34,912 nt of DNA from NCBI GenBank assembly GCA_021797675.1, contig JAJZZH010000160.1, forward strand, positions 1 to 34,912, in the 5' to 3' direction. Under the pieces are notes generated by a model, which made no database searches, had not been told where the DNA came from, and saw nothing but the letters and a program-made list of their open reading frames with translations. This stretch comes from Bacillota bacterium. GTDB taxonomy: Bacteria; Bacillota; Sulfobacillia; Sulfobacillales; Sulfobacillaceae. Below, piece by piece: positions 1 to 34,912 of the stretch (positions are counted from its first letter, which is position 1; every line of letters begins with the position of its first letter). The translations under genes were made by a program, and so were the position numbers.

Positions 1-45
1 AATACCGTATCAACCAATATGCCACACATGATGAATACCGCCAAT

Positions 46-63
46 ATTGCCAATATTGGCAAT
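46..63. promoter_or_regulatory. 18-bp perfect AT-rich palindrome
   Basis: ATTGCCAATATTGGCAAT reads the same on both strands over all 18 bases, and an overlapping half-copy CCAATATTG begins at 41. It lies 35 bases beyond the stop of the RodZ-like gene, in the first 98 bases of the window, which show no coding potential. It is AT-rich and has no U-tract, so it does not look like an intrinsic terminator. A dimeric regulator operator is the simplest reading. The gene it would serve is off the left edge. Confidence 0.45.
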
Positions 64-98
64 TGGATTCCATGACAACGGACTTACGTCGTCCTGTA

Positions 99-1061
99 CT
101 AGCGCGGACGGAAGCTTAAAATGCTGGTCTTCCCGTGGGCCGCCTTGGCAACCCCAGCCAGCGGCGCACCATCCACGCGAATCGAAACGGCAAAAATGTT
201 GCCAATCCACACCTTGACCGACTGCCGACCTTGGAGCGTCGCGTGCTGGCCCGCACGATACGTATGACCAGCCTGCCCCAAAAATCTGCCGTCGATCCAC
301 CCCGATATCCAACAGGGCGCGGTAAACGCCAACTGCACGCGAACCGGCTGTCCAGCCGGGGTTTGGTACTTCGCCCGGTAGTACGGCTTACTCAATGCCG
401 ACGAAATCAGCACGGGAGGGGTCACCGCGGGCACAGAGTGCTTTCGTTTGGGCTTCCGTATTTTGGCCGTCGGCGGGGTAGCGGTTCGCTTCGAAGGCGT
501 CGAAGGCGATGGGTGCGTAGTGACGGGAGCCGAGGCTCGCTGCGTATGAACACCGGCGGCGGCGGGAAGCACGCCATGGCGTGCCAGCCAAATTCCCGCA
601 ATCAGCAGGCCAACCAGCACGACGACCAGCCACACCAAGCTTCGCGTTGAAAACGCCGCTTCGTTGATGCGTAACCGCTCGCGGGAAAGACGACTCATCT
701 GGCGTCGAACTTTGGCGCGGCGGCGCCGGGTCCGCGAGCGCGGCGGCAGCGGTTGGCCCGAAGCCGTGTCCAAAGCTGTCCGCACTTGGTGGGAAGGCCA
801 TGCTTCCCCTTTTGCCTCCAGCTCGTGCCGACGCACATTCAGCAGTTCGTTCCCGTCGAGCCCCAACCAGCGTGCGTAACTCCGACAAAACCCTTGAGCA
901 TAAACTTCTCCGGGCAGGACGCCCCAGTTGCCCTCTTCCAGCGCCACCAAGAAGTCTCGTCGAATGCGGAGTGCCTCCGCCGCCTCTTCCACGGACAGCC
1001 GCCGCCGAACGCGCTCTTCATATAACTGACGGCCAATGGTCTGCGCGGAAGACCCTTCCAT
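99..1061 (-). CDS. RodZ/YmfM-like helix-turn-helix membrane protein
   Basis: A 320-residue bitopic membrane protein of the RodZ (YmfM) type, which links the MreB cytoskeleton to the cell-wall elongation machinery. An N-terminal helix-turn-helix (about residues 7-75, with motifs RRRLSVEEAAEALRI and LEEGNWGVLPGEVYAQGFCR) is followed by a very basic linker (110-135), one transmembrane segment (141-160), a Pro/Thr/Ser-rich stretch (175-215) and a DUF4115-like beta domain (228-318). This architecture is characteristic of the family. The start is the ATG at 1061, preceded by AAGGAG eight bases upstream; a longer reading frame to 1211 lacks such a site. It is transcribed divergently from purK. The domain order is clear; the cellular role is inferred from the family. 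Confidence 0.82.
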   Translation of the reverse strand: MEGSSAQTIGRQLYEERVRRRLSVEEAAEALRIRRDFLVALEEGNWGVLPGEVYAQGFCRSYARWLGLDGNELLNVRRHELEAKGEAWPSHQVRTALDTASGQPLPPRSRTRRRRAKVRRQMSRLSRERLRINEAAFSTRSLVWLVVVLVGLLIAGIWLARHGVLPAAAGVHTQRASAPVTTHPSPSTPSKRTATPPTAKIRKPKRKHSVPAVTPPVLISSALSKPYYRAKYQTPAGQPVRVQLAFTAPCWISGWIDGRFLGQAGHTYRAGQHATLQGRQSVKVWIGNIFAVSIRVDGAPLAGVAKAAHGKTSILSFRPR

Positions 1062-1112
1062 AAAGATCGCTCCTTGTCGGTTGGAGTCCTTTCTTATTAC
1101 CCTACCACCAAA

Positions 1113-1118
1113 ATCATA
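1113..1118 (-). promoter_or_regulatory. Possible -10 box for the RodZ-like gene
   Basis: TATGAT on the minus strand, 52 bases upstream of the ATG at 1061. It matches five of six consensus bases, but no convincing -35 lies 17 bases upstream. A weak call based on position. Confidence 0.3.
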
Positions 1119-1225
1119 ACCCGGTCCACTTGCTGCCGCATCGTTGCAGATTTTCTCGACACCGGCAGACAAGCTGCGCTGAAGCCCAAGACCGTCCGTG
1201 CACGATCCCATCGCTGCTTGCGACT

Positions 1226-1234
1226 TGGTATAAT
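1226..1234 (+). promoter_or_regulatory. Extended -10 promoter for purKE
   Basis: TGGTATAAT is a perfect TATAAT preceded by the TGn extension. No TTGACA-like -35 is seen, as is typical of extended -10 promoters. Transcription would begin near 1241, only about 13 bases before the GTG at 1254, so GGAGG (1242-1246) would sit at the very 5' end of the message. Confidence 0.55.
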
Positions 1235-1253
1235 GTTCGACGGAGGAATGTCC

Positions 1254-2381
1254 GTGCGCATAGCGATTTTAGGCGGTGGCCAACTGGCCAAAATGACGGC
1301 TCAAGCTGCCTCGACGCTGGGCATTGAAAGCTTGATCTGGTCCGCCGAACGCTTGGCTCCGGCCCTGGCGGTCAGCCCGCGAGCCACCATCGGCAGTCTA
1401 GACGAGGCGGCGATTCGCCGGCAGTTAGTCGAGCACAACGATGTCATTACCCTCGAAAGCGAATTTGTTCCCGGAAAAACGCTGCGGGAGCTCGAAGAAG
1501 CTGGGGGGCGCGTTCTGCCGCGGCCGGAGTCGGTGGCGGTGATCCAAGACAAATGGCTCCAAAAGTCCGCCCTGGCGGAAGCCGGGTTGCCCGTAGCGGA
1601 GGGCCGCCCCCTGCCTGACGTGACGGCGGCCCATGCCGCCGCTGACGAACTGGGCTTCCCCTTGGTCGTAAAAACCCGGCGCTTGGGCTATGACGGCCAC
1701 GGAACCGTACTGGTCCCCGACCACACTCGTCTGCAATCACTCTTCGCAGAGCGTCGGCCTGACGCGTCGGCCTGGATGGCTGAAGTGCGGATCGAATTTT
1801 CCCACGAACTCTCGATGATCGTCGTTCGCGGGCTGGACGGGGGCGTAGCCACCTATCCCCTGGTTAAGACGCTGCAACCGCAATTCGTCTGCGAGGAAGT
1901 GTGGGCGCCAGCTCCCGTGCCGGCTGCGATCACCGCCGCCGCGCGCCAGATTGCCTTGCGGGCCGCGGCAGCGCTGGACGTCGTCGGGGTACTTGCGGTG
2001 GAAATGTTCCTGGATGCCCAGGGCAACCTGACCATTAACGAACTTGCACCCCGGCCCCACAATTCCGGGCATCTCACGATTGAAGCATGTGAAACGTCGC
2101 AATTCGAAAATCACGTGCGCGCTATCTGTGGATTTCCCTTGGGTCTGACCGATCTCCGTGCCGCGGCGGCCGTCATGGTCAACATCCTGGGGCGCCAGGA
2201 GGAGACGGTTTCCCCCCGACAGTTAGCGCGGGCCCTGTCGGTTCCGGGCGCCCACATTCATTTTTACGGCAAACGGCAGTCGCGCTTGCTCCGCAAGCTG
2301 GGCCACATCACCGTTGTCGGGGATTCGTTGGCCCAAGCCCGGGAACGGGCACTCGCCGCGCGGAACTTGATTCCGTTTTAA
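1254..2381 (+). CDS. purK: N5-carboxyaminoimidazole ribonucleotide synthase PurK
   Basis: PurK uses ATP and bicarbonate to carboxylate 5-aminoimidazole ribonucleotide to N5-CAIR in purine synthesis. The protein (375 residues from this start, normal for the family) begins with the nucleotide-fold motif GGGQLAKM. It then has the ATP-grasp signatures [31 protein letters not shown] and [13 protein letters not shown], the last being the metal/ATP-binding ENE-like region. The GTG at 1254 is chosen because GGAGG at 1242-1246 lies seven bases upstream; the ATG at 1248 is only one base from that site. purE follows after 38 bases, so the two should form one operon feeding N5-CAIR directly to PurE. The order purK-purE reverses that in Bacillus. 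Confidence 0.95.
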
Positions 2382-2419
2382 CCCGGCAAATCAACCAGAC
2401 TCCTAAAGGAGTGGACAAA

Positions 2420-2929
2420 GTGGCTCTTCCGCGGGTTGGCATCATCATGGGAAGCGATTCCGACTGGCCGATCATGCAAGATGCCCAGCGTATTTTGGAT
2501 GAATTTGGGGTTCCCCATGAGGTCCGCATCGTATCAGCGCACCGCACTCCCCAACATATGGCCGAATACGCCCAGCACGCCGCCCAGCGTGGGATCGGCG
2601 TCATTATCGCCGGAGCGGGCGGGGCAGCCCATCTTCCCGGTATGGTGGCCGCGCACACAATCTTACCGGTCATCGGGGTGCCGGTGCCGAGCCGGCATCT
2701 AGGGGGCGTGGACTCCCTCTATTCCATCGTGCAGATGCCAGCGGGGGTGCCGGTGGCCAGCGTGGCCATTGGCGGCGGGACCAACGCTGGCCTGCTGGCA
2801 GTGGAAATCCTGGCCGTCTCCCAGCCGTCGCTGGCCGACCGCCTGCAGGCCTACCGCCACCGCATGGCGGAGGCGTCGCTGGCCAAAGACGAGAAGATCC
2901 GCAGAGAGACTCGCACCGATTCGGTTTAG
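2420..2929 (+). CDS. purE: N5-CAIR mutase PurE (class I)
   Basis: PurE moves the carboxylate of N5-CAIR from N5 to C4, giving CAIR. The 169-residue protein is a full-length class I enzyme with [10 protein letters not shown] (substrate phosphate binding), SAHRTPQHM (catalytic His), [12 protein letters not shown] and [15 protein letters not shown] in the expected order. The GTG at 2420 is preferred: AAAGGAG (2405-2411) sits eight bases upstream, while the in-frame GTG at 2411 overlaps that site. It is the second gene of purKE. No U-rich terminator is evident in the 140 bases that follow. Confidence 0.96.
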
Positions 2930-3138
2930 ACCATCCAAACGGGACGGATACGCTGCGTCGGACCTTGTTTGCTTCGCGCTCTGCAACTCATGTTTCGCGT
3001 TGCGTGGTTCGAACCGATGAATCCTCGGCTGGCCGTCGCAAACAACGCCGCAGAGCGGCTTAAGCGACGAGTGTGCTCACCCTCCTGCTGTTGTCAGAGC
3101 GCATCGCCGGAATCCATGTAAAGGAGACTGAGGTAACT

Positions 3139-4203
3139 GTGCAAGCCCAACGCGGCGGTGACGCGTTCGCGAAGCGTGAGAGAACGGACGCGTATGTGGT
3201 CACCTCTGCACCGGAATCGTGGGAGTTGGCATTCGAAGATATTCGAGATGCGGACCCGGAGGCAAGACTTGTGAAAGGTCTAAGCCCGGGTGTACTGGTC
3301 GTCCAATCGGAATTGGCGCTGCCAGAATTGACGAAACATGTGCGCATGCACGGAACCTTCGTGCGGCATATATTCCCGCTCATTCAGGTGCTTTCCCTGC
3401 ATGAAGCACAGTCCGACGTTGCCGTGCTCGTCGACCGTTGCTTGTCGTTAACGGCTAAGTTGGATTCCCTAAAATCGCTGTCCGTTCAAACTCGGGTCTT
3501 GGGAGGACGGGCCTATAGGGGTTACGATGTGAACATTGCCGTGTCAGCGGCGTTGGCAGAATCCGGATTTCACGTGGATGTTAAGCATCCAGAGCAAGTA
3601 ATTTCCATTGTCTGCACCGACACGGAAGGGTACATCGGGGTTTCCGCGGCAAAGCACAATCTGAGCGACTGGGCAGGCGGGATCAGGCGGTTTGCCCGAG
3701 AGGATGGTCAGATAAGTCGGGCCGAATTCAAACTCTTAGAAGCCCTTGAGGTTTTTTCCCTGCAGATTAGCGCGGGCGGGATGGCTCTGGACTTCGGGGC
3801 TGCACCGGGAGGCTGGACAAGGGTTCTGAGAAGCAAGGGGTTGCGCGTGGTTGCCGTGGACCCCGCACCATTGGACTCCCGGCTGAAATCGGATAGCAAT
3901 ATTATGTATGTTCCGGCAACTGCCCAGGAGTATTTGTCCAAATTCGCACAGCCAAATTCTTTTGACCTCCTCGTCAATGACATGCGCATGGACCCGATTT
4001 CCAGTGCCAACCTAATGTGCCACGCGGCCCCGCTGTTGAAAGCGAACGGAGCCGCTGTAATGACGCTTAAGCTGAAGTCCAAAAGCCAACGAAAGCAAGT
4101 GCGTCACGCGTTGGAGGTACTCGTGAGTCGTTATGCGGTGTTGGGCACCAGGAAGCTGTTTCACAATAGAAGTGAGGTTACCGTTGCTCTACAACAGGGC
4201 TAG
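3139..4203 (+). CDS. RlmM/FtsJ-like SAM-dependent RNA methyltransferase
   Basis: A 354-residue protein with a C-terminal Rossmann methyltransferase of the FtsJ/RlmM group. ALDFGAAPGGWTRVL is SAM motif I, VVAVDPAPLD is the acidic loop, FDLLVNDMRMDP resembles motif IV, and MTLKLKSKS carries the catalytic-type Lys. The N-terminal half (about 1-190) resembles the THUMP-like RNA-binding part of RlmM-type 23S rRNA 2'-O-methyltransferases. The GTG at 3139 is chosen because AAGGAG (3121-3126) and GAGGT (3130-3134) precede it; the frame also extends to a GTG at 3073 without a good site. Its codons look less GC-rich than those of purKE, which may hint at separate origin. Enzyme class is fairly sure; target base is not. 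Confidence 0.8.
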   Translation: MQAQRGGDAFAKRERTDAYVVTSAPESWELAFEDIRDADPEARLVKGLSPGVLVVQSELALPELTKHVRMHGTFVRHIFPLIQVLSLHEAQSDVAVLVDRCLSLTAKLDSLKSLSVQTRVLGGRAYRGYDVNIAVSAALAESGFHVDVKHPEQVISIVCTDTEGYIGVSAAKHNLSDWAGGIRRFAREDGQISRAEFKLLEALEVFSLQISAGGMALDFGAAPGGWTRVLRSKGLRVVAVDPAPLDSRLKSDSNIMYVPATAQEYLSKFAQPNSFDLLVNDMRMDPISSANLMCHAAPLLKANGAAVMTLKLKSKSQRKQVRHALEVLVSRYAVLGTRKLFHNRSEVTVALQQG

Positions 4204-4716
4204 ACATCAATCGGATCGGCGCAGGCGCCCGCAAGGGATCGCCTCCGTCCGCAGTTTTCCCGCCTTCGGCTTTCGGGCCGAGGGCCGAGGAAGGTAGCGG
4301 ACGTCAAATGCGGTCCCCTCCGCCATCGACCGCAGCCCGACATGCAGGGAGTCCCGTATGCTGAGCAAGAGCCCGAGGGGTCTTGCGCCAGCCAAAAAGA
4401 CCAGGCCCATTAGCGCTCACCGCACTCCCGGGTCCCTCATCCGGCACGGCTCCCTCAACCTGCGCTGCCTGCCTCGGGGATCTCCCGACCCTGGTGGGAC
4501 CCATGGGTTATTTTCCACCAGGGCAAGGTACCCCTCAGGGCTCGGACAATCCCATGAAGCCGCCGACCGCGCGTCGTGCAGTACCGCGATCGCCCTATGA
4601 ACTTTCCCGCCGCAACCCTCACGGGTTTTTGGGATCGCTCCCGGAAGTTCCTGGCTCATTGATCGCTGCCCCGGGGGCCGTTGCGCGGCCTCTTGCGTCG
4701 CCGGGATGACAAGGCA
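4204..4716. other. Gene-free stretch with hairpin, possible transposon debris
   Basis: No convincing gene is visible. A strong hairpin lies at 4262-4285 (GCCTTCGGC, loop TTTCGG, GCCGAGGGC, one G-T pair), resembling the subterminal hairpins of IS200/IS605 elements seen elsewhere in the window. Minus-strand frames are Arg/Gly/Pro-rich in the manner of the TnpB tails described below. The assignment to a decayed element is a guess from style. Confidence 0.3.
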
Positions 4717-5631
4717 TTACGGACGGACGTTGGCCAGCATCAGCCCAAAAATACCCAATAAATAGACCAGGGAATACCGAAAAGTACGTTTCGCCCAGTC
4801 AACCGCAGGCAAGCGTTCCCGCAAGAGGCGGATCAATAAGAAGATAAAGATCAGGCCGAGCACCATCGCCCCCACCCCATACTCCCATCCCACCACATGG
4901 GTGGCCCACAGCAAGACGGAACTGATGGTCAACAGCACGGCATAGACCAGGCTTTGCCACTTGGTCGCACGCTCCCCGCGGATCACGGGCATCATCGGCA
5001 CCCCGGCTCGGACGTAATCGTCGTTTTTGTACAGCGCAAGCGACCAGAAATGGGGCGGCGTCCACAGAAAGATGATCAAGAACATGCAGGCGGCCGCGGC
5101 CGTCACATGCCCGGTCGCCGCCGCCCATCCGACCAAAGGCGGAAATGCTCCTGCTCCTCCGCCGATAACGATATTTTGCGGGGTCGACCGTTTCAGCCAG
5201 ATCGTGTAGACGAGCACGTAATACACAAAACCCGCAAGCGCCAGCAATGCCGTCAGACGGTTGACTTCAATCGCCAACAGCAAGAGCGAAAGCGTCTCCA
5301 GTGCTAACCCAAAGCCCAGTGCGTGCTGCGCCTGCACGCGACCGGCAGGAATCGGCCGCTGCATGGTGCGGGTCATGATCCGGTCAATATCGCGGTCGTA
5401 CCACATGTTCAAAGACGCTGCACCACCCGTGGACAACGCCAATCCCAACAAGGTATAACCTCCCAGCCGCCACGTGGGCAAATGCCCCAGGGCAACGATC
5501 ATGGCGCTGAATGCTGTGAACAGGAGTAAGAACATGATTCTCGGCTTCGTCAAGGCGACGTAGTCAGCGATCACGCCAAGCATTCCCTCCCCGCGTGCGG
5601 GCCGTGCCTGCTCCATCCCTTCGGTCGCCAT
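4717..5631 (-). CDS. ctaB: Protoheme IX farnesyltransferase CtaB (heme O synthase)
   Basis: CtaB attaches a farnesyl group to protoheme IX, making heme O for cytochrome oxidases; it is an integral membrane protein of the UbiA family. Both Asp-rich prenyl-diphosphate motifs are present: NMWYDRDIDRIMTRT in the first half and KNDDYVRAGVPMMPV in the second, with about nine hydrophobic segments. The start at 5631 has GAGGAAGG five bases upstream; an in-frame ATG at 5649 is the alternative and adds six residues. The MFS gene lies 69 bases upstream on the same strand and the DUF420 gene further up, so heme/oxidase assembly genes cluster here. No terminator with a U-tract is seen after the stop. Confidence 0.95.
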   Translation of the reverse strand: MATEGMEQARPARGEGMLGVIADYVALTKPRIMFLLLFTAFSAMIVALGHLPTWRLGGYTLLGLALSTGGAASLNMWYDRDIDRIMTRTMQRPIPAGRVQAQHALGFGLALETLSLLLLAIEVNRLTALLALAGFVYYVLVYTIWLKRSTPQNIVIGGGAGAFPPLVGWAAATGHVTAAAACMFLIIFLWTPPHFWSLALYKNDDYVRAGVPMMPVIRGERATKWQSLVYAVLLTISSVLLWATHVVGWEYGVGAMVLGLIFIFLLIRLLRERLPAVDWAKRTFRYSLVYLLGIFGLMLANVRP

Positions 5632-5700
5632 CTGCACCTTCCTCATCACTTCTTTCTAGTCGATCTCATGGGGCTTGCCACCACGTTGCACTGCATGGCC

Positions 5701-7038
5701 TCAGGCCTGGGAAGACGTTGAGGGCTCGGTGGTCGGAATCCTCCGATTAGGCACGCGGCTGAAGAGGATCACCCCCAGCACTGAGGCTACCGCTACCGCT
5801 CCGTACATCCCCCGGAATCCATGCCAGGCTTCAGCCATGGTCAACACAATCGGTCCCGCGGCCACCCCCACCGACCGAAACACGGCCGTCAAGGCCAACG
5901 CCTCCGCCGCCTGATTTTCTCGGTAAAGGCTGAGACCCAACTTATTGATGGGTGCGCCCACGGTAAATGCGGTACCCACCCCAAATAACATCATGGCCAA
6001 AATGAAGCGGGGCCAGGTCAAGGGCGTAGAGGCTAGGAGCAGTGCGCCTCCTGCGGCCGATAACAACCCCAGCATCAAGACGAGCCGAGCACCCATCCGG
6101 TCGGTCATCATCCCTCCTGCGCCCGACAACAGAGCTCCCGCTCCTGCGGCCGGCATCAAGGCCGCGCCTGAAGCCAAGGGCCCAATGCCGAAGGTGTGCT
6201 GGGCCAGCGCAGGCACAAAGACGGCTGAAGACATATCGAGGCCAATCACCGCGGCGCCCAGGATGAGCAGAATACCCACCCGGTTGACAAGCGGGCGCGC
6301 ATCGAGGAAGGGCGTAGGGGCGGTTCGCTGGCGATAGGCAAAGCCTCCCGCGGCGAGCAGGGCGAGCGCCAGGAAGACCAAACGGAATCCCCAACTGTGG
6401 CCGGATATAGCCAGCAGTCCGGCGGCCAATACCATGGCAAACGCAACCCCTCCCACCCAGTCAGGAATATCGCGTTCCGGGTTCGCCAACGAGGTGGGCA
6501 GGCCGCGCGCCGACATCAGCACCAGAAGCGCCAGGGGAACGTTAATCAAAAAAATGGTCGGCCATCCCCAAAACTGGGTCAAGGCCCCACCCAAGTTGGG
6601 CCCAATGATGCTGGCCACTCCGAACACAGCACCAAAGATGCCGAGTGCCATCCCTCGCTTGGCGGCGGGAAATTGCTGAATTCCCTCTGCCTGCGCGTTG
6701 GGATATACCGCTCCCGCCCCTGCCCCCTGAACCACCCGAGCCAGCAAAAATACGGCCCAGTTCGGCGATAGCGCAGCCAGTAACGACGCTATGCCGAACA
6801 GACCAACGCCGAGCCTGAAGACTCGCCGGTGTCCCATGCGATCGCCCCATCCTCCGGATAATGCCGTCGAAGCGACATAAGCGATCGAATACGTGGTAAT
6901 TGCCCAGGCAGTCACCGCGAAGTCGATATGAAAACTTCGGGAGATAGCGGGAAATGCGGGCCCGAGGACATTCATGTCCAGGGCACCAATGAATACGCCC
7001 AACAGATAAATCGCCAAGGTCTTATGGTTCGGACGCAC
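5701..7038 (-). CDS. MFS drug-efflux-type transporter (EmrB/QacA-like)
   Basis: A 445-residue major facilitator. LDMNVLGPAFPAI in the first membrane helix, GGWGDRMGHRRVFRLG (the MFS A-motif between helices 2 and 3) and LLARVVQGAGAGAVYP with GIFGAVFGVASIIGPNLGG (motif C, typical of proton-driven antiporters) point to the DHA-type drug exporters. Twelve to fourteen hydrophobic helices are evident. The GTG at 7038 is chosen because AGGAGG lies four bases upstream and the protein then begins just before helix 1; the longer frame to 7218 adds a non-membrane, Arg/Pro-rich stretch. It sits between the DUF420 gene and ctaB on the same strand. Substrate unknown. Confidence 0.9.
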   Translation of the reverse strand: MRPNHKTLAIYLLGVFIGALDMNVLGPAFPAISRSFHIDFAVTAWAITTYSIAYVASTALSGGWGDRMGHRRVFRLGVGLFGIASLLAALSPNWAVFLLARVVQGAGAGAVYPNAQAEGIQQFPAAKRGMALGIFGAVFGVASIIGPNLGGALTQFWGWPTIFLINVPLALLVLMSARGLPTSLANPERDIPDWVGGVAFAMVLAAGLLAISGHSWGFRLVFLALALLAAGGFAYRQRTAPTPFLDARPLVNRVGILLILGAAVIGLDMSSAVFVPALAQHTFGIGPLASGAALMPAAGAGALLSGAGGMMTDRMGARLVLMLGLLSAAGGALLLASTPLTWPRFILAMMLFGVGTAFTVGAPINKLGLSLYRENQAAEALALTAVFRSVGVAAGPIVLTMAEAWHGFRGMYGAVAVASVLGVILFSRVPNRRIPTTEPSTSSQA

Positions 7039-7266
7039 TGCTCCTCCTACTAGACCGGTGGTACGCCATGGCGGCGGGAAGCTTGGGTCGAGGAGCCACT
7101 CGCGGTACAAGCACCTCGTCAACCGACGCCCCAGCTGGACTTTGGGCGTCTCCTCCACCATCGCGACCACACGGTAAGGCCTCGCGCCGAAAGATCCGCT
7201 CGGCGGAATCGACGACAATAACCGGATCTTCTTGTCATAGATTATCCACCGCTCAGACGCTCCGCG

Positions 7267-7731
7267 CTAGTGGAAGAGCACCGTAAAAATACTGGTGGTG
7301 CTGGTGTGGGACGGAAAAATTACGAACAAAATCAAAAAGACGCCGAGGCCGCTGGCCGCCGAAATAAACCAGAGCACCGCCGTCCATGGGGCAATGCGGC
7401 GGTGGCGCGAAAATCGCCTTAAGAACGCGCGCCGCAGGGTAACGACACCCAAAATCGCCGCCACCGTAGCCAGGACGACATGGATCTGCAGAAAACTTTG
7501 ATAGGCCGTTGCGTAACGCCCAGGGCCGTCATACAGGCTATCACCAATCAGCAGCGTGCTGAAGAGATAACTGACAAAAAAGGCGGCGGCGAAACTGGCT
7601 CCCGCCAACATCAGCCGGCGGTGTGTCCGAACCCTGCGGCGGCGAATTTGATACCAGCCTGCTGCCACCAAGACTCCACTCGCGAGCATCATCAACTCGT
7701 TGACCAAATTCCAGATCAGATGCGCAGAAAT
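7267..7731 (-). CDS. DUF420 / CtaM-like cytochrome oxidase assembly protein
   Basis: A four-helix membrane protein of the DUF420 family, to which Bacillus YozB/CtaM belongs; CtaM is needed for maturation of heme A-containing oxidases. Visible family features are the conserved His residues in HRRLMLAG, the segment QIHVVLATVAAILG, and HRRIAPWTAVLWFIS near the last helix. The reading frame is open to 7869, but the region before 7731 is polar and lacks a good start. GGAGG lies seven bases before an ATT codon at 7731, directly ahead of ISAHLIWNL where homology should begin, so an AUU start (154 residues) is the best guess. CtaB is encoded two genes downstream, which fits a shared role. Family call is firm; the start is not. 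Confidence 0.8.
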   Translation of the reverse strand: MSAHLIWNLVNELMMLASGVLVAAGWYQIRRRRVRTHRRLMLAGASFAAAFFVSYLFSTLLIGDSLYDGPGRYATAYQSFLQIHVVLATVAAILGVVTLRRAFLRRFSRHRRIAPWTAVLWFISAASGLGVFLILFVIFPSHTSTTSIFTVLFH

Positions 7732-7800
7732 GACGTCCCCTCCACTCTGTACGCACTTCTCCGGGCACTCTTCGCTGGCTACTCTCCCGCCGCCACGCTC

Positions 7801-7809
7801 AGCATACCA
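7801..7809 (-). promoter_or_regulatory. Possible extended -10 promoter for the DUF420 gene
   Basis: TGGTATGCT on the minus strand. It resembles the TGGTATAAT element before purK and would start transcription near 7794, leaving a leader of about 60 bases before the proposed ATT start at 7731. No clear -35 is seen. Confidence 0.35.
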
Positions 7810-7911
7810 CACATGCTCAACTTTTCCGGCCTCGCGGCCCTCCATGATATCCTGATGACAGGAGAGCATCCGCTCGTTGCGAGTCCCGTTGGCTCTCGCA
7901 CCGCCAACCCA

Positions 7912-8199
7912 CTACAGTAATTTTCCAGCGCCCTCGGTAAAGTATTTTTCGTTAATTGCGATCGCGTCTTCGTATTCGACTGGTAGGTCCTCCACCATGA
8001 AAATGGCTTCGACAGGACACTCCGGAACACACGCCCCACAATCGATGCATACGTTCGGATCGATATACAGTTGTTCTGCGCTCTCAAACGCCTCGTCCCC
8101 ATCCAGGTCCTGGGCCGGGTGAATGCAGTCCACTGGACACACCAGAACGCAGCTTTGATCTTTGGTGCCGATGCATCGGCTGGTAATTACATGGGGCAT
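7912..8199 (-). CDS. 7Fe ferredoxin ([3Fe-4S][4Fe-4S])
   Basis: A 95-residue bacterial dicluster ferredoxin that carries electrons in the cytoplasm. Cysteines 9, 17, 21 and 25 form the spaced first motif typical of 7Fe proteins (Cys-x7-Cys-x3-CysPro). Cysteines 51, 54, 57 and 61 form a regular CxxCxxCxxxCP motif within VCIDCGACVPECP. The acidic tail and overall length match bacillus and Thermus 7Fe ferredoxins. The ATG at 8199 has AGGGG about seven bases upstream. It is followed on the same strand by the DUF420 gene and could be cotranscribed with it. Partner enzymes are not visible. Confidence 0.95.
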   Translation of the reverse strand: MPHVITSRCIGTKDQSCVLVCPVDCIHPAQDLDGDEAFESAEQLYIDPNVCIDCGACVPECPVEAIFMVEDLPVEYEDAIAINEKYFTEGAGKLL

Positions 8200-8810
8200 G
8201 ATAATCCCCTTCCTTTCCGTATCGTCAATCTTATGCCCGATCTCAACCCTCAATTATTCCCGGGAAAGCGGTATCAGGGCGCGCCATGGACAAACCAATC
8301 CTCCTGGTGCAACACCCGGCCATCGCGGCATAACCAGCTATCCAGCCCAGTTTATCGTGCTCGTCGGGCCATGGCAACTGCTCGGTTCCAAGGGGCACAG
8401 CGAAAGGAGGGGTCCCTTGTGTTGGCGTGACTTGGTGAAGCTTCCGTATATTCTGAGCAAGGAGCTTAAAATCTTGTTCGAAACACCAGCTTGGCGTCAA
8501 GCGGAGAATTCTGATGATTGCCCTGGGATCGATCGCGGGTTTTTCACCAACACGTGCCGGCTTCGGCTTTCGCAAGGGGACGAGGGTCAGGATCGGCGAG
8601 TGGGGCGTGCGCCGGTCCACGCGGACCCCATCGAGGTGGGACTCCGTCGCCCTGCTGCGTGCCGGCGCCCTTGACGCAGCTTCCTTGGCATGGACTTGGA
8701 CTCCTACCGCTCTATTCTCACGTCTTTCTCTCGGTGCTGCCCGTTGATTCTGCTGAGGGTCCTCGTGAATAACTCACCAATTTTCTTTCCACATCCGATT
8801 TATCAGGGTG
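8200..8810. other. Mostly gene-free stretch
   Basis: Apart from the weak short candidate at 8417-8674, no gene, RNA or clear repeat is recognised. Minus-strand frames here have no family signature and no good start sites. Confidence 0.4.
8417..8674 (+). CDS. Candidate short protein, unknown
   Basis: A TTG at 8417 is preceded by AAAGGAGG (8403-8410) at six bases, a near-perfect ribosome binding site in an otherwise empty region. It opens an 85-codon frame starting LCWRDLVKLPYILSKELKIL. The first 50 residues have plausible protein-like composition; the last 30 are Arg/Pro-rich and look like readthrough. No family is recognised. It may be the 5' remnant of a disrupted gene or a chance frame. 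Confidence 0.25.
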   Translation: MCWRDLVKLPYILSKELKILFETPAWRQAENSDDCPGIDRGFFTNTCRLRLSQGDEGQDRRVGRAPVHADPIEVGLRRPAACRRP

Positions 8811-9225
8811 CGCCGTAAAACTCCGCCGTTCAGGGCGGAGATATGAGGCGTTGCCATCAGGCAAATCTCTTGCTAAAATACGCATGTTCGCTCTTTGACA
8901 ATTGGATACGTTGGCGGTTGTCTCCCGCAATCGTGGAAGACGTAAAATGTATCGCGTCATCAGGACAAGACGGTAAAACATGCGAACATCTACCGACCAC
9001 CTCTAACACGGTGGTATTAGGATCTGACGTGTGGAAACCACACGTATCGCCGTACCGTTCCCCTCCAGGGAGCGTTAACGCGTAGTCCGGCTGAACCCCG
9101 GGAAATTGCTGGCGGGATAAGCAGTGGCGAGTCAGGAGGGTCACTCCCAGGGTCTCACGACCCGCGACGCAGCCATGGTGGTTCCCCCAGAATCTCCGCC
9201 CTTTAGGGCGGAGAGGTTCAAGTTC
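8811..9225 (+). mobile_element. Internally deleted IS200/IS605-like element
   Basis: Two hairpins with the same stem bracket about 400 bases: CTCCGCC-GTTCA-GGGCGGAG at 8821-8840 and CTCCGCCC-TTTA-GGGCGGAG at 9194-9213. They look like the left- and right-end subterminal palindromes of an IS200/IS605-family element. Between them a plus-strand frame contains SDVWKPHVSPYRSPPGSVNA, and a second frame ends VVPPESPPFRAERFKFL, running through the right hairpin as TnpB tails often do. No tnpA and no catalytic part of tnpB remain. This fits a non-autonomous deletion derivative that kept both ends. The family assignment is inferred from the hairpins and tail style. Confidence 0.5.
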
Positions 9226-9356
9226 TTAAACCCTCTTCGGACAATGCCCGAGGCGCCCTGGCATGACATTTGGACAGAAGCGCCAGGTCGGAAGTCACCG
9301 TGCAGCGACTGCATCTGGAATCCGGCAGACCCACTCGGGCTCGGAGCACTGATGAA

Positions 9357-10334
9357 TTAGGCGCGAGCGCCCTGTCGACGCGCATTCAAAAGAAGGCTCA
9401 GGAAAATCAGGTAGGAAATTGCGACATCAGCCACCGCCACACCGCCGTGAGCCCTCAGCGACGCATCATAGAGGCCGTGCAGCACCGCCGCCGTCAAAAA
9501 TGCCCACCAAGCCGTCATTGCGCACCTCCGGCCATGTTGTTGTGCGGCGAGTCCCAAGCCGTAGGCGACAATTCCCGCCCAGATGGCGTGCAAAAAAGGG
9601 GTATAGAGGGCTCGGGAAAGCGCCGTGACCGTCCCCAGGCCCGCGGTCCGCCGCAAGACGTCAAAGGAAATGCCGTGTTGAACATAAAAAATGTTCTCCA
9701 CAGCCGAAAAGCCGAGACCGGAGCTAATTCCGAGCATCATGTACCCCAAGGGATGGGCGATTTTTCCTTGAGCTCGATGGACCGCTAGCACGATAAGGAC
9801 GAAGATCTGCTTGGCAAACTCCTCGGTGAGGCCGACCGAGAGCACGTAGGCTGGAAAGGCTACCAGCAGATAGGGAGAATTTAACAGCGGGTGGGCTCCC
9901 ACCCGCATCCAAAGGGACTCCACGCCAACAGCAATCAACACCCCTACAGCTCCGGTGAAGACATAGGCGACAACCTCAGCAATCAACGACTGCCAGCGCG
10001 TCTGCATTTGCGCGGTCATCAAGGGATGAAAAACAAAAAACCAAAACAGCGAAAAATAGACCATCATGCCATCGACCACGTTCAGGTGCAGATCGTCAAG
10101 CAAGATGGGCACGATCGCAAAAATTAGCAGCGCCCAAAAGAGCCGGGATTTCGCCACGGTCATCACGTATAGAATCGGATGGCTCGGCAATTGCCGATAG
10201 GCAACGGAAAACAGCCCTGGGGGTCGACCACGACATGTCTCACAGAGGACTTCCCCAACTGGATCCCCACAGCGTGCACAGCGTCCCAATCCCGGACGAC
10301 CTCCGTCAGGCGGAGAAAGCAGCTTTTTTCGCAT
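9357..10334 (-). CDS. Zinc-ribbon PrsW-type intramembrane metalloprotease
   Basis: A 325-residue polytopic membrane protein of the PrsW/CPBP-like glutamic-type protease group. The family's conserved residues are present: the Glu pair in TEEFAKQIF (171-172), Glu-Asn in FSAVENIFY (213-214), His249 in YTPFLHAIWAG, and His286 in VLHGLYD. About eight hydrophobic segments follow a cytoplasmic N-terminus holding Cys19, 22, 31 and 34 as CxxC...CxxC, a small zinc ribbon. B. subtilis PrsW cleaves the anti-sigma factor RsiW; no sigma/anti-sigma pair is visible here. The ATG at 10334 follows a G-rich site; an extended frame reaches 10403. A promoter is seen at 10568-10596. Protease family is well supported, substrate unknown. 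Confidence 0.87.
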   Translation of the reverse strand: MRKKLLSPPDGGRPGLGRCARCGDPVGEVLCETCRGRPPGLFSVAYRQLPSHPILYVMTVAKSRLFWALLIFAIVPILLDDLHLNVVDGMMVYFSLFWFFVFHPLMTAQMQTRWQSLIAEVVAYVFTGAVGVLIAVGVESLWMRVGAHPLLNSPYLLVAFPAYVLSVGLTEEFAKQIFVLIVLAVHRAQGKIAHPLGYMMLGISSGLGFSAVENIFYVQHGISFDVLRRTAGLGTVTALSRALYTPFLHAIWAGIVAYGLGLAAQQHGRRCAMTAWWAFLTAAVLHGLYDASLRAHGGVAVADVAISYLIFLSLLLNARRQGARA

Positions 10335-10350
10335 AGTGCCCCCCAACGTT

Positions 10351-10364
10351 GCGTTGCGCAACGC
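10351..10364. promoter_or_regulatory. 14-bp perfect palindrome upstream of the PrsW-like gene
   Basis: GCGTTGCGCAACGC is perfectly self-complementary and lies 16 bases before the start codon, inside the transcribed leader. It could be an operator or an RNA stem close to the ribosome binding site. The surrounding 50 bases are partly repeated at the right end of the window. Confidence 0.4.
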
Positions 10365-10567
10365 GGCAAGAATGTCTCCAGCATCCGGCCCTGCCGTTCC
10401 CATCCGCTTTGGGGCAACGCTGGATACCCGACATATCGCCTTAACCTGCCGGGCGTCCGCTTATCCGGCATCCACCGCCCCGCTTGTTCCTAACGGCGGA
10501 GGGCCAATTTTGCTTCACCAAGAAACTTGGCTGCTTTCGGTATGGCTACTAACTTGCTCCTATTGGT

Positions 10568-10596
10568 ATTGTATGAGTCAGCTTAGGAAATGCCAA
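10568..10596 (-). promoter_or_regulatory. Sigma-A-type promoter for the PrsW-like gene
   Basis: On the minus strand TTGGCA (10596-10591) and TACAAT (10573-10568) are separated by exactly 17 bases, the best two-box promoter in the window. Transcription would start near 10561, giving a leader of about 225 bases before the ATG at 10334. That leader includes a small CCAAG-AAA-CTTGG hairpin near 10518-10530 and the 14-bp palindrome. Confidence 0.6.
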
Positions 10597-10955
10597 GGCG
10601 AACGGTCAAAGCCCCAAGGGCCAGGCAATCAGCGAAAATCGCTGAAGGCGGCGATCATAGCGGCCTTGCGAGCTTTCCGTCTAAAGCTAGGGACGATGAT
10701 CCGCTACAACGTGCTTAAGTATATCGACGCATCGCTACGCCGAAACTGTACCGACCTACGCGTTTCCCAGCACATCGGGAAGGGTTCGCTCTTCCCAGAC
10801 CGCAGTATCATCCCGTGACGGTCTCCCGCCCCATACTCCTCCGCCGAAGTGGGACTCCGACCGGACAAGTCCTGCCGGTCGCCGTGTGCCATTTCCTTCA
10901 TCGACAGGCCCAGAGGCAACCCGTCTCCGTACGGCGGCTTCTTCCTTCCGGCGAC
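10597..10955. other. Gene-free stretch between array and PrsW promoter
   Basis: No gene is recognised. A small inverted repeat CAGCGA-AAA-TCGCTG lies near 10631-10645. The minus-strand frame downstream of the 48-bp array runs through this region with no family signature. Confidence 0.4.
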
Positions 10956-11098
10956 CACTGACGGTAGGAAGGAATCCCCAGCATAACCCCTAAGCATGGG
11001 GACAACTGACGGTAGGAAGAAATCCCCAGCATAACCCCTAAGCATGGGGACAACTGACGGTAGGAAGAAATCCCCAGCATAACCCCTAAGCATGGGGG
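10956..11098 (-). repeat. 48-bp tandem repeat array, locus 1 (three units)
   Basis: Three directly abutting units begin at 10956, 11004 and 11052. Units 2 and 3 are identical over their shared length; unit 1 differs at a few positions near its start (for example AAGGAA for AAGAAA). On the minus strand each unit contains GTCCCCATGCT, TTAGGGGT, TGGGGATT and TTCCTACCGTCA, and can fold as CCCC-ATGCTTA-GGGG. The unit length is a multiple of three, so the minus frame repeats a 16-residue block. At the low-coordinate side the last unit's CTTCCTACCG faces an inverted near-copy, CCGGAAGGAAG. The same repeat family recurs at 20651-20782 in the other orientation. Confidence 0.9.
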
Positions 11099-11451
11099 CT
11101 GAGGGAATCCGACCCCCAACCGCTACCCTCGATCCAATCCCGTCCCCTTGCGGGGAAAGCTAGCCCCCACGCGGCGGCCCTGCATTCGTCTGAGACCTTC
11201 CCTGACCAGCACATTGGGCCGGGAACGCAGCACCTCGCGCATCGCTTCGGAAATGGCCTCGGCTATCCGCAAAGACCTCCGTCACCCCGGCGTCCAAGCC
11301 AACGCGCGGCCTCGCCAATATGCACCAGCCCACCTATACTTAATAAGGCGATTTACATAGATATCACGGGATTGGTTTGAGCAGTTGTCTGCCCCATCCG
11401 ATGTTCCCTCCGACGCACTCAGCCAAATCGCGTTTCTGGGCCAACCGTCAC
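11099..11451 (-). mobile_element. Probable TnpB tail remnant next to the 48-bp array
   Basis: On the minus strand a frame containing GSRVAVGGRIPSA runs straight into the first 48-bp unit. The segment 11111-11160 is one of three dispersed, related stretches in the window (also near 25881 and 33996) sharing CCACCGCTACC-like and CGTCCCCTTG-like blocks. The rest of the interval shows no gene. Reading this as the decayed 3' end of an IS200/IS605-type tnpB is an inference. Confidence 0.35.
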
Positions 11452-12138
11452 TTAGGATGGCTGACCATCTCTACCGTCTTCCCGCTCACGCGGCAACCGC
11501 CATGGGTTCGGCACCGCGAACAAATATCCCGCCAACATTAGGAACAAACCGACGATATTCATTACCGGCAGCACGGACAAAACCACCTCCTGAGGCGCCA
11601 GCGATCCCCCCACGCCAGAGGCCGTCGCCCCAACCGCGATGAGCAAAGTGCAATGGCGGCGTGACTTCCACCACGACCATAGGGCACCAACGACTACCAT
11701 GGTTCCACCAACGGAGGCCGTAGCCACGTAGGCGATGCGGGCTACTCCCGTGATCCCGCCCACGCCGGCATTTAGGGTTAACCAGTTGCCGATCACGGAC
11801 ATCGGCGAAAAACACGTGGAAATCAACAATCCGATGCCCACCAACCCTATCCCGACGGCATATCCGCGTGCCATGGGCCTCGCAAACGCCAGATATCCGG
11901 TGCCCACCGACATGGCTCCCACCAAGCCGGCCGACGCCATGATGTAGACATGGTACCAGGGCAGTGTCCATCCTTGGCTAACGGTGCTAGCCTCGGATCC
12001 ATAAGTCAAGGCGGACAAAACAAAAGAAATCGCCCACCAGAAGTAAAATGGGGACCGACGCGCTTGATACCGCACAAACAAGATAACCGAGAATCCCAAC
12101 GACACCGTGGCAGCCACCCAGAACAGTGCGGGTACCAT
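11452..12138 (-). CDS. Unknown seven-helix membrane protein
   Basis: I do not recognise this family. The 228-residue product has about seven evenly spaced hydrophobic segments beginning at residue 3 (VPALFWVAATVSLGFSVILF), short loops, and a polar, charged C-terminus (PREREDGRDGQPS). The overall plan of paired helices with aromatic residues at the interfaces resembles small 7TM sensor or lipid-enzyme modules, but no motif decides this. The ATG at 12138 has GGGGTGAG five bases upstream; a GTG at 12162 is the alternative. It is isolated, with no same-strand gene within about 1 kb. Confidence 0.7.
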   Translation of the reverse strand: MVPALFWVAATVSLGFSVILFVRYQARRSPFYFWWAISFVLSALTYGSEASTVSQGWTLPWYHVYIMASAGLVGAMSVGTGYLAFARPMARGYAVGIGLVGIGLLISTCFSPMSVIGNWLTLNAGVGGITGVARIAYVATASVGGTMVVVGALWSWWKSRRHCTLLIAVGATASGVGGSLAPQEVVLSVLPVMNIVGLFLMLAGYLFAVPNPWRLPREREDGRDGQPS

Positions 12139-12781
12139 GTCTCTCACCCCATCTGTTTGCACTCTAACAAATTCCTGTCAGCCGGCTTAGCCCCGTTCGG
12201 CCGTATCTCAGGGTCCGTTGGAACCATCTCCTTCGGGTCTGATTGGCCCCACTGCCCTCCGGTGGTGTTCGTGTAGACACAATGATTACCACTACCCTTG
12301 GGCAACGAGCAAGTAAGACCACCCACCTATCCGCCTCTGGACATCCGCCGTGACCGTGCCTGCCATGGACAATCTCCCCGGAGCGGAGGCGCCAATCTCT
12401 CCAAACCCGCCGTCGTTTAGCTATGCGATCGAGCCACGTAAGCTACCAAATTGTTCGTCGCAACGCACGCGACATACTCCGCCTGCGACCAGGAGCTAAA
12501 TGGTCCAGGCAATCGCCACGCGCCTGTCACTTTGGAATCACAAACGGCAGGAAAGTCGTACAATTCGTAGACGGGGAGGACGGACTCCACCCGGGCAGTT
12601 GCAGGGCATGGTACACTAAAGGCGATGCGGACCCGCAATGACCACCCAAACTCGGTTCAGACAGAAAACACACACCTAAATCGATGAGGAAGCGTCTGTT
12701 TCTCAAAAAAGGATGGACTTAATTCCCTGGCAACCCCCCGGGGATTTCCTAAACAGGATCGCAAGCAAGGGAGGGAGTTCG
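12139..12781. other. Gene-poor stretch
   Basis: No recognisable gene. A 73-codon minus frame (12417-12638) contains YELYDFPAVCDSKVTGAWRL, which looks protein-like, but it lacks a ribosome binding site and a family match. A possible promoter lies at 12609-12617. Confidence 0.35.
12609..12617 (+). promoter_or_regulatory. Possible extended -10 promoter
   Basis: TGGTACACT, the same form as the element before paaA. It lies about 165 bases upstream of the membrane protein gene at 12782. No -35 is apparent. Confidence 0.3.
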
Positions 12782-13198
12782 TTGTCCGTGCTTCGGAATC
12801 CGCAGAGTCGGCGGCTCAGCCGTCGCTCCTTACATCGTCGCCGCGCTTCAACGATTGCTTGGCGCTTGCCAGCCCTCGCCGTGGTCATGTTAGCGCTCAT
12901 GGCCCTTTCGTTTATCGCGGGTTGGTTGGTTGCGCTGGGACCCGTGCACCAAGCTCTAATCCAGCTGCATCGTGATATACGAGCGGTCAACGCCCGACGG
13001 CCGCTCATCGTGCATCCTATTAACTTTTGGGTCGGGTTGGTCGGATTCGTCATGGGAATGCTGGTCCTCGCCGTGGGCAACCATCTCCTGCGGGGCCCGA
13101 CGGACGGTCAGAAGCCATCCGAGTTCCCGGCCGAAGCGATCGAGCCCGCTCTCCCCCTGGCCACTGGCGATGCCCCTTCGGAGGGCGGTCCCGATTGA
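12782..13198 (+). CDS. Small two-helix membrane protein, unknown
   Basis: A 138-residue product from the TTG at 12782, where GGGAGGGAG lies four to eight bases upstream; GTG 12788 is also possible, and the frame is open to an ATG at 12713 that has no spacing from its purine run. An Arg-rich N-terminus precedes a hydrophobic helix (ALAVVMLALMALSFIAGWLV). A polar loop then leads to a second helix (FWVGLVGFVMGMLVLAVG) and an acidic Pro-rich tail. No family is recognised. It is convergent with the 46-codon gene at 13219-13359, leaving only 20 bases between stops. Confidence 0.55.
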   Translation: MSVLRNPQSRRLSRRSLHRRRASTIAWRLPALAVVMLALMALSFIAGWLVALGPVHQALIQLHRDIRAVNARRPLIVHPINFWVGLVGFVMGMLVLAVGNHLLRGPTDGQKPSEFPAEAIEPALPLATGDAPSEGGPD

Positions 13199-13218
13199 CT
13201 GCGCGGGAACACTCTGGA

Positions 13219-13359
13219 CTACGCGGAGGTCCAAAGTGCCGGCAAAACTCCAAGGCTCACCGTTCTCCCCGACAAGTCCAACACAGCACTCAGATAGAAT
13301 CCGAGAGCCATCAACAGCACTCCACCGACCACCACCCAAAACCAGGTTCGTCTGTCCAT
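13219..13359 (-). CDS. 46-residue single-helix membrane peptide
   Basis: A short frame with ATG at 13359 and TAG at 13219-13221. The product starts MDRRTWFWVVVGGVLLMALG and continues with FYLSAVLDLSGRTVSLGVLPALW: a positively charged N-terminus, one strong transmembrane helix and a short outside tail. The amphipathic order and hydrophobic composition are hard to explain by chance, and an in-frame stop lies 30 bases upstream, so the start is bounded. The ribosome binding site is weak (GGGGCG). No family is recognised. It could be a small regulatory or oxidase-associated membrane peptide. Confidence 0.5.
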   Translation of the reverse strand: MDRRTWFWVVVGGVLLMALGFYLSAVLDLSGRTVSLGVLPALWTSA

Positions 13360-13866
13360 CGCCCCGTTGGGCCACCGGGATGCCCTTCATGAGGGCAACG
13401 CGGCGCCTGCTCCTTTCTGCTGACTTGGTCGATTCATTTTCTTGGCGCAGCCCTGGTGTTAAACCCACCACCCCACGACCTTGCTCGGTGCGGTCCATGA
13501 AAACGCTACTATCTTGGGGATCAACATCCTCTCTGGGTCACCTGATGCCCATCCGCGGCCGGCCACCTAGCCCCCCGACGCAGGTCAATTCGCAACGGGG
13601 ATTAAGAACTTTCCCCGCCCTGCGTAGCATCCTGGCTCCGGTGGCGCACATGGGTGACGCTGACGAAGGGGACCGCCGAAACGCCGATCGTTTGGCGTCT
13701 CAGAACAGTATGCCCATGCATCACACGACTGTCTAGCACCCAACTATCGACGCTTACGCGTCAACGATCTCCGCTTTTTCTGGGAATTTTTCCCCAAGAG
13801 GGGTGTCATCCGTTGCCCGAAAAACGTCAACCAGGATAGCCCACAGCCTTCGTCTGACTTTTTTCT
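13360..13866. other. Gene-free stretch
   Basis: No gene, RNA or repeat is recognised. Long frames on either strand have shadow-like composition without start signals. Confidence 0.4.
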
Positions 13867-13964
13867 CCCCCCGCAGAGCGAAGCGGAGTTTAGGGGGGAG
13901 TCCTCTTCTCGGCCTGGGGTTGATCCCCTCATCTGACAAGCCGCACCCGCAGGATCAACCCCAG
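13867..13964 (-). repeat. Two strong hairpins at the 3' side of a tnpB relic
   Basis: CTCCCCCC and GGGGGGAG (about 13866-13901) form an eight-pair stem around a GC-rich inner arm. Next to it CTGGGGTTGATCC (13914-13926) and GGATCAACCCCAG (13952-13964) are a perfect 13-bp inverted repeat with a 25-base loop. T-runs do not follow either stem in the 3' direction on either strand, so intrinsic termination is unlikely. Their position just beyond the TnpB relic suggests the right-end structures of that element. Confidence 0.5.
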
Positions 13965-14079
13965 CCCCGTCCCCCACCACATGGGCACGACCGTATGATC
14001 AGTGGCGACCAGATCTGCGCCGTCTTAGGCCATGGCCTACGCAGGCTCTCTTCCTCGCAGGATGGGTTCAGTTCCCCTT

Positions 14080-14680
14080 GCGGCATAAGTTCATCATTCC
14101 GACAAAATTGGCATCCGCGGTACACGGTATAGGAGGAAACCGGATTGGCCCATCGAAAGAGGTGCTCCCCCCTGCCGATCAAGCAGCCGCGGGGGCACAT
14201 CTGCAAGGTGTAGGCCAAAATGCGCCCCACGGGGAGCATTCCTTCGCCAAACGCCAAGTCGCGCACCCAGGGCATGTGGCCACGGATCCTTGGACACGTT
14301 TAGGATTCATGCGAGGGGAAAGGTTCCGGACGCCTTTGGGCACGTTGTACCGACGCAGATCCTCCACAACGATGCATCATGGCCACCGCAAAATCGACCG
14401 TCGAGATGACGGACTTTGTTCCGAAGATCGCGATTATCTTGGACATCGTTTTGCAACCGGCCGCTTGGTTCCCGGCTCTGACGGATCGCATTGAGCAGCA
14501 GGTGCCGTTGATGGCATCCGTCCACAGAAGGCTGGGCAGGCTTTGTCCAACGTTTCGCGACATCTTGCAACAGCCTTCCGCACCGGCTATTCGCCTGGGC
14601 CACGTGCGACAGGCTTTTGGCGACCTTCTCGTAGGCTTCCTTGCGCTCGGCCAATGGCCGATTGTACCACAAGCCATGGC
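14080..14680 (-). pseudogene. Frameshifted tnpB (IS200/IS605-type) relic
   Basis: On the minus strand one frame reads IVVEDLRRYNVPKGVRN near 14335-14385; the IVVEDL motif is the RuvC-like acidic motif of TnpB, the RNA-guided nuclease relative of Cas12. The preceding frame gives STVDFAVAMMH, which normally runs directly into that motif, so a frameshift lies near 14365. Further on AYTLQMCPRGC and YTVYRGCQFC resemble the TnpB zinc ribbon (TSQ-C-x2-C ... C-x2-C) in yet another frame. The gene is therefore broken several times and not functional. The hairpins at 13867-13964 may be its right end. Confidence 0.62.
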
Positions 14681-14967
14681 GTACCGCAGGTATTCACGAA
14701 GGGATCGGTACCCACCCGGCCGTCACCGCTGGCCATTGCCCCACCAGCCTTCCCGACCACCGACCACGGTGATTCCGGGCCCCTTATCCCGTTCAATACG
14801 GGGCGACCGGCCCTTGAGAGCGAGCGTGAGGCTGCACTATCCTATAACTAGGGAATTCGGCTGCTCGGACTCGGAACGCCTGGCTGAGCAATCACCGCAG
14901 TCAGCAGCCGAAACCAGGAGGCGTTCTGCTCCAAGCGGCCGCGATCCCGGAAGGGGGAAATCCATCC

Positions 14968-16134
14968 ATGGCCGACACTCCGGACCTCTTCAATGCAATT
15001 GCTGCCCATTACGACCGCTACAGTAATCTGCTCTCGGCTGACGGTATCCGCGTCTGGCGTCGGCACGCCATCGACCGTCTCGCCCTGCAGCGTGGTAACG
15101 ACGTGCTGGATGTAGGCTGCGGCACCGGCACCGCCACCGTGGAGATGGCGCGCAGGGTGGCTCCCAACGGGCGCATCACTGGGATAGACCCGTCCCCGGA
15201 GATGCTGGCGGTGGCCCGCACGCTGCTCCCGAAGGCCGATGCCAACGTGCAATGGCTATTGGGCCGGGCGGAAGCGTTGCCATTCGCCGCTCAGAGCTTC
15301 GATCGAGTCAGTGCCTTCTTTTCCTTACGCAACATGGGCGACTGGCGGCACGCCGTGCGAGAAATTCACCGGGTCCTCCGTCCAGGTGGACTGGCAGCCG
15401 TCTTGGACATGTTGCAGCCCGCGAGTACCCTGGGCACATTGGTTCTGAAAGGCCTCGATGCCCTGACTCGCCACACGGCTGTGGAGGGTCTCGAACCCTT
15501 CCGCTGGTTGCCGCGATCAGTCCTGCATGCTCCGACCGCCAATGAATTGCGTGCTCGCTTGGAGACCGAAGGCTTTCACTTAGTGTCGACGCATCATTGG
15601 CTGGGCGACTTGGTCACCCTGATGGTGGCTCGGCGGGAGGACGCAGGGCTTCGATCGGTTAGTTCGGACGATCGATCGGGGACCACGATTGTATGGGCTA
15701 CCAACGGGTCCGAGAGCAGTCTTCAAGCTGGCCAGTGGTTGGCCCTGCACGGCCTTGGAGCGTCGACCAAGGTTCACGTAGTGACGGTTTGCCCTCCCTT
15801 TGACCGCACCCCCGCTCCTTCTTTGGTCGATACCGACATTGTCGCTTGGAAGGCGGTGTTGAACGCCTCGCGTCGCTTGATCGCGCCCTATGCTGGCGTT
15901 CCGGTGACTGCCCGCCTGTTGTTCGGAACTCCAGCGGCAACCATTTTGCGCTACGCCCGGGAAATTGAAGCCAACCTGATCGTCATCGGCCAACCTCGGC
16001 GCAGTTGGGGTGCGCAGCGGCTTACCGGCAGCGTCTATCGCCGCGTGTGGAACCAAAGCCCCATCCCCGTTCTGATAATCCGCGACAACGGCAGACCGAC
16101 GCAATCCGCCGTCTTTCCCCTTACTCCTGGATAG
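14968..16134 (+). CDS. UbiE/MenG-type methyltransferase fused to a universal stress protein domain
   Basis: A 388-residue two-domain protein. Residues 1-225 are a class I SAM methyltransferase close to UbiE/MenG (quinone C-methylation): VLDVGCGTGTATVEMA (47-61) is motif I, GIDPSPEML the acidic loop, and AFFSLRNMGDW with IHRVLRPGGLAAVLDM the UbiE-like signatures. Residues 238-372 form a UspA fold beginning TTIVWATNGSESS and ending with LIVIGQPRRSWGAQRLTGSV and SPIPVLII. The usual ATP-binding G-x2-G-x9-G-S/T is present except that the second Gly is Arg344 (G341, R344, G354, S355). The ATG follows AAGGGGG by ten bases. It is convergent with the gene at 16140, with five bases between stops. Activity on demethylmenaquinone is plausible but not proven. 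Confidence 0.92.
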   Translation: MADTPDLFNAIAAHYDRYSNLLSADGIRVWRRHAIDRLALQRGNDVLDVGCGTGTATVEMARRVAPNGRITGIDPSPEMLAVARTLLPKADANVQWLLGRAEALPFAAQSFDRVSAFFSLRNMGDWRHAVREIHRVLRPGGLAAVLDMLQPASTLGTLVLKGLDALTRHTAVEGLEPFRWLPRSVLHAPTANELRARLETEGFHLVSTHHWLGDLVTLMVARREDAGLRSVSSDDRSGTTIVWATNGSESSLQAGQWLALHGLGASTKVHVVTVCPPFDRTPAPSLVDTDIVAWKAVLNASRRLIAPYAGVPVTARLLFGTPAATILRYAREIEANLIVIGQPRRSWGAQRLTGSVYRRVWNQSPIPVLIIRDNGRPTQSAVFPLTPG

Positions 16135-16139
16135 CCGGC

Positions 16140-16361
16140 CTATCCGCCGCTACCCACCGAAGCGGCCGACGAGGTCACCAAGATCAGGCAGCCGTTATGC
16201 AAATCGTGGACGTTCGCATTGGTAATGCGAACAATCCACATGGCAATTCGATCCCGTTCTTCGTCATCGTTCGCGTAGAAAATCGGCGCCATACCCCCGG
16301 AGACGGCTTCGCGTTTAGAGGTTACCACCGCAAACATGACCGGTGACGGTGCATCCGCCAT
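16140..16361 (-). CDS. Small protein resembling the YIEGIA capping-complex subunit
   Basis: A 73-residue protein with a compact alpha/beta core: MFAVVTSKREAVSGGMAPIF, YANDDEERDRIAMWIVRI and VHDLHNGCLILV. This pattern (AVVT, GGxxPIFYA, DEE...IA, HDL.NGC.I.V) resembles short Firmicutes proteins annotated as capping complex subunits for YIEGIA-family membrane proteins. No YIEGIA partner is seen in the window. The ATG at 16361 has GGGGGAT six bases upstream; an internal ATG at codon 9 is possible. It is convergent with the methyltransferase-Usp gene. The family match is from memory of the pattern and moderately sure. Confidence 0.6.
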   Translation of the reverse strand: MADAPSPVMFAVVTSKREAVSGGMAPIFYANDDEERDRIAMWIVRITNANVHDLHNGCLILVTSSAASVGSGG

Positions 16362-16452
16362 TCCGCATCCCCCCTATCGGCCAAAGCCTTCCCCTTTTCG
16401 CGCATCGCTAATCTCGGTTTGCGACAGCAATGGGGCACCACAGTTCGACCCA

Positions 16453-16461
16453 TGGTATAAT
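16453..16461 (+). promoter_or_regulatory. Extended -10 promoter
   Basis: TGGTATAAT, identical to the element before purK. It lies 368 bases upstream of the aldo/keto reductase start and is the only good promoter candidate in this gap, implying a long leader containing the 16732-16760 hairpin. Confidence 0.4.
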
Positions 16462-16731
16462 CATCCTGTTCGCCGGTTGAAAGCCCACAACAGTGGTCTG
16501 GCCGCCCCCAGAACGCGCCGCTCAGTGTCTCCCCGCTTGGGGCCCGGCCACGGATTCGGTCCCTTCATCCCCCCGGTAAGGCAGATGCTGTCGAACCGGG
16601 GCATCGGCAGTCTGATTTTGGCCGTACTCCGATCCCTGGGCCGCGCTAGAGACCGGGTGGCCCGCTGACGAGATCGTTCCTGCGAGGCGACCGCATCCCG
16701 GTGACCGCACGATCATCACTGGGACTGCCCG

Positions 16732-16760
16732 AGGATTCCCCGAACGACGAGGGGAATCCT
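16732..16760. repeat. Perfect 10-bp inverted repeat
   Basis: AGGATTCCCC, nine-base loop GAACGACGA, GGGGAATCCT. No U-tract follows, so it is not an intrinsic terminator for the plus strand. It lies 68 bases upstream of the aldo/keto reductase start and may be an operator or a leader hairpin. Confidence 0.5.
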
Positions 16761-16828
16761 GCAAGCAATACAACAGCCCAAACCCGGCGGCGAATCTCGT
16801 TGGGTGATGTTCATGAGGAGGTTGACGG

Positions 16829-17788
16829 ATGCAATATCGAACGCTCGGCAGGACTGGTTGGCGCGTTGCGGAAATTGGATACGGTGCTTGGGGGATCGGG
16901 CAAAGCGGCTGGGTGGGTGCCCAAGATGAGGAATCAATCAACGCACTCAACCGGGCCATCGATCTCGGTATTAATTTTATTGACACGGCACTCGCTTACG
17001 GAAACGGGCACAGTGAATCCCTGGTCGGCAAAGTTTTGAAGCATCGCGCCGAAAGGGTGTACGTCGCCTCCAAGATTCGGCCTAAGAACGGGCAATGGCC
17101 GGCACGACCGCACATTTCTGCCGATCAGGTCTTCCCGGGCGACTGGATTCGCGAATGCACCGAGCGAAGCCTTAGGAACCTCGGGCGAGAACCCTTAGAC
17201 TTGCAACAATTTCACGTGTGGTCGGATGAATGGGTGGGGCAAGGCGATTGGTTTGACACGATTAGCCGGTTAAAACACGAAGGTAAGATTTCTGCCTTTG
17301 GCATCTCGATCAATGACCATGCGCGCGGCAATGCATTGAAATTGATTGAGCTCGGTATCGTTGATACAGTCCAAGTGATTTACAATGTTTTTGACCAAAC
17401 TCCCAAAGAAGCCCTGTTTCCCGCTTGTGAGCATCATCAGGTGGGCGTCATCGTAAGGGTTCCTTTCGATGTCACCGGCCGGGTCCGCCCGGACACGGAA
17501 TTCCCGCCGGGGGACTTCCGAACGCATTATTTCGGAGGAGAGCGTAAGGACGAAGTCTATCGTCGGGTGCAAGCCATGTCCGCCGAACTGGGCATCTCGG
17601 TTGACCAACTGGCTGAATTTGCGCTCCGTTATGCGTTGGTTCCCCCCCAAGTCTCCACGGTGATTCCTGGGATGCGCAGCACGACCAACGTCGAGCGCAA
17701 CTGCCGTGCCAGCGACCAGGGCCGGCTCACGGACGACCAGGTGCAAATTCTGGACAAGTATCGATGGCAGCGGAACTTTTATCGTTAG
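16829..17788 (+). CDS. Aldo/keto reductase
   Basis: A 319-residue NADPH-dependent aldo/keto reductase fold. The catalytic tetrad is visible: Asp52 and Tyr57 in FIDTALAYGNGHSE, Lys82 in VASKIRPKNG, and His129 in LQQFHVWSDEW. The C-terminal cofactor region is STVIPGMRSTTNVERN, the typical site for the NADP phosphate. It begins with the standard MQYRTLGRTGWRVAEIGYGA, so the ATG at 16829, with GAGGAGG eight bases upstream, is secure. The GH-A gene follows 48 bases later and could be cotranscribed. Substrate is unknown; the YajO/YccK-like subgroup is suggested by the start pattern only. Confidence 0.93.
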   Translation: MQYRTLGRTGWRVAEIGYGAWGIGQSGWVGAQDEESINALNRAIDLGINFIDTALAYGNGHSESLVGKVLKHRAERVYVASKIRPKNGQWPARPHISADQVFPGDWIRECTERSLRNLGREPLDLQQFHVWSDEWVGQGDWFDTISRLKHEGKISAFGISINDHARGNALKLIELGIVDTVQVIYNVFDQTPKEALFPACEHHQVGVIVRVPFDVTGRVRPDTEFPPGDFRTHYFGGERKDEVYRRVQAMSAELGISVDQLAEFALRYALVPPQVSTVIPGMRSTTNVERNCRASDQGRLTDDQVQILDKYRWQRNFYR

Positions 17789-17822
17789 GCCGTCGGTGGC
17801 GCGGCCCCCGGCACGATGGATG

Positions 17823-17845
17823 GGAGGCCCCTAAAAATGGCCTCC
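17823..17845 (+). promoter_or_regulatory. Hairpin covering the ribosome binding site and start of the GH-A gene
   Basis: GGAGGCC (17823-17829) and GGCCTCC (17839-17845) are perfectly complementary around a nine-base loop that contains the AT of the ATG at 17837. The Shine-Dalgarno GGGAGG forms the 5' arm and the G of the start codon begins the 3' arm. Folding would block ribosome access. Confidence 0.5.
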
Positions 17846-20422
17846 GGGTTTTGGTTCAGGGGTGAAGGATTGCAATCGCAAATCTCTGCCACACTGCGAA
17901 GGACGCGGCCCCGGAGTCGTCGTCGACACGATTCAAGTCGACACGGGCTTGGTTTGCGATGGTGGGCGTGGAGTATGGCGACCCTGTTCACCGCGTGCGT
18001 GGTGGTGACAACCTCGCACGGATTGGGACGCGCCCCCTCCGGCACCGAAAACGACCTGTTTCTCGACAATTTTTCTTCGGGAACCTTACAGCCGTTGATT
18101 CCGTTTGGGGGTTCATGGTCTGTCGGTGCCCACGGTCTCCACGCGTCCGACCTCCAGCCGACTGGATTGGCCAACCAATTCGTCTACCTTCCCTATCAGC
18201 TGTCTAACGCCTGGATTACGACGACGGTGACCCTCCAACGGGCACCGCGCGCTCAAGCTTGGCGGCTCGGCCTGGTGGAACATGCCGTGGGAGGCAACAA
18301 TGCTGACAAGTGGGCGTTTGTGTTGCGCTCCAACCAAGTCTCGCTGCTCAACGAGAACACCGGATGGGTGAAGACGGCCCCGTACCATCCTCGCATCGGC
18401 ACGACCTACCACATGGAAATGGTCGCCAACGGCACCACGATTGATGGCAAGATTTGGCCTTCCGGTACCCGCCAACCAAGCCAGTGGACGATTTCTGGAC
18501 GGTTTGCGCCGAATCGGGTGGCGTTGGCACATAACGTCGGCTTATACGCTGCCAACGTCGTCGCGACCTTCCACACCTTTAGCATCTTGGCCCCGCCGCC
18601 TCCCATCTCCATTCAGCCCACCGCCTCAGCGGGGATTTTTGGACGTGGAAACCTGCCCGCCTATCAAATTCAGTTGCAAAATCCCAGCGTCCGTCCCCGA
18701 TGGATGCGCTTAAATTATGCGTTGCAAGGTTTGACCAGCACCGTCCGACGGCAGGGCCACTTTCTAACCGAATTGACCGCCACCGGTCCCCGTGTGCATC
18801 AACTGGCCTTGCCGACCCTGCCCAACGGGGTGTATAAAATTTCCTTCAGTCTCGCCAACGCGGATCCTCCGAAGACGGTTGTCACCCGGATCCCCTCGGT
18901 CAACTTCGCCGTCGTGCCCGCTCCCGCGCCGGCACTCAGCCACGGTTTCCTATGGGGATTGAATGCGAATTTGAATCCCTTGGGCCTTGCTCACGGGGGA
19001 CCGGTGTTAAACGAACACTTTGCCTTGATGCGCCAGCAGGGAATCGATTTGTACCGTTTGCAGCTTCCCTTGCAACCCCCGGGGCAGCGATTTCCCTGGC
19101 CGGTCTACAACCGTATCCTTCGTGACGCGGCCAATCAACATTTGAAGGTGCTCGGCTTGATAACGGGACCTTCACCGGGAAAACAGCACCCGTTGAAGTC
19201 CCTGGAAAAGCGCTATCGTGCCTTCGTTAAGGCGATCGTAGACCACTTTGGCCCGCAGGGCCGGTTAGCCCACCGGTCGGGGGGCGCCACGGCGATTAAC
19301 GATTGGGAGATTTGGAATGAACCCTCGACCCGCCAATATTGGCGGGCCACCCCAGCCCAATACGGACACTTGTTGTCGCAAGCCGTAGCTATCATCCATC
19401 ACCAGAGTCCGTCGGCCACGGTATTGGGCTACGCCTATGATCTGTCTAAGGTTTGGCCCGCCGACACGGTAAAACCCAACGGCTGGGCAATCCACTACTA
19501 TCCCGGCCGCCTCGGGCCGAACAATCCCGGCTACCCGTTATCTTCGGCTATCGGGCGCGTGCGCCGATTCCTGCGATTGCACCACCATGCAGCGAATATC
19601 TGGATTACGGAAACGGGATGGAACACCCAACAGGTATCAATGACCGCGCAAGCTCAGAATCTGGCCCAGGCTGGGATCGACGCACTCGCCGAAGGTGCCA
19701 AAGCAATCTGCTTCTTTACGCAAAGTTACTTCGGCTCCGGATTCGGTGAACAATCAACCGACCTCACCCCGTATCCGGCCTATGTCGCCGTGGCCACGGT
19801 TGATCGAACCCTGGCCGGTCTCGTTCCTTCCTCCAGCCAGGCCAACCTCGGCCCGCTGGTGATCAGCCACGTATTTACGGCGCCGGGAAAGCGCAGCGTG
19901 GTGACCATATCGTCTTCTCATTCGGCTACGTTGGATCTGCCTGCGGCCAATGGGATTGGCGCCTACACCGCACTAGGCAACGCTATTTATCCCGTTCATG
20001 GGCAGTTCACCTTGCCCCTCAGCAAGTGGCCCATCTATGTGGTGGGCCGCAGATGGCACGCCTCGATGCTAGCCAAGTTGGTCCACCAAGGCACGTTGAC
20101 GGGGGTACCCACGCTGCGCCTGAGCGCAGCGCCAGCCACTACCGCTCGCCACGCTCGATCCAAGACGGCGCGCTTCACCCTGACCGTGCAAAATGAGTCA
20201 AACCGTTCGCAATCCGGTTACTTACAAGTGAGCCCCCCCCTAGGCTGGACGACCCCCGACCCCATCCTGCCCTTTTCCCGGCTGGGCCCAGGTCAGACCA
20301 TCCGGCGGTCGCTCACGGTCCGTCAAATCATCCGCAGTGCAAAAGGTCCCTCGACGATCACCATCGATGCCGTCACCGACACGGCCCAAATCGTTCGGAT
20401 CTCCGTACCTCTGTCCAAATAG
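17837..20422 (+). CDS. Large exported clan GH-A glycoside hydrolase
   Basis: An 861-residue multidomain protein. A long basic N-terminus (about 40 residues) precedes a hydrophobic export segment (WWAWSMATLFTACVVVTT). A concanavalin-like beta domain (about 70-250) and an Ig-like linker domain (260-365) follow. The catalytic barrel (370-680) holds INDWEIWNEPS, with Glu495 as the probable acid/base, and IWITETGWN, with Glu592 as the probable nucleophile. A C-terminal NEW3-like domain (770-855) closes the protein. The two glutamates about 100 residues apart after strands 4 and 7 fit clan GH-A, resembling GH39/GH5-like enzymes acting on plant or exopolysaccharide chains. The ATG at 17837 has GGGAGG nine bases upstream; an ATG at 17816 is in frame. 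Confidence 0.85.
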   Translation: MASGFWFRGEGLQSQISATLRRTRPRSRRRHDSSRHGLGLRWWAWSMATLFTACVVVTTSHGLGRAPSGTENDLFLDNFSSGTLQPLIPFGGSWSVGAHGLHASDLQPTGLANQFVYLPYQLSNAWITTTVTLQRAPRAQAWRLGLVEHAVGGNNADKWAFVLRSNQVSLLNENTGWVKTAPYHPRIGTTYHMEMVANGTTIDGKIWPSGTRQPSQWTISGRFAPNRVALAHNVGLYAANVVATFHTFSILAPPPPISIQPTASAGIFGRGNLPAYQIQLQNPSVRPRWMRLNYALQGLTSTVRRQGHFLTELTATGPRVHQLALPTLPNGVYKISFSLANADPPKTVVTRIPSVNFAVVPAPAPALSHGFLWGLNANLNPLGLAHGGPVLNEHFALMRQQGIDLYRLQLPLQPPGQRFPWPVYNRILRDAANQHLKVLGLITGPSPGKQHPLKSLEKRYRAFVKAIVDHFGPQGRLAHRSGGATAINDWEIWNEPSTRQYWRATPAQYGHLLSQAVAIIHHQSPSATVLGYAYDLSKVWPADTVKPNGWAIHYYPGRLGPNNPGYPLSSAIGRVRRFLRLHHHAANIWITETGWNTQQVSMTAQAQNLAQAGIDALAEGAKAICFFTQSYFGSGFGEQSTDLTPYPAYVAVATVDRTLAGLVPSSSQANLGPLVISHVFTAPGKRSVVTISSSHSATLDLPAANGIGAYTALGNAIYPVHGQFTLPLSKWPIYVVGRRWHASMLAKLVHQGTLTGVPTLRLSAAPATTARHARSKTARFTLTVQNESNRSQSGYLQVSPPLGWTTPDPILPFSRLGPGQTIRRSLTVRQIIRSAKGPSTITIDAVTDTAQIVRISVPLSK

Positions 20423-20650
20423 AGCGTTTGCTCAAAGAGATGGTTTGCTTAGATGGGCGCATCGTTAAGTCGGCACATTTCAGCGCCCCGGCGGGTCCGC
20501 GGCCGGTCCGGACTCGGCCAAGCGACGGGCTGAATCCGGGATGTGGCGCGCCGTAGCGTGCTCTCGGGTGCACAACCGGGTTAAAAACCCTGGATAATCT
20601 CTTTCGGCTTTTCTCGGCCCCGAATGGCACTCGCAGTCCTCACAGGATTC
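20423..20650. other. Gene-free stretch after the GH-A gene
   Basis: No gene or clear terminator is seen in the 228 bases before the second 48-bp array. The minus frame of the array continues into this stretch and ends near 20581. Confidence 0.4.
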
Positions 20651-20782
20651 GTCCCCATGCTGTGGGGTAGGGTTGGGGATTCATTCCTACCGTCACTTGT
20701 CCCCATGCTGTGGGGTAGGGTTGGGGATTCATTCCTACCGTCACTTGTCCCCATGCTGTGGGGTAGGGTTGGGGATTCATTC
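20651..20782 (+). repeat. 48-bp tandem repeat array, locus 2 (2.75 units)
   Basis: Units begin at 20651, 20699 and 20747; the first two are identical over all 48 bases and the third stops after 36. Each reads GTCCCCATGCTGTGGGGT, then AGGGTTGGGGATTC and ATTCCTACCGTCACTT, and can fold as CCCCA-TGCTG-TGGGG. Compared with the reverse complement of locus 1, 39 of 48 positions match. The high-coordinate edge coincides exactly with the break point of the tnpB relic at 20783. The minus frame repeats the 16-residue block NESPTLPHSMGTSDGR. Confidence 0.9.
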
Positions 20783-20960
20783 GCCGGTTTGACTTTCCGT
20801 AAGGCGACGCCTTCCCGCGCGGCCTGGCGTTCGATCGCCGTCAGCAAGGCCCAGTAAATGAACTAGTGCGTCACGCGGTTAGACTTGGCGCTCACATCCC
20901 GATCGTGGATGAACTGCAAGTCTTCCACGACCAGACCAGCTCCGCGTTGCTTCGCCCAGT
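20783..20960 (-). pseudogene. Truncated tnpB (IS200/IS605-type) relic
   Basis: The minus strand reads WAKQRGAGLVVEDLQFIHD, then RDVSAKSNRVTH, an internal TAG stop, and FIYWALLTAIERQAAREGVA followed by LRKVKPA. VVEDL is the RuvC-like acidic motif of TnpB; the final KVKPA is the start of the conserved PAYTS motif, after which the expected sequence is replaced by the 48-bp repeats. The gene has lost its zinc ribbon and third catalytic region and carries a nonsense codon, so it is dead. Upstream sequence to about 21190 shows no further recognisable TnpB. Confidence 0.68.
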
Positions 20961-21208
20961 GGACCGGAATATCGTGAGATTCACCAGGTCGTCGGCCTGC
21001 GGCGTGCTGGGTCGTCCAGGACCAGCGCAAATATCTCGGGTTGACGACAATTCAAAACCGTTATACAATTTATTCTTGAGGGACGCACGCAAGGATTGTG
21101 GAGTGCCAGGAGAATCGGCTGAGGGATCGGATTCTCAATGGGCTTGGGCGCACAATGACGCCAAGCCCTTAGTTGTGAGTCACTGCTGACCCCCTCGACG
21201 TGTCCCGC
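20961..21208. other. Gene-free stretch
   Basis: No gene recognised. It probably contains the eroded 5' part of the tnpB relic, but no motif supports this. Confidence 0.3.
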
Positions 21209-22345
21209 CTACGGCGCACGGCGAGACGAAGAGTGACCCGGCGGCAGTGCCTGGGAGTGCTCATCCGGCCCGGCGGGCAGGACGACTTTTTCCCGCCATA
21301 AGCGAACAGCGGCAACCCATGCCGCCACGACGATACCGGCGGCCGGCACGGCAATCAGCGCACCCCAAATCCCCCACAGGTCCGCTCCAATCATTAACGC
21401 GACCACCGACAAGACAGGATGCAGCCCGACCTGGGAGCGTATAATGCGCGGTCCCAACAGTTGGGACTCAATCAGGTGCACGACGCCCAATAACATTAAG
21501 ACTTCCGCCACGGTGAGCAACGGGCGCGCGCTTAGAGCCGCCAGCAGGACCGGCAGCACGGCTCCCAAAACCGGTCCAATCAACGGAATCAGTTCCATGA
21601 CCGCAGCGATGATGCCCACGACCACCGGATAGGGCAATCCGATTATCCAACTGCCAAGTCCGAACGCCAAACCGACAATCGATGACAGCAACAACTGCCC
21701 GCGTACGTAGCCGCCCACCACACGGCCCAAGGTGTGCTCGGCAGCCAACAATCCCTCTCGTTGAGGGGGAGGCACCAGGCGCACGATGGAGGAATGAATC
21801 CGCTCCGCGTCCACCAGCAAATAGACGGTGATGAAGAGTGTTATCGCGGTTTCCACGATGCTGTCGACAAAATGGGTCAGCAGGCTGACCACCCGGCCGA
21901 TAATAAAGCTTGAACTGCTAAGAATTCGGCCCTCAATGGAGGACAGGTTGGTCTTGACGCCGACGTGCCGCACCCATTCCAAGAGGCCCGGCATTCTTGT
22001 CTTGACGATGGCGACATCTTTCGGGATGCGGCCCACCAACCCGGCCAGCTGATGCACCAAAATTTCCACCATGGTCCCGCCGCCCGCAACAACGATGAGC
22101 ACGGTCCCCGCTACCACCACCAGGATGGCCCAGTTTCGCGGCCAGACGCGCGACAGCCGGTCCACCAAGGGGCTCAGCAGCATCTGAAAGATTAACCCGA
22201 GGCAGATGACCAGGACGACATTGAGAATATGGGCAATAAACAGGGCTAACACCCATATAATCAACCCCGCGCCCATGATGACCATGACCCCGTCTCGGGC
22301 CATGGTCAGCCGACGCGCCCAGTCGGTTCGGGACGGCTTAGCCAC
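21209..22345 (-). CDS. AI-2E family (UPF0118/YtvI-like) membrane permease
   Basis: A 378-residue polytopic membrane protein of the AI-2E transporter family. Paired N-terminal helices (GLIIWVLALFIAHILNVVLV, LIFQMLLSPLVDRLSRVWP) precede a long extracytoplasmic loop (about 95-150). The C-terminal half has the family's typical pattern with PYPVVVGIIAAVMELIPLIG, LGPRIIRSQVGLHPVLSVV and WGIWGALIAVPAAG. Members include the TqsA exporter, YtvI and sodium/proton-antiporter-like proteins, so the substrate cannot be told. AAGGAGG (22363-22357) lies eleven bases before the GTG at 22345; the longer frame to 22366 begins upstream of that site. It is divergent from murJ, and a 12-bp palindrome lies between them. 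Confidence 0.9.
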   Translation of the reverse strand: MAKPSRTDWARRLTMARDGVMVIMGAGLIIWVLALFIAHILNVVLVICLGLIFQMLLSPLVDRLSRVWPRNWAILVVVAGTVLIVVAGGGTMVEILVHQLAGLVGRIPKDVAIVKTRMPGLLEWVRHVGVKTNLSSIEGRILSSSSFIIGRVVSLLTHFVDSIVETAITLFITVYLLVDAERIHSSIVRLVPPPQREGLLAAEHTLGRVVGGYVRGQLLLSSIVGLAFGLGSWIIGLPYPVVVGIIAAVMELIPLIGPVLGAVLPVLLAALSARPLLTVAEVLMLLGVVHLIESQLLGPRIIRSQVGLHPVLSVVALMIGADLWGIWGALIAVPAAGIVVAAWVAAVRLWREKVVLPAGPDEHSQALPPGHSSSRRAP

Positions 22346-22373
22346 CAGGATGGATACCTCCTTCACTACCTAC

Positions 22374-22390
22374 ATTGTACGAACGTTCGT
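22374..22390 (-). promoter_or_regulatory. Possible promoter with overlapping 12-bp palindrome
   Basis: ACGAACGTTCGT (22379-22390) is a perfect palindrome. On the minus strand TACAAT (22379-22374) directly adjoins it and would be a -10 box for the permease gene, though no -35 is clear. A repressor bound to the palindrome could control the divergent permease and murJ promoters. Confidence 0.4.
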
Positions 22391-22451
22391 GGCGGAATAC
22401 TAGACGTTCACGGAGGCTTCTTTTGATTCCAGGTCCGATCACCCCAGTCGA

Positions 22452-24116
22452 GTGGCCGCAGCGTACCGCATGTATTACAATGACGTTAAGACTCGGGCCC
22501 CGATTGGGCTTAGAGGGGGATTTAGCCTGGATCACGGCCGCTCACCCATTTTTTCCCGAAGACGCCATCCCCGCAGTCTCACCAGAAATGCCAGCCTGAT
22601 TTTCGGCGCTACCCTGATTAGCCGGTTGGCCGGTTTCGTCCGTGAAATTGCGATGGCCTTGATGTTCGGGACCAGTGCGGACACCGACGCCTGGCTCATT
22701 GCGTCGGTGATCCCCAATCTGCTGTTTAGCACGATTAATGGGGCCCTGGCAACCACCATCGTGCCCGTCTTGACGGAAGGCGAAAGGGATCATAGTCCGC
22801 GTTCGATGAACCACTTTGTTCAAGAATTGTTCACCGTCGTGATCCTTATCTCGCTGACCTTGATGGTGTTGGGCGAGGTCTTTGCCCCCTTTCTCATCCA
22901 CGCCATTGCCCCCGGATTTGCCCGCACGCCCAGCGAAGACCGCCTGGCCCTGATCATGACTCGCTGGATGATCCCTACCATTCTTATGTGGGCGCTGGCA
23001 GGGTTGGCCATTGGCCTGCTGCAAAGCCGTGAAGACTACCTGCCTCCCGCCCTGTCCCCGGTGGTCATCAATCTGGTGCGCATCACGACGATCTTCGTGC
23101 TAGGCAGCATTTGGCACATCGTCGGGGTGGCTATCGGATTTTCCTTGGCCGTGTTAAGCCAGTTGCTGCTGCTCATTCCCTCGCTACGCCACACGGGATA
23201 CCGTTTGAAGTTTCGCTGGCGGTTCGGCCATCCCCTGTTGCGGCGGATTGGACAAATTGCCGTCCCTTTCTTCCTATCGAGTTCCGTGGGCACCGTCGGT
23301 CAAATCGTTGACCGCATCTTGGCCAGTTTCTTGATCGTGGGAAGTCTAGCCGCCTTGAATTACTCGTTCGTGCTGGTGCAGTTGCCCATTAGCCTGCTAA
23401 TTTCCTCGTTGTCGACGCCCATCTATACGCGCCTCGCACAACACCACAGCCGACGCGATTCAGAAACCTTTAACGCCCTGGCGGCGCAGGGATTCCGCCT
23501 CGTGCTCCTCATCATCGTGCCGATGACCGCCTGGTTTCTCATCCTTAGAGTCCCCCTCTTGCGGCTCATTTACCAACATGGCGCATTTTCCAACCGTTCC
23601 ACCGCGTTAAGCCAAGGAACTCTTTTCTACTTTGCGCTCGGCCTGCCAGGATTTGCCACCGCATTTTATTTGCAACGGCTCTTTTTTGCCACCCAGGACA
23701 CCATTCACCCCGCTCGCTTCAGCGTAATCACCATCCTCATTAACATCGTCGGCGATCTCCTTCTTGTTGGTCCGCTCAAGGCGGATGGGCTGGCCTTGGC
23801 CACCGGCGGCGCCCAGTGGGTCAACGCCGCTTTGCTGGCCCGGGTGGCCTTTAAAACCGATGAGCAGCGCCAGTCGTCGCTCATCCGCCCGCTGACCGCC
23901 GTAGGTATGGGCGGGCTGGCCGCCGCCCTGGTCACCGAAGTCGTCGCCCGGGTATTGGGCATCTCCCATTGGTTTGGCGTTGCGGCCTTAACCGGCGGCC
24001 TGGCGCTGGTCACCGTCGCTTCCGGCGCCGTGTATCTGCTCGTGCTCGCACTGCTGCACTATCCCGAACTGGACCGGTTGCGCTATCGACTATATCGATC
24101 GGCGAACCCCTCTTAG
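22452..24116 (+). CDS. murJ: Lipid II flippase MurJ (MviN)
   Basis: MurJ moves lipid-linked peptidoglycan precursors across the cytoplasmic membrane. About fourteen hydrophobic helices are present. The family signatures are ASLIFGATLISRLAGFVREI and ADTDAWLIASVIPNLL near the N-terminus, FFLSSSVGTVGQIVDRILAS and LLRLIYQHGAFS in the middle, and LFFATQDTIHPARFSV after the tenth helix. The core starts only about 45 residues into this frame. No good ribosome binding site precedes the GTG at 22452 or the ATG at 22470, so the true start is uncertain. GGAGG (22412-22416) followed by a TTG at 22423 opens a different, overlapping short frame. Divergent from the AI-2E-type permease. Confidence 0.88.
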   Translation: MAAAYRMYYNDVKTRAPIGLRGGFSLDHGRSPIFSRRRHPRSLTRNASLIFGATLISRLAGFVREIAMALMFGTSADTDAWLIASVIPNLLFSTINGALATTIVPVLTEGERDHSPRSMNHFVQELFTVVILISLTLMVLGEVFAPFLIHAIAPGFARTPSEDRLALIMTRWMIPTILMWALAGLAIGLLQSREDYLPPALSPVVINLVRITTIFVLGSIWHIVGVAIGFSLAVLSQLLLLIPSLRHTGYRLKFRWRFGHPLLRRIGQIAVPFFLSSSVGTVGQIVDRILASFLIVGSLAALNYSFVLVQLPISLLISSLSTPIYTRLAQHHSRRDSETFNALAAQGFRLVLLIIVPMTAWFLILRVPLLRLIYQHGAFSNRSTALSQGTLFYFALGLPGFATAFYLQRLFFATQDTIHPARFSVITILINIVGDLLLVGPLKADGLALATGGAQWVNAALLARVAFKTDEQRQSSLIRPLTAVGMGGLAAALVTEVVARVLGISHWFGVAALTGGLALVTVASGAVYLLVLALLHYPELDRLRYRLYRSANPS

Positions 24117-24118
24117 GA

Positions 24119-24147
24119 TTCCCATTTTTTTCCTTTTGTAATATAAT
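24119..24147 (+). promoter_or_regulatory. Promoter for the small membrane protein gene
   Basis: A perfect TATAAT at 24142-24147 has TTCCCA at 24119-24124, 17 bases upstream. It starts immediately after murJ's stop and would give a leader of about 18 bases before the GTG at 24172, with GGGAGGAG in between. Confidence 0.5.
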
Positions 24148-24171
24148 GGGCCAGGGAGGAGTGAGAATACT

Positions 24172-24429
24172 GTGTCTATGGCGACCCACCATTCCAGGGA
24201 ATCGGAGGATTCCCCGCGTGGTGCGCGGCGACGGTCGCGTAAGTGGCGGATCGGGCTGGTCATCCTTACTGCTGGTCTCCTGTTGTGGCAGCTCAATCCG
24301 GTGATCTGGGGAGCAAGCGGACTGGTCCATCTGCTGAAGCTGGGCGAAGGCCCCCGATTATTTCTGGCGACCTTAATTCATCATTTGTACCATGCCATAA
24401 CCGCCACCATTCGCGGTTCAACCCGTTAA
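24172..24429 (+). CDS. Small membrane protein, unknown
   Basis: An 85-residue product from the GTG at 24172 (GGGAGGAG ten bases upstream) or the ATG at 24178. A hydrophilic, Arg-rich N-terminus (RGARRRSRKWR) leads into one clear transmembrane helix (IGLVILTAGLLLWQLNPVIW), then a weaker amphipathic helix and the C-terminal HHLYHAITATIRGSTR. No family is recognised. Its own promoter and good ribosome binding site support it being real. It ends 72 bases from the end of the convergent Bax-inhibitor-like gene. Confidence 0.62.
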   Translation: MSMATHHSRESEDSPRGARRRSRKWRIGLVILTAGLLLWQLNPVIWGASGLVHLLKLGEGPRLFLATLIHHLYHAITATIRGSTR

Positions 24430-24443
24430 CTTCAAACCGAAAA

Positions 24444-24471
24444 ACGGCATGAGCCTAAGGGCTCATGCCGT
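24444..24471 (-). terminator. Intrinsic terminator of the Bax-inhibitor-like gene
   Basis: ACGGCATGAGCC (24444-24455) and GGCTCATGCCGT (24460-24471) form a perfect 12-bp stem with loop TAAG. On the minus strand the stem runs directly into a TTTTT tract, the classic form. On the plus strand no U-tract follows, though the stem may still help end the small membrane gene's transcript. Confidence 0.82.
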
Positions 24472-24501
24472 CACCCCAGGGATCGTGATCCCGCACCCGC
24501 T

Positions 24502-25167
24502 TCAACGCCGACCCAGGCGCAGAAGAAACAAAAACAGGTTGACGATATCTATCACGATATAGGTAGCCAGCACGATCGCCAGCCCACGTTCCGGAAAGGC
24601 CAGGCGGCGGTAGCGCATCAGCGAAAAGTCCACGATAAGATAGCCGGTAAAGATCGCCACTCCAATCACGTTGAACATCGGACTCATGGCAATGCCGGTG
24701 GCTCCCGGAACCACCATCGACACCAAACCCGTCACCATCAGCATCAACAATCCGACCATTAACAGTGGCGCCAGTCGCGAAAAATCCCACGGGATCCAGG
24801 AAACCAGAGCCGCCGAAAATGCCACCGCCAATACTAAGGTTCCCAACGTGAACAATAATAAAGACGCATCCGTGTAGGCAACCGACCATACCAACGGCCC
24901 GACCACCACGCCCATGCCCACCGCGACGCATAACGCCCACGGCAGCACTGCGTGCGCACGGCGAGCCGATCGGTTGACCATCAAGGTGCCACCGAAGAGC
25001 ATGACCACCCCTATCCACATGCCCACCGTGCCCACCAACACGCCCAGTATGGTTGATGCGGACAACACCAACAGTAACAACGCCACGTAGCCGAGCGTGC
25101 GTCCCATCAGTGAACCCTGCACACCAGCTTGCGGCCAACTGGAAGCCTGCGGAGACCGACCATACAT
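24502..25167 (-). CDS. Bax inhibitor-1/YccA-family membrane protein
   Basis: A 221-residue protein with seven membrane helices, matching the BI-1 (YetJ/YccA) family of pH-sensitive calcium leak channels and protease modulators. Characteristic regions are the sixth helix FNVIGVAIFTGYLIVDFSLM, with an Asp as in the usual Y-D-T-Q, and the final TYIVIDIVNLFLFLLRLG with its membrane-embedded Asp. The ATG at 25167 has AAGGTGG six bases upstream; a longer frame to 25224 adds a polar stretch. A perfect terminator follows its stop. The ion activity is inferred from the family. Confidence 0.9.
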   Translation of the reverse strand: MYGRSPQASSWPQAGVQGSLMGRTLGYVALLLLVLSASTILGVLVGTVGMWIGVVMLFGGTLMVNRSARRAHAVLPWALCVAVGMGVVVGPLVWSVAYTDASLLLFTLGTLVLAVAFSAALVSWIPWDFSRLAPLLMVGLLMLMVTGLVSMVVPGATGIAMSPMFNVIGVAIFTGYLIVDFSLMRYRRLAFPERGLAIVLATYIVIDIVNLFLFLLRLGRR

Positions 25168-25246
25168 CGTATCCACCTTCTTTGTCAGGGAGTTGCGGCG
25201 CGTCGCCGCCAAATTATCCCCCACGGTTCCGGGGTTATCGACTCTT

Positions 25247-25252
25247 ATTATA
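25247..25252 (-). promoter_or_regulatory. -10 box for the Bax-inhibitor-like gene
   Basis: A perfect TATAAT on the minus strand about 80 bases upstream of the ATG at 25167. The expected -35 position holds only a weak match. Confidence 0.4.
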
Positions 25253-26170
25253 ACGCCAGCGGTCAGCGGAAGCGAAGGCGGGCCCGCTGATCAACAAAAA
25301 CGATCGGCTCAGCCAGCCTCGGTCGCGACCGATGATTAATCAGTCATCGGAGAACGTCACCTCAAAGCATGGCCTTAACCTTGGTCGCGATAGGGCAGGC
25401 TAAACGCAAGCTTAGCAAATTCGGGCGTAAAGCCCCGGCCTTCAGGCGCGGGGGACATCCCCCACCACTTTTGGGTTATCCTCGGATTTCCAACCCATGC
25501 TCTGAGGTCATTCTGGACATCGCTCCTACCGTCGGTTGTGCGGTCGCCTGTCCTACCGTCGGGCATCAGCCCGTTGGCCCGTTAGGGCCACAAGTTTCTC
25601 CAGGGTCGTTCATTAGACAACGTTGTGGCATGGAATCAACCTATGGTTATGCTGCATTGCACCACCACGTCGCGGATTCCTGCCAATCTATGGGGTTTCG
25701 ACCGTCGGCGGGGCTCCTTGATCGTCATGAAACCGTCCATCCATAGCCCCAAATCGATCGAAGCTCGCCCGAAAACCACGCCATCATTTGTCTGCGAAGT
25801 CCCTGGCGGGTCACGCGCGGCAACTCCTGCCGCTGGCTTCCGTCCAGTACGCGGCTACCTTTCGGTGACAAAGGGGTTCCGGTCCCCAACCGCTACCACT
25901 TCTCTTTGCCGTCCCCTGGCGGGCAAAGCGGGCCCACGGGTGCTCGTTGCGATGCAAGGCAGACTTCCCCGGGAGGTTCCCCTTGTTCGGTTAAGCCGTG
26001 CGGTAGCCGGTGGCCGGAAGCATCCCGCCACCGGCATCGATCTCAACCGACAGGATACCATTGCCAAAACCCACGCAGTGGTTGGGCTCCCGACCAGGAT
26101 TGGGATTACCGCTAGGGGCACAAGGCAATGTCATGTGACGAAATCAGACTGCGTACCTGCTGCCTGATTT
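25253..26170. mobile_element. Decayed IS200/IS605-like sequence
   Basis: No intact gene. At 25433-25454 CCCCGGCC-TTCA-GGCGCGGGG forms a hairpin of the same style as the ends at 8821 and 9194. The stretch 25881-25930 is one of three dispersed related segments; its minus frame gives QREVVAVGDRNPF, close to QREAVAVGGG at 34020 and SRVAVGGRIPSA at 11130, which I read as TnpB C-terminal tails. Both CCTACCGTCGG copies at 25527 and 25552 recall part of the 48-bp unit but are not full copies. The element call is inferred. Confidence 0.4.
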
Positions 26171-26441
26171 TTGACCCCCCCCACCAGACCCTTATCCCTC
26201 AGAACCCCCTCACCAGGCGTCAACCAACAGCACCTGCCAGCCGATGAGCCTTGGTGTATCATCTACGGCCCCTTGGTACGGTCCCCGGATGCCCTCATGG
26301 CTGAACGATTTGCCCTGGGCAATTGCGCATCGCTGACCATTTGCTCATACTACGGGGAGAATCCGCATCGAGAGTCGCCGCGGTCGCCGCACCCCGGGCC
26401 TGATGCGGATCAGAACATAATTTTTTGTAAGGAGGCCGTCA
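26171..26441. other. Leader region of the PLP enzyme gene
   Basis: No gene. TCCGCATC (26362-26369) and GATGCGGA (26402-26409) can pair over 32 bases, and a run of six T (26421-26426) follows 11 bases later, just ahead of AAGGAGG. This might be a leaky attenuator, but the gap to the T-run is too long for a standard terminator. No S-box or T-box core motif is seen. Confidence 0.3.
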
Positions 26442-27590
26442 ATGTCCGAATCCACATCCGATACCCGATTCATTCATCATCGGGAAACGCCCGATCTCAC
26501 ACATGGTGCCATCGTAGCCCCCATCTACCGGGCCACCACCTACCATCAACCCGATCCCTGGCAACCGCCGCTCTATGACTATGCACGCTCGGGCAATCCC
26601 ACCCGCCACCACTTTGAGGAGGCGATGGCCGAATTGGAAGGAGGGGTTCGAGGCCTCGCCTTCGCCTCGGGGATGGCCGCGCTGACGGCGTTCTTTCTCC
26701 TGTTCGAGACTGGCGACCATCTGCTGGTCACCAGGGATTGCCAGGGCGGCACCCAGCGTGTGCTGCGAGGGGTGTTCCAACGCTTCGGCCTCTCGGTGAC
26801 CTATGTGAACACCGACGATATGGCTGCCATGGAATCGGCACGCACCCGGAAAACCGCGGCGGTGTTGGTGGAGAATTTTTCCAATCCCTTCTTGCGCATC
26901 ACCGACATCGCACAAGTCAGCCAGTGGGCCCACCACCACGGCCTCTTGGTCGCCGTCGACAACACCTTCATCACCCCTTACTTGCAAAACCCACTCACGC
27001 TGGGAGCAGACGTGGTGGTGCACTCGGCGACCAAGATGATTGGTGGGCACTCCGATTTGACGGCGGGGGTAATCGTTGCCAAAGACCCTCTGTGGGCAGA
27101 GCGTCTTTACTTCATCCAGAATGCCTGCGGCGGCGTGCTCAGCCCCGACGATGCCTACTTGGCCGCTCGCGGGTTAAGCACGCTCCCGGTTCGCATGCGA
27201 CAGGCCAGCGCCGGGGCACAGGCATTGGCCGAATGGCTGAGCCAGCAACTGGGCCCGCAAAATGTTTACTATCCTGGCCTCGCTTCCCATCCCGGCCATC
27301 AACGCTGCCAACGCCAAATGCGTGGCTACGGTCAAATGCTGACGTTTCGGCTGCCCAACCAGGCAGCCGTGCAAGCCTTTGTGGGCCGGCTGAAGGTTGC
27401 CTCGGTAGGCGCTGGATTTGGTGGCGTGGAGACCATCGTCTCCTTGCCGGAACTTCACTGCCACGCTGCCCTTACGGTGGAAGAGCGCACCGCTCGTGCC
27501 ATTGGCGGTGATGTGGTTCGCGTTTCGGTTGGCCTCGAAGAGCCTGCTGACCTAATCCAGGACTTTGAACAGGCGATGGCCGCGGACTAG
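26442..27590 (+). CDS. Cys/Met-metabolism PLP enzyme (cystathionine gamma-synthase/lyase type)
   Basis: A 382-residue enzyme of the trans-sulfuration PLP family, which makes or splits cystathionine-like thioethers. YDYARSGNPTRHHFEEAMAE is the N-terminal signature with the phosphate-binding Tyr47 and Arg49. AVDNTFITPYLQNPL holds the Asp (173) that pairs with the pyridine nitrogen, and VVHSATKMIGGHSDLTAGV has the PLP Lys198. Unusually, the loop DCQGGTQRVL has Gln101 and Gln105 where most members have the YGGTY tyrosines, one of which stacks on PLP. That argues against a confident choice among synthase, lyase or methionine gamma-lyase. ATG 26442 has GGAGG six bases upstream. It is convergent with the acyl-CoA ligase gene. 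Confidence 0.92.
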   Translation: MSESTSDTRFIHHRETPDLTHGAIVAPIYRATTYHQPDPWQPPLYDYARSGNPTRHHFEEAMAELEGGVRGLAFASGMAALTAFFLLFETGDHLLVTRDCQGGTQRVLRGVFQRFGLSVTYVNTDDMAAMESARTRKTAAVLVENFSNPFLRITDIAQVSQWAHHHGLLVAVDNTFITPYLQNPLTLGADVVVHSATKMIGGHSDLTAGVIVAKDPLWAERLYFIQNACGGVLSPDDAYLAARGLSTLPVRMRQASAGAQALAEWLSQQLGPQNVYYPGLASHPGHQRCQRQMRGYGQMLTFRLPNQAAVQAFVGRLKVASVGAGFGGVETIVSLPELHCHAALTVEERTARAIGGDVVRVSVGLEEPADLIQDFEQAMAAD

Positions 27591-27629
27591 TCCGTAACTA
27601 GGGTGGTGGCTGGGGCCCGAGCGCCCGGA

Positions 27630-29159
27630 TCAGGACGGTGATCGAGAGTCCAAATACGCCTCTTTGGCCAACCGCCGAATCACCTTGCCCACCGGGCCCA
27701 CCGGAAGCTCGGCGACAACTTCAATAGCGACCGGGCGTTTGTAATCGGCCAGCCGCTCGCGGCAGAGCCGATGCAGCCGTTCGACGTCTATCACATGCTC
27801 AGGGCGCGCCACCACCAGGGCAATCGGCCGTTCGCCGCGCCTTGCGTCGTCAATTCCCACCACCGCCGCTAAGACCACGGCAGGATCGCCCAGCAGAACG
27901 TCTTCGACCTCCTTGGGATATACATTCTCGCCGGCCACGATGATCATGTCCTGTTTTCGATCCACCAGATATAAAAGACCTTCGTCGGTTAAATAGCCCA
28001 AATCGCCCACCGTGCAAAGGCCATCCTCGGTGAACGCGGCCCGGGTGGCATCCTCGCGCCGGAAATAGCCATCCATCAAGGACGGACCACGGACATAGAT
28101 TTCTCCAATCTGGCCCGGCGGTAAACTGGCCTGGTTGGCATCGAGAATCCGTATTTCCTGTCCCACGGCCGCATAACCCACCGACCCCACCGGGCCGTCC
28201 AAGCGATGACGGATCGCCGAGGCCACTCCATATTCGGTAGCCCCGTAAATATCAAAAAGGCGGACGGCCGGAAATCCGCGCAATAGGCGGTCGCGCAGCG
28301 TGGGGTCAAGGGGAGCCGACGACGTCATTAAGACCTTCAGCGTGGAAGGATTGAGTTGGCCCTTCTCCACGCTGTCAGCCAAAAACGTCAGCAAACTGGG
28401 AACAAACATGCCGTAGGTAGCCCCAAAAGCGTTCATTTCGTCGACCACATGCACGGGATGAAAAGCTCGGCGTGAGTAAATCACGCAGGTCGCCCCGATC
28501 ACCATGGATAACGTTACAAACCACATAGAATTGACGTGAAACATCGGCAAAATGGCAAATCCGACGTCATCCGGACTGATCCCAAACTCGGATGCCATGG
28601 TCAGCGCAATGATCACATTAGAATAATGCGATCGAATGGCCCCTTTCGGGCGACCCGTGGTCCCGGAAGTGTAGACTACCACCCAAGGCTCGCGTTCGTC
28701 GACGTCGGGCAAAGGCACTCCATCGTCCGCGTTGGCCATCGCCTCGTCCCAGTGGGGAAACTCGTCGTCGGCATCCCCGAGAATATAGATGGGAACCCGG
28801 TCGCGAATCGGCGACGCCGTCAACAGCCCCGTCAATTCCCCGCCCGCCAGAATCGCCTGAACCGCTGCATCCCCCAAGGCAAAAGCAATCTCTGAGGCAC
28901 TCCAACGCAAATTCAGAGGCACTCCCACCAGACCGGCCTTGGCGACACCAAAATAGGCGTGCACCATATCCAGGCCGTTCGGCAGCAACAGGGCGATGCG
29001 GTCACCGGGGCGAAGCCCCCGATTCAACAATGCGCGCGCAAAGCGATCCGTATACTCGTCGAGTTCTCGATAGGTTTGGCTCCTCCCGCCAAAAATTACC
29101 GCCGTCTTGTCAGCATACTTTTGCCGTGACTGCTTCAGTGCCCCTCCAACGGTAAACAA
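27630..29159 (-). CDS. Acyl-CoA ligase (AMP-forming)
   Basis: A 509-residue ANL-superfamily ligase that activates a carboxylic acid via an acyl-adenylate and transfers it to CoA. Motifs in order are VVVYTSGTTGRPKGA (P-loop), YGATEYG (adenine/substrate), TVGDLGYLTDEGLLYLVDR (the Asp that binds ATP ribose), IIVAGENVYPKEVED (hinge) and LPVGPVGKVIRR (catalytic Lys near the end). It resembles medium/long-chain fatty-acid or aromatic acid ligases and is not of the PaaK type. The TTG at 29159 is supported by AAGGAGG seven bases upstream; the only nearby ATG is out of frame. It lies 3' of the GH18 and paa genes on the same strand, so a role in activating an acid for that pathway is possible but unproven. 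Confidence 0.94.
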   Translation of the reverse strand: MFTVGGALKQSRQKYADKTAVIFGGRSQTYRELDEYTDRFARALLNRGLRPGDRIALLLPNGLDMVHAYFGVAKAGLVGVPLNLRWSASEIAFALGDAAVQAILAGGELTGLLTASPIRDRVPIYILGDADDEFPHWDEAMANADDGVPLPDVDEREPWVVVYTSGTTGRPKGAIRSHYSNVIIALTMASEFGISPDDVGFAILPMFHVNSMWFVTLSMVIGATCVIYSRRAFHPVHVVDEMNAFGATYGMFVPSLLTFLADSVEKGQLNPSTLKVLMTSSAPLDPTLRDRLLRGFPAVRLFDIYGATEYGVASAIRHRLDGPVGSVGYAAVGQEIRILDANQASLPPGQIGEIYVRGPSLMDGYFRREDATRAAFTEDGLCTVGDLGYLTDEGLLYLVDRKQDMIIVAGENVYPKEVEDVLLGDPAVVLAAVVGIDDARRGERPIALVVARPEHVIDVERLHRLCRERLADYKRPVAIEVVAELPVGPVGKVIRRLAKEAYLDSRSPS

Positions 29160-29599
29160 CCCATGCCCTCCTTAAGTCTTTCGGAATGCTGGACTCGGGC
29201 CCCCCCAAGTCGGTTGATGATCGATGCAGCCAGCCTCAGACATAGCGCGTCGGACACCCCAAGCTATGCCTTTCACTTCCCCATCATACCCAATCCCGAG
29301 GGGTGCGTCGCGGAGTTGTTGTTTCGTCTCCAGCCCCCAGTCGTTCCCCGCTGCGCGGAGCGCCGTAGCCTTCGACAAAAATAGTGGGCCTGAGCATTCG
29401 CCCAGGCCCTTTTAGTCATCTGTAGTTCACACCCGTTACGCCAGATACGTCCCATCTGGTATTTACTTGATGATTCTCCATTCAAAGCAAATTTCCTACC
29501 TCGAATGGCCGTTATACGCAAATAAGTTAGGCGTCTTACGACTAACGCCGTCAGATGACGGCACTCACCTCCTGCTTCTACGGCAAATGACCCGAATTG
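29160..29599. other. Intergenic stretch with hairpins, lower GC
   Basis: No gene is recognised. On the minus strand there is a strong AGGAGGTGA near 29562-29570 followed by a 22-codon frame beginning GTG CCG TCA, and a hairpin GCCGTC-AGAT-GACGGC at about 29549-29564. Then CCAGAT/ATCTGG and finally the terminator-like hairpin at 29386-29413. Together this could be the GH18 3' region plus a structured leader of the acyl-CoA ligase gene. A lower-GC 82-codon minus frame (29273-29521) has no clear ribosome binding site. Confidence 0.35.
29386..29413. terminator. Bidirectional terminator-like hairpin
   Basis: GGGCCTG (29386-29392), ten-base loop, CAGGCCC (29403-29409), followed on the plus strand by TTTT. 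On the minus strand the stem is followed by ACTATTTTTG, a slightly displaced U-tract. For the minus-strand genes it would end GH18 readthrough or act as an attenuator before the acyl-CoA ligase. Confidence 0.55.
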
Positions 29600-30697
29600 T
29601 CAGCGTTGCGGACCAATCGTCTTCAACAGCAACTGCATGACCCGGTCATTTTGATAACCCAATCGCCATAAAGCCACCCCACCCAGCTTGTCGCGTTGAG
29701 CCAGGACCAGCGTATCTTTCATCGAGCGCAAGCTCGCCCACCAGGCCACGTAAGGCGTCCCGCTTACCGTATAGGTGGCGTAAAATTCCTGATCTGCCGC
29801 GTCCCACCGCGCGTGTGCCTTGACCACGGCCGGGATTGACCCATAGGGCATGGTCGTTGCCTGGGTGCTCCCCTTGGGCCAGATATAACCATACAGAGGT
29901 ACTCCCAGCAGAATTTTGCTCGGCGGAATCGACCGTTCGGTTCGAGCCAGAATGTTCTTGACCCAGATGGCGGAAGCGACTGGGCCTGGTCCGGTGCCAC
30001 TAGCGTGTTCGTCGTAGCTCATTAACACAAATTGGTTCACTTCCGACCCCAGCGCCTTCAAGTCATAGGCTCCGGTGGAATGCGGGACGATGGCTAAACT
30101 AATCACGTCGTTCGCGGGCAGCCGATCCCGCAACTCGGTGACGAATTCCACCAGTTCGCGGCGCACCGCGGTGTCGGGCGGTTCGAAATCGATACCCACG
30201 CCTTGATAGTGGCCCGCCTTCACCATGTCTGCCACGTTGCGGGCGGCAGCCACTCGCGTAGACGGCGTCGAGAGAAATGCCTGCACGCCCGTGGCGTCAT
30301 TGACCAGCGGCTCAACGGCAACCCCGGCTTTGACCACGGCGGCCACTGCCGCGGCGGCCTTGTGGTGCGTGACCAGGGCGCCGGCACTATCGACCGAATA
30401 TAAGAGCGGACTAAATACGGCAATCGAGCGAGGATATTTCCATAGCGCACTTAGACTCATGTGTTTGCCGGAAGCATAATACGCCATGACTTCGAGTTTA
30501 CCGGGAGCAGTCCCCGGAAGCGGGTAGGCTCCCTGAATCCTCGCCCTGCGTGCCCCTTTTCCTATCTCCGTGGCCCTTCTCTTGGCCTGAATCGGAGCAG
30601 GCTTGGCGGATTTTCCGGCCAATCCGCCACAGCCAGCAAACATGCCAGCGACGAGTACCCCCAGTGCGGCTCCCACCGCACGCTTCGAACGATTCAT
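29600..30697 (-). CDS. GH18 lipoprotein (YaaH/SleL-like glycosidase)
   Basis: A 365-residue exported protein. The N-terminus (MNRSKRAVGAALGVLVAGMF then AGC) is a lipoprotein-type signal with Cys23 for lipid attachment. The remainder is a GH18 barrel: a strand VMAYYASG, the active-site strand YQGVGIDFEPPD with Asp169 and catalytic Glu171, FVLMSYDEHASG, KILLGVPLYGYIW and GGVALWRLGYQND. These match the spore cortex-lysing YaaH/SleL N-acetylglucosaminidases, but LysM repeats are absent and only the last part of the DxxDxDxE motif is kept. ATG 30697 has GGAGGG seven bases upstream. It lies 181 bases downstream of paaD. Cell-wall or extracellular glycan cleavage is the likely role. Confidence 0.9.
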   Translation of the reverse strand: MNRSKRAVGAALGVLVAGMFAGCGGLAGKSAKPAPIQAKRRATEIGKGARRARIQGAYPLPGTAPGKLEVMAYYASGKHMSLSALWKYPRSIAVFSPLLYSVDSAGALVTHHKAAAAVAAVVKAGVAVEPLVNDATGVQAFLSTPSTRVAAARNVADMVKAGHYQGVGIDFEPPDTAVRRELVEFVTELRDRLPANDVISLAIVPHSTGAYDLKALGSEVNQFVLMSYDEHASGTGPGPVASAIWVKNILARTERSIPPSKILLGVPLYGYIWPKGSTQATTMPYGSIPAVVKAHARWDAADQEFYATYTVSGTPYVAWWASLRSMKDTLVLAQRDKLGGVALWRLGYQNDRVMQLLLKTIGPQR

Positions 30698-30878
30698 CCG
30701 CAATCCCTCCATCCATCCGACCCCATCCGTCTTCTCTCCATCCAGATCCAGCCTCCGTTCACGGATCCGTTAACCCTTAAGAGTATGGAGCGAAGGGGCA
30801 TCGTTCATCCTCGGGAGATTGCGGAAAAATTCCTGATTGATCCCACGTTGGGAAATTCTTCAGGCCACCAATCGGTGT

Positions 30879-31394
30879 CTAAACCGGTTTGATGGCTTCG
30901 AAGGGGTTTCGGCAGCGGCGACAATAAAACATTGCGCGGCAGGCGGTCGGTCCAAATATATTCTCGAGCTTGGTGTCTTCGGACCCACAAAACGGACAGG
31001 CGACGGACGTCTGGCCAGCGACAAACTCGGAGGCGGAAACCTTGGGCGGCGGCGCCATCCCGAATGCCTTGAGCCGATCCCGCCCCTGGGGGTGGATACG
31101 CGTTGTGTCCCAGGCGGACCGGGTGCTGAATACCACCCGGACCTGATCGGAGCTCAGACCCAACTGGGTCCGAATGGCCGTCATCGCGCGCTGGGAAATC
31201 ATCGCCAACGCCGGGCATCCCAAAAATGTGGGGACCAAATCCACCTCAACCCGCGTCGGCGCCTCGTGCACCCGAACATCCTCAACCATCCCCAGATCGA
31301 CGATGCTGATCGTGGGAATCTCTGGATCGCTGACCCCTGCCAGGGCCGTCATCACTCGCTCCTTCATTACCGTTGCGCTCAGCTTGGGCTGCAT
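30879..31394 (-). CDS. paaD: Phenylacetyl-CoA epoxidase assembly protein PaaD
   Basis: PaaD (PaaJ) is the DUF59/MIP18-type iron-sulfur assembly factor of the phenylacetyl-CoA 1,2-epoxidase complex. The 171-residue protein has the DUF59 core (VSDPEIPTISIVDLGMVEDV, then PTFLGCPALAMI with the conserved Cys). A C-terminal zinc ribbon (CPFCGSEDTKLENIFGPTAC then FYCRRCRNPFEAIKP) follows, a combination specific to PaaD. ATG 31394 has GGAGG nine bases upstream. It is the last gene of the paaABCD run, 37 bases after paaC. The reductase subunit PaaE is not next to it. Confidence 0.93.
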   Translation of the reverse strand: MQPKLSATVMKERVMTALAGVSDPEIPTISIVDLGMVEDVRVHEAPTRVEVDLVPTFLGCPALAMISQRAMTAIRTQLGLSSDQVRVVFSTRSAWDTTRIHPQGRDRLKAFGMAPPPKVSASEFVAGQTSVACPFCGSEDTKLENIFGPTACRAMFYCRRCRNPFEAIKPV

Positions 31395-31431
31395 GATATC
31401 CCGCCTCCCCGGTCTCCACCCACCCGTCCGC

Positions 31432-32241
31432 TCACCATTTAGCCGTCGGATCGAGGCGATAGACTTCGGACAGGGTGGATAACACGTCGTCTAAATGTCG
31501 GGTATGGCGGCCATCCCTGCCGTTCAGCGGCATCTCCGCCTTAAGCAATGGCAACCCCCATTCCCGAAACTTGCGGTCGATGGCATCCCGCCAGCGTTGC
31601 TGCAGTGCACGATAACCCGGCACGAGGGAAAATTCTTCGAAGGCGGCTTGCCATGGCGCGGCCCAGGTCAAATCCCCGGCCCACGACATCGCTTGGGAGA
31701 GCCCGTCCACCAAGCGGGCGCGCGTCAGCTTACTGTGCTCCGCCAGCTGGCGCAGCCAAAGTTCTTGATGGGCCAGATGATACACCTCCTCCCGGATGGC
31801 CTTTTGCGCCACCTGCCGCAAGGGGAGATAGCTGGATTGGGTCAGGGCTTCAAGGCGCAATGCTTCGAAGACGTCATACAGATAATGGCGACAGACGGTA
31901 AACGCCCAGTCAAAATGGGGCTCATGCAAGTACGATCCGCTGCCGTTGGGAATCTCCAGGAGGACGGCGTTACGTCGCTCAGCGGATGGTCGGAGATGGG
32001 CTAGGTCATCTCGGCTTCCTTCCCCGAGGGCCTCTAGGAGTTCAAAGTACATCGTCGCATGCCCCATTTCGTCCTGCGCAATGGAGGCAAACGCCACGTC
32101 CGCTTCAATATGAGGAGCCAAACCTAGCCACTCGCTGGCGCGAAACGCGATCACCAAATCGTCGTCCGCCAATTGCCAGAGAACTTCTGTTAAGGGGATC
32201 CGATATTCGGGTTTTACGTGATTCGGGCCTTCAATCGTCAT
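31432..32241 (-). CDS. paaC: Phenylacetyl-CoA epoxidase subunit PaaC
   Basis: PaaC is the structural ferritin-like partner of PaaA in the phenylacetyl-CoA epoxidase. The 269-residue protein is helical and retains DEMGH in FASIAQDEMGHATMYFELLE and EEVYH in KAIREEVYHLAHQELWLRQL, as homologues do even where the iron site is degenerate. The C-terminal YRLDPTAKW is also typical. The ATG at 32241 overlaps the paaB stop by 11 bases, so translation is probably coupled; GAGGAT precedes it. The frame is open to a GTG at 32256. Confidence 0.95.
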   Translation of the reverse strand: MTIEGPNHVKPEYRIPLTEVLWQLADDDLVIAFRASEWLGLAPHIEADVAFASIAQDEMGHATMYFELLEALGEGSRDDLAHLRPSAERRNAVLLEIPNGSGSYLHEPHFDWAFTVCRHYLYDVFEALRLEALTQSSYLPLRQVAQKAIREEVYHLAHQELWLRQLAEHSKLTRARLVDGLSQAMSWAGDLTWAAPWQAAFEEFSLVPGYRALQQRWRDAIDRKFREWGLPLLKAEMPLNGRDGRHTRHLDDVLSTLSEVYRLDPTAKW

Positions 32242-32596
32242 CGGCACAATCCTCACTCGCTACGTTGGCCGAGGCCGAATCCTTGATCGGCGGCAGCGGC
32301 ATGGTCTTATATTTTCTCCACGTGTCGGCCAATCCACTGTAGCTTTGTTTCATGCGATAGCTTTTGTCCAAGCGGGCAAACTGGGCACGATCGGCGGGCT
32401 GAGACTTCACAATGTGGTCGCGTCGAACAACCCAAATACTGGTAATATTGCTCCGGCGCAGAAAATTCTCCTTCGCCAGGGTCAGCGCCATCTCCGGGTT
32501 GGGAGCCAGCAGGCTAAATTGATGCTCGTGAGGCCGCATGCTATCGGTTTGCGCAAATACCTCATAGGCGTCGAATCCGAGTTTGTCCTCCTTCAT
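32231..32596 (-). CDS. paaB: Phenylacetyl-CoA epoxidase subunit PaaB
   Basis: PaaB is the small subunit that bridges PaaAC heterodimers. The 121-residue product starts MKEDKLGFDAYEVFAQTDSM and continues EHQFSLLAPNPEMALTLAKE and SIWVVRRDHI, the standard PaaB fold. The C-terminal extension (YRMKQSYSGLADTWRKYKT) is somewhat longer than in Proteobacteria. The ATG at 32596 has GAGGAGG six bases upstream. It begins 10 bases after paaA and overlaps paaC. Confidence 0.94.
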   Translation of the reverse strand: MKEDKLGFDAYEVFAQTDSMRPHEHQFSLLAPNPEMALTLAKENFLRRSNITSIWVVRRDHIVKSQPADRAQFARLDKSYRMKQSYSGLADTWRKYKTMPLPPIKDSASANVASEDCADDD

Positions 32597-32606
32597 TTTT
32601 GCCTCC

Positions 32607-33551
32607 TCACGCCGAGCGCCGAGCATTCTTCGACAGCACTTCCCGCACCCATCGGCCTTCATCATAGGTTAATTGGCGCAAATACAGGCGCTCTTGGGAC
32701 ATTGGGCCGTGATTGTGGATAATCCGGCGAAATTCGTCCCAATCGGGTTCTCGATAGTGCCACTGTCGCGTCGTTTCATCAAAGCGCAGGATAGGATCGG
32801 GAATTATCAAGCCCAACGAGCGGATCCGCCCGACAAACTTCGTCAGGAATCGCTGTCGCAACTCTTCGTTGGTCTTGGTACGGATGCGCCAGCGTAGATT
32901 TTGCTGTTGGTGTGTAGACAGGTGGGTCCCTTCGCGAGGCCCGAAAAAGGTCATCAACGCGGGCCACCAGCGTTCCAGAGCATCCTGCAGCATCGCCCGT
33001 TGAGCCGGAGTTCCTTCAGCCAAACTTACGCAAATGCTCTCTCCATGGTGAATATGAAAGCCTTCTTCTTCCACGATACGCGTCAACGCTCGTCCGTACG
33101 GGGCATAGGAGCCCGACAACAACATACTTTGAGTGACGATGGCCGCACCGTCCACCAGCCAGCCAATGATGCCAGCATCGGCCCAAGTGGGTGCCGGCAT
33201 ATGAAACACGTTATGGAATTTCAACCGGCCGGCAAACAAGTCCTCGAACAAGTCCTCCCGATTCTGGCCTAACGGTTCCAACAGATCTTCGGCTACTCGA
33301 ATCAACAGTTGACCGTGCCCCTCTTCGTCCTGCACTTTCGCCATAATAGCCAATTTTCGATACAAGGTGGGGGCCTTGGGAACCCATTCTTTTTCCGGCA
33401 ACGTGCCCATGATTTCACTAATGCCGTGCATCGCAATCAGGCGAATCAACTGCCGACGGTAATCGTCTGGCATCCAGTCTTCGGCCTCGACTTTTTCCCC
33501 GCGATCAATTCGAGCTTGAAATTCCGCCAAACGCTGGTCGTCGTCCGCCAT
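32607..33551 (-). CDS. paaA: Phenylacetyl-CoA epoxidase catalytic subunit PaaA
   Basis: PaaA is the diiron oxygenase subunit that epoxidises the aromatic ring of phenylacetyl-CoA using molecular oxygen. The 314-residue protein has the two iron-binding half-sites: KVQDEEGHGQLLI (EExxH) and RIVEEEGFHIHHGE (EExxH), with further acids upstream. WVPKAPTLYRKLAIMAKVQD and FHNVFHMPAPTWADAGIIGW are family signatures. The ATG at 33551 has AAGGGGGAG seven bases upstream; the adjacent ATG at 33554 is equally possible. The frame is open to 33776 but that part is Arg-rich and not PaaA-like. It heads the operon. Confidence 0.95.
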   Translation of the reverse strand: MADDDQRLAEFQARIDRGEKVEAEDWMPDDYRRQLIRLIAMHGISEIMGTLPEKEWVPKAPTLYRKLAIMAKVQDEEGHGQLLIRVAEDLLEPLGQNREDLFEDLFAGRLKFHNVFHMPAPTWADAGIIGWLVDGAAIVTQSMLLSGSYAPYGRALTRIVEEEGFHIHHGESICVSLAEGTPAQRAMLQDALERWWPALMTFFGPREGTHLSTHQQQNLRWRIRTKTNEELRQRFLTKFVGRIRSLGLIIPDPILRFDETTRQWHYREPDWDEFRRIIHNHGPMSQERLYLRQLTYDEGRWVREVLSKNARRSA

Positions 33552-33615
33552 CATTCGACTCCCCCTTAGCTGATCTTCCCTCATCGTTGCGATTTCCCAA
33601 TCCTCAATTATCGTC

Positions 33616-33624
33616 AGTGTACCA
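33616..33624 (-). promoter_or_regulatory. Possible extended -10 promoter for paaABCD
   Basis: TGGTACACT on the minus strand, the same form as at 12609. Transcription would begin near 33609, leaving about 58 bases before the paaA ATG. No -35 or PaaR-type operator is recognised. Confidence 0.42.
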
Positions 33625-34800
33625 CGTTTCCATCCGTGGGCAGAACGCATCCGACAGCCCAGCCTGACTGTTCTTCGCCGCGCAGTCTCTCGCCAATTGG
33701 CAAACGCCCCACCCCCATCCCAAGAGGGATCGGGGGGGCCCTGAGACACGGCGGGCATTTTGCTGATTGCTGCCACGGACCGCTGAGAGCTGAGGCGGCG
33801 GCCGCCAGCATTCGACCATTTGAGGTGGGTTCGGTCGAAGAGCGCCGGGTTACCCCTGTTTTGAACACCAGCGTTCTCCTGCTTCGAATCCGCACAATCG
33901 GAACCGCAACCTCATCTCGAAAGTCCGGTCGGTGGCCGTGACCGTCCCCTTCCCCGGGGCCCTCAGGCGGCTTCCCGTGAGTCAGGAGGGAGCCCGCCCC
34001 CCACCGCTACCGCTTCCCTTTGCGTCCCCTTGGGGGTGTGAAGCAGGCGCCCGCACGGGGACGCCTTGGCCGGTAAATCAGTGCGGTAGCGGGCCTGCGC
34101 CGGCGGGGCACATTCCCACCACCCACTCAGGTGGACAGCGTCGCTTGCCCTCGAACATCTCCTGGAGAATCTTCAAGACCCGCTCTCCCGCAGTTCCGGA
34201 CCGGTGTCCCGGCGCTCCACGGTCATCGTGCCCTCCCTCAGCGGGCAAGGTTTTGACCTGGACCGGAACGCGAATCTGGCCGTCCACCGTAGGTGGAAGA
34301 TCACCACCCGGACGTTGCCGCGGTAACCGCTGGGATCGCAAGGATCTTGAAGGGCATGGTGATCCGCCGGCCCGTCTTGGAAAAAGTACATCCCCAGATA
34401 AGTCAGGTATGGCATCAGGGAGGGAGGGAAACGACCATCCTGAGGTTATTTTCGACCGCCACGACCCATCTCATCGGCAATAGTCCTCGTGATTTCAGAG
34501 CCCAAACCCCACCACCTGACTTAACCGATCATGTATGTTGGAAAATGCCAATGCGAACCGTTAAACCCTTTCGTCCAACCCCGCGGTCATCCGATCCGAA
34601 GTGCACTATTGACAAGAGCCCCAGGGCTGGGACTCGCGTTTGGCATGGGCCACGCCAAACGCGAACCACAATGGTGAGGCTGCATCTTGTTCCGACAATC
34701 CTTACAGACTCGGCAAGGATTCCTCAAACCAGAGGCTAAACACCCATTAAAGCCCGAGCTCCCGATGCTCATGTGGACCCTCGGCTTCACCGAATGCCCG
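33625..34800. mobile_element. Transposon debris, no intact gene
   Basis: Nothing here reads as an intact gene on either strand. The segment 33996-34045 is the third of the dispersed related stretches, with the minus frame QREAVAVGGGLPPDS resembling a TnpB tail. A perfect inverted repeat CGCGTTTGGC / GCCAAACGCG spans 34635-34663 with a nine-base loop. A CxxC-bearing minus frame near 34700 (CRVCKDCRNKM) has no family match. The element reading rests on repeat similarity and the end at 34801. Confidence 0.35.
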
Positions 34801-34823
34801 CGAGAAGCCCCCGGCTTTAGCCG
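34801..34823 (+). mobile_element. IS200/IS605-type right-end hairpin
   Basis: AGCCCCCGGCTTTAGCCGTG followed by GGGAGG has the CCCC-GGC-TTTA-GCC-GTGGGG form typical of the 3' subterminal palindrome of TnpB-encoding elements, reading in the plus direction. The corresponding tnpB would lie upstream on the plus strand, where only degenerate sequence is seen. Confidence 0.5.
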
Positions 34824-34862
34824 TGGGGAGGAAAGCGGGCTTGCGCCGCTAGGCGGAAATGG

Positions 34863-34912
34863 GTTTTTGTGCATAGTGCCATCCTCCGTTGCGTTGCAGA
34901 ATGCGACAATGT
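34863..34912 (-). repeat. Partial copy of the PrsW-gene leader/start region
   Basis: Compared with 10325-10376, GCATAGTGCC and CGTTGCGTTGC are shared with similar spacing, flanked on one side by a T-run and on the other by AATGT. On the minus strand both read GCAACGCAACG, a purine-rich GG site, GGCACT and ATG followed by an A-rich codon run. It opens a frame from 34874 (MHKNPFPPSG) that soon loses sense. It may be a remnant of a paralogous gene start or a dispersed leader element. Confidence 0.45.

Follow-up and report, generated by a model that had tools for sequence, protein, structure and literature searches.

Background

The described proteins closest to the gene analysed here are the quinone methyltransferases MenG, UbiE and COQ5 (PF01209, TIGR01934, TIGR02752) and the UspA family of universal stress proteins (PF00582; MJ0577, TeaD, MSMEG_3811). 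Shared with the methyltransferases are a class I SAM fold nearest to that of Coq5, the FxLRN motif, the N-terminal FxxIAxxYD...W segment and a full-length profile match; in Coq5 the catalytic arginine is Arg201 (PMC5289526). Shared with the UspA family are a complete five-stranded fold and a Gly-rich loop after the fourth strand. The sequence G-2x-G-9x-G-S/T is the common ATP-type motif of Usp proteins and is not required for Usp membership. The second Gly of this motif is present in half of the surveyed Usp structures, one protein with Lys at this position binds dAMP, binding of ATP or dAMP persists in Usp proteins whose motifs are degenerate, and dimerisation is common in the family (PMC3673472). 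A Usp domain acting as a nucleotide sensor attached to an enzyme is described in KdpD, whose internal Usp binds c-di-AMP (PMC4686210, PMC8214093); the KdpD host is a histidine kinase and not a methyltransferase, and the comparison concerns only how the two proteins may work.

Type strains of Sulfobacillus contain from 0 to 100% menaquinone (MK), the remainder being DMK-6 (PMC8489842). S. harzensis has DMK-6 only and S. thermotolerans all MK (PMC8489842 Table 3), and the share of DMK is 94% in S. sibiricus, 74% in S. benefaciens, 66% in S. acidophilus and 40% in S. thermosulfidooxidans (PMC8489842). Since these profiles vary between species, partial or regulated methylation is a real feature of the group. 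Here we analyse a window (the whole stretch of DNA, 34,912 nucleotides) from a Sulfobacillaceae relative, in which a UbiE-like methyltransferase is fused to a universal stress protein.

Results

Reading frame and domain layout

The fused gene is an ORF at 14968-16134 (+) that encodes 388 aa from an ATG start in a single uninterrupted frame, with neither an internal stop nor a frameshift found in it. Pfam assigns residues 6-216 to PF01209 (Ubie_methyltran; 122 bits, E 3.1e-35, gathering score 20.1) and residues 240-372 to PF00582 (Usp; profile positions 4-141 of 141, 78 bits, E 9.9e-22). The initial annotation of this DNA had proposed a methyltransferase and a UspA fold in one frame, separated by a short linker around residues 226-237. 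The fusion is borne out by the ORF, the Pfam matches and the orthologues. A frameshift or stop between the domains, named there as a ground for dropping the claim, is absent, and in the closest relative (G001, 74% identity) the gene is likewise one unbroken frame. The features of the gene are as follows.

14951..14957, + strand: Shine-Dalgarno-like AAGGGGG, 5' of the ATG (read from the sequence)
14968..16134, + strand: fused UbiE-like methyltransferase / universal stress protein gene, 388 aa (ORF, Pfam, orthologues)
14983..15636, + strand: UbiE/COQ5-type class I SAM methyltransferase domain, residues 6-223 (PF01209, AlphaFold2 model)
15328..15333, + strand: Arg121-Asn122 of the FSLRN motif, equivalent to the Coq5 catalytic Arg and its neighbour (alignment)
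15637..15681, + strand: inter-domain linker, residues 224-238, disordered and unconstrained (pLDDT, pN/pS)
15682..16083, + strand: Usp (UspA-fold) domain, residues 239-372 (PF00582, domain model)
15703..15705, + strand: Asn246 replacing a near-invariant Asp in the first Usp motif (WA-D-GS) (28-protein alignment)
15997..15999, + strand: Arg344 at the second Gly of the G-2x-G-9x-G-S/T motif (28-protein alignment)

G-rich sites resembling AAGGGGG also lie 5' of most orthologues. A promoter scan at the fused gene gave one chance-level match, and a terminator was not found.

The full-length protein was modelled with AlphaFold2 from 28 homologues. The mean pLDDT is 86, and values below 50 occur only in the last ten residues and at residues 228-237, with high values on either side of the latter, so that the proposed linker is real. 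The solved structure closest to the methyltransferase model is SAM-bound yeast Coq5 (Z 26.3, 2.2 A, 212 residues; runner-up Z 23.2). Structure matches to the full model covered the methyltransferase only, none spanning both domains being seen, and the Usp domain was modelled and searched on its own. This domain model (pLDDT 89) is closest to ATP-bound MJ0577 (1mjh, Z 17.9); further close structures are TeaD, cAMP-bound MSMEG_3811 and other Usps bound to ATP, cAMP or AMP, and the KdpD Usp structure 7ji4 matches with Z 13.9. The structure prediction that had been advised thus confirms a UspA fold over its full length.

Distribution and neighbourhood

A search for the same fusion in other genomes, as the initial annotation had recommended, found it in 29 of the 42 genomes of the order Sulfobacillales examined, so that it is far from being absent in related strains. 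These comprise 27 of 34 Sulfobacillaceae genomes, the complete genomes of S. acidophilus DSM 10332 (G004) and S. thermotolerans Kr1 (G023) included, and two of the eight genomes of the order outside this family (G041, in a second family, and G035, in a third). Both Pfam domains are present in all 28 of the 28 fused proteins aligned. The window's genome carries a second fused copy on another contig (C60), with 46% identity over residues 1-373. Outside the order, 398 sampled genomes of the phylum yielded standalone methyltransferases only and no fusion. Mobile spread of the fusion was rejected because no fused protein was found on the 72,556 plasmids searched, where no record covered 80% of the query.

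It is extremely improbable that two neighbouring genes were joined here through an overlooked stop codon or misassembly. Split or stop-bearing fusions occur as minor second copies only (G015 contig 36 and the second copy of G035), and nothing beyond them speaks for such an artefact. An artefact or frameshift is refuted by the 29 genomes of the order, complete ones among them, in which the frame is equally unbroken. Neither chance nor faulty assembly accounts for the fusion. The annotation had known of no described protein of this build, and none was found by us either: the literature searched held no description of a methyltransferase-Usp protein, and one S. thermotolerans proteomics paper held nothing on the fused protein.

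The fused gene lies outside the men cluster, and neither an operon partner nor a wider neighbourhood is conserved around it. Only a hydrophobic, probable membrane protein of 231-236 aa recurs: four genomes encode it no more than about 6 kb from the fused gene, two of them directly upstream on the same strand. Its copies are located as follows.

11452-12162, - strand: probable membrane protein, window copy, 236 aa, no Pfam match
L127, 9010-9705: probable membrane protein
L134, 8785-9495: probable membrane protein
L145, 4144-4851: probable membrane protein

An 868-aa ORF at 17816-20422 (+) without a Pfam match adjoins the fused gene also in the closest relative (L009); judging by its sequence, it may encode a secreted glycoside-hydrolase-like protein. 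Several genomes of the family also encode a distant standalone UbiE-like methyltransferase (G004:C1:3006690-3007343; loci L125, L118 and L127), which adjoins pyridine-nucleotide-disulfide-oxidoreductase-like and spore-germination-like genes.

Relationship to MenG

The methyltransferase had been taken for a quinone-type, MenG-like enzyme. Its place in the UbiE/COQ5 family stands; its membership in the MenG clade, a score above the MenG equivalog cut-offs and an association with menaquinone do not. The TIGR01934 subfamily cut-off of 158.35 bits was narrowly missed by the window protein (153.7-155.2 bits) and was passed by the fused methyltransferase in seven of the 27 fusion-bearing genomes of the family. 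The MenG equivalog cut-offs were missed widely (111.5 vs 419.85 bits for TIGR02752 and 154.6 vs 216 bits for NF001244). A maximum-likelihood tree places the fused proteins, together with a few standalone relatives, in a clade apart from 40 MenG/UbiE sequences, with support 95/92. Standalone sister methyltransferases (G034, G036, G037 and G025 in the order, G057 in the class) belong to the same subfamily with roughly 39-47% identity and, unlike the fused protein, have no Usp domain.

At the residue level, 35 of 56 positions conserved in MenG are kept in the fused methyltransferase. R121 and N122 are among them, and this pair is invariant across the 29 fused proteins and the 40 MenG/UbiE sequences. 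Unlike MenG/UbiE/COQ5 proteins, the fused protein has Ser (S19) for the Asn of YDxxN, has lost the cap-helix insert and the C-terminal AxHxG segment, and carries an added C-terminal Usp domain. The fused subfamily also has signatures of its own, namely WSxxLSxxGI, HAPT and HWLGDLV. The change of GTGD to GTGT, by which the motif I Asp is lost, was considered as evidence against MenG and rejected, since canonical MenG varies there too.

The window genome encodes MenD (476 bits) and MenA (114 bits), both above their cut-offs. No MqnA/D was found in it, and the futalosine route was rejected for this reason. A look for a separate menG, which had also been advised, found no canonical menG in this genome and no UbiE-type protein besides the two fused copies, the next match being at 58 bits.

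Menaquinone and loss of the gene

Presence of the fused gene does not track menaquinone in the type strains. In S. thermosulfidooxidans DSM 9293 (G016) there is no fused gene and no UbiE-type match above 79 bits, and the quinone of this species is about 60% MK (PMC8489842). The syntenic site, which carries the fused gene in the near relative G029, is taken up in G016 by a sugar-transport operon, with no sequence gaps. The region G016:C1:1260000-1279900 (L210), compared with L114 of G029, contains a sugar ABC operon and a truncated remnant of the next gene. S. thermosulfidooxidans lost the fused gene and is a natural knockout. The genome G028, tentatively S. harzensis, has the fusion, and S. 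harzensis shows no MK under the conditions used. With MK made without the gene in S. thermosulfidooxidans, and the gene present in a DMK-only S. harzensis-like genome, the fused protein is neither needed for MK nor enough to bring it about. Because of this we did not file the fused methyltransferase as MenG; it is a sister subfamily beside canonical MenG/UbiE.

Among near-complete genomes, no clear coupling of the fusion to MenD was seen: G016, G038, G039 and G040 have MenD only, and G009 and G017 have the fusion without MenD. The four MenD-only genomes also have MenA, and a UbiE-type methyltransferase was not found in them at E 1e-25, which would point either to DMK as the end product or to an unknown DMK methyltransferase.

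Usp pocket and selection

The replacement of the second motif Gly by Arg344, noted in the initial annotation, is seen in the alignment as well. The window copy, in which G341, G354 and S355 are kept, fails the G-2x-G-9x-G-S/T motif. Gly341 is kept in 28/28 orthologues, the second Gly in 10/28 and the strict motif in 8/28. Asp246 is present in 27 of the 28, the window copy alone having Asn246. Unlike UspA-family proteins, the domain is fused to a methyltransferase and its window copy is without the motif Asp and the second Gly, while the paralogue on contig C60 keeps the pocket Asp and all three Gly. On its own, R344 is compatible with nucleotide binding, because a Usp protein with Lys at this position binds dAMP (PMC3673472). 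Judged from the sequence, the loss of Asp246 in addition to R344 does weaken the case for nucleotide binding by the window copy, and its pocket is partly degenerate (N246, R344).

Comparison of the window copy with G001 gave pN/pS values of 0.17 for the methyltransferase, 0.29 for the Usp domain and 0.84 for the linker. Over five close pairs, the values were 0.15-0.21 for the methyltransferase and 0.06-0.31 for the Usp domain, and the linker was near neutral in three of the five. Both domains are under purifying selection, the Usp domain diverging faster than the methyltransferase domain. Apart from the C-terminal tail, the linker varies more than any other part of the alignment. The fused protein is a stable, lineage-specific two-domain enzyme of Sulfobacillaceae, built from known parts.

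Discussion

Our preferred reading, which we hold tentatively and at somewhat less than even probability, is a quinol-type C-methyltransferase that is regulated, or dimerised and assembled, via its Usp domain. The N-terminal domain would carry out SAM-dependent C-methylation of a reduced isoprenoid naphthoquinol (demethylmenaquinol or a close relative), with catalysis via the Arg121-Asn122 pair as in Coq5. The Usp domain, held on a flexible linker, would dimerise the protein, and in many orthologues it may bind an adenine nucleotide, by which activity would follow the energy or stress state. In the window copy it may serve mainly for assembly, because the pocket is partly degenerate. As one Sulfobacillus species makes MK without the gene, the methylation step must be redundant. 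A regulated enzyme would fit a lineage with an unusually variable DMK/MK pool, and the range of 0-100% MK in Sulfobacillus is what partial or regulated methylation would give.

It is also possible, with a probability that we put clearly below an even chance, that the substrate is some other hydrophobic compound (a different quinone, a terpenoid or a lipid-linked phenol), MK being the product of an unrelated methyltransferase in the whole lineage. The separate subfamily with its three signatures, the position of the gene outside a men-operon context, MK without the gene in S. thermosulfidooxidans and the gene without MK in the S. harzensis-like genome all argue for this; however, the nearest fold and the best Pfam family are UbiE/COQ5, the Arg-Asn pair is invariant and the window genome has no other UbiE-type protein. 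A quinol methyltransferase whose Usp domain is a dimerisation or stability module only, with no nucleotide sensing, seems unlikely to us. It would agree with a strict motif in just eight of 28 proteins, with N246 and R344 in the window copy, with the faster divergence of the domain and with the dimerisation common in Usp proteins (PMC3673472), but Asp246 in 27/28, Gly341 in 28/28 and purifying selection on the domain speak against it, as does the binding of ATP or dAMP by Usps with degenerate motifs (PMC3673472). We consider it rather improbable that the Usp domain is a built-in sensor of ATP, AMP, cAMP or c-di-AMP that gates quinol methylation and sets the DMK:MK ratio. Tentatively assigned species offer anecdotal support for it, S. 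harzensis with an intact motif and 0% MK and S. thermotolerans with a degenerate motif and 100% MK.

Conclusions

To our knowledge, the control of the final quinone methylation step in Sulfobacillus is little understood. A methyltransferase with its own nucleotide-pocket domain would open a possible direct link of energy state to quinone chemistry to study with a single purified protein. Even if its substrate differs, the protein represents a family-wide domain combination of which the literature searched gave no description. The loss of the gene in S. thermosulfidooxidans provides a ready natural knockout. If gating by the Usp domain is true, the energy or stress state of Sulfobacillus would directly determine the redox potential of the quinone pool.
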